Source: Pseudolysinimonas kribbensis
GTDB taxonomy: Bacteria; Actinomycetota; Actinomycetes; Actinomycetales; Microbacteriaceae
Direction: 5' to 3'
DNA: 64,000 nt
NCBI RefSeq assembly: GCF_030161895.1
Contig: NZ_BSVB01000001.1
Location: 1,674,001-1,738,000 of the forward strand
The notes below the pieces were generated by a model. That model saw only the letters and a program-made list of their open reading frames with translations, ran no database searches and was not told the origin of the DNA. The translations under genes and the position numbers were made by a program. This document shows, piece by piece, positions 1 through 64,000 of the stretch; within the stretch, counting starts at the first letter, position 1, and each line of letters begins with the position of its first letter.

Positions 1-2759
1 CTCCGCGTGGACGTGCACCGAGGTGCCGACCGCGATGGAGTGCGACCCGGCGTTCGCGGGCTGGCCGTCGATCGTCCAGATCACGGCGTCCGCGACGTCC
101 AGGTTGTTGCCGAGGGTGAAGGTGGCGGTCGCGGCGCACCCTGCGGGTCACCGATCTCCGGCAGCACGATCGGGTGCGACGGGAGGTCGCCGCACACCGG
201 CGCCAGCTTGCTCGTGAGGGTCCACGGGCCGGTGTAGTCCGCCAGCTTGTAGTTCTCCAGCGCGATCGCGGCGACGATGTGATCGCCGGGCGTGACCGAG
301 TGCGGGCCGGCGTCGACGTCCTCCCCGTCGAGCGTGTACTGCACGCCCGTCGTGCTCGGGATGGTGACGACGCCGTCGGTGTAGACGCCCTGCTTGAACT
401 CACCCACCGTGCAGATCTGATCGGTGACCGTCGCCTCGACAGGGCTCACCGCGCACAGACCGTCGGACACGAAGTCGAAGATCCACTTCACGGTGCGTCC
501 GGCGTCGCCGAAGTTCCAGCCCTTGTCGGCCACCGTGGTCACGACGACGTGGTCGCCGTTGTCCGCGGTGTAGGTGCCGGGAGCGACGTTCTTCGTGAGC
601 ACGCCGTTGACGCGCACGTTGTAGGTGACGTGCTCGACGTCGGCCAGCGTGTAGCTGCCCGGCGTCACGTCACCCTCGGTGCAGGTCGCGTCGGTGGCGG
701 TGGGCTGCACGTAGTCGATCGTCAGCTCGCAGTTGCCGGGGTCGACGAACTCGTGCTTCAGGATGCTCGAGTCGGTCAACTGGTAGCCGGGGTCGGCGAT
801 CGGCTGGACCCACACCACCGCATCCGGAGCGACCTTCACGACGACGCCGGGAGTGGCGTCCGTCCAGGTCGCGCCGAGGTCGGTGCTCACCTTGTAGTGA
901 ACGCCCTCCGCCGCGATGACCGTGTAGGTCGCGTGGGTGTGACCGGGACGCGCATCGTGGCAGACGGCGTCGACCCAGGCGGGGGTCGCCGGAGTCGCGT
1001 CGTAGTCGCACGTGACACCGAGATCGGCGGACGTGAAGTCCCACTCTCCGGGCCCGACCAGGATGTAGCCGGGATCCGCCAGGGCGTGGATCCAGACGTG
1101 CTGGCCCGGGTCGAGGTTCCAGGTGCCGACGGCCTTCGGCGCGAACGTCACGTTGTCGGTGCTGACCTCATACGAGATGTGGTCGGCGGCGTAGAGCGTG
1201 TAGGCCGCGGGGGTGATGCCGCCGGGCACGTACACGTTGCAGGCCGTCTGCGAGAAGGTCGGCACGGTGCTCACGCCGGCATCCACGAGGCAGGCACCCG
1301 GATCGGTGTAGCTCCACGTGTTGTGGCCCGGCGACGTCAGGCGGTAGCCCGGGTCGGCGGTCACGTCCACGACGATCGAGGCGTTCTTCGGGACCACCAC
1401 ATGCGTGCCCACCGAGCTGTCAGCCGCGACGCCGTTGATCGTCACGGAGTACGAGACGCCCTTGACATCCGGCAGCGTGTAGGTCGCGTCGGTCGAGGTG
1501 CTCGGAGCCGTGCAGATCGCGTTCTCGAAGCCCACGGTCACCGAGACGTCCTGGAGGCAGTCGCCGGGGTCGGCGAAGGTGAGGGTGAACGACGACGGTC
1601 CGACGAGGATGTAGCCGTAGGAGACCACCGCGGTGACGGTCACCGTCTTCGGCAGTGCGCCGTAGACGAGCTTGGTGCCGGAGACGGTCGAGTTCCCCAC
1701 CTTGTAGGTGACGTGGTCGGTCGCGATGATCGTGTAGCTCGGAACACCGTGCTCACCGGGGGCGGTGCACGTCGACTGAACGACCGTGGGCTGCACCGGC
1801 TGAACGCACTTGCTGGCCACATTCGTGAAGGGGTGCGAAGCGAACTCGACCGGCTTGATCGACAGTTCGTAGCCGGAAAGCGGCGTCACCTTGACGCGCA
1901 CGGTGGTACCGGCCGGGAAGGAGGCCGTGGTTCCTTGCGCGATGGTCGCGTAGGTGTTGCCGGTGTTGCTCGACTTGATCCAGTACTGCGCGCCCGTGAC
2001 GCCCGAGGGGATCGTCACGGTGGCGTCACCGGTCTGACCGGTCGCCGTGCACACGGCTTCGGTGTAGGTCGGGCCCCGGGGCGCGCCGGGCTGCGTGCAG
2101 TCGTTGTTCCAGATCTGCTGGCCACCCGCGCTCCAGTTGTTGCCGTCGTAGTGCTTCACGACGCCGTTCTGGGTGTAGTCGAAGGGCGGGATGATGTCGT
2201 CCACGTTCACGCCGGACGACCCGTGGCCACCCAGCCCCTGGATGATCGAGCTCACGTTCGGGGTCTGCTTGACCCACGGGTTGCTCCCGCTCGCCGTGGC
2301 ATGGCAGATGGTGATCTTCTTGGTCGTGTCGTCGCCGCAGGTGCCGTCGAGCGGCTGCAGCAGCTGACCGTCCGAACCGACGAAGTAGTTGTCGGTGAAG
2401 GTCGTCTGCGCGTAGACCCAGGGGCCGTATCCGGTGGTGCTTCCCGGCAGGGAGAAGGTCGTCAGCGTGATCGTGCTCGGGTTGTTCGTCGAGACGATCG
2501 CGGCACCCGAGAACGTCGGGTCCGACTGCTTCGGCGTGTGGTCGAACGTCGAGGTGCCGACCTTGTAGTGGGTCGAGCCGTTCAGCGACGTCTGCGCGAT
2601 CTTGAGCTTCGCGGTGAAGTCGTACTGGTGGGTCTGGGTGTTACAGACGGCGGTGACGTCGAGGTCACCGGTGTGCGCGGAGGCCGGAGCGGCCACCAGC
2701 GACACCAGGCCGAGTGCGAGCAACGCTGTCGTCGCACCAGCCAGGAATTTCTTCAACAT
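1..2759 (-). CDS. Secreted multi-repeat surface protein (3' end outside window)
   Basis: The start is the ATG at 2759, which gives a clean signal peptide: MLKK, a hydrophobic stretch, then a signal peptidase I site after ASA at residue 28. Residues 29-250 form an N-terminal region containing a CHATASGSNPW motif and several tryptophans. After that come at least seven repeats of about 85-95 residues, each opening near one cysteine, ending with a second, and carrying a variant of ADPGYxL before the end. The paired cysteines suggest one disulfide per module. One base is missing in the CCC run at 139-141; restoring it continues the frame to the window edge, so the C-terminus, probably a wall anchor, is not seen. 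The next gene leftward in transcription order (3082-5353) has the same signal-peptide style and module. The function is unknown; an adhesin or wall-associated protein is an inference. Confidence 0.75.
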
Positions 2760-3022
2760 GGGGGATCCCTTTGCTGAGAGGGCGCACGCAGGCGTGCGCA
2801 AGGGGGAACAGGCGGAACTGTCATGCCGGCACAGGGGTGGCCGGTGAAGGGGCAAGCAGGCCTCGAGCGCGCTCTTCGGGGGTGGCGCTCGAGCCGATCT
2901 CGTGGGGGCGGATCAGCTGATGTGGGTATCACCTCGTGACTGCCGGGTCGGGGGCGAGCGTTCCGCGGGGGACGGAACGTTCTGGCAGTCGATCGAAAGC
3001 TAGCGTGTCCCCCTTTCTGCGG

Positions 3023-3061
3023 ACAAGGCGTCTACCCCAGGAAGGGGGGTAGACGCCTTGT
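3023..3061 (-). terminator. Strong hairpin after the LAITG surface protein gene
   Basis: A perfect 16-bp inverted repeat (arms 3023-3038 and 3046-3061, 7-nt loop) lies about 20 bp beyond the stop codon at 3082 of the leftward gene. There is no clear U-tract. It most likely terminates that gene before the next surface protein starts at 2759. The rest of 2760-3081 shows only GC-rich non-coding sequence, with the promoter of the downstream gene expected there. Confidence 0.7.
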
Positions 3062-3081
3062 TTCCCGCTGGTGCTGTGGCT

Positions 3082-5353
3082 CTAGTGCCGACCTCGCGTC
3101 CGCCGGCGCAGCGCGGGCGCCACGGTGAGCGCCATCCCGGCGCCGAAGAGGAGCACGCCCGCCGCGATCCACGGCGCCGGCGACGTCGTGCCGGTGATGG
3201 CGAGCGTCTTCAGGTCGGTCGGGCACAGCCCGGGCGGCGCGATGTCGAACGACCAGGACGACTCACCATCCAGACCGTCCCTCGGGTCGTGCGGCGCCGC
3301 GGTCACCGTGTGGTGACCGGGTGCGACCGTGACCGTCTGCTGCGTGAGGGGGTCGTCGAACCGTCCAGGAAGTAATCCACCTGGCCGGTGAAGAACGAGA
3401 CGCCGTCCACCATGCCCACGGTGAAGGAACCGCCCGTCACCGTGCCCTGCGTGCACACCGGGTCGCTCCACGTGAGGTTCGTCGGGAAGTCGGCCAGGGT
3501 GCCGAGATCGGTGAGCGGGAACGAGCCGCAGCCGGTGACCGCACTCACGACGGTGCTCTGCTCCGCGGTCGAGTTCGTGCCCAGGTGCAGGCCCTGCGAG
3601 AGCAGGGTGTTGCCGGGCATGAGCGCGGTCATCGCGTCGATCGAGACCGGCTGCGACTGCGATCCGGGCCCGCTGGTGATCTTGCTGGTCCAGACGAGCG
3701 TCGAGTGCGTCACCGTGAAGGTGCCGGTCTGTCCCTGGGCCCAGCCGTTCATGTAGGGCTCGATCGAGATGGTCGCATAGTGGACCACGGGGCCGCCCGT
3801 GTTGAGCACCGCATCGGGGTTCACCTCGTAGACCAGTGCGGCCTGATAGCCGCTGGCTTCGGCGATCGTGTACGACGAGCCGACGACGCCCTCGAGATTG
3901 CCGCTCACCGGGTGGTAGTAGTCCACCGCCGCGGTGTTCGGACCGGCGAACAGCATGCCGGCGGGGATCGCCGTCGGGGCGATGTCACCGGCCTCCTGGG
4001 ACCAGGTGTTCCCCTGCGAGACGCACAGGGCGGTGACGTAGTCCTTGAAGTCGAGGACGCACGCCGAGTTGTCGCTGGTCAGCGAGAGCGAGGAGATCGC
4101 AGCCGTGCCCTGCACGCCCGAGCCGAGGCTGTATCCGATGGACTTCACGTGCGCGGTCGGCAGGGCGGCGAGCCAGACGTTCAGGTTCGCGCTGGCCGGA
4201 TAGCCGTCGGCGGCGGGCACGCCCGAGATCGCGGGCTTCGACCACCAGCGGTCGCCGTAGGCCCCGGCTCGCCGACCAGGATGCGGCCGTCGTCGAGCAC
4301 GAGCTGGAAGCCCGGCAGCACGCCGGCCGGCGTCGACGCGTAGTTCAGGTGCGGGCTGCCGATGCTCGCGAGCGGGATGTCGACCGCGTAGTACGCGGCG
4401 GCCTTCGACTCCCCGGAGCTGTCCTGCGTCGCGACGTTCAGCACGCCGCCCGTCACGGTGTTGCTGCCCTTGCTGCGGGTGTCGGACGTGTTCCACGTCG
4501 ACGGGAGGGTGCCATCCGGGTTCGCCATCGTTGTGATGGTGCCGAACGCGGAGCAGGGCTGCACGCAGTCGGCGTACTTGTCGGTGTCGTGCGCGGCGGT
4601 GTCGACGACCTTGCGCTCGTCGAACTGGGCCCACGGCGCGCCGGGTGCGGCCGTCTCCCAGGTGGCCGCGTCGACGTCGGTGCTCGGCGAGTGGCCGTGC
4701 ACGTAGTAGAGCGTGTACTCGGTCGTGCCGTCGTGGTTCGAGACCTGCTCGGACTGGACCTCCATGGTGTCGGTCGACGCCCCGGGGTTGGTCGTCGACC
4801 AGTCGGACCACGGACCGTAGTCGGTGTATCCGCCGGTGATCGTCTCCTCGCTCGCGTAGTACGACACCGAGACGTTCGGGCCGCCGTACACGCTCAAGGG
4901 CACCATGCCCTTCGGGTGATCCTCCGAGCCTCCCAGGAGGCTCTGCGTGATGCCGCCGGCGCCCCAGTACGCGTTGATCACGCTGTCGGGGATCTGGTGC
5001 CAGCCGTCCGACTTCACCCAGTGCCCGGAGACGGTCTGCGAGTGGTTGTTCTGGTCGCGGAAGGTCACCGTGCCGCCGTCGACGAAGTCGTACCCCTTGA
5101 CGAACTTGCGCTCCACCGTGTTGTCGGGTCGGTGCACCCGGGTGTGGAACCGGTACTCGGTGTGGAACGTCTCGGCCTTCGCCGGAACGACCTGGTCGTA
5201 CCGGTACTCCTGGTGCGACACCTCGTCGACGTGCGTCGTGCCGACCACGCACTGCGTGGGCTCGGTGGCGTGGGCCGCGGTGGCGGCCGCGGCGACCGAG
5301 ATGCCGGCGCCCAGGGCGACCGCGGCGATCCCGGCAAGGATCTTCTTCAACAT
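3082..5353 (-). CDS. Secreted surface protein with LAITG sortase signal
   Basis: The start ATG at 5353 begins a signal peptide (MLKK, hydrophobic core, cleavage near AHA at residue 29). The mature protein has a long tryptophan- and tyrosine-rich N-terminal half. Its last quarter carries a module like the cysteine-flanked repeats of the neighbouring gene (TWSDPVC ... PPGLC). The C-terminus is a complete wall-sorting signal: LAITG, a hydrophobic span, then RRRTRGRH. LAXTG is the motif known for class E sortases, and such a sortase is encoded at 42149-42984. Two single bases are missing, near 3361-3362 and in the CCCC run at 4262-4265; restoring both gives one protein of about 757 residues. The binding target is unknown. 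Confidence 0.78.
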
Positions 5354-5531
5354 GGGCAGGGGATGTCCTAGCGGAGAGGCGTCGATGCCGCGCGGGTACG
5401 CGGGAACGGCGGGGGGACACGGGACGTGGGGGGCGTCCCGGTGGTGCGCATCGGGGGAACGCGCATCGGGTGATGCTGAATCTAGCGAGTCGGCACTTGT
5501 GAGGACAACTCCCACTTTTCCGGGGCACGTC

Positions 5532-6400
5532 TCAGTGCAGGTACTCCAGCAGGTCGAGCCCGACGGTGTGCAGCGCATCGCGCACCCGCAGACGCGCGGC
5601 GATGCCGTGGTCGCGGAACTGCACCGACACCGCGTACGCGACCGCCGCCCGCGGTCCGCGCACCACGCCGGCCTCGCTGCGCACGCCGGCATCCGTGCCC
5701 GTCTTGTTGACGAGCAGGATGCCGTGGTCGGTGCCGCGGTGCGCGAGCGGATCGAGGCCGAAGGCGCTCGCGACCATCGAGAGGTCCGAGCCGAGCGAGA
5801 GCCAGCCGAGCACGCGGCTGGAGGTGAGGCTGTCGACCACCTCGCCGCGTGCGAGGGCGCCGAACAGCCAGGCGAGCTCCGCGGTCGAACCCACCGAGAG
5901 CTGCGGGGCGTCGTCGGGGCCGCGGGTGTCGCGCACGAGGTCGAGCAGCGCGGTGCGCAGCAGTCCGAGCGACTCGGTGCGCTCCCGCACGGCCTGCAGA
6001 CCGACCTGGCGCAGCAGCACGTTGGTGGCGAGATTGTCGCTGGTCGCGCCCACGAGGGTGGCGAGGTCGGCGACCGGAAGGGCGGGCGCCTGCAGGTGCT
6101 GCCACAGGCCCGACCGGCCCACGGCATCCCGAGCGGTCTTGTCGAGGATCCCGTACGCGGATGCCTCGCGCTCGCTCAACCGGGCCGACACCTCGATGAG
6201 CAGCAGGATCTTGCCGATGGATGCCGTGGGCAGCACGATCCGCTCGTCGATCGCGAGCAGGCTGCGCCCGGTGTCGAGATCGGAGACCGAGGCCGACACC
6301 CGCGCGCCCTCGTACGCGAGACCGCCGAGCGCCGTGAAGCTGGAGCTGAAGTTCTCGACCGTGGATCCGGCGCGATGACGGGGCGTGCGGGGGTGCGCAC
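5532..6400 (-). CDS. Class A beta-lactamase-like serine hydrolase
   Basis: The protein has the three signatures of the beta-lactamase/penicillin-recognising fold: SIGK (Ser-x-x-Lys) in PTASIGKI, SDN in GATSDNLATN, and KTGTDAG. No signal peptide is visible, so it may be cytosolic or the start is wrong. The first in-frame start is a GTG at 6299, but the codons upstream (reading FTALGGLAYEGARVSA) look coding and fit the N-terminal helix of the family. If one base is missing in the GGGG run at 6380-6383, the frame extends to a GTG at 6400, which is used here. Activity on beta-lactams is not established; many actinobacterial members are uncharacterised esterase- or peptidase-like proteins. It lies 32 bp after the M13 peptidase gene on the same strand. 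Confidence 0.7.
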
Positions 6401-6432
6401 GCGCTGACTTCGCTCACCAGCGGTCGAGACGT

Positions 6433-8415
6433 CTACCAAATGGTCACTCTGTCTTCCGGGTCAAGCCAGAGGGCGTCGTCGGCCGTCGTGCCGAACGTCG
6501 CGTGGAACACGTCGATGTTACGGACGATCTGGTTGCACCGGAACTCGGTCGGCGAGTGCGGGTCGATCGACAGCAGCCGCAGGGCCTCCTCGTCGCGCAG
6601 CTTCGCCCGCCAGGCCTGCGCCCAGCTCAGGAAGAAGCGCTCGGCGGCGGTGAGCCCGTCGATGACCGGCGGCTCGGCCCCGTCGAGGGACAGCAGGTAC
6701 GCCTTCCACGCGATGCTCAAGCCCCCGAGGTCGCCGATGTTCTCGCCGATCGTGAGCGCGCCGTTGACGTGATGGCCCGGCAGCTGCCGGGGCTCGAGCG
6801 CGTCGTACTGCGCGATGAGCGCCTTGGTGCGCTGCTCGAAGGCGGCGCGGTCGTCGTCGGTCCACCAGTTGGTGAGGCGGCCGTCGCCGTCGTACTGCGA
6901 GCCCTGGTCGTCGAACCCGTGGCCGATCTCGTGGCCGATCACCGCACCGATCGCGCCGAAGTTGGCGGCGGCATCCCGGTTCTCGTCGAAGAAGGGCAGC
7001 TGCAGGATCGCGGCCGGGAACACGATCTCGTTGAACCCCGGGTTGTAGTACGCGTTGATCGTCTGCGGGGTCATGAACCACTCGTCGCGGTCGATCGGCC
7101 GGCCGATCTTGCCGAGCTCGCGCTGGAACTCGAACTCGGTCGAGGCGCGCATGTTGGCGATGAGGTCGTCGGGCGTGATCTGCAGCGACGAGTAGTCGCG
7201 CCACCGGTCGGGGTACCCGATCTTCGGCGTGAACTTGCCGAGCTTGTCGAGCGCGCGCTGCCGGGTCTGCTCGGTCATCCACTCGAGGCCCGTGATCGAG
7301 TCGCGGTAGGCGTCGACGAGCCGCTCGACGAGCGCGTCCATCGCCGTCTTGGCGCTCGGGGCGAAGTGCTCGTCGACGTAGATGCGGCCGACCGCCTCGC
7401 CGAGCGCCCCCTCGGTGATCGAGACGCCGCGCTTCCACCTGTCGCGCAGCTGCGGCGCACCGGTGAGGGTCGTGCCGTAGAAGTCGAAATTCGCCTGCAC
7501 GACCTCGCGGTGCAGGTAGGGCGCCGACGACCGGATGACCTGCCAACGCAACCAGTCGCGCCAGGCCGGCAGGTGCGCGTCGTCGAGCAGCGCGCCGAGG
7601 CCGGTCACGAAGCTCGGCTGGCGCACGACGACCTCGTCGAGCGATCCGGCGGGCACGCCCATGGCATCCCGCCAGGTGGTCAGGTCGGCGCCCCCGGCAG
7701 CGACCGGGCCGAGCTCGAGCAGCTTCGCCCACGGCATCGGGTTGTACGTCGCCTGGCTGTCGCGCGAGCGCACGTTGTCCCAGTGCTGTCTCGCGAGCTC
7801 GGTCTCGAGGTCGAAGACTCCCTGCGCGTCGGCCTCGACGCCGGCGAGCGCGAACATCCGGCCGAGGAACGCGAGGTACTTCGCACGGATCTCGGCGAAG
7901 GTCTCCTCGCGGTAGTAGCTCTCGTCCGGCAGCCCGAGGCCGGCCTGCTCGAGGAAGACGAGGTAGCGCTCCGGATCGCCGGGATCGTTGTCGACGAACG
8001 CCTGGAAGAATCCGCTGACCCCCTTGCGCTCGAGCGCGCCGAGCGCCGTCAGCAGGCTCGGGATGTCGTGCACGGCGTCGGCCTGCGCGAGGTCGCCCGC
8101 GATCGCCGACCATCCGCGCTCCTCGATGCGCTCCTCGTCCATGAAGCTCGCGTAGAGGTCGCCGATCTTGCGCGCCTCGGTGCCGGGCTCCGCATCCTGC
8201 GACCGCTCGACGATCTCGCGCACGGCCCGCTCGGCCTGCTCGGCGAGGATGTAGAAGGAGCCGTACCGCGCCTTGTCCGCCGGGATCTCGGTGCGGTCGA
8301 TCCAGCGTCCGTTGACATGGCGGAAGAGGTCGTCCTGGGGGCGGATCGCGGGGTCGAGCTCGTCGGTCTCGATCCCGGATGTCGTCTCGATGCCGGATGC
8401 GGTCGCGTCGGTCAT
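6433..8415 (-). CDS. M13 (neprilysin/PepO-type) zinc metallopeptidase
   Basis: The protein has about 660 residues, the usual length of PepO-like M13 peptidases. The zinc-binding HEIGH motif sits at about residue 494 (GHEIGHGFDDQG), the third ligand Glu in GENIGDLGG about 55 residues later, and the NAYYNPGFNEIVFPAA substrate-binding block just upstream. The C-terminus, ending in DRVTIW, is typical of the family. No signal peptide is visible, which matches cytoplasmic actinobacterial PepO proteins. The start ATG at 8415 was chosen because the protein opens with the family N-terminus (AIRPQDDLFRHVNGRW) soon after; longer upstream frames run through repeats. The family cleaves oligopeptides; the natural substrate is unknown. 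Confidence 0.93.
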   Translation of the reverse strand: MTDATASGIETTSGIETDELDPAIRPQDDLFRHVNGRWIDRTEIPADKARYGSFYILAEQAERAVREIVERSQDAEPGTEARKIGDLYASFMDEERIEERGWSAIAGDLAQADAVHDIPSLLTALGALERKGVSGFFQAFVDNDPGDPERYLVFLEQAGLGLPDESYYREETFAEIRAKYLAFLGRMFALAGVEADAQGVFDLETELARQHWDNVRSRDSQATYNPMPWAKLLELGPVAAGGADLTTWRDAMGVPAGSLDEVVVRQPSFVTGLGALLDDAHLPAWRDWLRWQVIRSSAPYLHREVVQANFDFYGTTLTGAPQLRDRWKRGVSITEGALGEAVGRIYVDEHFAPSAKTAMDALVERLVDAYRDSITGLEWMTEQTRQRALDKLGKFTPKIGYPDRWRDYSSLQITPDDLIANMRASTEFEFQRELGKIGRPIDRDEWFMTPQTINAYYNPGFNEIVFPAAILQLPFFDENRDAAANFGAIGAVIGHEIGHGFDDQGSQYDGDGRLTNWWTDDDRAAFEQRTKALIAQYDALEPRQLPGHHVNGALTIGENIGDLGGLSIAWKAYLLSLDGAEPPVIDGLTAAERFFLSWAQAWRAKLRDEEALRLLSIDPHSPTEFRCNQIVRNIDVFHATFGTTADDALWLDPEDRVTIW

Positions 8416-8443
8416 GCGCACGAGCCTAGAACGACGCGTCGTC

Positions 8444-8519
8444 GTCAAACCTTCAGGAGGGCCACGGCGATCCGGTGCCCGCGACGGCGAACACGCCGCC
8501 GGGCTCCTGAAGTTTTGAC
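8444..8519. repeat. Imperfect inverted repeat upstream of the M13 gene
   Basis: Two 16-bp arms (8444-8459 and 8504-8519) match at 15 of 16 positions when one is reverse-complemented (core CTTCAGGAG / CTCCTGAAG) and are separated by 44 bp. The right arm runs directly into the 18-bp tandem array. It may be a hairpin or the ends of a small degenerate mobile repeat. Confidence 0.6.
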
Positions 8520-8660
8520 GGGGAGCGTCGGGTTGACGGGGAGCGTCGGGTTGACGGGGAGCATCGCGTTTGACGGGGGGCGTTGCGTTTGACGGGGGGC
8601 GTTGCGTCGACGGGGAGCGTCGCGTCGACGGGGAGCGTCGCGTGGACGGGAGCGTCGGGG
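8516..8660. repeat. Tandem array of about eight 18-bp units
   Basis: The unit is TGACGGGGAGCGTCGGGT with variants (GCATCGCG, GCGTTGCG, a TCGACGGGG start). Eight consecutive copies fill the gap between the divergent M13 peptidase and the epimerase-like gene. Units differ at a few positions, two adjacent pairs are identical, and there are no unique spacers, so this is a minisatellite-type array and not CRISPR. Confidence 0.8.
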
Positions 8661-8688
8661 CCGCGCGCGCAGGACTAGCCTCGAAATC

Positions 8689-9677
8689 GTGACTCTGCGC
8701 ATGCTCTTCATCGGCGGAACCGGCACCATCAGCACCTCGGTGAGCGCGCTCGCGCTGGCCCGCGGGCACGACCTCACGATCGTGAACCGCGGCACGACAC
8801 CGGTGCCCCCGGAGCTCGACGGCGTGAAGGAGCTGCGCGGCGACGCCGGCGATCCGGCGTCGATCCGGGATGCCGTGGGCGACCGCGAGTTCGACGTCGT
8901 CGTGAACTTCCGCGCGTTCCACACCGACCAGGTCGCGGCCGACATCGAGACGTTCCGCGGGCGGACCGGGCAATACGTCTTCATCTCGTCGGCATCGGCG
9001 TACCAGAAGCCGGTCGAGCGCCTGCCGATCACCGAGTCGACGCCGCTGCGCAACCCGTTCTGGCAGTACTCGCGCGAGAAGATCGCGTGCGAGGACCTGC
9101 TGGTCGCCGCGTACCGCGACTCCGGGTTCCCGATGACGATCATCCGGCCCTCGCACACCTACACGCGCAACTCCGTGCCGATCTTCGGCCGCTGGACCGC
9201 GATCGAGCGCATGCGCGCCGGCAAGCCCGTCGTGGTCCAGGGCGACGGCACGAGCCTCTGGCACCTCACGCACTCGCGCGACCTCGCCGTCGCGCTCGTC
9301 GGGCTGCTCGGCAACCGTCGCGCCCTCGGCGAGGCGTTCCACATCACGGGCGACGAGGCGCTCACCTGGAACCAGATCTTCCAGATCATCGCCCGCGCCG
9401 CGGGCGCCCGGAGCCCGAGCTCGTGCACGTCGCGAGCGAGGCGATCGCCCGGAACTATCCCGACGAGGGCCCGGGCCTCGTCGGCGACAAGGCGCACTCG
9501 GTGCTCTTCGACAACAGCAAGGTCAAGGCGCTCGTGCCGGAGTACACGGCGACGACGCCGTACTGGCGCGGCGCCGCCGAGATGGTCGGCTGGCACGACG
9601 CCGACCCGGCGCGCGGCGGGATCGACCCGGCGCAGGATGCGATGCTCGACGCGCTCATCGCGAAGTACGGGAGCTGA
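8689..9677 (+). CDS. NAD-dependent epimerase/dehydratase family protein
   Basis: This is an extended short-chain dehydrogenase: a Rossmann glycine motif at the N-terminus (FIGGTGTIS), a cofactor-binding NRG after the second strand, and the catalytic-type YSREK pattern around residue 125. The NAD-dependent epimerase/dehydratase fold is clear; the substrate (a nucleotide sugar or an RNA-binding-type homologue) is not. The GTG at 8689 follows a TAGCCT box by 7 nt and would give a leaderless message; the ATG at 8701 is the alternative. One base is missing in the CCC run at 9414-9416; restoring it joins the two halves into about 330 residues ending in LIAKYGS. Confidence 0.8.
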
Positions 9678-9732
9678 GGGCCCGGCACTGAGGGCCCGGG
9701 GACGGACGGCCCGGCGCTGACGACCGCAGGGG

Positions 9733-10188
9733 TCAACCGCGCCCCCGCGACTCCTCCCACTCGGTGAGCAGGGTCGGCATCCGGTCGCGCAGGAAGGCGA
9801 GGAACGATGCCATCTCGTGGGCCCGCGCCCCGGCTTCCGACTCGGGCAGCAGCACCGCCTCGCGCTCGACCAGGTCGGCGAGCGCGCTGTAGACCGACGG
9901 GCGCACGAGCGACGCCGCGTACCACGGGCGATCGGGCAGCCGGTAGATGTGCCGGCGCGTGCCGGGCACGGTCGACGAGACGACCATCCCGAGCGTCGTC
10001 AGGTACTTGATCGCCCCCGACACGGCAGCTGGGCTGATCCCCAGCCGCTCGGAGAGCTGCGCCGAGGTCAGCCGGCCCTCCTCGCTCACGGTGAGCGCCA
10101 TGACCACGTTCGCGGCCATCCGCGGGAAGCCGAGGGTGGCGAACGCGTCCGCCACCCTCTCCGCGAATCGCGCGAACGGGTCGGTCAT
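9733..10188 (-). CDS. GbsR/MarR-type winged-helix regulator of the ABC operon
   Basis: This 151-residue protein has a winged helix-turn-helix at about residues 40-90 (LTSAQLSERLGISPAAVSGAIKYL split over the recognition helix). A long C-terminal helix probably dimerises. The layout is that of GbsR-like MarR proteins. It is the last gene of a three-gene operon and overlaps the permease stop by 4 bp (ATGA), so it is made together with the exporter. It very probably represses the operon through the TTCACAA-GT-TTGTGAA palindrome at 12725-12740. The ligand is unknown, likely a substrate of the exporter. Confidence 0.85.
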   Translation of the reverse strand: MTDPFARFAERVADAFATLGFPRMAANVVMALTVSEEGRLTSAQLSERLGISPAAVSGAIKYLTTLGMVVSSTVPGTRRHIYRLPDRPWYAASLVRPSVYSALADLVEREAVLLPESEAGARAHEMASFLAFLRDRMPTLLTEWEESRGRG

Positions 10189-11787
10189 GTCGACAAGTCT
10201 CGCCGACGGATCAGCACGACCGCCGCCGCGGCGAGCACGACGTCGACCCCGATGAGGATCAGCGTGGGCCCCCAGTCGTCGAACGGCACGGCCGGCACGT
10301 GGTCGAACGGACTGCTCCGGATGACGGCCTTCGGCAGTTTGAGCAGCTGGCCGAGCAGCCCGATCCCGACGCCGATCGCGTAGAGGGCCCACGCGATGGC
10401 GATTGCCGCGCGCGGCAGCACGGCGACCGCGAGTGCCGCCAGTCCGGCGAACACGAGGGCAGCCGGCAGCTCGACGAGCGCCTGCCCGAACGCCCGGGCC
10501 GCGGGACCGCCGTCGCCGTATGCGAGGAAGCTCAGCCACGCGAAGAACCCGGCCGCGACCATGATGACGATCGCCGCGACCATGGCGACGACCACCGAGC
10601 CGAGCATGACGCGCGAGCGGGGACGGGACCGGCGAGCAGCAGCTCCGCGCGACCCTCCGCCTCCTCCTGTCGGAGGCGCAGCGCACCCTGCGCGCCGGCG
10701 GCGGCCGCGAGCAACCCGCCCAGCAGCATGAGCACGCCGACCAGCAGATCCAGGATCTCGGTGCGACCCCGGGCAGCATGAGCCGGAGCGTCTCGATCAC
10801 CTGCGGGTCCTTCGAGTGGGTGATCTGACCCGCCGCCTGCGCAAGCGATCCCGTCGCGAGCCCGAGCACGGCGCCGCCGATGCCCCAGCCGATCAGCGCG
10901 GGGCGCTGGAGCCGCCAGGCCAGTCCGAACGGTCCCGCCAGGGCGTGCGACGCGGTGGCGCGACCCGGGCGGTCGGGCAGGATGCTCGCCCCGAGGTCGC
11001 GTCGGGCGTGGATCGCGAAGGCGGCGACGACGGCCACGATCGCGAGGCCGACCCCGAGCAGGAGGAGGGCCCACCGGTTCTCGGTGCCGGCGAGCACCTG
11101 TTCGCCCCAGCCGATCGGGTTGACCCACGTCGGCCACGCCGGATCGAGCGTGAGGGAGTCGAGGTGCGGCGTGCCGGCGGTGTCGCCGGCGGCACGCAGG
11201 ACGTAGGAGCCGACGACGATCGCGGCGCCGATCCCGTTCGCGGCGCGGCCGGTCGGGGCGAGCTCGCCCACGAGCATGCCGACGCCGAGGAACGCGATGC
11301 CGGTGACCGCGAACGTCGCGCCCGCGGCGAGCGAACCGGCGCCATCCACCTTGCCGGTGGCGAACGCGCCCGCGAGCAGGAGGCCGAGAACGACGTTCGC
11401 GACCACGCCGAACACGAGCGTCGCGGCGAGCGGCGCCGAGCGCATCACGGGCGTCGCCCCGATCAGCTCGCGCCGGCCGAGCTCTTCGTCGGCGCGGCCG
11501 TGCCGCGTGGCGAAGAACGTGTTCATGAGCCCGATCACGACGGCCAGCCAGGTGAACAGCTCGAACCACATGATCGATCCGGTCGACGCTCCTGACGGCG
11601 TGCCGCGGAACGCGAGCACCGACGGCGCCGCGAGCGCGAGCTGGAGCACGTTCTGCTGCTCGGCGTGGGTTCCGTACTCCTTCGCGATCGCCGCGACGCT
11701 GCCGAACGCGAGCAGCGCGGTGCCGAGGATCCAGACCGCCATGATCAGGCGGTCGCGCCGCAGCTGCAGCGCGAGCAGGCGGATCAT
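10185..11787 (-). CDS. ABC exporter permease (polyketide-antibiotic exporter type)
   Basis: The protein is about 535 residues with some twelve hydrophobic segments in two similar halves. This is the architecture of the large actinobacterial ABC-2 permeases annotated as exporters of polyketide antibiotics. It starts with MIRLLALQLRRDRL and overlaps the ATPase gene by ATGA at the 5' end and the regulator by ATGA at the 3' end. Two single bases are missing, in the GGGG run at 10619-10622 and the CCCC run at 10767-10770; restoring both gives a continuous protein. With the ATPase it would export a hydrophobic drug-like compound; the actual substrate is unknown. Confidence 0.82.
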
Positions 11788-12704
11788 CGGGTCGCCGCCT
11801 CCTCCTCGCGCTCGATCTCGACCCGGTCGCCGTAGTGCCGCAGGAAGAGCTCCTCGAGCGAGGGCGGCGTCGCGGTGAGCGTGCTGACGCCGGCCCGGGT
11901 GAGCACGGCGAGTGCCTCGTCGAGCCGGTCGGTGTCGACGTCGAAGACGAGCGCCCCGGCCTCCTGCTGCAGGTCGTGCACGCCCTCGATCCGCCGCAGC
12001 TCGTCGGGCGACGCCGACGTGGTCACCCGGATGCTCGTGCGGGTCAGGTGCCGCAACTCGGTGAGGGTTCCGGTCTCGACGGCGCGGCCGGCGCGCACGA
12101 TCGTCACCCGCTGGCAGAGCTGCTCGACCTCGCTCAGGATGTGGCTCGACAGCAGCACCGTCGCTCCCTCCCTCTGCACCCGCTCGATCTGGGCCCGGAA
12201 CACCGACTCCATGACGGGGTCGAGCCCGCTGGTCGGCTCGTCGAGGATGTAGAGCTTCGCGGGCCGCGCGAACGCGGCGACGAGCGCGACCTTCTGCCGG
12301 TTGCCCTTCGAGTAGCTGCGCCCCTTCTTGCGCGGGTCGAGCTCGAACTCGTCGAGCAGGCGGGCGCGCAGCTTCGGGTCTGCACCGCCGCGCAGCCGCG
12401 TCAACAGGTCGACGCTCTCGCCGCCCGACAGGTTCGGCCAGAGCGCGACGTCGCCCGGCACGTAGGCGAGGTCGCGGTGGATGTCGACGGCGTCCCGCCA
12501 GGGATCGCGCCCGAGCACGGTGGCGCTCCCGCCGCGTGCCCGGAGCAGGCCGAGCAGGACGCGGATCGTCGTGGACTTCCCGGCGCCGTTCGGGCCGAGG
12601 AATCCGTGCACCTCGCCCTCGGCCACCGAGAGGTCGAGCCCGTCGAGGGCTCGGGTGCGGCCGAAGGTCTTGACGAGGCCGGCGGCCTCGATCGCATTGG
12701 TCAT
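11784..12704 (-). CDS. ABC exporter ATP-binding protein
   Basis: All nucleotide-binding motifs are present in order: Walker A GPNGAGKST, the Q-loop region, a signature region reading YSKGNRQKVAL, Walker B LYILDEPTSGLD and the switch histidine in SSHIL. The 306-residue length and C-terminal extension match DrrA-type drug exporters. The ATG at 12704 is preferred to the one at 12716 because the latter lies inside the -10 hexamer. A TTCACA/17 bp/TATGGT promoter places the transcription start at or next to the 12704 ATG, so translation is probably leaderless. It is the first gene of the exporter operon. Confidence 0.9.
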   Translation of the reverse strand: MTNAIEAAGLVKTFGRTRALDGLDLSVAEGEVHGFLGPNGAGKSTTIRVLLGLLRARGGSATVLGRDPWRDAVDIHRDLAYVPGDVALWPNLSGGESVDLLTRLRGGADPKLRARLLDEFELDPRKKGRSYSKGNRQKVALVAAFARPAKLYILDEPTSGLDPVMESVFRAQIERVQREGATVLLSSHILSEVEQLCQRVTIVRAGRAVETGTLTELRHLTRTSIRVTTSASPDELRRIEGVHDLQQEAGALVFDVDTDRLDEALAVLTRAGVSTLTATPPSLEELFLRHYGDRVEIEREEEAATR

Positions 12705-12711
12705 GCGCGCG

Positions 12712-12740
12712 ACCATACGCTTCTTTCACAAGTTTGTGAA
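12712..12740 (-). promoter_or_regulatory. Promoter and palindromic operator of the ABC exporter operon
   Basis: Reading leftward, the -35 hexamer TTCACA (12735-12740) and -10 hexamer TATGGT (12712-12717) are 17 bp apart. The palindrome TTCACAA-GT-TTGTGAA (12725-12740) covers the -35 and part of the spacer, the ideal place for repression by the MarR/GbsR protein of the same operon. The LacI gene ends only 2 bp away at 12742. Confidence 0.7.
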
Positions 12741-12741
12741 G

Positions 12742-13812
12742 TTAGCGAAAGCTAGTGTCATCCGGGGCCGGTCCGGTCGTCGATCCGACGCGCAGCTCGC
12801 ACTGCAGCAGCCGGTCGGGAGCCCGTTCTCCGCGGAGCGCGGCGAGCACCGCCCGGCCTGCCGCACGACCCTTCTCCTCCACCGGCTGGGCGAGCGTCGT
12901 GAGGGCGCGCGAGAGCAGTCCGTCGACGGCGATCCCGTCGAAGCCGACCACGCTCACGTCCTCCGGCACCCGCAGCCCGCGCTCCTCCGCCGCGAGCACG
13001 ATGCCGACGGCGAGCAGATCGCTCTGCGCGAGTACGGCGGTGGGGCGCGATGCGGCGGGGCCGTCCAGCAGCGAGCGGCCGGCGATCATCCCCTCGTCGA
13101 CCGCGCTGGATGCCGCCGAGACGCCGCCCGCATCCGGGAACACGGTGCGCACCCCGGCCAGCCGCTCGCGCGCGACGAAGCTCGTCGACGCCGCCTCCCG
13201 TGCGGGGTCGAGCGGGGCGCGCCGGCGACCCGGGTCGAGCGGCAGGGTGACCACGGCCACGCGCCGGTGCCCGAGCCGCGCGAGGAGCCGCGCGGCGGCG
13301 GCGCACGCCTCGCGGTTGTCGATGTCGATGGCGGTGACGCCGTCGAGCGGCTCGGTCTCGACGCCGACGAACGGCACGCCGCGGCGCCGCAGCGACGCGA
13401 CCGAGTCGGCGACGTTGGTCGTGCAGCCGATGAGGATCGCGGCGTCGATCGCCGCGTCGCCCGGGTCGGGACCGCCGACCCCGGCCATCGGGATCACGAG
13501 GAGGCTCAGCCGCGCGTCGCTCAGCTCCTCGCCGATGCCGTCGAGGAGCGCGACGTTCACGGGGTCGCGGAACGTCTCGGCGAGGCGGTCCTCGGTCACC
13601 ACGCCGATCACCCCGGATCGTCCGCGGCGCAGCGACCGGGCGGTGGGGTCCGGGCCCCCGTAGTCGAGCTCGCGCGCTGCCGTGAGCACCCGCTCGCGCG
13701 TCGCCTCGGCGACGGGTCCGCTGCCGCTGAAGACGAGGGAGGCCGTGGATGCCGCGACGCCGGCCCGCCGCGCGACGGCCGCGAGCGTGGGACGGCTTGC
13801 CCGCTCCTCCAT
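12742..13812 (-). CDS. LacI-family transcriptional regulator
   Basis: The N-terminal LacI helix-turn-helix reads LAAVARRAGVAASTASLVFSG, followed by the hinge. A periplasmic-binding-protein-like effector domain covers residues 60-340, with the usual VVGFDGI and TTLAQP blocks. The start ATG at 13812 puts the HTH about 12 residues in, as expected. It is divergent from the MFS gene starting at 13909, with 96 bp between them, so it probably regulates that transporter. The effector sugar or ligand cannot be read from the sequence. Confidence 0.9.
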   Translation of the reverse strand: MEERASRPTLAAVARRAGVAASTASLVFSGSGPVAEATRERVLTAARELDYGGPDPTARSLRRGRSGVIGVVTEDRLAETFRDPVNVALLDGIGEELSDARLSLLVIPMAGVGGPDPGDAAIDAAILIGCTTNVADSVASLRRRGVPFVGVETEPLDGVTAIDIDNREACAAAARLLARLGHRRVAVVTLPLDPGRRRAPLDPAREAASTSFVARERLAGVRTVFPDAGGVSAASSAVDEGMIAGRSLLDGPAASRPTAVLAQSDLLAVGIVLAAEERGLRVPEDVSVVGFDGIAVDGLLSRALTTLAQPVEEKGRAAGRAVLAALRGERAPDRLLQCELRVGSTTGPAPDDTSFR

Positions 13813-13908
13813 GCCTGGATACGCTACTCGGAACGATTCGAGTCGAAACGATTCGACCCCTCGTCCGCCTCGCACACCGCCCTCCCCACCGCAAGGACCG
13901 CCGCCGCC

Positions 13909-15122
13909 GTGACCGCCTCCGCGACGACCACCCGCTCACCTCGCGTCACCGCCTGGCGCACCGCCGTCTTCGCGATCTTCGCGACCAACGGCCTCGGCAT
14001 CTCGGCCGTCATCTCGCGCACCCCCACCATCCGCGACGAGCTGCACATCACGGTCGCCGAGGTCGGGGTGCTCATCGTCGCCGCCTCGATCGGCGCCATC
14101 GTCGGGCTGCTGCTCTCGAGCCACATCGTCCATTGGCTCGGCGGCCGGCGCACGATCGCGATCACGCTCTCGGCGTGCGGCATCGGCGTCGCCGGGATCG
14201 GCCTCGGCGCGGCGCTCGGATCGTACGCGGTCGCGTGGATCTCGCTCCTGGTCTACGGCGCGGCCAGCTCGATCTGCGATGTCGGCATGAACGTCGAGGG
14301 CGCGGGCGTGGAGCGCGCGAGCGGCACGGCGATCATGCCCTGGTTCCACGCCGCGTGGAGTCTCGGCGGGGTCATCAGCGCGGGGCTCGGATCGATCGCC
14401 GCGTTCGCCGGCATCCCGCCGGTCGTGCACTTCGCCGTCATCGGCGCCATCATCGTCGCCAGCGCGATCGTCGCGACCCGCTTCATCCCGCGCGTCGACC
14501 CGGATGCTGCGGACGAGCCGCGCCTGACCTTCCGCGAGCGCATGTCGGTCTGGCTCGAGCCGCGCACCCTCCTCATCGGCGTCGTCATGCTCGGCATGGC
14601 CTTCGCCGAGGGCTCCGCGAACGACTGGCTCGCGCTCGGCGTGCACGACGACCGTCACTTCAACGACGGTCAGGCCGCCCTCGCCTTCGGCACCTTCGCG
14701 ACGGCGATGACGGTCGGGCGGATCCTCGGGGTGCCGCTCATCAACCGACTCGGCCGCGTCGTCTCGCTGCGCGCCGCCGCGATCGCGGCACTGCTCGGCC
14801 TCGCCCTCGTGATCCTCGTGCCGGTGCCCGCGGTCACCTACATCGCCATCGCCGTCTGGGGCCTCGGGGCGTCGCTCGGGTTCCCGGTGGGCATCTCGGC
14901 GGCGGGCGACGAACCCGCCAAGGCGGCCGCCCGGGTCAGCGTCGTCGCGACCCTCGCCTACGGCGCGTTCCTCGTCGGGCCGCCGGTCATCGGCTTCGTC
15001 GGTCAGCACGTCGGCGTGCTCAACGCGCTCTGGATCGTGTTCGGGCTCATCGTGATCGCGGCCCTCGCGATCCCGGCGGCGCGACCCCGCGGGCGCCGGA
15101 CGACGCCGATCCGGGAACCTAG
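13909..15122 (+). CDS. Major facilitator superfamily transporter
   Basis: Twelve hydrophobic segments are visible, with the loop between the second and third (HWLGGRRTI) matching the MFS loop 2-3 signature. The sequence resembles the FucP/YbjJ-like actinobacterial MFS group ([16 protein letters not shown]). The GTG at 13909 is chosen because an AAGGA ribosome-binding sequence precedes it and the conserved protein begins right after. The open frame runs on into nucS. Restoring one C in the CCCC run at 15085-15088 ends the protein at TAG 15120-15122, 9 bp before nucS. The divergent LacI gene is the likely regulator. The substrate is unknown. Confidence 0.85.
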
Positions 15123-15131
15123 ACTCGCGGG

Positions 15132-15826
15132 GTGCGTCTCGTCATCGCCCGTTGCTCCGTGGACTACGCGGGCCGGCTCTCGGCGCACCTTCCGCTCGCG
15201 ACGCGGCTGCTCGTACTGAAGGGCGACGGCTCCGTGCTCGTGCACTCCGACTCGCTCAGCTACAAGCCGCTGAACTGGATGAGCCCGCCGGCGACGTTCG
15301 CGGTCGAAGAGGTCGACGAGGAGCGCGCCTCCGCCGGCGTCGTCGAGCTGTGGCGGGTGACGCACGCGAAGACCGCCGACATGCTCGTGATCTCGATCCA
15401 CGAGATCCTGCACGACTCGTCGCACGAGCTCGGCGTCGATCCCGGCCTGCAGAAGTCGGGGTCGAAGACGATCTGCAGCGCCTGCTGGCGGAGCAGATCG
15501 AGCTGCTCGGCGAGGGCTACACGCTCGTGCGGCGCGAGTACATGACCGCGATCGGACCGGTCGACATCCTGGCGCGGGATGCCGCGGGCGGCTCGGTCGC
15601 GGTCGAGATCAAGCGCCGCGGCGAGATCGACGGCGTCGAGCAGTTGACGCGCTACCTCGAGCTCATGAACCGCGACCCGCGACTCGCGCCGGTGTCGGGC
15701 GTGTACGCGGCGCAGGAGATCAAGCCGCAGGCGCGCACGCTCGCCGAGGACCGCGGCATCCGGTGCGTCGTGCTCGACTACGACGCCATGCGCGGCCTCG
15801 AGACCGGCCACGCGAGGCTGTTCTGA
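15132..15826 (+). CDS. nucS: Endonuclease NucS (mismatch-specific)
   Basis: NucS cuts both strands at mismatches and provides non-canonical mismatch repair in actinobacteria that lack MutS/MutL. The N-terminal DNA-binding half opens [16 protein letters not shown]. The RecB-like nuclease half carries GPVDILARD...[22 protein letters not shown] with the catalytic Asp, Glu and Lys. The C-terminal tail GHARLF resembles the known sliding-clamp-binding tail of the family. One base is missing in the GGGG run at 15458-15461; restoring it gives about 231 residues, the normal length. It starts with GTG and shares TGATG with the HAD gene downstream. Confidence 0.93.
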
Positions 15827-16485
15827 TGCCGCGCTTCTCGTGCGTGCTCTGGGATCTCGACGGCACCATCGTCGACTCGGCACCCGGCATCACCTCGACG
15901 CTCGCGTGGACGTTCGAACAGCTCGGGATGCCGGTGCCCACTGCCGCCCAGATGCTCGTCTGGGTGGGTCCGCCGCTTCTCGACTCGTTCCGCGAGCTCG
16001 CGGGACTGCCGGAGGACGAGGCCCGCGCCGCACTGGCCGTGTACCGCGAGCGGTACCGCACGATCGGCGTCTTCGACGCGACGGTGTACGCGGGGGTGGA
16101 TGCGCTCCTGGGCGAGCTGCACGCCGCGGGGGTGCCGCTCTCGCTGGCGACCTCGAAGCCGGAGTCGCTCGCGCGCGCCATCCTCGAGCACGAGGGGCTG
16201 CTCGGCGAACTCGACGTCATCACCGGCGCGAGCGAGGATGAGCGGCGCAGCGCGAAGGCCGACGTCGTGGCGCTCGCCCTGCAGCGTCTGCGCGAACGCG
16301 GGTTCGACGTGAGCGCGCCCGTGCTGGTCGGCGACCGGGAGCACGACATCGAGGGCGCCGCCGTGCACGGCGTGCCGACGATCTTCGCCGCGTGGGGCTA
16401 CGGCTCTCTCGCGGAGTCCGCCGGGGCGATCGCCATCGCGCGCGATCCCGCCGAGCTGCGCACCCTCCTCGGCCTCGTGGGTTGA
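15826..16485 (+). CDS. HAD-superfamily phosphatase (phosphoglycolate phosphatase-like)
   Basis: This HAD subfamily IA hydrolase has the catalytic motif DLDGTIVDS at residues 10-18, the second-motif Ser/Thr in LATSKPE, the Lys of motif III (SAKADV) and the acidic pair in VGDREHD. A helical cap lies between motifs I and II, as in Gph/PhnX-type enzymes. It overlaps nucS by one base (TGATG) and is co-transcribed with it. Phosphoglycolate is a likely but unproven substrate. Confidence 0.88.
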   Translation: MPRFSCVLWDLDGTIVDSAPGITSTLAWTFEQLGMPVPTAAQMLVWVGPPLLDSFRELAGLPEDEARAALAVYRERYRTIGVFDATVYAGVDALLGELHAAGVPLSLATSKPESLARAILEHEGLLGELDVITGASEDERRSAKADVVALALQRLRERGFDVSAPVLVGDREHDIEGAAVHGVPTIFAAWGYGSLAESAGAIAIARDPAELRTLLGLVG

Positions 16486-16576
16486 GGAGCGCCGCGCGCA
16501 GCGCGACGCGTCTCGAAACCCACCGCGCGATGAGGGTTTCGAGACGCGTCCGCCTGCGGCGGTCGCTCCTCAACCC
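16479..16576. repeat. Nested palindromic REP-like element
   Basis: The outer arms (GGGTTGAGGAGC at 16479-16490 and its complement at 16565-16576) enclose inner arms (16504-16519 and 16532-16547, core CGTCTCGAAACCC). The element overlaps the end of the HAD gene and lies between two converging genes, where it can act as a bidirectional terminator. Elements with this GGTTGAGGAGC...CTCGAAACC wording recur between genes in Microbacteriaceae. Confidence 0.75.
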
Positions 16577-16579
16577 GCG

Positions 16580-17602
16580 TCAGCGGGCGATGCGCTCCAC
16601 GGCCGCGCGGAAGAGGAACGGCGCCGCACGCGCCGCCGGCACGATGAGCGGCTGCGCCGGCGACGCGGCGAGCGCGGCCAGTGGCGCCGTCAGCATCCGG
16701 AACTCGCGCGTGACCCGGCGCCAGGCGCGCTCGTACGAGTGCGGATCGCCGGCGACGAGCGACGCGACGGCGACGCGCGCCTCGGCCAGCCCGATCCGGA
16801 TGCCCTCCCCGGTGAGCGCGTCGACGTACCCGGATGCGTCGCCCACGAGCAGCACCCGCCCGGCGACCCGGCCGGCCCGTCGCTGCCGGAACGGCCCCGC
16901 CCCGCGCAGCCCGCTCCGCGGCGTCGCACCCGCGACCCGCGCCGCGAGCTCCGGCACCGCCTCGAGCGCGTCGTCGAATCGCACCCCCTGCCGCGCGAGC
17001 AGCGACAGGCCGACGCCGTCGTCCGCGGTCGGCGTCACGTAGATCTCGCCGAGCGCGCTCCAGTGCACCTCGATGAGGTCGGTCCACGGCGCGAGGTCGT
17101 AGTGCCGGCGCTGCCCGTACCGGCGCCGCACGGCGGGCGCACCGCGATCGAGGCCGACGAGCCCGGCGACCGTCGAGTGCAGGCCGTCGGCCGCGATCAT
17201 CCAGTCGGCCCGGATGCCGGCCGCCTCGACCCCGGCGTCGTCCTGTCGCAGTTCCTCGATCCTCGCCTCGACCGTGCGCACCCCGAGCTCGGCCGCCCGG
17301 TCGCGCAACCGGCCGTGCAGCTCGGTGCGGCGCACGCCGAGCGCCGGCGCCCCGCGGAACCGGTGCGTCACGACGCGGCTGCCGTCGCGGTACTGGATGC
17401 CCCGTAGCGGGACTCCGCGCGGCGTCACCCCCAGCCGCGCGAGCGCGGGCGGCGCCGCGGGCATGAGGCCCTCGCCGCAGGCCTTGTCGATGACGCCGCG
17501 GCGCGGCTCGACGATCGTCGCGTCGAAACCCGCGAGCCGCGCCTCGATCGCCGCCGCCAGACCGATCGGCCCGCCGCCGGCGACGAGGACGTGCCCGCTC
17601 AC
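16580..17602 (-). CDS. FAD-dependent oxidoreductase/hydroxylase (SrsC-like)
   Basis: The protein is 340 residues. An N-terminal FAD-binding GGGPIGLAAAIEARLAG is followed by the acidic residue binding ribose. A DG motif (AADGLHSTVAG) lies near residue 170, and the GDASGYVDALTGEGI flavin motif near 265. This is the aromatic hydroxylase / geranylgeranyl reductase superfamily. The GTG start at 17602 overlaps the methyltransferase stop (GTGA), so it belongs to the same operon. In S. griseus the third gene of srsABC is a flavoprotein hydroxylase acting on the methylated alkylresorcinol; by position and family this gene is its likely counterpart. Confidence 0.85.
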   Translation of the reverse strand: MSGHVLVAGGGPIGLAAAIEARLAGFDATIVEPRRGVIDKACGEGLMPAAPPALARLGVTPRGVPLRGIQYRDGSRVVTHRFRGAPALGVRRTELHGRLRDRAAELGVRTVEARIEELRQDDAGVEAAGIRADWMIAADGLHSTVAGLVGLDRGAPAVRRRYGQRRHYDLAPWTDLIEVHWSALGEIYVTPTADDGVGLSLLARQGVRFDDALEAVPELAARVAGATPRSGLRGAGPFRQRRAGRVAGRVLLVGDASGYVDALTGEGIRIGLAEARVAVASLVAGDPHSYERAWRRVTREFRMLTAPLAALAASPAQPLIVPAARAAPFLFRAAVERIAR

Positions 17603-18189
17603 GTCATCCGACGACCGGGACGGTCGTCGGCGCTGGCGTCGCGGCGAAGGCCAGAAATGGCCGTCGCTCCTAGCTCCAGCGCGCGGTTCTCGGCGGGGAT
17701 CCGGAAGCCGAGCAGCAGCACCGCGTTCAGCACCGTGAAGGCGATCGCGGTGATCCACGCGGCGTGCACGAGCGGCAGCGCGACGCCCTCGATCGCGACG
17801 ACGAGATAGTTGGGATGCCGCATCCACCGGTACGGACCGGCCGCGACCGGCGGCATCCCGGGCACCACGATGACGCGCGTGTTCCAGCGTCGCCCGAGCG
17901 CCTGCACCATCGTGTAGCGCGCGAACTGGCAGCCGAGCGCGATGGCGAGCATCGGCCAGCCGAGCCATGGGATGAACGGCCGACCCAGCAGCCAGACCTC
18001 GGCGACGGCGCCCACCAGCATCCCGACGTGCAGCGCGATCATCCACGGCAGCTGGCCGCGGGCCGACTCGACGCCGCCGCGCGCGAACGCCCACGCGGCG
18101 TTGCGACGCGAGATGACCAGCTCGACGATGCGCTCGCATCCGACGAGCACGACGAACGCCGTGAACAGCAGCGCGGAGACCGTTCCCAC
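17599..18189 (-). CDS. Isoprenylcysteine-carboxyl-methyltransferase-family protein (SrsB-like)
   Basis: This integral membrane protein of 196 residues has about five hydrophobic segments. Its C-terminal motifs are those of the ICMT family: GPYRWMRHPNYLVV and the AdoMet-site FRIPAENRAL. In phenolic-lipid operons such a protein O-methylates the alkylresorcinol ring. It starts with GTG 5 bp after the polyketide synthase stop and overlaps the oxidoreductase start by 4 bp, so the three genes are translationally coupled. The substrate assignment rests on the operon, not on the sequence alone. Confidence 0.85.
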   Translation of the reverse strand: MGTVSALLFTAFVVLVGCERIVELVISRRNAAWAFARGGVESARGQLPWMIALHVGMLVGAVAEVWLLGRPFIPWLGWPMLAIALGCQFARYTMVQALGRRWNTRVIVVPGMPPVAAGPYRWMRHPNYLVVAIEGVALPLVHAAWITAIAFTVLNAVLLLGFRIPAENRALELGATAISGLRRDASADDRPGRRMT

Positions 18190-18193
18190 CCGC

Positions 18194-19255
18194 CTAGGCC
18201 GCCCAGTTCAGCAGCACGTACTCGCTCGTGACCCCCGGCCCGAGGGCGAAGAGCAGACCATTCGTTCCGTCGGGCTGCCGGATGACGTCGGCCAGCACGT
18301 GCAGCACCGACGACGACGAGAGGTTGCCGACCGCGTCGAGCGAGCGCCAGCTGGGCGCGAGGTCGGCCCGGTCGAGGCCGAGGCCCTTCTCGAAGGCCTC
18401 GAGCACGCGCGGCCCGCCCGGATGCGCGATCCACGCCCCGATGTCGCGGCCGGTGAGCGCGTTGCTGGCGAGCAGCCGCTCGACGTCGCCCGCGATGTTC
18501 GCGTCGATCGTCTGGGCGACCGCGGCGGTCAGCACGATCCGGAATCCCGTGCCGCCGATGTCCCAGCCGATGACGCTCTCGCTGTCGGGGTAGAGCGCGC
18601 TGCGGGTGTCGACGATGTCCGGGCCGGGCAGGCCGAGCGCCTCGGCCCGGCGCGTTCCCGCCACGACGACGGCCGCGGCGCCGTCGCCGAACAGGCCGCT
18701 GGCGACGAAGTTGGCGGTCGAGTCGTCGTCGCGCTGCAGCGTGAGCGAGCACAGCTCGACCGAGAGCAGCACGGCGATGTCGTCCGGATGCCCGAGCAGG
18801 TAGTCGTGCACCCGCGCCAGCCCCGCCGCACCCGCCACGCACCCGAGGCCGAACGACGGCATGCGCTTGACGTCCGGCCGCAGGCCGATGCGCGAGACGA
18901 GCCGCGCGTCGATCGACGGCACCCCGATGCCGGTGACGGAGGTGAAGAGCAGGTGATCGACGTCGGTGGGACGCAGCCCCGCGGCGTCGAGTGCGGCGAC
19001 CACGGCGCGCGCCGCGAGCGCGGTGCCCTCGCTCAGCCAGAGGTCGTTGGCCTCCTCGAATCCGTGCAGGTCGCGGTAGCGCTCCAGCGGCAGCACGGTG
19101 TGCCGGTGACCGATGCCGCTCGCGGCATGGAACCGCGACAGCACCGCGAGGCGGCCGGCGTCGTGGGTGATGAGCGAGCCGATCTCGGCCGCGATCTCCG
19201 CCTGCGTGTAGGCGTACTCGGGCAGGGCAGGCGCCACCGCCACGATTCGCGACAT
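18194..19255 (-). CDS. Type III polyketide synthase (alkylresorcinol-synthase-like)
   Basis: The 353-residue thiolase-fold enzyme has the Cys-His-Asn triad of type III synthases: Cys in FGLGCVAGAAG, His in IAHPGGPRVLE and Asn in VGNLSSSSVL. It would condense malonyl-CoA units onto a long acyl starter to make an alkylresorcinol or alkylpyrone. The start ATG at 19255 gives the usual MSRIVAVAPALPEY opening. It is the first gene of an operon with the ICMT-type methyltransferase and the flavoprotein, the same order as S. griseus srsABC. The products there are membrane phenolic lipids. Confidence 0.92.
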   Translation of the reverse strand: MSRIVAVAPALPEYAYTQAEIAAEIGSLITHDAGRLAVLSRFHAASGIGHRHTVLPLERYRDLHGFEEANDLWLSEGTALAARAVVAALDAAGLRPTDVDHLLFTSVTGIGVPSIDARLVSRIGLRPDVKRMPSFGLGCVAGAAGLARVHDYLLGHPDDIAVLLSVELCSLTLQRDDDSTANFVASGLFGDGAAAVVVAGTRRAEALGLPGPDIVDTRSALYPDSESVIGWDIGGTGFRIVLTAAVAQTIDANIAGDVERLLASNALTGRDIGAWIAHPGGPRVLEAFEKGLGLDRADLAPSWRSLDAVGNLSSSSVLHVLADVIRQPDGTNGLLFALGPGVTSEYVLLNWAA

Positions 19256-19318
19256 GGCCGGACGGTATCACCGGGCGAGTGCGCACCGCTCCCCCAAGGG
19301 CCCGCTCCCGGCCGGGGT

Positions 19319-20248
19319 TCAGGTGAGTGTGGACGCCATCCGGCCGTCGAGGCGGTCGACCTCGTCGCTGCTCAGCTCCAGCCCGAACGACTCGGCGAGC
19401 GCCGTCAGCTGCTGCGGGGTGCGAGCGCTCGCGATCGGTGCCGCGACCGCCGGGCGACCGCGCAGCCAGGCCAGGGCCACGGCCGCCGGGCTGACGGAGC
19501 GCGCGGCCGCGATCGTGTCGACCAGCTCCAGCAGCGCGAGGTTCGCGGGATCGTCGAGGTGCGTCGACGCCCCCGCCGCGCGGGCCGAGTCGACCGCGAC
19601 GCCCGGGCGGTACTTGCCGCTGAGGAACCCGCTCGCGAGCGCCGAGTACGGCGTCTCGACGACGCCGAGCTCGAGAAGCGTCGGCACGAGCGTCGACTCG
19701 ATGGCCCGGTTCACGAGGTTGTACGGGTCCTGCGCGACGGTGAACCCCGCGAACCCGGCGGACCGCGCGATCTCGACGGCGCTGCGCAGGCGCTCGGCCG
19801 TGAAGTTCGAGGCACCCGCCTCGAGGATCTTGCCCTCCCGCACGAGCTCGTCGAACACGCCGACGTAGTCGGCCTGGGCGACCTCCGGATCGTCGCGGTG
19901 TGCGAAGTAGAGGTCGATGCGGTCGGTCTGCAGGCGCCGCAGCGAGTCGTCGACGGCCCCGCGGACGTTCTCGGGCGAGAGCCCCGGCCGCGCGGGCAGC
20001 GAGAACACCTTGGTCGCGATGACCACGTCGTCGCGGCGGCCGCGCGAGGCCAGCCACTCACCGATGATCGTCTCCGACTCGCCACCCGAGTTGCCGGGCG
20101 CCCAGCGCGAGTAGACGTCGGCGGTGTCGATCGCCCGGCCGCCCGCCGCGACGAACGCGTCGAGCACGGCGAACGACTGATCGCGATCGGAGGTCCAGCC
20201 GAAGGTGTTGCCGCCGAGGACGAGCGGCCCGAGATCGAGAGAGGTCAT
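19319..20248 (-). CDS. Aldo/keto reductase
   Basis: The (beta/alpha)8 aldo/keto reductase motifs are visible: DTADVYSRW (catalytic Asp and Tyr), VIATKVF (Lys), LYFAHRDD (His) and a C-terminal NADPH-binding region around IASARTPQQL. The protein is 309 residues when started at the ATG 20248, which gives LGPLVLGGNTFGW at the family's normal position. The MFS gene diverges from 59 bp upstream. The physiological carbonyl substrate is unknown. Confidence 0.9.
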   Translation of the reverse strand: MTSLDLGPLVLGGNTFGWTSDRDQSFAVLDAFVAAGGRAIDTADVYSRWAPGNSGGESETIIGEWLASRGRRDDVVIATKVFSLPARPGLSPENVRGAVDDSLRRLQTDRIDLYFAHRDDPEVAQADYVGVFDELVREGKILEAGASNFTAERLRSAVEIARSAGFAGFTVAQDPYNLVNRAIESTLVPTLLELGVVETPYSALASGFLSGKYRPGVAVDSARAAGASTHLDDPANLALLELVDTIAAARSVSPAAVALAWLRGRPAVAAPIASARTPQQLTALAESFGLELSSDEVDRLDGRMASTLT

Positions 20249-20306
20249 GGAGGCGGCAACCCCTTGCACCGCGGAACGATTCCCGCCGCCGGTAATCTCG
20301 GTCACG

Positions 20307-21652
20307 GTGTCCGATCCCCAGCCTCCCGCGTCGCCGAGCGCGACCGCGAGGCGACGCCGGTTCGCCGATCTCAGCCCGCTGCGCTCGCGCGCCTTCGCCC
20401 GGCTGTGGATCGGATCGACGATCGCCGGGATGGGCGCGCAGCTGACCGTCGTCGCGGTCGGCCTGCAGATCTACGACCTCACGGCGTCGACCCTTGCGGT
20501 CTCGCTGGTCGGCGGGATCGCGCTGCTGCCGATGGTCGTGGCGGGCCTCTGGGGCGGCATGCTGGCCGACGCCTTCGACCGCCGGATCGTGCTCATCGTC
20601 AGCTCGCTCGTCGGCTGGGTCACGACGCTCGGCCTCATCGCGCTCTCGGTGCTGACGGCGATGGGTCCGGCGCCGGCGCTCTGGGAGTTCTACCTCCTCA
20701 CGACCCTCAACTCGATCGCCGCGACGGTGTCCAACACGACGCGCTCGGCGGTGTTCCCGCGGATCCTCCCGCCGGAGCACATCGCGCCCGCGAACGCGCT
20801 CGGCGGAATCGGATTCGGGCTGCAGCTCACCGTCGGGCCGGCGCTGGCCGGCGTGCTCGTCGCCGCGTTCGGATTCGGGTGGACCTACGCCGTCGACGCC
20901 GTGCTGTTCGCGGCCGGGTTCCTCGGCATCCTGAGCCTGCCCTCCCTCACCCCGCTGGAGGACGCGCTGCGGCCCGGTTGGCGGTCGCTGCGCGAGGGGA
21001 TCGCCTTCCTGCGACGCGCCCCCAACATCCGCTCCGGATTCCTCATCGACGTGATCGCGATGGGGTTCGGCCGCCCGTACACGCTGTTCCCCGCGGTGGC
21101 GGCGCTCGCGATCGGCGGCGGCGCCATCACGGTCGGGGTGCTGACGGCGTCGGCCGCGGCCGGCGTGTTCGTGGCGGGACTGTTCAGCGGGCCGGTCGGC
21201 CATGTGCATCGCCACGGCGTCGCGATCGGACGCGCCGTGATGGTCTACGGCGGCTGCATTCTGGCGTTCGGCCTCGTGATCGGCGCCATGCAGACCGGGT
21301 GGTTCGGCACGGTGACCTCCTCGTTCGCGCACGTCAACCCGGTCGCCCTCGTGCTCGCCGGCGTCGCGCTCGCGGGCAGCGGCGCGGCCGACGAGGTGAG
21401 CGCGATCTTCCGCGGCACGATGCTCATCGTCGCCGTGCCGGATGGCATGCGCGGCCGGCTCCAGGGCATCTTCACGGTCGTGGTCACCGGCGGTCCGCGC
21501 ATCGGCGACCTCTACGCCGGCATCCTCGCCTCGCTCGTCGCGCTCTGGTTCCCCCGGTGCTCGGCGGGTTCGCGATCGTCGTGGCCGCCGCCACGATCGT
21601 GCGGGTGGTGCGTCCGTTCCGCGAGTACGACGCCCGCATGCCCACGCCCTGA
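20307..21652 (+). CDS. MFS transporter, EntS-like exporter group
   Basis: Twelve membrane segments are predicted from the hydrophobic pattern. Loop 2-3 reads WGGMLADAFDRRIVL, and the C-terminal half has GSGAADEVSAIFRGTM, which together resemble EntS-type siderophore/drug exporters. The GTG at 20307 follows a TAATCT box by 8 nt, suggesting a leaderless transcript. One base is missing in the CCCCC run at 21551-21555; restoring it joins the last membrane helix (VLGGFAIVVAAATIV) and ends the protein at PTP. The substrate is unknown. Confidence 0.85.
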
Positions 21653-21695
21653 ATCTCCTCGCGCACCGCCCCGCGAGCCGCGCGCCGGGTTCGGG

Positions 21696-22337
21696 TCAGA
21701 CCCGGATGCCGGGGACCCCGCTCACGGCGAGGGTGCCGCCGAGACCGATCATCAGCACCCCGCCCACGAGGCTCGTGCGGGCGATCCGGTGCGGCGAGCG
21801 CGCGAACCACTGCCGCGCCGTGCCCGCGATGATCACCCACACGCTGTCGGAGAGGAAGCCGAGCACGACGCCCATCCCGCCGAGGATCAGCAGCTGCGGG
21901 ATCGCGGCCTGCCGCGGGTCGAGGAACTGCGGCAGCACGGCGCTGTAGAGCACGATCGCCTTCGGGTTGGTGATCCCGACGAGGAAGCCCTGCCCGATGA
22001 GCCGCCAGGGCGACCAGGCCACGGGGGTCTCGTCGTCCGTGATCCGGGCGTTGCGGTGCCGGATCGCCTGGATGCCGAGATAGACGAGGTACAGGCCGCC
22101 CGCGATCTTGATCACGGTCAGGAGCACGACCGACTGCTGCACGAGGAACCCGATCCCGAACGCGACGGCGAGCACCTGCGGCACGATCCCGAGAGCGTTG
22201 CCCACGTCGCTCAGCAGGCCGCCCCGCGTGCCCAGGGCGAGCGAGCGGCCGACGACGAACAGGACGCTCGGCCCCGGGATCACGAAGATGATGAGCGCCG
22301 CGCCGAGGAACCCGAGGATGCTGGCGAGCGGCGGCAT
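21696..22337 (-). CDS. LysE/RhtB-family amino-acid exporter
   Basis: The 213-residue membrane protein has six hydrophobic segments and the family hallmarks PGPSVLFVVGRSLALGTRGGL in the first loop region and GFLVGITNPKAIVLYSAVLPQF in the middle. Family members export amino acids (lysine, homoserine, threonine) or similar small molecules. The start is an ATG at 22337. It is the last gene of a leftward run with the small membrane protein and the PspC protein, but may have its own promoter. Confidence 0.93.
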   Translation of the reverse strand: MPPLASILGFLGAALIIFVIPGPSVLFVVGRSLALGTRGGLLSDVGNALGIVPQVLAVAFGIGFLVQQSVVLLTVIKIAGGLYLVYLGIQAIRHRNARITDDETPVAWSPWRLIGQGFLVGITNPKAIVLYSAVLPQFLDPRQAAIPQLLILGGMGVVLGFLSDSVWVIIAGTARQWFARSPHRIARTSLVGGVLMIGLGGTLAVSGVPGIRV

Positions 22338-22346
22338 GCGCCGATG

Positions 22347-22649
22347 CTATCGATCGTCGGGCTCGCCCTCCGGTGCGCCGGCGGCGGGCATGCTCAGGCG
22401 GCGCTCGAGGGCGCGGTCCTGCGCGCGATGCACGACGCTCAGGGCCGACCCGACGACGATGACGGCGCCGACGGCCAGCAGCGCGCCGACCAGGCCGATC
22501 GCGATGTCGGCCGGCCGGGCCTCGAGCACGCGGAGGCCGATCGCGGCGATCCGGTGCGGCTCGAGCACGAGCCACGCGACGCCGGCGCCGAGCGCGGCGA
22601 GCACGAGGCCCCAGACGATCGCGGCGGTGCGCAGGCGGGGGCGGGTCAT
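22347..22649 (-). CDS. Small two-helix membrane protein
   Basis: The protein is 100 residues with two hydrophobic helices (about 9-29 and 48-68) and a charged C-terminal tail. No family was recognised. It overlaps the PspC protein's stop by ATGA (22646-22649), so the two are translationally coupled and probably work together. It may be a small partner of the PspC-domain protein. Confidence 0.7.
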   Translation of the reverse strand: MTRPRLRTAAIVWGLVLAALGAGVAWLVLEPHRIAAIGLRVLEARPADIAIGLVGALLAVGAVIVVGSALSVVHRAQDRALERRLSMPAAGAPEGEPDDR

Positions 22650-24153
22650 GGCCGTGCTCCTTCGGTCGCGGGAGAGGACGGGGTGGGAGTCGGCGCCGAG
22701 GTGGACGTCCCCCGGTTCTCGGCGCTCCCGTCGAGGTCGGGATTGGCGCCGAACGCGATCGATCCGCTCTCGAGGCTGATCCGGATGACGACATCGGGAT
22801 CTCCTGCACCGTACGTCACGTCGTAGCGCGCGATCCCGTCGCGTCGTGAGCCGGGCGCGACCCGATGCACGTCGGTGGGCCGGCCCAGCTTCCACGTGAC
22901 GCGGCGCACGTCACCGGCGGCCACCGAGGCGACGACGCGTACCGTCTCGCCCGGCGCGATGTCCACGCGCACGTCTCCCGTGCGCTGCCAGAGATCGATC
23001 GTGGTGCCGGCAGGCCGGTGCGCCTCACCGACGATGAGATCCGTGGGTCCAAAGACGCGGGCGTACCGGCCGCCGTGCGTCGTGTCGATGCCGTAGTAGC
23101 CCACGAAGGGCACGAGGGTGCGATTCACGACGAGGGGCGCGGTGAGCGCGGCGCCGACCAGGGCGAGCACGGCGAGCGCTGCGAGGCCGCCGGCGCGTCG
23201 GCGGAACACACCCGCGACCGCCAGGGCGAGACCGAAGACCACCACGGCGGTGCCGAGGCCGGCGGTCCAGCCGACCGCGCGATCCGGGTGCAGCACGGCC
23301 GCGGTCAGCCCGACCGCACAGCCGGCGACGACCGCGAGGCCGAAGACGAGGCCGATGACCGCGCCGCCGACGAACGGCTCGCGGCGCCGGCGTGCGGCCA
23401 GGCGCGCCTCGCGCTCCTGCGCCCTGGCCGCCTGCTCGGCGGCGCGACGGGCACGGTCGTCGGCGCTCTGCTGAGCCGACCATGCCGCCCGCTGGTGCCG
23501 CCACTGCTCCTGCTGCACCCGCCAGCCGGCGAGCTCCGCGTCGCCCTCGGCCGGCGGGGTCGACGGACCGGCGAACTCGGCGGGGGCGCACCGGGCACCG
23601 TCTCGGGCTTGTCATCGGTGGTCGCCGGGACGCTCCGGATGTCGGGGTGCTCCGCCCGGCGCGCCAGCCAGACGATCACGACGATGCCCACCGCGATGAC
23701 GAGCAGGGTCCAGAGGATCCGCCCGGCCGACGCCCCGAAGTCCGGCTCGCCCCAGTACGCGGCCCCCGCCCACCAGAATCCCTGGGTCAGCGGCAGGAAG
23801 GAGAGCAGCGTCAGTCCTGCGATCGCGACGACCGCGCTCTCGACCCGCCCGCGGGCCAGCGTCAGCGCGTGGATCGCGCCCTTCTCGTCGGGCAGCAGGA
23901 ACCACGCCGCCGCGTACAGCAGCACGATCGGCGCGCCCAGGACGGCGAGGACCACGACGATGCCGCGGACGAGGATCGGGTCGAGCCGGGTGCGATCGGC
24001 GATGGCCGCGCAGACCCCGCCCAGCCATCCGGTGCGCCGGACCAGGCCGAGGGTGCGGATCCAGGCGAAGAACCGCGGATCGCGCGGCGCCTCGCCGCTC
24101 GCGGTCTCCTCGGCCTCCGGCTCGGCCGGCGGCGGAACACTCTTCGATGCCAT
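22646..24153 (-). CDS. PspC-domain membrane protein with C-terminal adhesin-like domain
   Basis: The start ATG is at 24153. Residues 20-100 form a PspC domain (LGGVCAAIADRTRLDPILVRGIVVVLAVLG ... LLPDEKG, split over two helices). Further membrane helices follow, then an arginine/glutamine-rich coiled segment and four more helices. A beta-rich extracellular region follows at the end, with the VRVDIAPGETVRVVASVAAGDV pattern seen in LiaF-like C-terminal domains. One base is missing in the GGGGG run at 23582-23586; restoring it gives about 502 residues. It diverges from a PspC-type sensor kinase operon, so a cell-envelope stress role is likely. Confidence 0.82.
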
Positions 24154-24255
24154 GTCTCGATGCTCGCGGTGATGCGCGCGGCGCTCCATGGGGTGTTCCC
24201 CTGATCCGACCCTGACTTCCGGCCGGGGCTCCGCCGCCCGTGCTTGGATCGGGGC

Positions 24256-25419
24256 ATGACCGCGGCCGTCGCCCTCCGCCCCGCGCTCCGGCGTCCGCGG
24301 CGGATGCTGCTGGCCGGGGTGTGCGCCGCCGTCGCGCGGCACGTGGGCTGGTCGGCGAGTGCCGTGCGGGTGCTCGCGATCGTGCTCGCGCTGCTGGGCG
24401 GGGGCGGCATCCTGCTCTACCTCTGGCTGTGGGCGCTCGTGCCGCTCGCCGACGAGGACGCGCCGCGCGTGCGCCGCGCCGTCCCCGGCGCGGCGATCCT
24501 GGTCGGCCTGGCCGGCGTCGCGGCGGTCGTCGCGATCGGCACCGCCCGCACGGGTCTCGTCGAACCGCTGGTGTCGAGTGCCGTGCCGAGTGCGGCGCTG
24601 GCGGCCGCGGCCGTCGCCTGGAGCCTCGTGCTCGATCGCGCCGACCCCGCCTACGACGACCGGTACCGGCGCATCGTGGGAATCGTGGCGGGCGCGGTGC
24701 TCGTGGTCGAGGGCGTGCTGCTGCTGCCGTCGCCGGCGAATCCCGTCGCCGTGATCCTCGGCGTCCTCATCGCGATGGTGGGCGTGGTGATCCTGATCGT
24801 GCCGCGGATCGCCGACCTGTGGACGGAGCTCGGAGCCGAGCGCAGCGCACGCGACCGCGAGGCGCAGCGCGCGGAGATCGCCGCCCACCTGCACGACTCG
24901 GTGCTGCAGACCCTCGCGATCATCCAGCACCGCGCGGGACCGCAGAGCGAGGTGGCGCGGCTCGCGCGGGCCCAGGAGCGCGAGCTGCGCGACTGGCTGT
25001 TCGCGGGCACGGATCCGTTCGCGGGCGACGCGGCCACCGAGCTGCGGACGATCGCCGGCGAACTGGAGCTCGCTCACCCGGCCCGGTTCGACGTCGTCAC
25101 GGTCGGCGATGCGACCGAGGTGCGCAGCGCCGCCCTCATCGGGGCCGCGCGCGAGGCGATGCTCAACGCGGCCCGCCACGCGGGCGGCGACGTCTCGGTC
25201 TATCTCGAGGTCGCCGACGGCGGGGTCGAGCTCTACGTGCGCGACCGCGGGGCGGGCTTCGACACCACGGACGTGCCCGAGAGCCGGATGGGCGTGCGCG
25301 AGTCGATCGTCGGCCGCATGGAGCGCGCCGGTGGCCGGGCGGTGGTGCGCAGCGACGGCGGCGGCACCGAGGTGCGGCTGTCGCTGCCGCTCGCCGTGGC
25401 GACGGAGGGCGCGCGATGA
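24256..25419 (+). CDS. PspC-type sensor histidine kinase
   Basis: The N-terminal PspC domain (LAGVCAAVARHVGWSASAVRV) occupies residues 15-75, followed by further membrane helices. The cytoplasmic kinase core has the phospho-acceptor His at about residue 212 in AAHLHDSVLQTLAI, a HisKA_3-type dimer helix, and a HATPase domain with NAARHA and DRGAGFD. This is the MacS-like layout of actinobacterial envelope-stress kinases. The next gene, its response regulator, overlaps by ATGA. The divergent PspC protein on the other strand is a likely partner. Confidence 0.9.
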   Translation: MTAAVALRPALRRPRRMLLAGVCAAVARHVGWSASAVRVLAIVLALLGGGGILLYLWLWALVPLADEDAPRVRRAVPGAAILVGLAGVAAVVAIGTARTGLVEPLVSSAVPSAALAAAAVAWSLVLDRADPAYDDRYRRIVGIVAGAVLVVEGVLLLPSPANPVAVILGVLIAMVGVVILIVPRIADLWTELGAERSARDREAQRAEIAAHLHDSVLQTLAIIQHRAGPQSEVARLARAQERELRDWLFAGTDPFAGDAATELRTIAGELELAHPARFDVVTVGDATEVRSAALIGAAREAMLNAARHAGGDVSVYLEVADGGVELYVRDRGAGFDTTDVPESRMGVRESIVGRMERAGGRAVVRSDGGGTEVRLSLPLAVATEGAR

Positions 25420-26057
25420 GGGTGCTGCTGGTCGACGACCACTCGATCTTCCGCTCCGGCCTGCGTGCCGAGCTCGGAGACGGCGTCGAGGTGGTGGGCG
25501 AGGCCGCGACCGCCGACGAGGCCGTGCGGATGGCGCACGAGCTGCGTCCGGACGTCGTGCTGCTCGACGTGCACCTCCCCGGTTCCGACGGCGGCGGTGC
25601 GGAGGTGCTGCGCCGCTGCGGCGACCTGCTGGGCGACGTGCGCTTCCTCGCCCTCAGCGTCTCGGATGCCGCCGAGGACGTCGTCGGTGTGATCCGTGCC
25701 GGCGCCCGCGGCTACATCACCAAGAGCAGCTCGGGCGACGAGGTCGTGCGGGCGCTGCGCTCGGTCGCCGACGGCGACGCCGTCTTCTCGCCGCGCCTCG
25801 CCGGGTTCGTGCTCGACGCGTTCGGCGCGACCCAGGGCGAGCAGGCCGAGTCGAGCGACGAGCTCGATCGGCTGAGCGCACGCGAGCGCGAGGTCATGCG
25901 GCTCATCGCGCGCGGCTACGCCTACAAGGAGGTCGCCGCGGAGCTCTACATCTCGATCAAGACGGTCGAGACGCACGTGTCCGCGGTGCTGCGCAAGCTG
26001 CAGTTCTCCTCGCGCCACGAGCTCACCGCGTGGGCGCTCGAGCGCAAACTGCTCTAG
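25416..26057 (+). CDS. NarL/LuxR-family response regulator
   Basis: The receiver domain has the acidic pair DD (residues 7-8), the phosphorylation Asp in VVLLDVHLPG near residue 51, and the conserved Lys in GYITKSSSG. The C-terminal LuxR helix-turn-helix reads LSAREREVMRLIARGYAYKE followed by ISIKTVETHVSAVLRKL. The protein is 213 residues. It is translationally coupled to the PspC-type kinase, which is its evident partner. The target promoters are not visible here but probably include the divergent PspC operon. Confidence 0.93.
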   Translation: MRVLLVDDHSIFRSGLRAELGDGVEVVGEAATADEAVRMAHELRPDVVLLDVHLPGSDGGGAEVLRRCGDLLGDVRFLALSVSDAAEDVVGVIRAGARGYITKSSSGDEVVRALRSVADGDAVFSPRLAGFVLDAFGATQGEQAESSDELDRLSAREREVMRLIARGYAYKEVAAELYISIKTVETHVSAVLRKLQFSSRHELTAWALERKLL

Positions 26058-26123
26058 GTGTAGTTCCGCCCGGTCGACCGCCCCACCCGGCGAGCGCCGA
26101 GCCGATCGTCTTATGCTCCGGCC

Positions 26124-27663
26124 ATGGAACGAACGCGCCGGTGGCGCTGGGTGCTGCCGTCGCTGGCCGGGCTCGTCGCCACGGGCGCCGCGCTCGGGAT
26201 CGCCCAGCTGATCGCGGCGATCGTCGCCCCAACCGCGGGGCCGTTCGTGGTCGTCGGCTCCTCCTGATCGACGCCTCCCCGGCCTGGTCGAAGCACCTCG
26301 CGATCGGCCTGTTCGGCAAGGACGACAAGGGCGCCCTGCTCGTCGGCGTCGGCGTGGCGCTCGCGATCCTCGCGGCCCTCGCTGGCGTGATCGAGGTGCG
26401 CCGCCCCCGCTCGGACGCGTGCTGATCGGCGCCGCCGCGGTGTTCGGCGTGATCGCCGCGGCGACGCGCGCGCACCCCGGTGCGCTCGACCCGGTGCCGG
26501 CGGTCGCCGCCGGCCTGATCGGCATCGTCCTGCTGGGCGTGCTCGTGCGCCGGATGCCGGAGCGCGCGGCGCCCGACCCCGCGCCCGACGGCGGCGCGGC
26601 GCCCGATCCCAGCCGGCGTCTCTTCGTGGGCTGGGCCGTCGGCGCCGCCGTGACCGGCGCGCTCGCCACGGCGGGCGGCGTCGCACTGGAGGCGGGCTCG
26701 CGCACGGTGTCCGCGGTGCGCATGGCGCTCAAGCTGCCGATGCCCGCGGTGGCCGCGCCGGCCGTGCCCGCCGGGGCCGACTTCGGCATCCCGGGCCTGG
26801 CCCGCATCGTCACGCCCAGCAGCAGCTTCTACCGCATCGACACCGCGCTCGCCGTGCCGCAGATCGATCCCGACTCGTGGCGGCTCGTGATCACCGGGAT
26901 GGTCGAGCGCGACATCACCCTCACCTGGAAGGAGCTGCTCGCGCTGCCGCTGGAGGAGAGCTACGCGACGCTCGCCTGCGTCTCGAACGAGGTCGGGGGC
27001 GACCTCATCGGCAACGCGCGCTGGCTCGGCTATCCGATCCGGCACCTGCTGGAGCGGGCCGGCCCGTCACCGCGCGCCGATATGGTGCTGTCCTCCAGCC
27101 AGGACGGCTTCACCGCCGGGACCCCGATCGAGGCACTCACCGATCCGCAGCGCGCGGCCATCCTGGCGGTCGGCATGAACGGCGAGCCGCTGCCGCCGGA
27201 GCACGGGTTCCCGGTGCGGATGGTCGTGCCGGGGCTGTACGGGTACGTCTCGGCGACCAAGTGGGTGGTCAAGCTCGAGGTGACCCGCTACGACAAGGCG
27301 GCCGCGTACTGGACCCAGGAGGGCTGGTCGGCCAAGGGTCCGGTGAAGCTCGAGTCGCGTATCGATGTGGTGCGCAAGCAGAAGGACGGCTACGTCGTCG
27401 CCGGGGTCGCGTGGCACCAGCACGTCGGCGTGCGGTCGGTCGAGGTGCGCATCGACGGCGGGCCGTGGCAGACCGCGGAGCTCTCGACGCCGATCTCGGC
27501 CGACACGTGGGTGCAGTGGCGGCTGCCCTGGCATCCGGAGCACGGGTCGCACACCATCGCGGTGCGCGCCCGCGGTGCCGACGGCGAGCTGCAGACCGCG
27601 GCGAGGGCCGACGTGGTGCCGGACGGCGCGACCGGCTACCACACCATCACGGTGACGACCTAG
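26124..27663 (+). CDS. Membrane-anchored molybdopterin oxidoreductase (sulfite-oxidase family)
   Basis: Four or five N-terminal membrane helices (residues 1-190) precede a sulfite-oxidase-type molybdopterin domain, with the Mo-ligand Cys in ATLACVSNEVGGDLIGNARW. A C-terminal Mo-co dimerisation domain follows (VRSVEVRIDGGPWQ). The ATG at 26124 sits 6 nt behind a TATGCT box, so the message may be leaderless. Two single bases are missing, at CC 26260-26261 and in the CCCCC run 26404-26408; restoring both gives about 513 residues. The 3' end overlaps the converging monooxygenase gene by 17 bp. Its activity (sulfite or another oxo-transfer substrate) is not proven. Confidence 0.85.
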
Positions 27664-29070
27664 CCGGCGAGCGCCCCTTGGCCGCGTCGTACCGGTACGA
27701 CGCGCCCTTGTGCTCCGCGGGCAGCTTGTCACCGCGGCCATGCAGCTTCTGGCGCAGCGTGCCGGCCTCGTACTCCGACGGGTAGACGCCACGCTCACGC
27801 AGCACCGGGATCACGAATTCGACGACGTCCTCGAACGTGCCGGGGGTGATCGCGTAGGCGAGGTTGAAGCCGTCGACGTCGGTGAACTCCACCCACTCCT
27901 GCAGCTGGTCGGCGATCTGCTCGCCCGACCCGACGATGTACGGACCGAGGCCGCCGATGGCACCATGCCGGCCGATGTCGCCGACGGTGAACTCCTGGCC
28001 GTGCTCCTCGGCCGACTCGACGAAGTTCGCGACGACCGACTGGATCGCATTGGAGGGCACGTTGCCGACCGGCTCGTCGAGCGCGTACGTGGAGAGGTCG
28101 ATGCCCATCCACCCGGACATGAAGACGAGCGCGCCCTCCTCGCTGGCGTAGCTCTGGAAGTCCTCCCACTTGGCCTGCGCCTTCTCGGGCGTCGCGTCGG
28201 TCACGATCGTGAGCAGCGTGTAGATCTTCGCGGCGTAGCGGTCGCGGCCGGCCGTCTCCAGAGCGTCCCGGATGCGCGCGACGGTCGACTTCAGGGTCTC
28301 CTTGGTCGGCGCCGCGACGAAGATCGCCTCCGCGTTCTCGGCGGCGAAGCTCATCCCGCGCTTCGAGGCGCCCGCCTGGTAGATCACCGGCGTGCGCTGC
28401 GGCGACGGCTCCGAGATGTGGATGCCGGGCACCTTGAAGTGCCGGCCCTCGTGTCCGATCTCGTGCACCTTGCTCGGGTCGGTGAAGACGCCGCGCTCGC
28501 GGTCCTTCACGACGGCGTCGTCCTCCCACGACCCCTCCCACAGCTTGTAGAGCACCTCGAGGTACTCGTCGGCGTGGTCGTAGCGGTCGTCGTGCTCGAG
28601 CTGGTCCTCGGCGCCCATGTTGCGCGCGGCGCTCGGCAGGTAGCCGGTGACGACGTTCCAGCCGATGCGGCCCTTGGTGAGGTGATCCAGCGTCGACATG
28701 CGGCGCGCGAACGGGTACGGGTGCTCGTAGGCCGTGCCCGCGGTCACGCCGAACCCGAGGTTCTCGGTGACGAGCGCCATCGCCGGGATCACCATCAGGG
28801 GATCGTTCACGGGCACCTGGGCGCCGTGCCGGATCGCGGCCTCGTTCGTGCCGCCGTAGACGTCGTAGGTGCCGAGCACGTCGGCGATGAAGATGCCGTC
28901 GAAGGTGCCGCGCTCGAGCAGCTTCGCGAGCTCGGTCCAGTACTCGAGCGTGTTGTAGCTCGCCGACCGGTCGCGCGGGTGGCGCCACATGCCGGAGGAC
29001 TGGTGGGCGACGCAATTCATGTCGAATGCGTTGAACCGGATCTGCCGGGGGACGTGGGCTGCGGCGACAT
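27647..29070 (-). CDS. FMN-dependent monooxygenase, NtaA/SnaA/DszA family
   Basis: This is a luciferase-like TIM-barrel monooxygenase of about 474 residues. The block FDMNCVAHQSSGMWRHPRD near the N-terminus, NVVTGYLPSAARNMG and YQAGASKRGM are typical of the NtaA/SnaA/DszA group. The open frame begins only at 29020, but restoring one base in the GGGGG run at 29047-29051 extends it to ATG 29070 and supplies the family's usual opening (RQIRFNAFDM). It needs reduced FMN; an FMN reductase gene diverges from 122 bp upstream. Members act on organosulfur compounds or chelators; the substrate here is unknown. Confidence 0.87.
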
Positions 29071-29191
29071 GGGCGGCATCCTGTCGCGCGCGCGTGCGGG
29101 GCGTCCAGCCGCCGTGAAAGGAAACGTCACACGCGGCAACGCGGCGTCATGCGATGTGCACCGCCCGCGGGCACCGCCCTAGCGTCGGGGC

Positions 29192-29773
29192 ATGACCGCC
29201 GTGCTGGAGGACCGTCCGCGCTCGGTCGTCGCGGTCTCCGGCAGCCTGCAGTCGCCGTCGAAGACCTCGGTGCTCGTGCGCTCGGTGGCGGATGCCGTGG
29301 CCGCCCGCCGCGACGTCGAGCTGCGCGTGATCGAGGTCTCCGAGCTCGGACCGCTGCTGGCCGGGTCGCTGCGCCGCGACACGATGCCCGCCGCCGCGCA
29401 GGACGCGATCGACGCGATCGAGCACGCCGACCTCCTGATCGTCGGCAGCCCCGTCTACCGGGCGTCGTTCACCGGCCTGTTCAAGCACCTGTTCGACTTC
29501 GTCGGCCAGTACTCGCTCGTGGGCACCCCGGTGCTGCTGACCGCCACCGGGGGCAGCGAGCGCCACGCGCTCACGATCGAGCACCAGCTGCGGCCGCTGT
29601 TCGGGTTCTTCCAGGCGCTCACGCTGCCCCTCGGCGTCTACGGCAGCGACGGCGACTTCGCCGACTACCGCATCGCGTCGGATTCGCTGCGCGAGCGCGT
29701 CGAGCAGGCCGCCGACCGCGCCGTGCCGCTGCTCGATCTGCGCGTGACGCAGGCGCGCCCCACGAACTGGTAG
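29192..29773 (+). CDS. NAD(P)H-dependent FMN reductase
   Basis: The flavodoxin-like fold opens with the phosphate-binding loop SGSLQSPSKTSVL (residues 16-28), continues with GSPVYRASFTGLFKHLFDF and ends TATGGSERHAL...LGVY, the SsuE/MsuE pattern. The protein is 193 residues. It probably supplies reduced FMN to the divergent NtaA/SnaA/DszA-type monooxygenase. The ATG lies 7 nt behind a TAGCGT box, consistent with a leaderless start. Confidence 0.9.
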   Translation: MTAVLEDRPRSVVAVSGSLQSPSKTSVLVRSVADAVAARRDVELRVIEVSELGPLLAGSLRRDTMPAAAQDAIDAIEHADLLIVGSPVYRASFTGLFKHLFDFVGQYSLVGTPVLLTATGGSERHALTIEHQLRPLFGFFQALTLPLGVYGSDGDFADYRIASDSLRERVEQAADRAVPLLDLRVTQARPTNW

Positions 29774-29838
29774 CCGCCGCCCGTCCGTTTTCATCCCTCG
29801 TTCGTCCCGTTGCCTCGTGCATCTTCTTCCGTTCCTTC

Positions 29839-29926
29839 TTCCGAAATGCAGGAGACGCGGGCGGTACCGGTCGAGGCGAGCGCGCCGCCACCGCGATCCG
29901 CCATCCCCCGATCCTGCATTTCGGAA
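29839..29926. repeat. Inverted repeat with 15-bp perfect arms
   Basis: TTCCGAAATGCAGGA (29839-29853) and its exact complement (29912-29926) flank 58 bp of sequence between the FMN reductase and the zinc-ribbon gene. The spacing is too long for a simple terminator. The size and perfect ends would suit a small non-autonomous repeat element or a folded RNA. Confidence 0.65.
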
Positions 29927-29976
29927 GGTGGGTGCGCGACGGGATGCCCGCGCGCCCGGCCGGAACCGCTCTCGTC

Positions 29977-30183
29977 CTAGGGGCAGACGAGCCGCGTGGG
30001 CGTGTGCTGGTCGCTCGTGCGCTGCACGATGTGGTCGCTCATCTCGGCGCCGCAGATCGGGCAGGTCGTCAGGCGCGGAGCCGGCGGCCGCTCGCCGCCG
30101 CGCCCGGGGCCGAGCTGGGCGGGCCCCATGAAGGGGAAGACGGCGCGGTTGAGGCGGTCCCACCAGCGGATTCGTGTGTCCAC
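29977..30183 (-). CDS. Small zinc-ribbon protein
   Basis: The protein has about 68 residues. Cys pairs in TTCPICGAEM and the C-terminal cysteine in RLVCP, with HIVQRTSDQHTPT between them, look like a metal-binding ribbon. The GTG at 30183 is preferred to the TTG at 30189. Short proteins of this kind are common in actinobacteria; the function is unknown. It is divergent from the OhrR-like regulator and shares its 42-bp control region. Confidence 0.6.
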   Translation of the reverse strand: MDTRIRWWDRLNRAVFPFMGPAQLGPGRGGERPPAPRLTTCPICGAEMSDHIVQRTSDQHTPTRLVCP

Positions 30184-30192
30184 AAACAATGA

Positions 30193-30219
30193 GTGTACTA
30201 ACGATTAGCGCACTATGCT
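30193..30219 (+). promoter_or_regulatory. Operator-like palindrome and -10 box before the MarR gene
   Basis: A 21-bp imperfect palindrome, GTG--CTAA-CGA-TTAG--CAC (30193-30213), is followed at once by TATGCT (30214-30219). The GTG of the regulator lies 6 nt further on, suggesting an autoregulated leaderless promoter. The palindrome also sits directly upstream of the divergent zinc-ribbon gene. Confidence 0.6.
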
Positions 30220-30225
30220 TGCATC

Positions 30226-30696
30226 GTGCCCACGACCGCTCCCTCCGCCGACCTGCTCGCCCTCGACCGCCAGGTGTGCTTCGCGCTCGTCACGGCCGCG
30301 CGCGACGTCGTCGCCCTCTACCGCGAGGTGCTCGCGCCGCTCGGGCTGACCCATCCGCAGTACCTGGTCATGCTCGCGCTCTGGGAGGAGAGCCCGCAGA
30401 GCGTCCGCTCGCTCGGCCGCAGGCTGTCGCTGGAGCCCGCCACCCTCAGTCCGCTGCTGCGCCGCCTCGAGTCGGCCGGCCTGCTCGAACGCAAGCGCAA
30501 CCCCGATGACGAGCGAGCGCTCGCGGTGGCGCTCACGGCATCCGGTACCGCGCTGCGGACCAAGGCGCTCGCCGTGCCGCCGACGATCATCGACCGGCTC
30601 GGCATCGACCTGTCCGAGCTGGAGCGCATGCGCGACACCCTGCTCGAGGTCGGCCGGGCCGCGCGCGCCGGGCTGAGCTCCGCCCGGGTCGCCTAA
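30226..30696 (+). CDS. OhrR-like MarR-family regulator
   Basis: This MarR protein of 156 residues has the N-terminal pattern LDRQVCFALVTAARDVVALYREVL, with the cysteine that senses organic hydroperoxides in OhrR proteins. GLTHPQYLVMLALWE follows, then a winged helix (RSLGRRLSLEPATLSPLLRRLE) with RNPDDERALAVALT in the wing. The start is GTG 30226. The usual target gene ohr is not adjacent in this window, so the regulon must lie elsewhere or include the divergent zinc-ribbon gene. Confidence 0.85.
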   Translation: MPTTAPSADLLALDRQVCFALVTAARDVVALYREVLAPLGLTHPQYLVMLALWEESPQSVRSLGRRLSLEPATLSPLLRRLESAGLLERKRNPDDERALAVALTASGTALRTKALAVPPTIIDRLGIDLSELERMRDTLLEVGRAARAGLSSARVA

Positions 30697-31283
30697 CCGC
30701 CGCCCAGCCTCCGCAGCTCACGGAGGTCGTCGACGACGAGCGCCACGCGCCGGGCCCGCTCCGCGGCGGAGAGCCGGCTCCCGAGCGACCACGCCGTCGC
30801 GGTGCGCTCGGCGATGCTGTCGCCAACCTCGTCCCACGCCTGACGCCGGGCCTCGTCCACGAGCGCGTCGAGGTGCGCGTCATCGGCCGAGAGGCGGATG
30901 AGGCGGTCGGCGAGCGCGACGAGGGCCTCGCTGCGCCGGGTCAGGTGACCCACATCGCCCTCGCGGTAGTCGGCCTGGTGCGACGCCTTGCCCGTGCGGT
31001 CCTCAGCGCGGGCGCGCTCCTCGTCGAGGCGACGGGCGTCGGCCCGGCTCTCGACCGCGAGCCGGCGCAGCTCCTCACGGGCGATCGCCCGGGCGAACTC
31101 GGGCCGGTAGTCGGCGCGGTCGCGCACCGCCCGCAGGATCACCTCGTTCTTGACGGTCATCCGGGCGGCGGACTCGGCGATGAGCAGCCCGTCGGCGACG
31201 AGGTCGTCGAGCGTCGCCGGGGGCAGGGGCGCAGGCGCCTTGAAGGTGCCGACGTCCGCGCGCCGGCGTCGCCACCATCGCAT
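30693..31283 (-). CDS. Conserved hypothetical protein, charged and helical
   Basis: The protein is 196 residues, starts MRWWRRRR, and is rich in Arg, Ala, Asp and Glu in long predicted helices. An N-terminal block LDDLVADGLLIAESAARMTVKN is followed by repeated charged heptad-like stretches. There is no signal peptide, membrane segment or recognised catalytic motif. It converges with the OhrR gene, overlapping its stop by 4 bp. The function is unknown. Confidence 0.7.
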   Translation of the reverse strand: MRWWRRRRADVGTFKAPAPLPPATLDDLVADGLLIAESAARMTVKNEVILRAVRDRADYRPEFARAIAREELRRLAVESRADARRLDEERARAEDRTGKASHQADYREGDVGHLTRRSEALVALADRLIRLSADDAHLDALVDEARRQAWDEVGDSIAERTATAWSLGSRLSAAERARRVALVVDDLRELRRLGGG

Positions 31284-31323
31284 CTCTCAGATGCTATTGG
31301 CGACGGCCGTCCGGCGCGGACAC

Positions 31324-31575
31324 CTAGACGATCGCGAGCTCCTGCAGCTTCGCCTCGACGTCGGGGTTGCTCGGCTCCACCTGGTGCGACCCGTCGGGAT
31401 AGACCACGACCGGGATGTTGATGCGCCCCGAGATGCGCTGCGCGGCCTCCGCGCTCGCGGCGTCGGCCTCGACGTCGATGTAGTCGTAGGCCACGCCCAG
31501 CCCATCCAGCTGCGCCTTGGTACGCCGGCAGTCGCTGCACCAGTCGGCGCCGTACATCGTGACCTTCTCGCTCAT
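31324..31575 (-). CDS. Glutaredoxin-like protein (mycoredoxin type)
   Basis: The 83-residue thioredoxin-fold protein has a CSDC redox motif at residues 13-16 (ADWCSDCRRTKA), the cis-proline in INIPVVVYPDG and a C-terminal helix. The length and motif fit the mycoredoxin/NrdH-like glutaredoxins that use mycothiol in actinobacteria. It is monocistronic, starts with ATG at 31575 and diverges from the methyltransferase gene. Confidence 0.88.
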   Translation of the reverse strand: MSEKVTMYGADWCSDCRRTKAQLDGLGVAYDYIDVEADAASAEAAQRISGRINIPVVVYPDGSHQVEPSNPDVEAKLQELAIV

Positions 31576-31629
31576 GCCCGGTGCAACCGGCGGCGGACCG
31601 GCGCCATTCCGCTCGCTAGCGTGAGAGGC

Positions 31630-32414
31630 GTGCCGGGCGAATGGGACGGGACCGCGGACGCGTACGCGGCCTCCTTCGCGCACCTGTGCGCCGGCACGAT
31701 CGAGCCGCTCCTCGACGCGATCGAGCGCCCGGATTACGGGACGCTTCTCGACGTCGGCACCGGTCCCGGCAGCCTGGCCCGCGCGGCCGCCGCCCGCGGC
31801 TGGCGCGTGGAGGCGGGCGACGCGGAGCCGTCGATGGTCGCGCTCGCCGCGTCGCTCGGCGGCGGCATCCGGTATCGCCAGGCGACGCTGCCGCACCTGC
31901 CGCACGCGGACGGCGCCTTCGACGCCGTCACCGCCAACTTCGTCGTGAACCACACGCACGACCCGCGCGCCGCCCTCGCCGAGCTCGCCCGCGTCGCCCG
32001 CCGCACCGTCGCGATCACGATCTGGCCGCGCCGCCGCACCGAGCTGAACGGCCTGTGGTCGGGCATCGTCCGGGATGCCGGGGCCGTCAGCCCGCCCGGC
32101 ACGACCCTCTCGCCGGAGCTCGACTTCGACCGCAGCGGGCCCGGCCTGGCCGCGGCCCTCACCGAGGCGGGGCTGCACGATGTCGTGGGCCGCACCCTCG
32201 AGTGGGACTTCGCAATCGCCGCCGACGACCTCTGGGCCGGGGTCGCCGGGGGTGCGGGCACGATCGGCACGACCTATCGCGCGAACGACGACGGCATCCG
32301 GCGCGGCATCCGCAGCGCGTACCGCATCCGGACCGGCGACCTCACCGGCGCCGACGGGCTCCTGCACTTTCCGGCCGCCGCGCTGCTCGCCGTCGGAGAG
32401 AAGGGGAGTCATGA
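31630..32414 (+). CDS. Class I SAM-dependent methyltransferase
   Basis: The AdoMet-binding fold is clear: motif I LLDVGTGPGSLARAAA, the acidic residue of motif II in VEAGDAEPSMV, and FDAVTANFVVNHTHDPRAAL at motif IV. The start is GTG 31630. The frame lacks a stop before the acetyltransferase gene; restoring one base in the GGGG run at 32403-32406 ends the protein at TGA 32412-32414 and produces a normal ATGA overlap. About 261 residues. The substrate is unknown. Confidence 0.82.
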
Positions 32415-32866
32415 CCGTCGTCGTCCGTCTCGCGTCGCCCGTCGATGCGGCGGAGCTCACGCAACTCCGTTTCGAATGGTCGCCTCCGCCCGCACCGGCT
32501 CCGCCCGCCGCCGCCCCGGATTTCGCGGCGCACCTCGGGGACTGGATGCGCCGCCAGGGCGAGCGCTACCTGTGCACCATCGCGACCGCCGGGCACGAGC
32601 CGGTCGGCATGGCCTGGCTCGCGGTCTTCGAGCGCGTGCCCAACGCACACGAACGCCTGCGGCTCTCCGGCGACGTGCAGAGCGTCTACGTGCGGCCCGG
32701 CCTGCGCAACCAGGCGATCGGTGAGCGCCTGGTGCGCCTGCTCCTCGACGAGGCCGGCCGCCGGGGCGTCACGGAGTTCACGGTCCATTCGAGCGAGGGC
32801 GCGCTGCCGTTCTACCGCCGGCTCGGCTTCGTGGGGTCCGATCGCCGACTGGAGCTCAGCCGGTAG
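32411..32866 (+). CDS. GNAT-family N-acetyltransferase
   Basis: The 151-residue GNAT protein has the acetyl-CoA-binding motif A in VQSVYVRPGLRNQAIGERLV and a motif B ending ALPFYRRLGFVGSD. It overlaps the preceding methyltransferase by ATGA. The acceptor substrate cannot be predicted. A tRNA-Leu gene on the other strand follows 30 bp later. Confidence 0.88.
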   Translation: MTVVVRLASPVDAAELTQLRFEWSPPPAPAPPAAAPDFAAHLGDWMRRQGERYLCTIATAGHEPVGMAWLAVFERVPNAHERLRLSGDVQSVYVRPGLRNQAIGERLVRLLLDEAGRRGVTEFTVHSSEGALPFYRRLGFVGSDRRLELSR

Positions 32867-32896
32867 GAGGAGGGTCGTCACGACGATCCATCGATG

Positions 32897-32979
32897 TGCG
32901 CGAGGGGGACTTGAACCCCCACGCCCTTGCGGGCACTGGCACCTGAAGCCAGCGCGTCTGCCAATTCCGCCACTCGCGC
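32897..32979 (-). tRNA. tRNA-Leu (anticodon CAG)
   Basis: The 83-nt class II tRNA has a 7-bp acceptor stem GCGCGAG/CTCGCGC, anticodon stem CTGGC/GCCAG with loop TTCAGGT, a variable arm GTGCCCGCAAGGGCGT and a T-arm GGGGGTTCAAGTCCCCC. The discriminator is A and CCA is not encoded. Confidence 0.95.
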
Positions 32980-33103
32980 GTGAGATCGCTCCGTCGCGAT
33001 CAACCAGGCGACATTACCATCCAGGTGCGAACCGGCTGAACTCCGGCCTGGCGCTCCCGGATTGGGTCGGTAGCATTCGGTCTACCGATCGGGAGGAGAC
33101 TCC

Positions 33104-33814
33104 GTGGGGATTCTCGACAGCTTCGAGAGGGGCTTGGAGCGCGTCGTCAACGGCGCCTTCGCCAAGACCTTCAAGAGCGGTCTGCAGCCCCTCGAGATCA
33201 CCTCGGCGCTGCGCCGCGAGCTCGACACCCGCGCCGCGGTGGTCGCGCGCGACCGCATCCTGGTGCCCAACGACTTCACGGTGCGGCTGTCGGCCGACGA
33301 CTACGCCCGGATGACGGGGCTCGGTCCGGCGCTCATCGACGAGTTCACGCAGCTGGTGCAGCAGCACGCCGTCGCCCAGGGCTACTCGTTCGCGGGCGGC
33401 ATCTCGATCACGCTCCAGCGCGACGACGCCCTCACCGCGGGCGTGCTGCGCATCGACTCGGCCAACCTCAAGGGCGAAGTGTCCTGGAATCCGGTGCTCG
33501 ACATCGGCGGCAAGCGGTTCCCGCTGCACAAGGGGCGCAGCGTGATCGGCCGCGGGTCGGATGCCGATGTCACCCTCGACGACACCGGCGCCTCCCGGCA
33601 TCACGCCCAGATCCTCTGGGACGGGCGCCGCGCCGAGCTCGACGATCTCGGCTCCACGAACGGCACCCTCCTGAACGGGCAGCGGGTCACGAAGGTCGCC
33701 CTGCCGCCCGACTCGGTCATCGAGATCGGCCGCACCCGTATCGTGTTCCGGGTGCTCGCCCAGTCCGCGTCGCCCGACCAGTACGCCGACGTCCGGCGCG
33801 AGGGCGGTCGATGA
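33104..33814 (+). CDS. fhaA: FhaA: DUF3662 and FHA domain protein
   Basis: The protein has 236 residues. Residues 1-115 are the DUF3662 domain (MGILDSFERGLERVVNGAFAK...). Residues 150-225 are a forkhead-associated domain with the phosphothreonine-binding GRGSDADV, SRHHAQI and STNGT motifs. FHA proteins read phosphorylation by the PknA/PknB kinases encoded downstream and control wall synthesis and division. It is the first gene of the fhaA-fhaB-pstP-rodA-pbpA-pknA-pknB operon, overlaps fhaB by ATGA, and starts with GTG behind a GGGAGGAG ribosome-binding site. Confidence 0.95.
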   Translation: MGILDSFERGLERVVNGAFAKTFKSGLQPLEITSALRRELDTRAAVVARDRILVPNDFTVRLSADDYARMTGLGPALIDEFTQLVQQHAVAQGYSFAGGISITLQRDDALTAGVLRIDSANLKGEVSWNPVLDIGGKRFPLHKGRSVIGRGSDADVTLDDTGASRHHAQILWDGRRAELDDLGSTNGTLLNGQRVTKVALPPDSVIEIGRTRIVFRVLAQSASPDQYADVRREGGR

Positions 33815-34342
33815 ACGCCAGCAGCCTCACGCTGCTCGTGCTGCAGCTGGGGTTCCTGCTGCTGATGTGGGTGTTCGTCTTCGTCGTGGTGTTCGCCCTG
33901 CGCTCCGACCTGTTCGGGCAGCGCGTGCGCCGGATGCCGCCTCCGGCGAGTGCCGGGGCCCCCGCCGTCGCGGCGACCGCCGCGCCCCCGGCGGCCGCCA
34001 CCGCCGCCGTCACCGAACCCGTCCGCCGGCAGCCGCCCTCGCCGACGACACGACGCCGAAGCGTCTCGTGATCACGAGCGGGCCGCGTGAGGGCATGGCG
34101 ATCGACCTGCCGGCCGAGCAGCTGACGATCGGGCGCTCGAGCGAATCCGGCCTCGTGATCCGCGACGACTACACGTCGACGCACCACGCGCGGCTCATGC
34201 TCTGGAACGACCAGTGGGTGGTCCAAGACCTAGACTCCACCAATGGCACGTTCCTCGACGGAGTGCGCGTGACCCTTCCCACCCCGATCCCCCGAACGTG
34301 CCGGTGACCATCGGGACCACGACGTTCGAGCTCCGGCGGTAG
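33811..34342 (+). CDS. fhaB: FhaB/FipA: membrane-anchored FHA protein
   Basis: An N-terminal membrane helix (residues 4-26) is followed by an Ala/Pro-rich linker and a C-terminal FHA domain (GRSSESGL, TSTHHARL, DSTNGTFLDGVRV). In mycobacteria the equivalent FipA is a division-associated PknA substrate. Two single bases are missing, in CCC 34036-34038 and CCCCC 34289-34293; restoring both gives a protein ending VPVTIGTTTFELRR, as the family does. The stop is 4 bp before the phosphatase start. Confidence 0.9.
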
Positions 34343-34346
34343 TCCG

Positions 34347-35590
34347 GTGGCCACGACCTCCAGCGCGGCCGTCTCGCACGTCGGAAGGATCCGGAGCAAC
34401 AACCAGGACTCCGCCTACGCGGGCTCCCACCTCTTCCTCGTCGCCGACGGCATGGGCGGCCATGCCGGCGGCGATGTCGCCTCCGCGATCGTCGCCCAAC
34501 GCGTCGCCGAGGCCGACCAGACGTACTCCTCCCCGCACGACGCCGAGTTCGCGTTGCAGTCGGCGCTGATCGCCGCGAACTCCTGCTCGCCGAGACGGTC
34601 TTCGAGCACAGCGAGCTCACCGGCATGGGCACCACGGCGAGCGGGATCGTGCTCGTCGGCGGCCAGATCGTCGTCGCGCACATCGGCGACTCGCGCATCT
34701 ACCGGTTGCGCGGCGGCACGCTCGAGCAGATCACCGCCGATCACACGTTCGTGCAGCGGCTGGTCGACTCCGGGCGCATCACGCCCGAGGAGGCGGCGGT
34801 CCACCCCCGCCGCTCCGTGCTCATGCGCGTGCTCGGCGATGTGGATGCCGCCCCCGAGATCGACACGAAGGTGCTCGACACGCGCCCCGGCGACCGGTGG
34901 CTGCTGTGCTCCGACGGACTCTCGAGCTACGTCAGCGACGAGCGGATCGCCGCCGCACTGCAGTCGACCACGAGCGCGCAGGCCGCGGCCGACCGGCTCG
35001 TGAAGGACAGCCTCGATCACGGCGCGCCCGACAACGTCACGGTGATCGTCGTCGACATCGGCGACTCCGACGATCCGGCGCCGCAGCACCTGTTCGTGGG
35101 CTCGGCGGCCGCGCCGTTGAGCTTCGAGGGCGAGAGCGCGCGCCGGCCGATCCGCCTGCCCACACTGCTGCTGCACCCGCTCAAGGCGAGCCAGCCGGAG
35201 GACGCGCACTTCGAGCCCGAGCGCGAGGGCTATCTCGAGGAGCTCATCCAGGAGGACCGCCGCCGCGCGATGCGCCGGCGCATCACCTGGCTCGTCGTCG
35301 TCGTCCTCGCGATCGCCGTCATCGTGACGACCGTCGTCGTGGGCTACCAGTGGACCCAGTCCCGCTACTACGTCGGCGTCGACCACGGCCGGGTCGCGGT
35401 CTTCCGCGGGGTGCAGCAGAACATCGGCCCGATCCACCTCTCGAGCGTCTACCAGACGACCACCATCGAGGTCGCCGACCTCCCCGCGTTCTACCGCGAG
35501 AGCGTTCGCAACACGCTCGGCGCCGACGATCTGCGCGACGCCCTGGCGATCGTCGACCGGCTCTCCAATCAGGCGGGCGATCAGCAGTGA
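34347..35590 (+). CDS. pstP: PP2C-type Ser/Thr protein phosphatase
   Basis: The PP2C domain covers residues 1-240 with metal-binding motifs RSNNQDSAY, VADGMGGHAGGD, GMGTTASGIV, HIGDSRIYRLRGG, CSDGLSSYV and GAPDNVTVIV. A membrane helix near residue 320 and a small extracellular domain follow. It reverses phosphorylation by PknA/PknB. One base is missing at CC 34582-34583; restoring it joins the halves. GTG start; the stop overlaps the rodA GTG (GTGA). Confidence 0.95.
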
Positions 35591-37062
35591 GCGCCGCGAG
35601 CGCCCATCCGGTGCCGGCGGCCGCGGCGCCGGAGGAGGCGTCGCCGCACACGACGCTCACCGAGACCATCCGGATCCGGCTGCGCACCCCGGCCCGCCGC
35701 CGCAATCTCGAGCTCGTCCTGCTGGTCGGGGCGTTCCTCCTCGCCGGCGGCGCGCTCGCCCTCGTCGATCTCGGCACCCTCGGACGCGTCGGCGGCACGA
35801 TGATGCTACTCGAGGCGGTGCTCGCGCTGCTGATCCTCGCCGTGCACGTCACGCTGCGCGTGGTCGCGCCGGACGCCGACCCGTTCCTGCTGCCCATCGC
35901 GACCCTGCTCAACGGGCTCGGCATCGCCGAGATCACGCGCATCGACATCGCCAAGGGCTGGACGGGCTGGGATGCCAACGGCGTCAAGCAGGTCGTCTGG
36001 TCGGCGATGGCGATCGTCATCGCGCTCGTCGTGGTGCTCGTCATCCGAAATCACCGCGTGCTGCAGCGCTACCGCTACATCGCGATGTTCGTCGCGCTCG
36101 CCCTGCTCCTGCTGCCGATGCTGCCGCTGATCGGCAAGACGGTGAACGGCGCGCGGGTCTGGATCGGCATCGGGCCCTTCAGCTTCCAGCCGGGTGAGCT
36201 CACGAAGATCGCGCTCGCGATCTTCTTCGCCGGCTATCTCGTGACCGCCCGCGACTCGCTCGCGATCGGCGGGCGCCGGCTGCTCGGGATGCGGCTGCCG
36301 CGGGTCCGCGACCTCGGCCCGATCGTCGTGGTGTGGCTCGCGGCGATGGCGGTCATCGTGTTCCAGCACGACCTCGGCACCGGCCTTCTCTACTTCGGCC
36401 TGTTCCTCGTGATGATCTACGTCGCGACCGGCCGCTTCAGCTGGGTCGTGCTGGGTCTCATCCTGTTCGTCGGCGGCGCCTTCGCGGCCAGCCGGGCGCT
36501 CGCGTACGTCGGCGGTCGCATCGACTCCTGGCTCGACGCCTTCTCGAAGACCAACTACGACAAGCCGGGCGGCAGCTACCAGCTCGTGCAGGGCATCTTC
36601 GGACTCTCCGACGGAGGCCTCATCGGCACGGGCCTCGGCCGCGGCCGGCCGCAGATCACCCCGCTGTCGCAGAGCGACTACATCATGGCGAGCCTCGGCG
36701 AGGAGCTCGGCCTCATCGGCGTGTTCGCGATCCTCGCCCTGTACCTGCTGTTCGTCTCGCGCGGCTTCCGCATTGGGTTCACCGGCCAGGACGACTTCGG
36801 CCGCCTGCTCGGGGTCGGGCTGTCGTTCGTCGTGGCGCTGCAGACCTTCATCGTCATCGGCGGCATCACGCGGGTGATCCCGCTCACCGGTCTGACCACG
36901 CCCTTCATGGCGGCGGGCGGCTCGTCGCTCGTCGCGAACTGGATCATCGTGGCCCTGCTGCTGCGGCTGTCCGACTCCGTGCGCAGCCAGCCGCGATGGG
37001 TCGTCGACACCCCCGCGGCCGGCACGGCGCTCGGCGGCCCGACCGCGAGGGGAGCCCGATGA
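35587..37062 (+). CDS. rodA: RodA/FtsW-type peptidoglycan glycosyltransferase
   Basis: The SEDS-family membrane protein has 491 residues and about twelve membrane segments. SEDS signatures are NGARVWIGIGPFSFQPGELTK and the C-terminal GGITRVIPLTGLTTPFMAAGGSSL. Together with the class B PBP downstream it polymerises peptidoglycan in growth or division. The GTG start overlaps the phosphatase stop, and the stop overlaps pbpA by ATGA. The gene is intact. Confidence 0.96.
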   Translation: MSAASAHPVPAAAAPEEASPHTTLTETIRIRLRTPARRRNLELVLLVGAFLLAGGALALVDLGTLGRVGGTMMLLEAVLALLILAVHVTLRVVAPDADPFLLPIATLLNGLGIAEITRIDIAKGWTGWDANGVKQVVWSAMAIVIALVVVLVIRNHRVLQRYRYIAMFVALALLLLPMLPLIGKTVNGARVWIGIGPFSFQPGELTKIALAIFFAGYLVTARDSLAIGGRRLLGMRLPRVRDLGPIVVVWLAAMAVIVFQHDLGTGLLYFGLFLVMIYVATGRFSWVVLGLILFVGGAFAASRALAYVGGRIDSWLDAFSKTNYDKPGGSYQLVQGIFGLSDGGLIGTGLGRGRPQITPLSQSDYIMASLGEELGLIGVFAILALYLLFVSRGFRIGFTGQDDFGRLLGVGLSFVVALQTFIVIGGITRVIPLTGLTTPFMAAGGSSLVANWIIVALLLRLSDSVRSQPRWVVDTPAAGTALGGPTARGAR

Positions 37063-38522
37063 ACAAGGAGCTGCGCCGCGTCAGCATCGTGGTGCTCATC
37101 ATGTTCCTGGCCCTGTTCGGGTCGGCGACGATCATCCAGGTCTTCCAGCAGCCCAACCTCAAGGCCGATCCGCGCAACGTGCGGGAGTTCTACGCGAGCT
37201 TCCAGACCCAGCGCGGCGCGATCCTGGTCGACGGCACGCCCATCGCCCAGTCCGTGCCCGTCAACGACGCCTACAAGTACCAGCGGCTGTACGCCGACGG
37301 CCCGCTGTACTCGGCGGTCACCGGATACTTCACCCTCAACCAGGGATCGACCGGCATCGAGGGCGCCGAGAACCAGGAGCTCAGCGGCACCGGCAGCGAC
37401 CAGTTCTTCGACCAGGTCAACGCGATCATCACCGGCAAGGAGCCCGAGGGCGCGTCGGTGTCGCTCACGATCGACCCGAAGGTGCAGAAGGCCGCGTGGG
37501 ACGCGCTCGGCGACTACACGGGCGCCGTCGTCGCCTTCGAGCCGAAGACCGGCGCGATCCTCGCCATGGTCTCCAAGCCCACGTTCGATCCGAACGTGCT
37601 CGCCGGCCACGACACCAAGAAGGTCATCGCGACCTACGACCAGCTGCTCCACGACTCGGGCGACCCGCTCATCAACCGGGCGATCGCCGGCAGGCTCGAT
37701 CCGCCCGGATCGACGTTCAAGCTCGTCGTGGCCTCCGCGGCTCTCGCCAACGGGTACACGCCGGACAGCACCTTCCCCAACCCTCCCCGCCTGCAGCTGA
37801 GCGGCACCAACACCTACATCACGAACTCCGAGGGCGGCTCGTGCGGCGGCGCCGACACCGCCTCGATCAAGACGGCGCTGCAGTACTCCTGCAACATCCC
37901 GTTCGCCCAGCTCGGAAAGGATCTCGGCTACGACAAGGTGGCGACCCAAGCGAAGGCATTCGGCTTCGGCGACAAGAACCTGACGGTCCCGATGCCGGTC
38001 ACGCCGAGCGTCTACCCGTCGACCAACGGCGATCCCGCCCGCCAGGAGCTCTCGAGCTTCGGGCAGGGCGACGACCGGGCCTCGCCCCTCCAGATGGCGA
38101 TGATCTCGGCGGCGATCGCCAACGGCGGCGAGCTCATGCGGCCGAATCTCGTGAAGTCGATCACCAATCCCGACCTGACGACCAAGCAGGACTTCGCCCC
38201 GGAGCGCTACGGACAGGCCGTCAGCCCCGACATCGCCGCGACCATGACGCAACTCATGGTCAACAACGTCGACAACGGTGCCGCGAGCAATGCAAGAATC
38301 AGTGGAGTTCAGGTCGCGGGCAAGACCGGCACAGCACAGAACGGCGCGAACAATCAGCTGCCGTACACCCTCTGGTTCACCGGTTTCGCCCCGGCGGACG
38401 ATCCCCAGGTCGCGGTCGCGGTCGTGGTGCAGAACGGTGGCGGCATCGGCAAGGCCGGCTTCGGGAACACCCTCGCGGCTCCGATCGCCAAGAAGGTCAT
38501 TGAGGCGGTGCTGAGCAGATGA
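37059..38522 (+). CDS. pbpA: PbpA: class B penicillin-binding protein
   Basis: An N-terminal membrane anchor (residues 8-28) and dimerisation region are followed by the transpeptidase domain: active-site STFK in [11 protein letters not shown], the SCN-type motif in LQYSCNIPF and KTGTA near the end. The protein is 487 residues, matching mycobacterial PbpA. It cross-links peptidoglycan and pairs with RodA upstream. ATGA overlaps join it to rodA and pknA. The gene is intact. Confidence 0.96.
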
Positions 38523-40178
38523 GACCCACGAGCGGCCTCACCTTCGGTGGCCGGTACCAGCTCGGCAACCGCATCGCGATCGGCGGCATGGGCGAGGTCT
38601 GGCAGGCCACCGACCTCGTGATCGGTCGCACCGTCGCGATCAAGATCCTCAAGGACGAGTACCTCGGCGACCCCGGATTCCTGGAGCGCTTCCGCGCCGA
38701 GGCCCGGCACGCCGCGCTCGTCAACCACGAGGGCATCGCGAACGTCTTCGACTACGGCGAGGAGGACGGCTCGGCGTTCCTCGTCATGGAGCTCGTGCCC
38801 GGCGAGGCGCTCAGCTCGATCCTCGAGCGCGAGCACGTGCTGCCCACCGACCGGGTGCTCGACATCGTCGCGCAGACGGCATCCGCCCTGCAGGCGGCGC
38901 ACCAGGCCGGCCTCGTGCACCGCGACATCAAGCCCGGCAATCTGCTGATCACGCCCGACGGCCGGGTCAAGATCACCGACTTCGGCATCGCCCGGATCGC
39001 CGACCAGGTGCCGCTGACCGCGACCGGCCAGGTGATGGGCACGGTCCAATACCTGTCGCCGGAGCAGGCGAGCGGGCATCCCGCCTCCCCGCGACCGACA
39101 TCTACTCGCTCGGGATCGTCGCCTACGAGAGCCTCGCCGGCCGCCGGCCCTTCACGGGCGAGTCGCAGGTGGCCATCGCGATGGCGCAGATCAACGAGGC
39201 GCCCCCGGAGCTGCCGGTCACGATCGCCGAGCCGGTGCGCAACCTGGTCTACGCCTGCATCGCGAAGCGCCCGGAGGACCGGCCCGCGACGGCCGCACAC
39301 CTCGCCCGGGCCGCCCAGGCGCTGCGCCGCGGGGATGTCGCCGGCGCGGTCGCCGCCGTCCCGGGTGTCGCCGGCCACGACCCGGTCTCCTCGTTCGCCG
39401 CCGACACCTCGGCGGCCACGCGGCTGCTGCCGGCCGGCGCCGCGGCCGGCGCGGTCGGCGCGGTCGCGACCCCGGGCCCCACCACCCAGACGATCCGGCG
39501 CCGCAATCCGTGGACCTGGCCGCTCATCGCGATCGTCTCGGTGCTCGCGGTCGCGCTCATCGCGATCATCATCGTGCTGCTCATCCGGCCGACCGGGCAG
39601 GCGGCGCCGACCTCGTCGCACACCACCCAGAGCAGGACGCCGACCCCCACCCCCACCCCGACGGCCACGTCGCACCTCATCAACGAGGAGGACTACGTCG
39701 GCAAGCCCTACGACCAGGTGGCCGCGGCCCTGGGCGTCCTCGGCTACGCCGTCGACCGGCAGGACGGCCCCGCCGCGACCACCCCGAACGACGAGGGCAA
39801 GGTCTCCGGACTGAACCCGACGGGCAACGTGGAGAAGGGCAAGACCATCAAGGTCTACGTCTACGGGCCGTACCCGGGCGCTCCGGCTCCGTCGGCCGCG
39901 ACCGCCCCCGCGGGGCCGCAGCACGGCACCATCACGATCGCCTGGACGCCGTACACCAGCTGCCCCTCCGGGTTCCCCTCTCCGGTTACGTCTTCAACGG
40001 AGGCGACGCGAGCGGCTACACGATCCCGTCCGGCAACACCGTCGACAAGACGGCGCAGAGCGTGGACATCGAGCTGAGCACCACCGCCACCTCGGCGACG
40101 GTGACCTACCAGGCCAGCTGCGGATCGGCCGGCCTGCAGTCGGCCGTGTCGAGTCCGCTCAACATCCCGATCGGCTGA
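38519..40178 (+). CDS. pknA: PknA-type Ser/Thr kinase with one PASTA domain
   Basis: The kinase domain (residues 8-270) has the glycine loop [13 protein letters not shown], Lys in [16 protein letters not shown] and DFGIARI. A membrane helix (residues about 338-360) follows, then a Ser/Thr/Pro linker, a PASTA domain (about 385-455) and a C-terminal domain with cysteines in TSCPSG and QASCGS. Two single bases are missing, in CCCC 39087-39090 and GGG 39970-39972. Mycobacterial PknA lacks PASTA repeats, so the extracellular part differs from the textbook case. Overlaps pbpA by ATGA. Confidence 0.92.
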
Positions 40179-40240
40179 CGCGACGCGACGGACGCGGAGG
40201 AACGTCCCATTACACTGATGCGGACGTCGAGGAGGAACGC

Positions 40241-41976
40241 GTGACCGATCAGGAGGTGACTCCCGACGTCCGCATCATCGCCGGACGCTACCGGCTGGGG
40301 GCGCTGCTCGGTCACGGCGGCATGGCCGACGTGTATGCCGGCACGGATGCCCGCCTCGGCCGGCAGGTCGCGGTCAAGCTGCTGAAGCCCTCCCTCGCCA
40401 ACGACCCGTCGTTCCGCACCCGGTTCCGGCAGGAGGCCCAGTCCGCGGCCCGGATGGCGCACCCGACGATCGTGCGCGTCTTCGATGCCGGCGAAGAGAC
40501 GGTGCGCGAGGCGAGCGGCATCGAGGTGCAGGTGCCGTTCATCGTCATGGAGCGCGTCGAGGGCACCCTCCTCAAGGACCTCATCGCCCGCGGCCCCGTG
40601 CCGCCGGCCGAGGCCGTCAAGCTGGTGGACGGCATCCTGACCGCGCTCGAGTACTCGCACCGCGCGGGGTCGTGCACCGCGACATCAAGCCGGGCAACGT
40701 CATGGTCACGCCGTCCGGCCAGGTCAAGGTCATGGACTTCGGCATCGCCCGGGCGATCTCCGACTCGTCGGCGACGATCGCCCAGACCAGCGCGATCCTC
40801 GGCACGGCGCAGTACTTCTCGCCCGAGCAGGCCCGCGGCGACGCGATCGATGCGCGCACCGACCTCTACTCGACCGGCGTCGTGCTGTACGAGCTGCTCA
40901 CCGGCCGGCCGCCCTTCCGCGGTGATACGGCGGTCGCCGTCGCCTACCAGCACATCAGCGAAGCGCCCGTCCCGCCTCATTCGCTCAATCCCTCGATCTC
41001 ACCGGCGCTGAACGCGGTCGTGATGCGCGCGCTCGCCAAGAACAAGGACGAGCGCTTCCAGTCGGCCTCGGATTTCAAGGCCGACCTCGACATCGCCTCG
41101 ACCGGCAAGGTGCCCGATCGCGTTCCCGCGGGTGACGACTTCAACGCCACCCTGTTCGGGGTCAGCCCGAACTCCACCGCGGCGTCGTCGGCGACCCTTC
41201 GCCGCCTAGCGGAGGACGGCAACGACTCCGCCCCGCGCACCCAGAGCCGGCCACCGGTCGCCTGGATCTGGGGCGGCATCGCGGTGATGGCGGTCATCGT
41301 CGTCGCGGCCCTCGTCTGGGTCTTCAGCCTCACCCCGCAAAACCTCGTGGGCGCCGGTGCGCAGACCGAGGTCCCGAATGTGATCGGGCTCGAGAAGGGC
41401 GCGGCCGAGAAGAAGCTCGAGAAGGCCAACCTCAAGGTGAACGAGGTCACCCAGTCCAGCGACAAGATCCAGCCGGACCACGTGATCTCGCTCACCCCGA
41501 AGGCCGGCACGAAGGTGGTGCCCGGTCAGCAGGTCGAGGTCGTCGTCTCGACGGGTCCCGCGACCGTCACGCTCCCGGGGCTGGTCTACAAGACGCAGGA
41601 TGACGCGCAGACCGCGATCAAGGCCGCCGGCCTGGTCGTCGGCGAGATCCGGTCGCAGGATTCGCCGTCCGTGGCGAAGGGAGCGGTCGTCGGCGCGCAG
41701 GTCGACGGCCTCGAGGGCATCCAGACGACGAGTGTGCAGGTGCCCGAGGGCAAGAAGGTCAACCTCATCGTCTCCACCGGCAACGTCAACGCCCCGGATC
41801 AGCGAGGGCAGTCGTTCACGGCGGCGCGGGATCTGCTGAGCGGCCCCGACTACCAGCTGCAGGTCAAGCTGGTCGCCGACGGCTCGTGCTCCGGCGGCAA
41901 CGTGACGGCGCAGTCGGCGATCGGCGAGGTGCCGCAGAAGTCGGCCGTGACGATCACCTACTGCTCGGGCGGCTGA
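40241..41976 (+). CDS. pknB: PknB-type Ser/Thr kinase with PASTA repeats
   Basis: The kinase domain (residues 10-275) has [29 protein letters not shown] and MDFGIARA. A membrane helix near residue 345 is followed by three PASTA-type repeats (VPNVIGLEKGAAEKKL, LPGLVYKTQDDAQTAI, NAPDQRGQSFTAARDLL) that in the family bind muropeptides or lipid II. It starts with GTG behind GGAGGAAC. One base is missing in the GGGG run at 40666-40669, just before the catalytic loop; restoring it gives about 578 residues. Last gene of the operon. Confidence 0.94.
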
Positions 41977-41984
41977 CCCGCCCG
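41966..41984. terminator. Hairpin between converging pknB and the small membrane protein
   Basis: CGGGCGG (41966-41972) pairs with CCGCCCG (41978-41984) around a 5-nt loop. It overlaps the pknB stop and ends one base before the stop of the opposing gene, so it can serve both directions. Confidence 0.5.
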
Positions 41985-42149
41985 CTAGTGCGAGGTGCGG
42001 ACCGTGACGTCCTGCGGGGCGACGAAGGTCTGCACCCACGGGAACACCCAGAACACCAGGGCCGCGATGATCGCCGCCACGGCGACGAGCACGATCAGCA
42101 GCCGCACCCACCAGGGCCCGGGGAGCACTCGCCACAGGGCCGCGTACAT
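41985..42149 (-). CDS. Small single-helix membrane protein coupled to the sortase
   Basis: This 54-residue protein, MYAALWRVLPGPWWVRLL followed by one hydrophobic helix and a polar tail ending TVRTSH, is too short for most gene finders. It overlaps the sortase stop codon by one base (TGATG), and the WRVLPGPWW opening looks conserved in this position in actinobacteria. A role as a sortase or division accessory is inferred from the coupling only. Confidence 0.75.
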   Translation of the reverse strand: MYAALWRVLPGPWWVRLLIVLVAVAAIIAALVFWVFPWVQTFVAPQDVTVRTSH

Positions 42150-42984
42150 CACTTCTTCCCTTCGTACACGTCGGCGATCTCGGCGGGCGCCCCGTGATCC
42201 GGCTTCGCGTCGTCGCGCGGGATGAACTTGTCGAAGTCGCCGTAGGCGATGATGCGCTCGGCCGTCGAATAGAACGGGTTGCAGCTCGTGAGCGTGATCA
42301 TCCGGTCGACGGCCTGCACACCGGGCACCTCGGGCACCGGGTCGATGACGCCGACCTCGGTGGGCTGCACGTACTGCAGGTTGCGGAACGAGTACTGGTA
42401 CCAGCCGTCGATCGTCTCGACGTAGATGTGATCGCCGACGTGCAGCTGGTGGATGAGGTGCAGGTTGCCGCCGTACGCGGAGCGGTGCGCCGCGATCGCG
42501 AAGTTGCCCACGTCGCCCGGCATCTGCGTGGTCGGGTAGTGGCCGAGGTTGTTCTTGTTGAGCACGGCGGAGGCACCGACGCCCTGCGCGATCGGCCGCA
42601 CGTACAACGGCTGACCGGCCTGGTTCCAGCGCGGCACGATCAGGTTCGCGAACCGCTGCGCGTTCGCGGGGGCCTTGGCGACCGGAATGGTCGTGGAGCT
42701 GGCCGGCTTGGTGTTCGCCTTGGTGGCATCCCACTTCTGCGACTGCTGGAGCGCCTGATCGTGCAGCTGGCCCCCGACGATGATGTCCTGCAGCCAGAGC
42801 TGCCAGCCGAGGAACATGAGCACGAGCACACCGGCCGTGATGAGCACTTCGCCCAGCACGCCGACGACGGAGATGCGGCGCCGCGGCCGGCCGTTCGCGC
42901 TGCGCACGCCGGTGGATCGACGTCCTCTCCTCGGGCGCGCGGCGGCCCGCTGGGCCGGGGCGCCGTCCCCTCGGGCTCGGTCAT
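42149..42984 (-). CDS. Class E sortase
   Basis: A membrane anchor (residues about 40-62) precedes the sortase barrel. The catalytic His is in FAIAAHRSAYGG, the Cys in ITLTSCNPFYST, and the Arg is expected near ERIIAYGDF. TLTSC and the N-terminal anchor match class E, which recognises LAXTG; the LAITG protein at 3082-5353 is a candidate substrate. The open frame starts only at a GTG at 42907; restoring one base at GG 42911-42912 extends it to ATG 42984 with a proline-rich cytoplasmic N-terminus. Divergent from crgA. Confidence 0.88.
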
Positions 42985-43048
42985 GTGCTGCATCATACGG
43001 CGCAGGCGGCAGCCGCCGGCTGGGAGAACGGTCGACTACACTGCGGGC

Positions 43049-43291
43049 ATGGCCCGACCCACGACCCGCAGCAAGAGCGAGCCTTCGGACGAGACCCGGG
43101 GTGAGAGCGCACCCAACCCGGTGTGGTTCCGCCCGGTGATGTTCGGCTTCATGTTGGTCGGGCTGGCGTGGATCATCGTCTTCTACCTCAGCAACCAGCA
43201 GTGGCCGATTCCGCAGCTGGCCAACTGGAACATCCTGGTGGGCTTCGGGATCATGTTCATCGGCTTCCTGATGACGACCCGCTGGCGCTGA
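43049..43291 (+). CDS. crgA: Cell division protein CrgA
   Basis: The 80-residue protein has two membrane helices (about 30-50 and 58-76) and the family pattern NPVWFRPVMFGFMLVGLAWIIVFYLS, with WNILVGFGIMFIGFLMTTRWR at the end. CrgA is an actinobacterial divisome protein that interacts with FtsZ, PbpA and FtsI. It converges with the rhomboid gene and diverges from the sortase. Confidence 0.95.
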   Translation: MARPTTRSKSEPSDETRGESAPNPVWFRPVMFGFMLVGLAWIIVFYLSNQQWPIPQLANWNILVGFGIMFIGFLMTTRWR

Positions 43292-43307
43292 ATCACACCG
43301 CTGTCAT

Positions 43308-43326
43308 TCGTCCACACTGTGGACGA
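43308..43326. terminator. Hairpin between converging crgA and rhomboid genes
   Basis: TCGTCCAC (43308-43315) pairs perfectly with GTGGACGA (43319-43326) over a 3-nt loop, 16 bp after the crgA stop. It is a probable bidirectional terminator without a U-tract. Confidence 0.5.
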
Positions 43327-43344
43327 GCCTGTGGATAGGTCGCT

Positions 43345-44262
43345 CTAGAAGTACTGCGCTCGTTCGGTGACCACGCACGCGACGGTGATCAGCACGAGCA
43401 GGATCGCGATGCCCGCGACGATCGCGACCTGCACCGAGCGCGGCCGATTGCGCCTCGTGCGCAGGAACACGTAGCCGATCGCGAGCCCGGTCAGCAGGCC
43501 GCCGAGGTGGGCCTCCCATGCGATGCCCGGCACGAAGAAGCTGATCGCCAGGTTCGCGACGACGACGATGAGCAGTTGCATCGACTGCACGCCCATCGCC
43601 GTGCGCAGCGCGATGATCGCGCCCAGCAGGCCGAAGATCGCGCCCGAGGCGCCGAGCGCGGAGGACGGCGAGAGCAGAGTGCCGAGCCACTGCGCCGACG
43701 CGTGACCCGAGACGACCCACAGCTGGTAGACGAGGACGACACCGACGCTCCCGCCGAGAGCCGTCACGAGGTACAGCGCGAGGTAGCGCAACCGGCCGAG
43801 GAACCGCTCGAGCGCCGGCCCGAAGATGAACAGGGCGTAGAGGTTGAAGAGGATGTGCAGGAAGGACTGCGGGGAGTGCAGGAAGGCGGAGGTGATCATC
43901 CGCCACGGCTCGCTCGCCACGAGCCGCGGGTCGAGCACGCCGGCGTTGGTCACGAGCCCGCCGCTGACCAGCTGACCGATGTAGACGACGAGGCAGAGGG
44001 CCATCATCACGTAGGTGACGACCGGCACGCCCTGCGGCAGCAGCCGGCGCGCGTAGCCGCCGGGGCCTCCCGCGCGCGTCGCCGCGACGGATGCCCGGCC
44101 CTCACGCATGCACTCGGGGCAGAGCACGCCGACCGGCGCCGGCGTCTGACAGTCCGGGCAGATCGTGCGGCCGCAGCGCTGGCAGTGGATGAAGCTCTGC
44201 CGGTCGCGATGCCGGTAGCAGGTCGCCGACTGGGTCTCCTCGAGCGGCGCGGGGGTGCTCAC
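43345..44262 (-). CDS. Rhomboid intramembrane serine protease with zinc-ribbon N-terminus
   Basis: Residues 10-50 form a cytoplasmic cysteine cluster (CYRHRDRQSFIHCQRCGRTICPDC ... CPEC, in two pieces). Six or seven membrane helices follow, with the full rhomboid catalytic set: HILFN (oxyanion Asn), GASGAIFGLLGA (nucleophile Ser) and His in AWEAHLGGLLTG. It should cut membrane proteins within the bilayer. The GTG start at 44262 overlaps the stop of the paralogous gene upstream (GTGA). Confidence 0.92.
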   Translation of the reverse strand: MSTPAPLEETQSATCYRHRDRQSFIHCQRCGRTICPDCQTPAPVGVLCPECMREGRASVAATRAGGPGGYARRLLPQGVPVVTYVMMALCLVVYIGQLVSGGLVTNAGVLDPRLVASEPWRMITSAFLHSPQSFLHILFNLYALFIFGPALERFLGRLRYLALYLVTALGGSVGVVLVYQLWVVSGHASAQWLGTLLSPSSALGASGAIFGLLGAIIALRTAMGVQSMQLLIVVVANLAISFFVPGIAWEAHLGGLLTGLAIGYVFLRTRRNRPRSVQVAIVAGIAILLVLITVACVVTERAQYF

Positions 44263-45182
44263 AGCAGCCCTCGCACGATCGCGATGACGACGAGCACGGC
44301 GAGCCCGCCCGCGATGAGGCCGTAGGGCACGCGCCGGCTGCGGTGCTCCTCGAAGCGGCGCTCGATGAAGGCGGCACCGGTACCCCCGAGGATGCCGCCG
44401 ACGATCGCCGGCAGCAGGGCGGGGCTGAGGATGAGCGTGATGAGCACGTAGACGCCGATCATCACGAGCAGCTGGGTGCGCAGCCCCGGTGAGGACCACA
44501 CCTGGATCAGCGTCGCGCCGAACAGGCCGTAGATGATGCCGTACAGGCCGTATCCCGGGTAGCCCACGATGACCGCGGCGGCCGCCCCTGCGATCCCGGC
44601 GGCGAGCAGCACGACGACGAAACGGCGTCGCCCGAGCTGTCGTTCGGCGAGCGGGGCCGTGAGCAGGAACACGAGCACGCTCAGCACGAAGCTGAGCACC
44701 CCCGCGAGACTCGCCCCCGGCGCGCTCGCGATCGACGCCGTGACGAAGCGCCACACCTGCCAGCCGAGGCCGGGGAGGGCGACGAGCCACAGGCTCAGCA
44801 CCGGGGTGAAGAGCCCGACCAGCCACACCGCCGTCGCGATCGCCGCCGTCGCCCAGCTGATGACCGGGCTCTCGTCGCCGGGGCGCAGCATCCCGAGCGC
44901 GACGCGCTGCCAGGCCGGACGGTCGTCCAGAACGGCGCCGGAGCGGACGCGGACCCGCTTGCGCTTGACCGGCTTGGGTGCGGGCCGCGGACCGGAGGCC
45001 GGGGTCCACTGCACCGAGCCGCCGAGCTCTTCGATGCACGTCGGGCACCGCACGCCCTGCGGCGTGAGGATCTGGCATTCGGGGCAGATCGTGCGGCCGC
45101 ACCGCTCGCACAGCGTCCAGCTGGTGCGGTCGGGATGGCGGTAGCAGACCGAGGCATCCACCTCGGGGCCGACCCCGCTCAT
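44259..45182 (-). CDS. Rhomboid-like protein without the catalytic serine
   Basis: The 307-residue protein has the same N-terminal layout as its neighbour (CYRHPDRTSWTLCERCGRTICPEC, then CPTC) and a similar set of membrane helices, but the serine motif is replaced by GYGLYGIIYGLFGA, with Tyr in the Ser position of GxSG. The His helix is also not recognisable (TGAAFIERRFEEH). It is therefore probably a pseudoprotease translated together with the active rhomboid. Starts with ATG at 45182, 10 bp after ppiA. Confidence 0.82.
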   Translation of the reverse strand: MSGVGPEVDASVCYRHPDRTSWTLCERCGRTICPECQILTPQGVRCPTCIEELGGSVQWTPASGPRPAPKPVKRKRVRVRSGAVLDDRPAWQRVALGMLRPGDESPVISWATAAIATAVWLVGLFTPVLSLWLVALPGLGWQVWRFVTASIASAPGASLAGVLSFVLSVLVFLLTAPLAERQLGRRRFVVVLLAAGIAGAAAAVIVGYPGYGLYGIIYGLFGATLIQVWSSPGLRTQLLVMIGVYVLITLILSPALLPAIVGGILGGTGAAFIERRFEEHRSRRVPYGLIAGGLAVLVVIAIVRGLL

Positions 45183-45192
45183 GGGGTGGCCG

Positions 45193-45731
45193 CTAGACCG
45201 GCGTGACGTCGACGCTCTGGATGACGACGTCGTCCAGCGGCTTGTCGCGCCCGTCGGTCGACACGCCCTCGATCTCGTCGACGACCTTCTTCGACGCGTC
45301 GTCGGCGACCTCGCCGAAGATCGTGTGCTTGCCCTGCAGCCACTGGGTGGGCGCGGTGGTGATGAAGAACTGCGACCCGTTGGTGCCGCGCCCCATCTGA
45401 ATGCCGGCGTTCGCCATGGCGAGCACGTAGGGCTCGTTGAAGTTCAGCTCGGGGTGGATCTCGTCATCGAACTGGTACCCCGGACCGCCGATGCCCTTGC
45501 CGAGCGGGTCGCCGCCCTGGAGCATGAAGTCGCGGATGATCCGATGGAAGATCACGCCGTCGTAGAGGGCTTGCTCGTCGGCTGACCCGTCTCGGGGTCG
45601 GTCCACTCCTTGGCCCCGGTGGCGAGGCCGACGAAGTTGCCGACCGTCTTCGGTGCGTGGTTGCCGTAGAGGTTGAGCTTGATGTCGCCGTGGTTGGTGT
45701 GCAGAGTCGCGACCGCGGTGGGGGCTGGCAT
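45193..45731 (-). CDS. ppiA: Cyclophilin-type peptidyl-prolyl isomerase
   Basis: The protein is about 179 residues. The cyclophilin active-site block [26 protein letters not shown] and the tryptophan of [16 protein letters not shown] are present. No signal peptide is visible, so this is the cytoplasmic PpiA that sits near gyrA in actinobacteria. One base is missing in the GGG run at 45567-45569; restoring it joins ...GQPTSKP to LYDGVIFH. Confidence 0.94.
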
Positions 45732-45865
45732 GGTGATGATTGTGTCATGCGGGCTCCGACGATGCTCGGAGCGGATGTCCAGGCGCGGTGGAGCGTGGCC
45801 GTCGGCCCCCATGCCAGGATGGGTGCACCGGCCGCCGCGGCGGCATCCCACGGACGGAGGTCACC

Positions 45866-46234
45866 ATGGCTCTCTCCCGCAAGCGTCAGAAGGAGCTGAA
45901 GCGTCTCCGGCGCTCGGCCGAAGACCTGTGGCAGGAGCAGCGCGAGGCGATCGACCACGCCAGCACCGTGCTGCGGGAGGCCCGTCGGCAGGCGGGCAAC
46001 TACGCCCGCGAAGAGGTCGGGCCGCGCGTGCGTTCCGCCTACGACGACCGCATCCGTCCCGCGGTCGCCTCCGCGCGTCACGGCATCAGCCATGACATGC
46101 TGCCGGCCGTCTCCGGCGCCGTGGGCTCGGCCCTGGCCGTGCTCGAGGCGACCCGCGATCCCCGCGTGCGCGACGTCGTGCGCAAGGCAGCCTCGGTCAC
46201 GGACCGCATCGGAAAGGTGACCCCCTCCCCGTGA
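45866..46234 (+). CDS. Hypothetical helical protein
   Basis: The 122-residue, very basic and helical protein (SRKRQKELKRLRRSAEDLW...) has no membrane segment. An EREA/ARRQAGNYAREEVGPRV stretch looks amphipathic. The start ATG is preceded by GGAGG. Its stop overlaps the GTG of the next tiny gene (GTGA). No family was recognised; small pairs like this occur near ppiA in related bacteria. Confidence 0.7.
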   Translation: MALSRKRQKELKRLRRSAEDLWQEQREAIDHASTVLREARRQAGNYAREEVGPRVRSAYDDRIRPAVASARHGISHDMLPAVSGAVGSALAVLEATRDPRVRDVVRKAASVTDRIGKVTPSP

Positions 46235-46395
46235 AGAAGAAGACTCCGGTCGGCCGCTACATCGCGCTCGGCATCGGCGCGGTCGCGGTCGCGGGTGTGC
46301 TCTACGCCGCCTGGCAGACCCTGCGTGCGGACGACGACCTCTGGATCGAGGATCTGGGCGAGGTCGGCGCTGCCGACATCGGCGAGGATGACTAG
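46231..46395 (+). CDS. Small single-helix membrane protein
   Basis: The 54-residue protein starts with GTG overlapping the previous stop. It opens with basic KKKTPVGRY, has one hydrophobic helix (residues 10-27), and ends in an acidic tail (ADDDLWIEDLGEVGAADIGEDD). Translational coupling suggests a partnership with the helical protein upstream. The function is unknown. Confidence 0.7.
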   Translation: MKKKTPVGRYIALGIGAVAVAGVLYAAWQTLRADDDLWIEDLGEVGAADIGEDD

Positions 46396-46427
46396 CTTCT
46401 CCCGCCGCATTCGCTAGGCTCCGGCGG

Positions 46428-46922
46428 GTGAAGAACCTGCCGCTGCGCGCACGACCGATCGACATCTTCTTTCTGGTCATCTTCAGCGTGTTCATCGTCA
46501 CGTGCATCATCAGCGACTCGGTCGAGGGCCTCGGGCTCGATCAGGTGGCGGACTCGCCGAACATCCTGGTGCAGTGGAACTTCTGGTACGCGTCGAACTT
46601 CGACCCGCTCTACCAGTCGCACCCCCTCTGGCTGCGGTTCATCAGCGGCACGTCCGCCTTCGTCTATGTGATCTTCTACGTGCTGCTGATCATCTCGATC
46701 GTCAAGCGCTGGAACTGGATCCAGCTGCCGTCGGTCATCTACGCGACGATGATCATCGCGATGACCGGCATCCCGATCTTCGGCGTCGAGTTCTTCGGCG
46801 GCCCCGGCGAGCACACGCCGAACCCGGCGGTGTTCCTCGCGTTCAACCTGCCCTACATCGTGGTGCCGCTGCTGCTGCTCATCCGGATGCGCAAGCCGCT
46901 CCCGTTCACGCGCCGGTTCTGA
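46428..46922 (+). CDS. EXPERA-domain membrane protein (TMEM97/EBP-like)
   Basis: The 164-residue protein has four membrane helices. The pattern RPIDIFFLVIFSVFIV, an acidic residue in the first loop (SDSVEGL), WYASNFDPLYQSHPLWLRF and late helix residues resemble the EXPERA family, best known from eukaryotic TMEM97/sigma-2 receptor and the sterol isomerase EBP. It ends in RKPLPFTRRF. The start is GTG 46428. A function in isoprenoid or lipid handling would be an extrapolation. Confidence 0.7.
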   Translation: MKNLPLRARPIDIFFLVIFSVFIVTCIISDSVEGLGLDQVADSPNILVQWNFWYASNFDPLYQSHPLWLRFISGTSAFVYVIFYVLLIISIVKRWNWIQLPSVIYATMIIAMTGIPIFGVEFFGGPGEHTPNPAVFLAFNLPYIVVPLLLLIRMRKPLPFTRRF

Positions 46923-46928
46923 GAGCGG

Positions 46929-47207
46929 TCAGGCGCGCGGGTCGCCGCCCAGCTTGCGCACCTCGTCGTCGATCCGGTCCTGCGAGATCGGACGCGAGGT
47001 GGGCCCGAATACCGACAGCGCCGAGAACACGGTCGCGATGGCGAAACCGAACAGCGGCCACATCGGCCAGAAGTAGTCGTGGGAGCCGGTGAACGCCCAC
47101 ACCGCGATCAGCAGGATCGAGACCACGATGAAGACGGCGATCATGTACCAGAAGTCGCGTCGGGCCTTGATGCGCTTCCGGGCGACCTCGCGGATGTCCT
47201 CGCTCAC
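46929..47207 (-). CDS. 2TM-domain protein
   Basis: The 92-residue protein opens MSEDIREVARKRIKARRDFWYM and has two membrane helices (about 22-42 and 50-68) with a WPMWPLFGF turn, ending in a short charged tail. This is the bacterial 2TM domain found alone or next to sensor kinases; its function is unknown. It converges with the EXPERA gene, 6 bp apart. Confidence 0.8.
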   Translation of the reverse strand: MSEDIREVARKRIKARRDFWYMIAVFIVVSILLIAVWAFTGSHDYFWPMWPLFGFAIATVFSALSVFGPTSRPISQDRIDDEVRKLGGDPRA

Positions 47208-47305
47208 GCGGCCAGTGTAGGGGGCACGGACATTCGGCGCGCGAGGCTCGCGCTGGTCGATCGCGCGTCGAGTGCTTCAATGAGACGGAGTCGGAGGGAG
47301 CCCCG

Positions 47306-48397
47306 GTGGTTGGTCGAGGCCTCGAGCCGATGCCGGAGCGTCGTCCGTCCGCGTGGCTGGCGACGCTCGCTCCCGGGTCCTTCGCCCTCGTCATGGCGAC
47401 CGGCATCGTCTCCATCGGGTGCCGGCTGCTCGGGCATCCGGTCCTCGCCCTCGTGCTGCTCGTGGCCACCGCCGTCGGGTTCGTCCTACTGCTCGCCGCG
47501 TATGCCGCCCGCGCCGCGCTCTTCCCGGGTCGGACGCTCGCGTCGATCACGGCCCCCTCGAGCGCCGTCGGGTACTTCACCGTCGTCGCCGCCGGGAACG
47601 TGCTCGGCACGGCGCTCGCGGTCCACGGGCTGTGGCTCGTCGCCCTCGTGCTCGGCGTCGTGGCGTTCCTGATCTGGGTGGTGCTGACCTACGGGCTGCT
47701 GTGCTCCATCGTCCTGGCGGGAAACCGCCCCCGGCTGCGCGAGATCACCGGCACCTGGTTGATCTGGGTCGTCGGCACGCAATCGGTCGCCGTGCTCGCG
47801 GCCGCCATCGCCCCCGAGCTGCCGTGGCCGCTCGGAACCGAATTGCTCGAGGCCGGCGCGGTCATGTTCTGGAGCGTCGGCGTCGTGCTCTACCTCGTGC
47901 TCGTGGTCATCATCTTCCTGCGGCTGTTCCTCATCGAGACGACGCCCCGGGAGATGGGCCCCACCTACTGGATCCTCATGGGCGCGACGGCGATCAGCGT
48001 GCGCGCCGCCGCCGGCATCCTGACCCTTCCGGCGCATGACCGGCTCGGCCTGGTCGCCGAGATGCACGGCTTCGTCGCGGGCCTCGCCGTCGTGCTCTGG
48101 GCGTTCGGCACCTGGTTCATCCCGGCGCTCGTGCTGTTCGGCGTCTGGCGGCACGTCATCCGTCGCCACTCCTGGGGATACGAGCCCGGCCTGTGGAGCG
48201 TCGTGTTCCCGCTCGGGATGTACGCGGTCGCCTCCGTCACGCTCGGTCGCGCGATCCATGTCCGGTTCCTGCAGGATCTCGCCGCCGTGTGGGTGTGGGT
48301 CGGCGTCGCGGCCTGGCTGCTGGTCGCCGCGCTTCTGGTCGTCGTGCTCGTGCGCCGACCGCGGCGGCGAACGGAGCAGGGCGCGATCACGACCTGA
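47306..48397 (+). CDS. Tellurite-resistance/dicarboxylate (TDT, SLAC1-like) transporter
   Basis: The 363-residue membrane protein has ten hydrophobic segments. The first, APGSFALVMATGIVSIG, and a middle helix with GTWLIWVVGTQSVAVLAA are typical of the TDT family (TehA, Mae1, SLAC1 relatives). The GTG at 47306 follows a strong GGAGGGAG ribosome-binding site. It may move dicarboxylates, sulfite or anions; the substrate cannot be fixed from sequence. A tRNA-Ala gene lies on the other strand 10 bp later. Confidence 0.87.
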   Translation: MVGRGLEPMPERRPSAWLATLAPGSFALVMATGIVSIGCRLLGHPVLALVLLVATAVGFVLLLAAYAARAALFPGRTLASITAPSSAVGYFTVVAAGNVLGTALAVHGLWLVALVLGVVAFLIWVVLTYGLLCSIVLAGNRPRLREITGTWLIWVVGTQSVAVLAAAIAPELPWPLGTELLEAGAVMFWSVGVVLYLVLVVIIFLRLFLIETTPREMGPTYWILMGATAISVRAAAGILTLPAHDRLGLVAEMHGFVAGLAVVLWAFGTWFIPALVLFGVWRHVIRRHSWGYEPGLWSVVFPLGMYAVASVTLGRAIHVRFLQDLAAVWVWVGVAAWLLVAALLVVVLVRRPRRRTEQGAITT

Positions 48398-48406
48398 GCC
48401 GGGGAG

Positions 48407-48478
48407 TGGAGCCTAGGGGAATCGAACCCTGACCTCCTGCTTGCAAAGCAGGCGCTCTACCAATTGAGCTAAGGCCCC
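48407..48478 (-). tRNA. tRNA-Ala (anticodon TGC)
   Basis: The acceptor stem GGGGCCT/AGGCTCC contains the G3-U70 pair that identifies alanine tRNAs. The anticodon loop is TTTGCAA within stem CCTGC/GCAGG, and the T-arm reads CAGGGTTCGATTCCCCT. CCA is not encoded. It lies just downstream of tRNA-Ile, with one gene between, as in many actinobacteria. Confidence 0.95.
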
Positions 48479-48506
48479 GCGGCATCCACCGTACCCGGTG
48501 CGCGCG

Positions 48507-49445
48507 TCAGTATCCCGCGACCGGATCGACGACGCCGACCAGCGGCGTCCCGTCGCGAAGGGCGCGCACATTCTCGCGCACGCGACGCGCGTACAGCGGC
48601 GACATCATGTCCTCGGTGTCGGCGTGATGCGAGGTGATGACGCAACGCGGCTCGCTCCAGAGCGGGTGCCCGTCGGGCAGCGGCTCGGGGTCGGTGACGT
48701 CGAGCCCGGCGGCCGCGAGCCGGCCCGCCGCCAGCGCGTCGGCGAGCGCGTCGGTGTCGATGAGCGGGCCGCGGGCGATGTTGACGATCACGGCCTCCGG
48801 CGGCAGCAGCGCCAACCGGCGCGCGTCGAGCAGCCGGACGGTCTCGGCGGTGCTCGCCGCGGCGACCACCACGACGTCGGCCTCGGGCAGCACCTCGTCG
48901 AGGCGGTCCGCCGTGACGGTGCGGTCGGCGCCTGCGACCGGAACCGGGCTGCGGCGGACGATGGTGGTGCTCACGCGGAAGGGGGCGAGCATCCGGAGCA
49001 GCTCCGTCGCGATCCCGCCGCCGCCGATGATCACGCCGCGACGGTCGAACAGCGAGCGACCGGTGCGCGGGGTGAGCCAGGTGCGTGTGCGGGCGTGATG
49101 CGGCAGGTCGCGCAGGCAGGACAGGATCAGCAGGAGGGCGTGCTCGGCGACCGGCTCCGCGTATGCGCCCTTCGCGCAGGTCCAGTCGCGATCGCCGTCG
49201 CCGAACAGGTGCGCGTAGGCCTCGATGCCCGCCGACGGCAGCTGCACCCAGCGCACCTGCGCCCAGGCCGACAGCGCGTCGGTGAGCGCATCGTGAGCGG
49301 CGCGACCGTGTCCGCAGACGATACCCTCCGTCTCGGCCGACAGCGGCACGACCCGGCCGCCGGCCTCCCGGATCGCGCCCTCGAGCACCGCATCGCCCTC
49401 CGGCACCACACTGATCGCCGGCTCCGGGATCGGGTCGCGACTCAT
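48507..49445 (-). CDS. D-isomer 2-hydroxyacid dehydrogenase
   Basis: The NAD-binding domain has VIIGGGGIATELL. The catalytic residues are Arg in VNIARGPLIDTDAL, Glu in DVTDPEPLPDGHPLW and His in SHHADTEDM. The protein is 312 residues from ATG 49445. The two-domain order is normal for the phosphoglycerate dehydrogenase / hydroxypyruvate reductase family, without an ACT domain. The specific substrate is unknown. Confidence 0.9.
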   Translation of the reverse strand: MSRDPIPEPAISVVPEGDAVLEGAIREAGGRVVPLSAETEGIVCGHGRAAHDALTDALSAWAQVRWVQLPSAGIEAYAHLFGDGDRDWTCAKGAYAEPVAEHALLLILSCLRDLPHHARTRTWLTPRTGRSLFDRRGVIIGGGGIATELLRMLAPFRVSTTIVRRSPVPVAGADRTVTADRLDEVLPEADVVVVAAASTAETVRLLDARRLALLPPEAVIVNIARGPLIDTDALADALAAGRLAAAGLDVTDPEPLPDGHPLWSEPRCVITSHHADTEDMMSPLYARRVRENVRALRDGTPLVGVVDPVAGY

Positions 49446-49611
49446 TCCCACCTCCGGCAGCTCTCCAGCGAAGCGGCGCGACCGCGCTCGTGCCGCGGAG
49501 CGGCAGCACGCCGCAGGAGCGGCGGCGCACCGACCCAGCGTAGCCGGGCGCCCGCGCGCGGCCGGCGGAGCGGCGTGCGCCGCAGAAGCGGCGGCGCACC
49601 GACAAGCACAG

Positions 49612-49685
49612 TGGGGCTACCAGGACTTGAACCTGGGACCTCTTCGTTATCAGCGAAGCGCTCTAACCGCCTGAGCTATAGCCCC
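49612..49685 (-). tRNA. tRNA-Ile (anticodon GAT)
   Basis: The 74-nt tRNA has acceptor stem GGGGCTA/TAGCCCC with discriminator A, D-arm AGCTCAGGCGGTTAGAGC, anticodon loop CTGATAA with GAT at 49649-49651, and T-arm CCAGGTTCAAGTCCTGG. The 49446-49611 stretch before it holds two near-copies of a 25-bp GC-rich sequence (49510-49534 and 49579-49603) and no gene. Confidence 0.96.
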
Positions 49686-49722
49686 ATGCCCCGAAGGGCC
49701 TTGCCTACTGTAGTCGATCGCG

Positions 49723-50126
49723 TCAGTTGTTCTGGAATCCCACCAGGACACCGCCGGTGAAGCGCACGCTGAGGTTGTACAGCAGTGCCGCGATCGCCCC
49801 GAGCACCGTGCCGACGATGGTGTCGAGGATCGCGACGACGAACGTGAACAGCGCCACCTTGCTGAGGCCGAACGAGTCGGTGATCGAGAACGACTTGTCG
49901 TTCAGGATGTCCTGCAGCGCCCCGTCGAGCCGGTCGAAGACGTGCGTCGAGTACAGCACGACCCAGATCAGCAGGCTCGCGACGATGAGCACGATCCCCA
50001 GGCAGAGCCAGATGAGGAACGACAGCTTCACGACCGACCAGAAGTCGACGTAGACCAGGCGCAGGCGCACCTGCCGGTTGGAGACGCTGCGGGAGTCCTT
50101 GCGCTGGAGTTTCTCGGCGACGCTGC

Positions 50127-50130
<4 letters not shown>
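49723..50130 (-). CDS. DUF3566 membrane protein downstream of gyrA
   Basis: The 135-residue protein has two membrane segments (about 35-60 and 90-118) and the DUF3566 pattern [17 protein letters not shown]. It is conserved directly after gyrA in actinobacteria. The ATG overlaps the gyrA stop (ATGA), so it is co-expressed with gyrase. The function is unknown. Confidence 0.9.
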
Positions 50131-52714
<2,584 letters not shown>

Positions 52715-52752
52715 GCGTGTCCCCTCGTCCGGTGTCCTCAGATGTCTGTTTG

Positions 52753-54731
<1,979 letters not shown>

Positions 54732-54875
54732 CGAGGCGGTGGCTCCTGCCGGGGAATCGGACCGCGCGCGAAGTGGCCGCGACGGTCTTCCGATTCTACC
54801 TCAGTGGGGGTCCCGAAATCGGGTTGCGCGCCGATCTGAGGGCCTTTCGGGCGTTCGTCTACCTGATTTGCCCTG

Positions 54876-55388
54876 TCAGCCGTAGGTGTCGCGTGGACCG
54901 CGCCCTGGGACCTTTCTCAGACCGTGATTCCACGAGGGGGCGTCCGGTCCGATGAACCGAACATCGGAGATGCCGGCCGCGCGGTGTCGCTCCTCGATCT
55001 TGGCGACGACCTGCATGCGCATGCTGCGCAGCTGGGTGGCCCAGCTGTTCGACTCGCAGCGCACGGTGAGCAATCCCTGCTCGATCGCGATCGGTGTGGT
55101 GTGGGCCGCGTTGTCCGCGCCGATGATGTCGCCCCACGACGCCAGCAGCACGGCCTCCGCGAGCGGGGACTCCCAGCCACGCGAGGAGGTGAGATCGTCC
55201 ACGACGTCGAGGATGCCTCGGGGTTCGCGTCCGGGACCGTACGGCACGGTGCCCTCCTCGCGTGCCGCGCGGCGACGGCGCCGGGCGTCCGCGCCGCGCA
55301 TGCCGGGCTCACCGAACACATCGCGGAAATGACGGAACACCGCCACGTGCTCGGGAACCGGCTCGCCCTCCTCGGCCCGGCGGATCAC
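54876..55388 (-). CDS. DUF721 (DciA-like) protein
   Basis: The 170-residue protein has a charged, Arg-rich N-terminal half and a C-terminal DUF721 domain (WGDIIGADNAAHTTPIAIEQGLLTVRCESNSWATQLR). DciA proteins of this family help load the replicative helicase in bacteria lacking DnaC; the position after recF is the actinobacterial norm. The GTG start overlaps the recF stop (GTGA). Confidence 0.88.
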   Translation of the reverse strand: MIRRAEEGEPVPEHVAVFRHFRDVFGEPGMRGADARRRRRAAREEGTVPYGPGREPRGILDVVDDLTSSRGWESPLAEAVLLASWGDIIGADNAAHTTPIAIEQGLLTVRCESNSWATQLRSMRMQVVAKIEERHRAAGISDVRFIGPDAPSWNHGLRKVPGRGPRDTYG

Positions 55389-56527
55389 TCCAGCACCGCC
55401 CCGGCCTCGATCCGCACCATTCGGCCGGCGAACTCGGGCGGCACGTCGGAGACGACAGCGGCGGTCACGAGGACCTGCTCGTACTCGCCGACCGCGGCGG
55501 CGAGCTGCCCGCGCCGGGTCTCGTCGAGCTCGGCGAACACGTCGTCGAGGATGATGATCGGATCCCCGAGCGGCGAGTCGAGCCGCAGGACGGCGGCCGA
55601 CGCGAGCCGCAGCGCGAGCGCGAACGACCACGACTCACCATGACTGGCGTACCCGCGGGCCGGAAGGCCGTTGAGCATGAGCACGAGATCGTCGCGATGC
55701 GGGCCGGCCAGCGTGAGCCCGCGCTCGAGCTCCGCCCGGCGCAACCGGACCAGTGCCGCGCGGAACGCCTCCGCGATCGCGGGCCGCTCCAGTCGCGCGC
55801 TCGCCGGGTCGCTCACCTCCTCGTCCACCGCATCCGACAGGATGCTGAGCGCGTTGCCGAGTTCGGCGCGGTGCTCGTCACCGGCGATCCGCGTGTACGC
55901 GGCCGCCACCTCGGGCGCGAGTCGCTGAGTGAGATCGGCGCGCGCGTCGATGATCTCGGCACCCAGCTCCACCAGACGCTCGTCCCACAGCTCGAGGGTG
56001 GAGAGCTCCGGGTTCCGCACCCCGCGCGCGGACTTGAGAAGCGAGTTGCGCTGTTTGAGCACGCGCTCGTAGTCGGCGATCACCCCCGCGAAGCGGGGCG
56101 CGGTCTGCACGAGCAGCTCGTCGAGGAACCGGCGGCGGGCGGATGGCTCACCGCGCACGAGCACGAGATCCTCGGGCGCGAACAGGACGGTCGTGATGTA
56201 CCGCGGCAGCTCGCGCGGCTTGGTCGCGACCCGGTTCACCTGGGCGCGATTCGCACCCGAACGGTTGATCTGCAGCTCGATCAGCACATCGCGGCCGCCG
56301 TGCTCGAGCCGCGCACGGACGATCGCGGCATCGCTCCCGGTGCGGATGAGGGCCTGATCGGTCGAGACCCGATGCGATCCGAGCGTGCTGAGGTACCCGA
56401 GGGCCTCGACGAGATTCGTCTTGCCCTGCCCGTTGCGCCCGACGAAGACGTTCGGACCGCCGGCCAGTTCGAGGTCGGCCGCGGCGTAGTTGCGGAAGTC
56501 GGTCAGACCGAGGTGCGCGACGATCAC
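55385..56527 (-). CDS. recF: DNA repair/replication protein RecF
   Basis: The SMC-like ATPase has 380 residues. Walker A is GRNGQGKTNLVEAL, the RecF-specific GPHRDDLVL block follows, and Walker B is IILDDVFAELDETRRGQL. RecF loads RecA at gapped DNA. It is intact and overlaps the DUF721 gene by GTGA, and is 13 bp downstream of gnd. Confidence 0.97.
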   Translation of the reverse strand: MIVAHLGLTDFRNYAAADLELAGGPNVFVGRNGQGKTNLVEALGYLSTLGSHRVSTDQALIRTGSDAAIVRARLEHGGRDVLIELQINRSGANRAQVNRVATKPRELPRYITTVLFAPEDLVLVRGEPSARRRFLDELLVQTAPRFAGVIADYERVLKQRNSLLKSARGVRNPELSTLELWDERLVELGAEIIDARADLTQRLAPEVAAAYTRIAGDEHRAELGNALSILSDAVDEEVSDPASARLERPAIAEAFRAALVRLRRAELERGLTLAGPHRDDLVLMLNGLPARGYASHGESWSFALALRLASAAVLRLDSPLGDPIIILDDVFAELDETRRGQLAAAVGEYEQVLVTAAVVSDVPPEFAGRMVRIEAGAVLE

Positions 56528-56540
56528 GTCCCGCGGTCCG

Positions 56541-57443
56541 TCACGAGCCGGCGCCGTCCACGGCGGCCTTCACCGCATGCCCGCCGAACTGGTTGCGCAG
56601 GGCGGCGACCGCCTTCATCGCGGGGGAGTCCGTCTGCCGCGAGACGAAGCGGGCGTAGATCGACGCGCTGATCGTCGGCAGCGGGACCGCGTGATCCAGC
56701 GCCTCCTGGATGGTCCAGCGGCCCTCACCCGAGTCGTCGACGTATCCACGGATGTCCTGGAACTCGGGGTCGGCCTTGAGCGCCTTGACCAGCAGCTCGA
56801 GCAGCCAGCTGCGCACCACGGTGCCCCGCTGCCATGCCTCGAAGACCCCCGCGACGTCGTGGATCAGGTCCTTGTTGGCATCCATGAGCTCGTAGCCCTC
56901 GGCGAGCGCCTGCATCTGGGCATATTCGATGCCGTTGTGCACCATCTTCGCGTAGTGCCCGGCGCCGACCGGGCCCACATGGACGAATCCCTCCTCGCGC
57001 GGGCCCTCCGGACGCAGGGCGTCGAAGACGGGCATGGCCCGTTCGATGTCGGCCTTGTCGCCGCCGGCCATCAGCCCGTAGCCGTTGGCCAGACCCCAGA
57101 CCCCGCCGGAGACACCGCAGTCCGCGAAGTGGATGCCCTTCTCCCCGAGCTTGTGGGCGTGCGGCTTGTCGACGGTGTACTTCGAGTTGCCCCCGTCGAT
57201 CACCAGATCGCCGTCCTCCAGCACCGCCGCGATGTCGTTGATGACGCTCGTGGTGACGGCGCCCGAGGGCACCATGACCCACACGACGCGCGGGGTGGGC
57301 AGAGCAGCGGCGAGGGCGGCGAGGTCGGGAACATCCGTGACCGCCGGGTTCGGGTCGTAACCGGTGACCTCGATGCCGTGATCGCGCAGCCGCTGGCGCA
57401 TGTTGTTGCCCATCCGGCCGAGTCCGACGAGTCCGATGTGCAT
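56541..57443 (-). CDS. gnd: 6-phosphogluconate dehydrogenase, short (Gnd/YqeC) type
   Basis: The protein has 300 residues: Rossmann GLVGLGRMGNNM, the substrate loop GGNSKYTVD, GVSGGVWGLANGYGLMAGGD and the catalytic Lys/Asn in GAGHYAKMVHNGIEYAQMQ. It is shorter than the 470-residue Escherichia coli enzyme, as in many actinobacteria. It makes ribulose 5-phosphate in the pentose phosphate pathway. It lies between dnaN and recF. Confidence 0.95.
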   Translation of the reverse strand: MHIGLVGLGRMGNNMRQRLRDHGIEVTGYDPNPAVTDVPDLAALAAALPTPRVVWVMVPSGAVTTSVINDIAAVLEDGDLVIDGGNSKYTVDKPHAHKLGEKGIHFADCGVSGGVWGLANGYGLMAGGDKADIERAMPVFDALRPEGPREEGFVHVGPVGAGHYAKMVHNGIEYAQMQALAEGYELMDANKDLIHDVAGVFEAWQRGTVVRSWLLELLVKALKADPEFQDIRGYVDDSGEGRWTIQEALDHAVPLPTISASIYARFVSRQTDSPAMKAVAALRNQFGGHAVKAAVDGAGS

Positions 57444-57493
57444 GACTTCTCCCTGAAGTTCGGCGGTGGATGAAGCGGCCGGCGGGACGTCGG

Positions 57494-58638
57494 TCAGCGC
57501 AGCAGCAGGTTCGGCTGGAGCAGGTACCTGTAGTTGTCCGCGCCCGGCTGGTCCTTCGACGACTGACTCGTGATGAGCACGGGCCCCGGCTTGTTGGGAT
57601 TCTCGGTCTTGGTGAACGAGATCCGCACGAACTCCGAGTGAACTGCCTGCAACGCGTCGAGGAGGAACGACGGCTTGAGCGAGACCACGGTGTCCTCGCC
57701 GTGCAGGTGGGCCTCGATCGTCTCCTGCGCCTGGGCCTGCTCCGACCCCGCCGCCTCGAGAGCCAGTCCGTCGATCGAGAAGCTGAACCGCAACGCGGCC
57801 TCGCGCTCCAGGACGAGTGACACACGACGCACCGACTCGATGAGCTCGGAGGTGGTGAGCACCGCGTAGTTGTCGACCTGCTCCGGGAACAGGCGCTTCA
57901 CCGGGGGAAGTTGCCCTTGATGAGCAGGGAGGTGACGGTGCGCTTGTCGGCGCTGAATGCGATGAGCTCGCGGTCGTCGCCGCGCACGATCGACACCGCG
58001 ACCGTGCCGCTGTGGGCGAACGTCTTGCCGACCTCGGAGAGGGTGCGGGCCGGGATGAGCGCCGCCGTGCCGGCGCTGGAGGTGGTTCCGCCATCCCAGT
58101 CGATGTCGCGAACGGCGACGCGATAGCGGTCGGTCGCGACCAGGGAGAGCGAGGTCTCGCCGACCTCGAGCTGCACACCCGTGATGACGGGGGTCACGTC
58201 GTCGCGGGAGGCGGCGACGGTGACCTGGGCCACGGCGTCGGCGAACTCCTCCGCCGGCACCACGCCCGTGCGCTCGTCGACCTGGGGCAGCGTCGGATAC
58301 TCCTCGACGGGCATGCTCAGCAGCGTGAACTTGGCGGAGCCGCACCGCACGGCGATCCGGCCCTCATCGGTCGAGAACTGCACGGGGGCGTTCGGAAGCC
58401 GGCTCGCGATGTCGGCCAGCAGTCGACCGGAGACGAGTGCGGTGCCCGGCTCCTCGACATCCGCTGAGACCTCGGTGCGGGAGGAGACCTCGTAGTCGAA
58501 GGACGACAGCACCAGCGCGCCGTCGGATGCCTCGAGCAGGATGCCGCTGAGGATCGGCTGGGTGGTGCGCTGCGGAAGCAGACGAACGGCGAACGACACG
58601 GCCTCGCTGAAGACGTCCCTGTTGACCTGGAACTTCAC
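57494..58638 (-). CDS. dnaN: DNA polymerase III beta subunit (sliding clamp)
   Basis: The protein is about 381 residues and shows three clamp domains. It starts MKFQVNRDVFSEAVSFAVRLLPQR and ends in the expected LQPNLLLR. NucS at 15132 and DNA polymerase are known clamp partners. One base is missing in the GGGGG run at 57903-57907; restoring it joins IKGNFPP to VKRLFPEQV. Confidence 0.97.
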
Positions 58639-59037
58639 GAAGGCGACTCCTTGTCGTCACGACGGGCGGGCGTCGATACTCCCACTCCGATCCTGGCACA
58701 GCAAGAGCGGCGGCCCGGTGGGCATGGGGAAGGTTGTGGCCCGGAGAGAGGGAAGAAGAGGTCTTAATCCTCTTAACGCCTGTGGGCACTGTGGACAACG
58801 GTCCGATCGTCAGGCCGCAGCAGGGAACTACACGCGTGTGAGATGTGGGCTGGGCGTGGACGAGGGGGCGGTCGGCGCGATGGCGGGCGATCCCGACCGG
58901 CCGGATTCCACAGCGCGACGGCGCGCCATCAACAAGTCGTCCGCATGGCGGCTCGGCGTTTTCCACAGGTTATGCACAATCTGTGCAATCAGCGCGATCC
59001 GGTCGCGGATGTCCAGGCCCCCGATCGGGGGCAGCCC
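58639..59037. other. oriC: Chromosome replication origin region (oriC)
   Basis: The 399-bp gap between dnaN and dnaA holds several DnaA-box matches: TTGTCCACA (complement at 58790-58798), TTTTCCACA (58959-58967), TTATGCACA (58970-58978), a degenerate inverted TTGCACAGA (58980-58988) and GATTCCACA (58904-58912). An AT-richer stretch with the inverted repeat AAGAGG/CCTCTT (58756-58774) could be the unwinding element. This is where oriC lies in other actinobacteria. Confidence 0.85.
59017..59032 (-). terminator. Perfect palindrome after dnaA
   Basis: GCCCCCGATCGGGGGC is a 16-bp perfect palindrome 5 bp beyond the dnaA stop, likely the dnaA terminator at the edge of oriC. Confidence 0.5.
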
Positions 59038-60455
59038 TCAGAGCTTGTTGTAGCGCTGGTTCTGCTTGATCCGGCTCGTCAGCTCGGTGACCTGGTTGTA
59101 GATCGAGCGCCGTTCCTTCATGAGCTCGCTGATCTTCTTGTTCGCGTACATGACGGTCGTGTGGTCGCGGTTGCCGAAGAGCTGCCCGATCTTGGGCAGC
59201 GAGAGGTTCGTCATCTCGCGGCACAGGTACATCGCGATCTGGCGCGCGGTGGCGACCGCTTGCGACCGGCTGGAGCCGTAGAGGTCGTCGACGGTGAGCT
59301 TGAAGTAGTCGGCAGTGTGGTTGATGATGTCGACCGGCGAGATCACGTTGTCCTCGTCGAGCGTGATGATGTCCTTCAGCACGGTCTGGACGAGCTGGAG
59401 ATCGACGGGCGTCCGGTTCAGGCTCGCGAAGGCGGTCACCCGGATCAGGGTCCCCTCCAGCTCGCGGATGTTCGACGAGACCTTCGTCGCCATGAACTCG
59501 AGGATGTCGTCGGGCACCTGGAGCTTCTCGCTCTGCGCCTTCTTGCGCAGGATCGCGATGCGCGTCTCGAGGTCGGGCGCCTGCACGTCGGTGATGAGGC
59601 CCCACTCGAAGCGCGACCGCATCCGGTCCTCGAAGCCGGTGAGGTGCTTCGGAGCGACGTCGCTGGTGATCACGACCTGCTTGTTGTGATCGTGCAGTGT
59701 GTTGAAGGTGTGGAAGAACGCCTCCTGCGTCTCCACCGCGCGCTGCAGGAACTGGATGTCGTCGATCAGCAGGATGTCGATCTCGCGGTAGCGGGCCTGG
59801 AAGGCTGAGGCGCGGTTGTTGGCAATCGAGTTGATGAAGTCGTTGGTGAACTCCTCGGAGCTCACGTAGCGCACCCGGATGCCGGGGTAGAGCCGCTCGG
59901 CGTAGTGGCCGATGGCGTGCAAAAGGTGGGTCTTGCCGAGCCCGGAGTCGCCGTAGATGAAGAGCGGGTTGTAGGCCTTGGCCGGCGCCTCGGCCACGGC
60001 GACGGCGGCGGCATGCGCGAACCGGTTGGATCCGCCGATGACGAAGTTGTCGAAGTTGTATTTCGGGTTCAGGCGCGAGTCCCCGCGCCGACCGGCGTCG
60101 AGCGGCGGAGGAGTCGGCGTCGCGTCGACCGACGCCGACTCGAACGGTCCGGGGTCGGGGGCGGGTTGCAGCACAGAGGGCTGGATCTCGGGATTGACGA
60201 CGATCGCGAAGTTGGAGACCTCCTGGTCGTCGTCGAGGAGGTGAGCGCGTTCAGGAGGGGAACGCGGATGCGCTGCTCGAGCATGCCGCGCGTGAGCTCG
60301 TTCGGCACCTCGAGATAGAGCGTTCCGGCGAGCACGCCCTTGGGCTCCACGAGGTTGATGAAGCCGTGCAGCTGCGGCGTGATCCGCTCGTCCGAGTCCA
60401 GCTGGGTGAGAACGGTGCTCCACAGCCGTTGGGTCGGATCGGCGGTGTCGGTCAT
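59038..60455 (-). CDS. dnaA: Chromosomal replication initiator DnaA
   Basis: Domain I (residues 1-85) is followed by a short linker, AAA+ domain III with Walker [14 protein letters not shown] and Walker [11 protein letters not shown], and domain IV with the DNA-binding signature [14 protein letters not shown]. The protein is about 472 residues. The ATG at 60455 ([12 protein letters not shown]) is preferred to the one at 60491. One base is missing at GG 60240-60241; restoring it gives [15 protein letters not shown]. Confidence 0.97.
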
Positions 60456-60483
60456 CGCGCTCGTCTCGCTTCGGGGCGTCATG

Positions 60484-60619
60484 TTCTCCACAGGGTTATC
60501 CCCTGCGCGCGCCGTTGTGGAGGAACGCCGCGTGACCGCTTTCCCCCTGGGCGGCTGACGACAACCTTAGTTCCGGCACGGGCGTGGCGAGCAAGCAGAA
60601 TTCCCCAGGCTGTGGAGAA
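60484..60619. promoter_or_regulatory. DnaA-box matches upstream of dnaA
   Basis: TTCTCCACA occurs at 60484-60492, just before the dnaA start, and its complement TGTGGAGAA at 60611-60619. These degenerate boxes in the 297-bp dnaA-rpmH gap would allow DnaA autoregulation. No gene is seen in the gap. Confidence 0.5.
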
Positions 60620-60642
60620 TAGAGGTTTGTGCCTGCCCGCGT

Positions 60643-60671
60643 TTGACCGACCGGGCCGGACGCCCTACTTT
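60643..60671 (+). promoter_or_regulatory. Promoter of the rpmH operon
   Basis: TTGACC (60643-60648) and TACTTT (60666-60671) are separated by exactly 17 bp, 82 bp before the rpmH start. Confidence 0.65.
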
Positions 60672-60752
60672 TAATCAGTTGACCACGACGGCTGGTCGCC
60701 GTCCACGTTCTTTCCCGGTCGCTTCGATGGCCGGATCTCCGGAGATATCAGC

Positions 60753-60890
60753 ATGAGCAAGCGAACCTTCCAGCCCAACAACCGGCGCCGTGCCAAGGTG
60801 CACGGTTTCCGTCTGCGCATGCGCACCCGCGCCGGCCGCGCGATCCTCGCCGCCCGTCGTCGCAAGGGGCGCAGCGAGCTCTCCGCCTGA
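60753..60890 (+). CDS. rpmH: Ribosomal protein bL34
   Basis: The 45-residue, very basic protein opens [19 protein letters not shown] and has the conserved [19 protein letters not shown], ending in LSA. It is a large-subunit protein and the first gene of the rpmH-rnpA-yidD-yidC-jag-rsmG operon, reading away from dnaA. Confidence 0.98.
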
Positions 60891-60896
60891 TTCGCG

Positions 60897-61220
60897 GTGC
60901 TCGCCAAGGCCAATCGCGTGACCACGGCGGACGAGTTCCGCGCCGCCGTCCGTCGGGGCCGTCGGCACGCCACGCCTGAGGTCGTCTATTACCGACTCGC
61001 CCGCGACGGCCAACCATTGCGTTTCGGGTTCATCGTCTCCCGGGCCGTCGGTGGCGCCGTCGAGCGGAATCGGCTGCGTCGCCGTATGCGCGCGGTCGGG
61101 CGCGAGCTGGTGGATGCCGGGCGCGCCGGCGAGGACGTGGTGGTGCGGGCGCTGCCGGGCTCGGCGCAATTGAGCTGGAGCGAGCTGTCGGGCCGGATGC
61201 GGGCGGAGCTCGCGCGATGA
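60897..61220 (+). CDS. rnpA: Ribonuclease P protein component
   Basis: The 107-residue basic protein binds the RNase P RNA. FGFIVSRAVGGAVERNRLRRRMR is the family signature. It starts with GTG 6 bp after rpmH and overlaps yidD by ATGA. Confidence 0.97.
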   Translation: MLAKANRVTTADEFRAAVRRGRRHATPEVVYYRLARDGQPLRFGFIVSRAVGGAVERNRLRRRMRAVGRELVDAGRAGEDVVVRALPGSAQLSWSELSGRMRAELAR

Positions 61221-61525
61221 TCGTGCTCGAGTTCCTCTGGCTGCTGCCGCGCAACGCCTGCGTGCTCATCCTGCGCGGGTACCGGGCGGTCATCTCTCCG
61301 CTGTACGGGGACGTCTGTCGGTACTACCCCAGCTGCTCCGCATACACTCTGCAGGCGATCCAGCGGCACGGGGTGATCGCGGGCGTCGCCCTGGGCGCCT
61401 GGCGGATCGCTCGCTGCCACCCCTGGGCGAAGGGCGGCGTCGACGACGTTCCCCAGCGCCGGGTGCCGCGCTACCGCATCACGGACTTCGGCTTCGTCGT
61501 CGCGACGGGCCACGGAAAGGGCTGA
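61217..61525 (+). CDS. yidD: Membrane protein insertion efficiency factor YidD
   Basis: The 102-residue protein has the family pattern YRAVISPLYGDVCRYYPSCSAYTLQAI with its cysteines and RIARCHPWAKGGVDDVP. It assists YidC. The ATG overlaps rnpA and the stop is 3 bp before yidC. Confidence 0.96.
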   Translation: MIVLEFLWLLPRNACVLILRGYRAVISPLYGDVCRYYPSCSAYTLQAIQRHGVIAGVALGAWRIARCHPWAKGGVDDVPQRRVPRYRITDFGFVVATGHGKG

Positions 61526-61528
61526 CAC

Positions 61529-62557
61529 GTGGACCTCAACGGCATCATCAACGGGATCGGCACGGTCCTCACGCCCATCAAGTGGGTGATCGAGGCGATC
61601 CTCGTGGGGTTCCACTGGGTCTTCGAGAACGTGTTCGGGATGGACGGCGATGCCGGCCTGACCTGGGTGCTCTCCATCGTGGGTCTGACCGTGATCGTCC
61701 GGGCTGCGCTCATCCCGGTCTTCGTCCGTCAGATCAAGAGCCAGCGCAAGATGATGGAGATCGCGCCGCAGCTCAAGAAGATCCAGGACAAGTACAAGGG
61801 CAAGCGCGACCAGTTCTCCCGCGAGGCGATGCAGCGCGAGACCATGGAGATGTACAAGAAGGCGGGTACCAACCCGCTGAGCTCCTGCCTCCCGCTGCTG
61901 ATCCAGATGCCGGTCTTCTTCAGCCTGCTGCCGACGCTCAACGAGGCGAAGCCTGATGCCCAGGGGCACTTCCACGCCGGCGTCGGCCTGTTCTCCAAGG
62001 ACCTGGTCGAAAGCCTCTACCGCGCCAACCTGTTCGGCGTCGCGCCGCTGAAGGACAGCATCCAGACGGCGTGGGGCACCGAATGGGTCGTGGTCATCAT
62101 CGCCGCGGTGATCGTCGTGCTCATGACGGGCTCGCAGTTCTTCACGCAGCTCCAGCTGGTGTCCAAGAACATGTCGCCGGAGACCAAGGCGAGCCCGATG
62201 TACCGCCAGCAGCGGATGCTGCTCTACGTCCTGCCGCTCATCTTCATCTTCTCCGGCTTCGCCTTCCCGATCGGCGCGATGTTCTACTGGCTGACCTCGA
62301 ACGTGTGGACGCTCGTGCAGCAGTACCTCGTCATCCGGAACCTGCCGACCCCCGGCAGTGAGGCCGCCCTCGCTCGGGAGGCGCGACTCGCCCGGAAGGC
62401 GCACGCTCGTGCGCTTGCCCGCGGGGAGGACCCGGACGGACCGGGCGGCATCGCCCTCGAGGCCGCTGCGGACGGCCCGAGCGCCGCGCCGAAACGGGAG
62501 ACCACTCAGCGGCAGCAGCCGACGAGCAAGAACCGCAAGAAGAAGGGCGGCCGCTGA
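61529..62557 (+). CDS. yidC: Membrane insertase YidC/OxaA
   Basis: The 342-residue protein has five membrane helices and the short actinobacterial form without the large periplasmic domain. The conserved Arg lies in IPVFVRQIKSQRKM, followed by the cytoplasmic coiled loop and NPLSSCLPLLIQMPVFF. A basic C-terminal tail (KNRKKKGGR) binds ribosomes. The start is GTG. Confidence 0.96.
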   Translation: MDLNGIINGIGTVLTPIKWVIEAILVGFHWVFENVFGMDGDAGLTWVLSIVGLTVIVRAALIPVFVRQIKSQRKMMEIAPQLKKIQDKYKGKRDQFSREAMQRETMEMYKKAGTNPLSSCLPLLIQMPVFFSLLPTLNEAKPDAQGHFHAGVGLFSKDLVESLYRANLFGVAPLKDSIQTAWGTEWVVVIIAAVIVVLMTGSQFFTQLQLVSKNMSPETKASPMYRQQRMLLYVLPLIFIFSGFAFPIGAMFYWLTSNVWTLVQQYLVIRNLPTPGSEAALAREARLARKAHARALARGEDPDGPGGIALEAAADGPSAAPKRETTQRQQPTSKNRKKKGGR

Positions 62558-62559
62558 CG

Positions 62560-63155
62560 ATGTCGGATGCGACCCAGCAGGAGCAGTCGGCGATGCAGCC
62601 GACTGACGACCAGGCGATGAACACCGCCGAGCAGGCCGAGCTCGCCGAGACGTGGGCGGAGGAGCCGGCCGGACCGAGCACGTCGGCGGAGCCCTCCGAG
62701 CAGGAGCTCATCGACGAGGGCGACATCGCCGCGGACTACATCGAGGAGCTGCTCGACATCGCCGACCTCGACGGCGACATCGACATCGACGCTCGCTCCG
62801 GTCGCGCCTACGTCTCGGTGACCGCCTCCGACAGCTCCGACTTGAGCGTGCTGTCGAAGCCGGACACCGTGGCGGCGGTCCAGGAACTCACCCGGCTCGC
62901 CGTGCAGAACCGCACGGGCCGGTTCTCGCGTCTGATCCTCGACATCGGCGGCTCCCGCGATACGCGCGCGGGTGAGCTCGCCGCCCTCGTGGACCGCGCG
63001 GTCGCGCGCCTCGAGGAGGGTGCGGCATCCGCCTCGCTCCCCCGATGTCGAGCTATGAGCGCAAGATCGTGCATGATCTGGTTGCGGAGCGGGGCCTCGT
63101 GTCGGAGTCGGAGGGCGAGGGTCGCGACCGGCATACGGTCATCACCCGCGCCTGA
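62560..63155 (+). CDS. jag: Jag/KhpB RNA-binding protein
   Basis: An acidic N-terminal region (residues 1-60) is followed by a KH-like domain (about 65-140) and an R3H domain with MSSYERKIVHDLVAERG. One base is missing in the CCCCC run at 63039-63043; restoring it gives about 199 residues ending TVITRA. KhpB proteins are RNA chaperones linked to cell-wall growth; this gene always follows yidC. Confidence 0.93.
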
Positions 63156-63161
63156 CGCGGC

Positions 63162-63830
63162 ATGTCGGCCCACCTGCCCGACCGGGGCGTTTCACGTGAA
63201 ACATCGGCGCCGGAATCCGAGCCGGAGCCCGCTGTCGCGGCGCAGTTGTTCGGGGCCGGGATCGAGCGGGCGCGGAGCTATGCGGGACAGCTGACTCGTC
63301 GTGGCGAGGAGCTGGGACTCATCGGGCCGCAGGAGCTGTCCCGGCTCTGGAGCCGGCATCTTCTCAACTGCGTCCTGCTCGCCCCGCTCCTTCGTCCCGG
63401 GCGGGTGGGAGATGTGGGCAGCGGCGCCGGCCTGCCGGGCATCGTGCTCGCGATCGCCCGGCCGGACGTGCACATCGTGCTCATCGAACCGATGGAGCGG
63501 CGCACCGAATGGCTGCGCGACGAGGCCGAGCGGCTCGGGCTCGCCAATGTCGAGGTGCTGAGGGCGCGCGCCGAGGACATCAGCGACCTCGCGCTGGACC
63601 AGGTCACCGCGCGGGCGGTGGCGGCTCTGCGGACCCTCATCCCGCTGACCGCGCCCCTGGTCCGGGCGGAGGGCGAGCTGCTCCTCATGAAGGGCGCCCG
63701 TGTGGCGGAAGAGCTGACCGCGGCACGGAAGGCGATCGCGGCGGCTCGGCTGCGTGACGTCGAGGTGCTCGAGCTCGGCGCCGGGCTCGGGACCGAGACG
63801 ACCCGCGTCTTCCGAGCGAGCGTGGGATGA
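63162..63830 (+). CDS. rsmG: 16S rRNA (guanine-N7)-methyltransferase RsmG
   Basis: The 222-residue protein has the AdoMet site VGDVGSGAGLPGIVLAI and the acidic residue in HIVLIEPMERRTEWLR. It methylates G527 of 16S rRNA. Codons 10-14 (VSRET) are written by a parS centromere site at 63189-63202. The ATG is 6 bp after jag. Confidence 0.96.
   Translation: MSAHLPDRGVSRETSAPESEPEPAVAAQLFGAGIERARSYAGQLTRRGEELGLIGPQELSRLWSRHLLNCVLLAPLLRPGRVGDVGSGAGLPGIVLAIARPDVHIVLIEPMERRTEWLRDEAERLGLANVEVLRARAEDISDLALDQVTARAVAALRTLIPLTAPLVRAEGELLLMKGARVAEELTAARKAIAAARLRDVEVLELGAGLGTETTRVFRASVG
63189..63202. other. parS site inside rsmG
   Basis: The perfect 14-bp palindrome GTTTCACGTGAAAC matches the ParB-binding parS consensus. 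It lies within the first codons of rsmG, close to oriC and to parA. Confidence 0.93.
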
Positions 63831-63936
63831 CTCCTTTCCCACAGGACCGGGCCTCCACCGGACGACGACGGCCGCGGCTGCCGGTCGAAGCACGCGGGTA
63901 CAGTTGTCTGGTTCCGCGGGCGACCCGGACCGCGGT

Positions 63937-63950
63937 GTTTCACGTGAAAC
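63937..63950. other. parS site upstream of parA
   Basis: A second perfect GTTTCACGTGAAAC, here within TGTTTCACGTGAAACC, lies 29 bp before the parA start. The pair marks the partition locus. Confidence 0.93.
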
Positions 63951-63978
63951 CTCGACGAATGACGACGGACGGAGCCCG

Positions 63979-64000
63979 GTGAGCGGCGAACGACTCGATG
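63979..64000 (+). CDS. parA: ParA chromosome-partitioning ATPase (5' end only)
   Basis: Only seven codons are inside the window (VSGERLD). The GTG follows a GGACGGAG ribosome-binding site, and the place after rsmG with parS sites around it is that of parA/soj. The identity rests on context. Confidence 0.6.

Follow-up and report, generated by a model that had tools for sequence, protein, structure and literature searches.

A putative zinc-headed rhomboid pseudoprotease of Microbacteriaceae, encoded with or without an active-type partner

Rhomboid pseudoproteases, represented by the iRhoms and derlins, have been studied almost wholly in eukaryotes. In the iRhoms, the loop that follows TM1 bears the iRhom homology domain. 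Some inactive homologues of rhomboids in bacteria are mentioned in older surveys. In the derlins, which are rhomboid-fold pseudoproteases, the L1 WR and TM6 GxxxG motifs matter for function (PMC8641752, accessible part), and the eukaryotic iRhoms, pseudoproteases on the rhomboid fold (structures 8snl, 9o58, 9xy4 and 9q7y), act on ADAM17 and on client trafficking (PMC3149277, accessible part). YqgP of Bacillus subtilis is an active protease, the catalytically dead form of which serves as an FtsH adaptor for MgtE; its N-terminal domain is required, and the adaptor role needs an unobstructed active site (PMC7231995, accessible part). The actinobacterial 'family A' rhomboids (Streptomyces SCO3855 type) have a peptidyl-prolyl isomerase neighbour, in many cases a zinc finger, seven TM helices and a Ser-His spacing of about 46 residues; every rhomboid tabulated in the accessible part of that paper (PMC4467639) has an active site, and inactive copies are not described there. 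A search of titles and abstracts, with subscription journals mostly outside it, found no literature on bacterial zinc-headed pseudo-rhomboids, and the word 'rhomboid' is absent from the accessible part of PMC2605481.

The window, a 64,000-nucleotide stretch of the Pseudolysinimonas kribbensis genome, carries two overlapping zinc-headed rhomboid genes, P0001 and P0002, in the slot between a ppiA-type gene and crgA, with the following features:

43049..43291, plus strand: crgA, on the other flank of the rhomboid slot (PF06781 E 1.1e-28 on 43007-43291; synteny), its start set at an ATG by reading
43345..44262, minus strand: P0002, active-type zinc-headed rhomboid, 305 aa, GTG start (PF01694, phmmer to GlpG, AlphaFold)
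43507..43509, minus strand: P0002 codon of catalytic His252 (sequence and alignment)
43642..43653, minus strand: P0002 GASG with catalytic Ser206 (sequence and alignment)
43843..43857, minus strand: P0002 HILFN, its HxxxN motif (sequence and alignment)
44110..44220, minus strand: P0002 head, residues 15-51 (ligand pattern as in P0001)
44259..44262, minus strand: GTGA overlap of the P0001 TGA stop with the P0002 GTG start (sequence)
44259..45182, minus strand: P0001, predicted type A zinc-headed rhomboid pseudoprotease, 307 aa, ATG start (ORF, PF01694, AlphaFold, GlpG fold)
44403..44405, minus strand: P0001 I260 codon, where the catalytic TM6 His (GlpG H254) belongs (alignment)
44538..44549, minus strand: P0001 GLYG (residues 212-215) in place of GxSG, with Tyr214 for the catalytic Ser (alignment)
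44691..44693, minus strand: P0001 S164 codon, where the HxxxN His (GlpG H150) belongs (alignment with P0002)
45036..45146, minus strand: P0001 N-terminal head, residues 13-49, with eight C/H ligand positions (pattern)
45193..45851, minus strand: ppiA-type cyclophilin just upstream of P0001, in two frames (PF00160 E 7.1e-33 on 45193-45606; synteny)

From the alignment of the two proteins (27% over 324 columns), it is clear that H136/N140, S206 and H252 of P0002 correspond to S164/S168, Y214 and I260 of P0001, HxxxN thereby being converted into SxxxS. The only His residues in the whole of P0001 are H16 in the head and H280 after TM6, and neither the alignment nor a listing of every His revealed an intact Ser-His dyad. 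The two genes meet at CTGTGAGC with a 4-base overlap, and no promoter-like site was seen in the window at 43200-46000, which is weak evidence in a GC-rich actinobacterium. The first-pass annotation had described a GTGA-coupled pair sharing a Cys-rich, zinc-ribbon-like head and a rhomboid core, the downstream member keeping HxxxN, GASG and the catalytic His and the upstream one showing GYGLYG in place of GxSG and no clear His; all of this held, including the coordinates, strand and overlap. P0002 keeps the GxSG Ser, the TM6 His and HxxxN and by its residues is an active-type rhomboid, and it also shows the family A hallmarks of zinc-finger head, seven TM helices and a Ser206-His252 spacing of 46 residues (hallmarks as given in the accessible part of PMC4467639). 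The isomerase gene lies one gene away from P0002, with P0001 between them, and is adjacent to the rhomboid in relatives without a pseudo copy. P0002 fits family A; P0001 is derived and lacks the dyad.

Both heads follow a CxxH-CxxC-CxxC-CxxC pattern with eight ligands, from which we infer zinc binding; the Pfam zf-B_box match to the head stays below its cut-off (15.6 vs 24.1 bits), and the similarity of the head to Rab-effector zinc fingers in the fold list (Z 5.0) is too weak for use. Both proteins match the Pfam Rhomboid family PF01694 above its cut-off, P0001 with E 4.5e-8 (33.8 bits) and P0002 with E 7.4e-27 (94.7 bits), and phmmer aligned P0002 with GlpG at E 2.6e-10. Structure prediction, proposed earlier as a check on each protein, gave a confident rhomboid core of 6+1 helices for P0001 (pLDDT 88.0, pTM 0.74) and a pLDDT of 91.6 with a pTM of 0.80 for P0002. 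The P0001 model matches GlpG with Z 18.7 and an rmsd of 2.4 over 162 residues. Together with W144 and R145 at the aligned L1 WR position, the TM2 Glu, the TM6 GxxxG and the PF01694 match, this places P0001 in the rhomboid superfamily by fold. Its Y214 and I260 and a core devoid of His set it apart from the active rhomboid proteases (MEROPS S54), and with 19 bits it lies far below the 250-bit cut-off of the GlpG equivalog TIGR04239. P0001 is thus almost certainly a rhomboid pseudoprotease, as judged from its residues.

P0001 shares WR and GxxxG with the derlins but differs from them in having an N-terminal zinc head and in belonging to a family where the WR Arg is not fixed; it has no Pfam DER1 match at E<=1, and P0002 scores 17 bits against a cut-off of 26.6. 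The iRhom comparison drawn in the first-pass annotation stands for the fold and the logic, P0001 matching the iRhom1/2 structures (VIA Z 15.2-18.4) about as closely as it does GlpG, but fails for the iRhom-specific domain, since the L1 loop is short: the stretch between TM1 and TM2 covers residues 126-158 and contains no iRhom homology domain.

Among 299 Microbacteriaceae genomes, P0001-type proteins (type A, E below 1e-40) were found in 24 genomes from 8 of 85 genera; the nearest match beyond them has an E of 7.7e-30 and belongs to a different lineage. Type A is carried by 24 of the 25 sampled genomes of these eight genera, G106 alone being without it. None was found outside the Microbacteriaceae in an order sample of 198 genomes (at least 14 from the Microbacteriaceae itself) searched for type A, and the best match there from outside the family (E 1.8e-13) covers the head only.

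The usual gene order in the Microbacteriaceae is ppiA - rhomboid - crgA - sortase - pknB - pknA (Pfam PF00160, PF06781, PF04203, PF00069/PF03793), in agreement with the isomerase neighbour described for actinomycete family A rhomboids (PMC4467639). Seven of the 24 carriers have ppiA - dead - live - crgA (g1, three g66, G031 and two g41), where the contig of G112 stops inside the active copy, before crgA. In eleven the slot reads ppiA - dead - crgA and is devoid of a live copy (five g58, five g48 and G035, the live copy of which sits at another place). In the remaining six, all of g16, the dead copy lies away from the slot, which holds a headless live copy in both loci examined (L124 and L127); dead and live copies are 67-69 kb apart in three same-contig genomes and on separate contigs in the other three. 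The coupled dead and active pair is therefore kept in seven genomes of four genera but is a minority arrangement. A 4-base overlap (GTGA or ATGA) occurs in six of the seven type A pairs, and in one of the four type B pairs measured.

We have also searched for further rhomboids in the carriers that lack a live copy in the slot. With PF01694 and P0002 as queries, no other rhomboid was found in any of the five g58 genomes or in three of the five g48 genomes, and the two remaining g48 genomes hold a distant, deep-branching rhomboid with an intact dyad. Since the dead copy is found without an active one in these genera, it is not dependent on an active copy.

Motifs were counted on 155 distinct rhomboid rows, comprising 24 type A, 11 other dead copies and 120 remaining rows (8 of them from other families); the family-wide counts are of the rows fetched, the alignment leaving aside G011 and G060, a second G105 match and the matches in very long frames, and three of 123 ORFs were left out of the alignment by length (the third match of the window genome and two contig-cut copies held whole elsewhere). 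In type A, both the TM6 His and the HxxxN His are missing throughout (0/24 each), and the Ser is kept in 8 of 24. The earlier term 'serine-less' thus fits P0001 itself but not its family, and the survey of relatives that the first-pass annotation called for confirmed the pair in 7 of 24 carriers without finding Ser loss to be common to type A. Retained in all 24 are the L1 Trp, the TM2 Glu, the first Gly of GxSG and all eight presumed zinc-ligand positions; the two TM6 GxxxG glycines are present in 22 and 24, and the Arg of WR in 21, its three losses all falling in g66, which is the window's closest genus. The catalytic positions hold freely varying residues, and no His or Cys outside the head is conserved across type A. 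Among the 120 remaining rows, the Ser is present in 120, the TM6 His in 119 and the zinc positions in 97.

The 11 other dead zinc-headed rhomboids show much the same picture, with no TM6 His, no HxxxN His, Ser in two (plus one, L068, where the assignment is ambiguous by one residue) and zinc positions in all 11, one ligand being Asp in six; the Arg of WR is lost in nine. From the residue counts, loss of the His pair, rather than of the Ser, is what marks type A and the other dead copies. The head is kept in 35 of 35 pseudo rows vs 97 of the 120 others (Fisher p 0.0023, on rows that share ancestry; among the 120, a contig end truncates one, and eight come from other families). The 11 other dead copies appear to be of separate origin. 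In g42, g39 and g52 such copies precede a live one, and in two genomes, G169 (L129 5729-8150) and G038 (L134 6836-9133), the arrangement is a tandem triplet of two dead headed copies and one live headless copy. The only rhomboid found in G052, and likewise in G004, is dead and of an origin other than type A, and that of G052 (L030) groups with the live copies of its own genus (96/93). A single origin of all pseudo-rhomboids is disfavoured by the tree comparison, though not strongly (AU p 0.034).

The active copy is headless where the pseudo copy has a head in G051, G169, G038 and g16. Head loss in the active copy in the presence of a headed pseudo copy can be taken as a lead only: the closest relatives of the active g16 copies (G067 and g68) are headless yet have no pseudo copy beside them, and several small genomes lack the head as well. 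At L046 496-1986, a headed dead rhomboid is followed directly by a headless live one, as if the head were given in trans.

Constraint on the type A gene was examined by region. In the seven paired genomes, the mean pairwise identity of the head is 0.89 in the dead vs 0.78 in the live copies, that of TM2 is 0.41 vs 0.79, and that of L1 is 0.37 vs 0.61; of the 34 columns that are invariant in alignment A1, 24 fall in the head. The dN/dS of type A is 0.12-0.46 (12 pairs, some sharing a row), with dN of 0.01-0.15 in the head and 0.06-0.48 in the core; the active partners have 0.17-0.49 (4 pairs), and type A does not fall below them. All are rough values from Nei-Gojobori counts on GC-rich genes. 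These estimates show that the type A gene is under purifying selection, strongest in the head, and that constraint has shifted from the membrane active site to the head, which would point to the docking place of a partner. Fast decay of type A was considered and is countered by the same dN/dS values.

In the window, the cyclophilin (45193-45851, minus strand) and a pknB-type kinase (40241-41976, plus strand) are each spread over two frames, and the relative L101 has the cyclophilin in a single frame; the splits are probably indel errors of the single-contig assembly (86% complete). A frameshift artefact was also considered for P0001 and rejected: it aligns at full length with 23 orthologues, all open (frames are thus open in all 24 type A genes), so its Ser and His changes do not come from nearby indels.

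In the rhomboid tree (87 of 120 aligned rows, catalytic columns left out, bootstrap not fully settled; L023, close to L019, is in no tree), type A forms one clade of 23 rows with a support of 100/100. The active partners in the paired genomes form another, of nine rows (100/100), together with the G035 copy that has moved and the only copy of G106. For the locus genes, the seven slot genera are one clade (98/96) with g16 outside, in a tree holding one long row, L135, that serves as root. The g16 dead copies nest within type A, the alternative having an AU p of 0.010, an optimistic value since the test was made after the placement was seen. Because the dead gene of g16 is nested in type A and the locus genes of this genus fall outside the clade of carriers, horizontal transfer is the simplest reading and a likely one, although old paralogy with losses may be the alternative.

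Genes for DnaK, GrpE, DnaJ, a MerR-type regulator and a Clp-type AAA protein are close to the g16 dead copy, and an MFS-type gene stands among or next to them, as compared over six loci (L110, L111, L116, L117, L120 and L122; Pfam on L110 and L111). This chaperone neighbourhood would suit client handling, as the context of one genus. On the other side of type A in the g16 loci, the genes are carotenoid-related in look, by eye only.

As to origin, P0001 would have arisen early in the history of a Microbacteriaceae clade, when the zinc-headed family A rhomboid of the ppiA-rhomboid-crgA locus was duplicated. We propose that it acts without cutting, as a handler of membrane clients: the rhomboid fold would recognise the transmembrane helix of a client, and the head, taken as cytosolic and zinc-bound, would dock a partner, for example FtsH or another processive protease, or else a chaperone. 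Such a hand-over would have its nearest experimental precedent in that of MgtE to FtsH by catalytically dead YqgP, which also passes a membrane protein to a processive protease via a cytosolic metal-binding N-terminal domain (PMC7231995, accessible part); the differences are that YqgP is an active protease with another N-terminal domain, whereas evolution has inactivated P0001, the adaptor role of which is putative. In coupled pairs, dead and live proteins would probably be produced at a constant ratio; they may have clients in common or form hetero-oligomers.

This autonomous adaptor role, in which membrane clients are handled non-proteolytically through docking at the zinc head, is the reading we tentatively prefer, at slightly less than even odds. 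Catalytic loss combined with retained structural residues and eight zinc positions in the 24 type A proteins speaks for it, as do its standing as the only rhomboid found in eight type A genomes and its likely transfer in g16; the zinc head common in active copies too, a WR Arg that matters in derlins but is not fixed in type A, and a dN/dS not below that of the active partners speak against it, and Tyr214 may fill the active site, contrary to what a YqgP-like adaptor needs. The tight coupling of six of the seven pairs is a further point against autonomy there and makes a joint role with the live copy likely where the genes are coupled, as in the window. The stronger version, a dedicated subunit or regulator in which P0001 and P0002 hetero-oligomerise and the dead member presents substrate or restrains cleavage, draws on the common ancestry and head of the two proteins, on the overlap frequencies given above, and on the separate pseudo lineages (g42, g52) that also stand directly upstream of an active copy. 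Since most of the 24 carriers (all but seven) lack the pair, eight type A genomes yielded no active rhomboid and g16 has type A at another locus, we regard this version as somewhat unlikely. The regulatory or substrate-presenting role suggested by the first-pass annotation thus suits the seven coupled genomes but is not general: regulation of an adjacent active rhomboid is unlikely as the sole family role, because type A is also found without a live copy.

Binding of PpiA, CrgA, sortase and PknB by head or core, as an envelope-cluster scaffold for division or wall synthesis, would explain why the ppiA-rhomboid-crgA-sortase-pknB order surrounds type A in the 18 carriers outside g16, to contig limits (G112 ends inside the active copy and G263 after crgA). 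We consider it improbable, since genomes that lack a pseudo copy show the same order around their ordinary active rhomboids, to locus limits, and g16 type A lies away from the ppiA-crgA locus. The dead core evolves faster than the active core and its catalytic positions vary freely, as a duplication relic drifting to loss and retained only through its upstream operon position would do; yet the dN/dS and head dN values, the open frames in all 24, the retention in 24 of 25 genomes of eight genera (eight without an active copy found) and the apparent transfer and retention in g16 make this very unlikely. More remote still is an unusual intramembrane hydrolase working without His, through Ser (eight members keep one) or another nucleophile: GxSG persists in several members, such as L013, L015, L017, L022 and L026, but the Ser is missing in 16 of 24 including P0001, and outside the head neither His nor Cys is conserved.

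Coming back to the adaptor role that we prefer, a wider version of it, speculative and on balance doubtful, would make these proteins a bacterial derlin-like branch, in which proteolysis was lost repeatedly, the head was kept, the protease was replaced in some genera and clients are passed to a head-bound partner, the fold being selected for handling and not for cutting. Which of these two was the older job of the rhomboid fold is a question that bears on type A, where active and dead copies coexist in some genomes and the dead copy is the sole rhomboid found in close relatives. Such pseudo-only genomes would offer a direct view of rhomboid function in the absence of cutting.

Several other rhomboid-like sequences were noted in the survey. 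The window genome has a third rhomboid-like match (C1:362511; L137 about 4539-4740, minus strand), partial and divergent, in which no catalytic motif was seen and around which the frames contain stops. In several genomes, weak PF01694 matches inside open frames of 840-1334 aa make up a candidate rhomboid-like group. The L035 record, titled 'Acidobacteria bacterium isolate G2_35', has a rhomboid pair identical to that of G065 (L007), a genome from the family of the window, and its title looks wrong.
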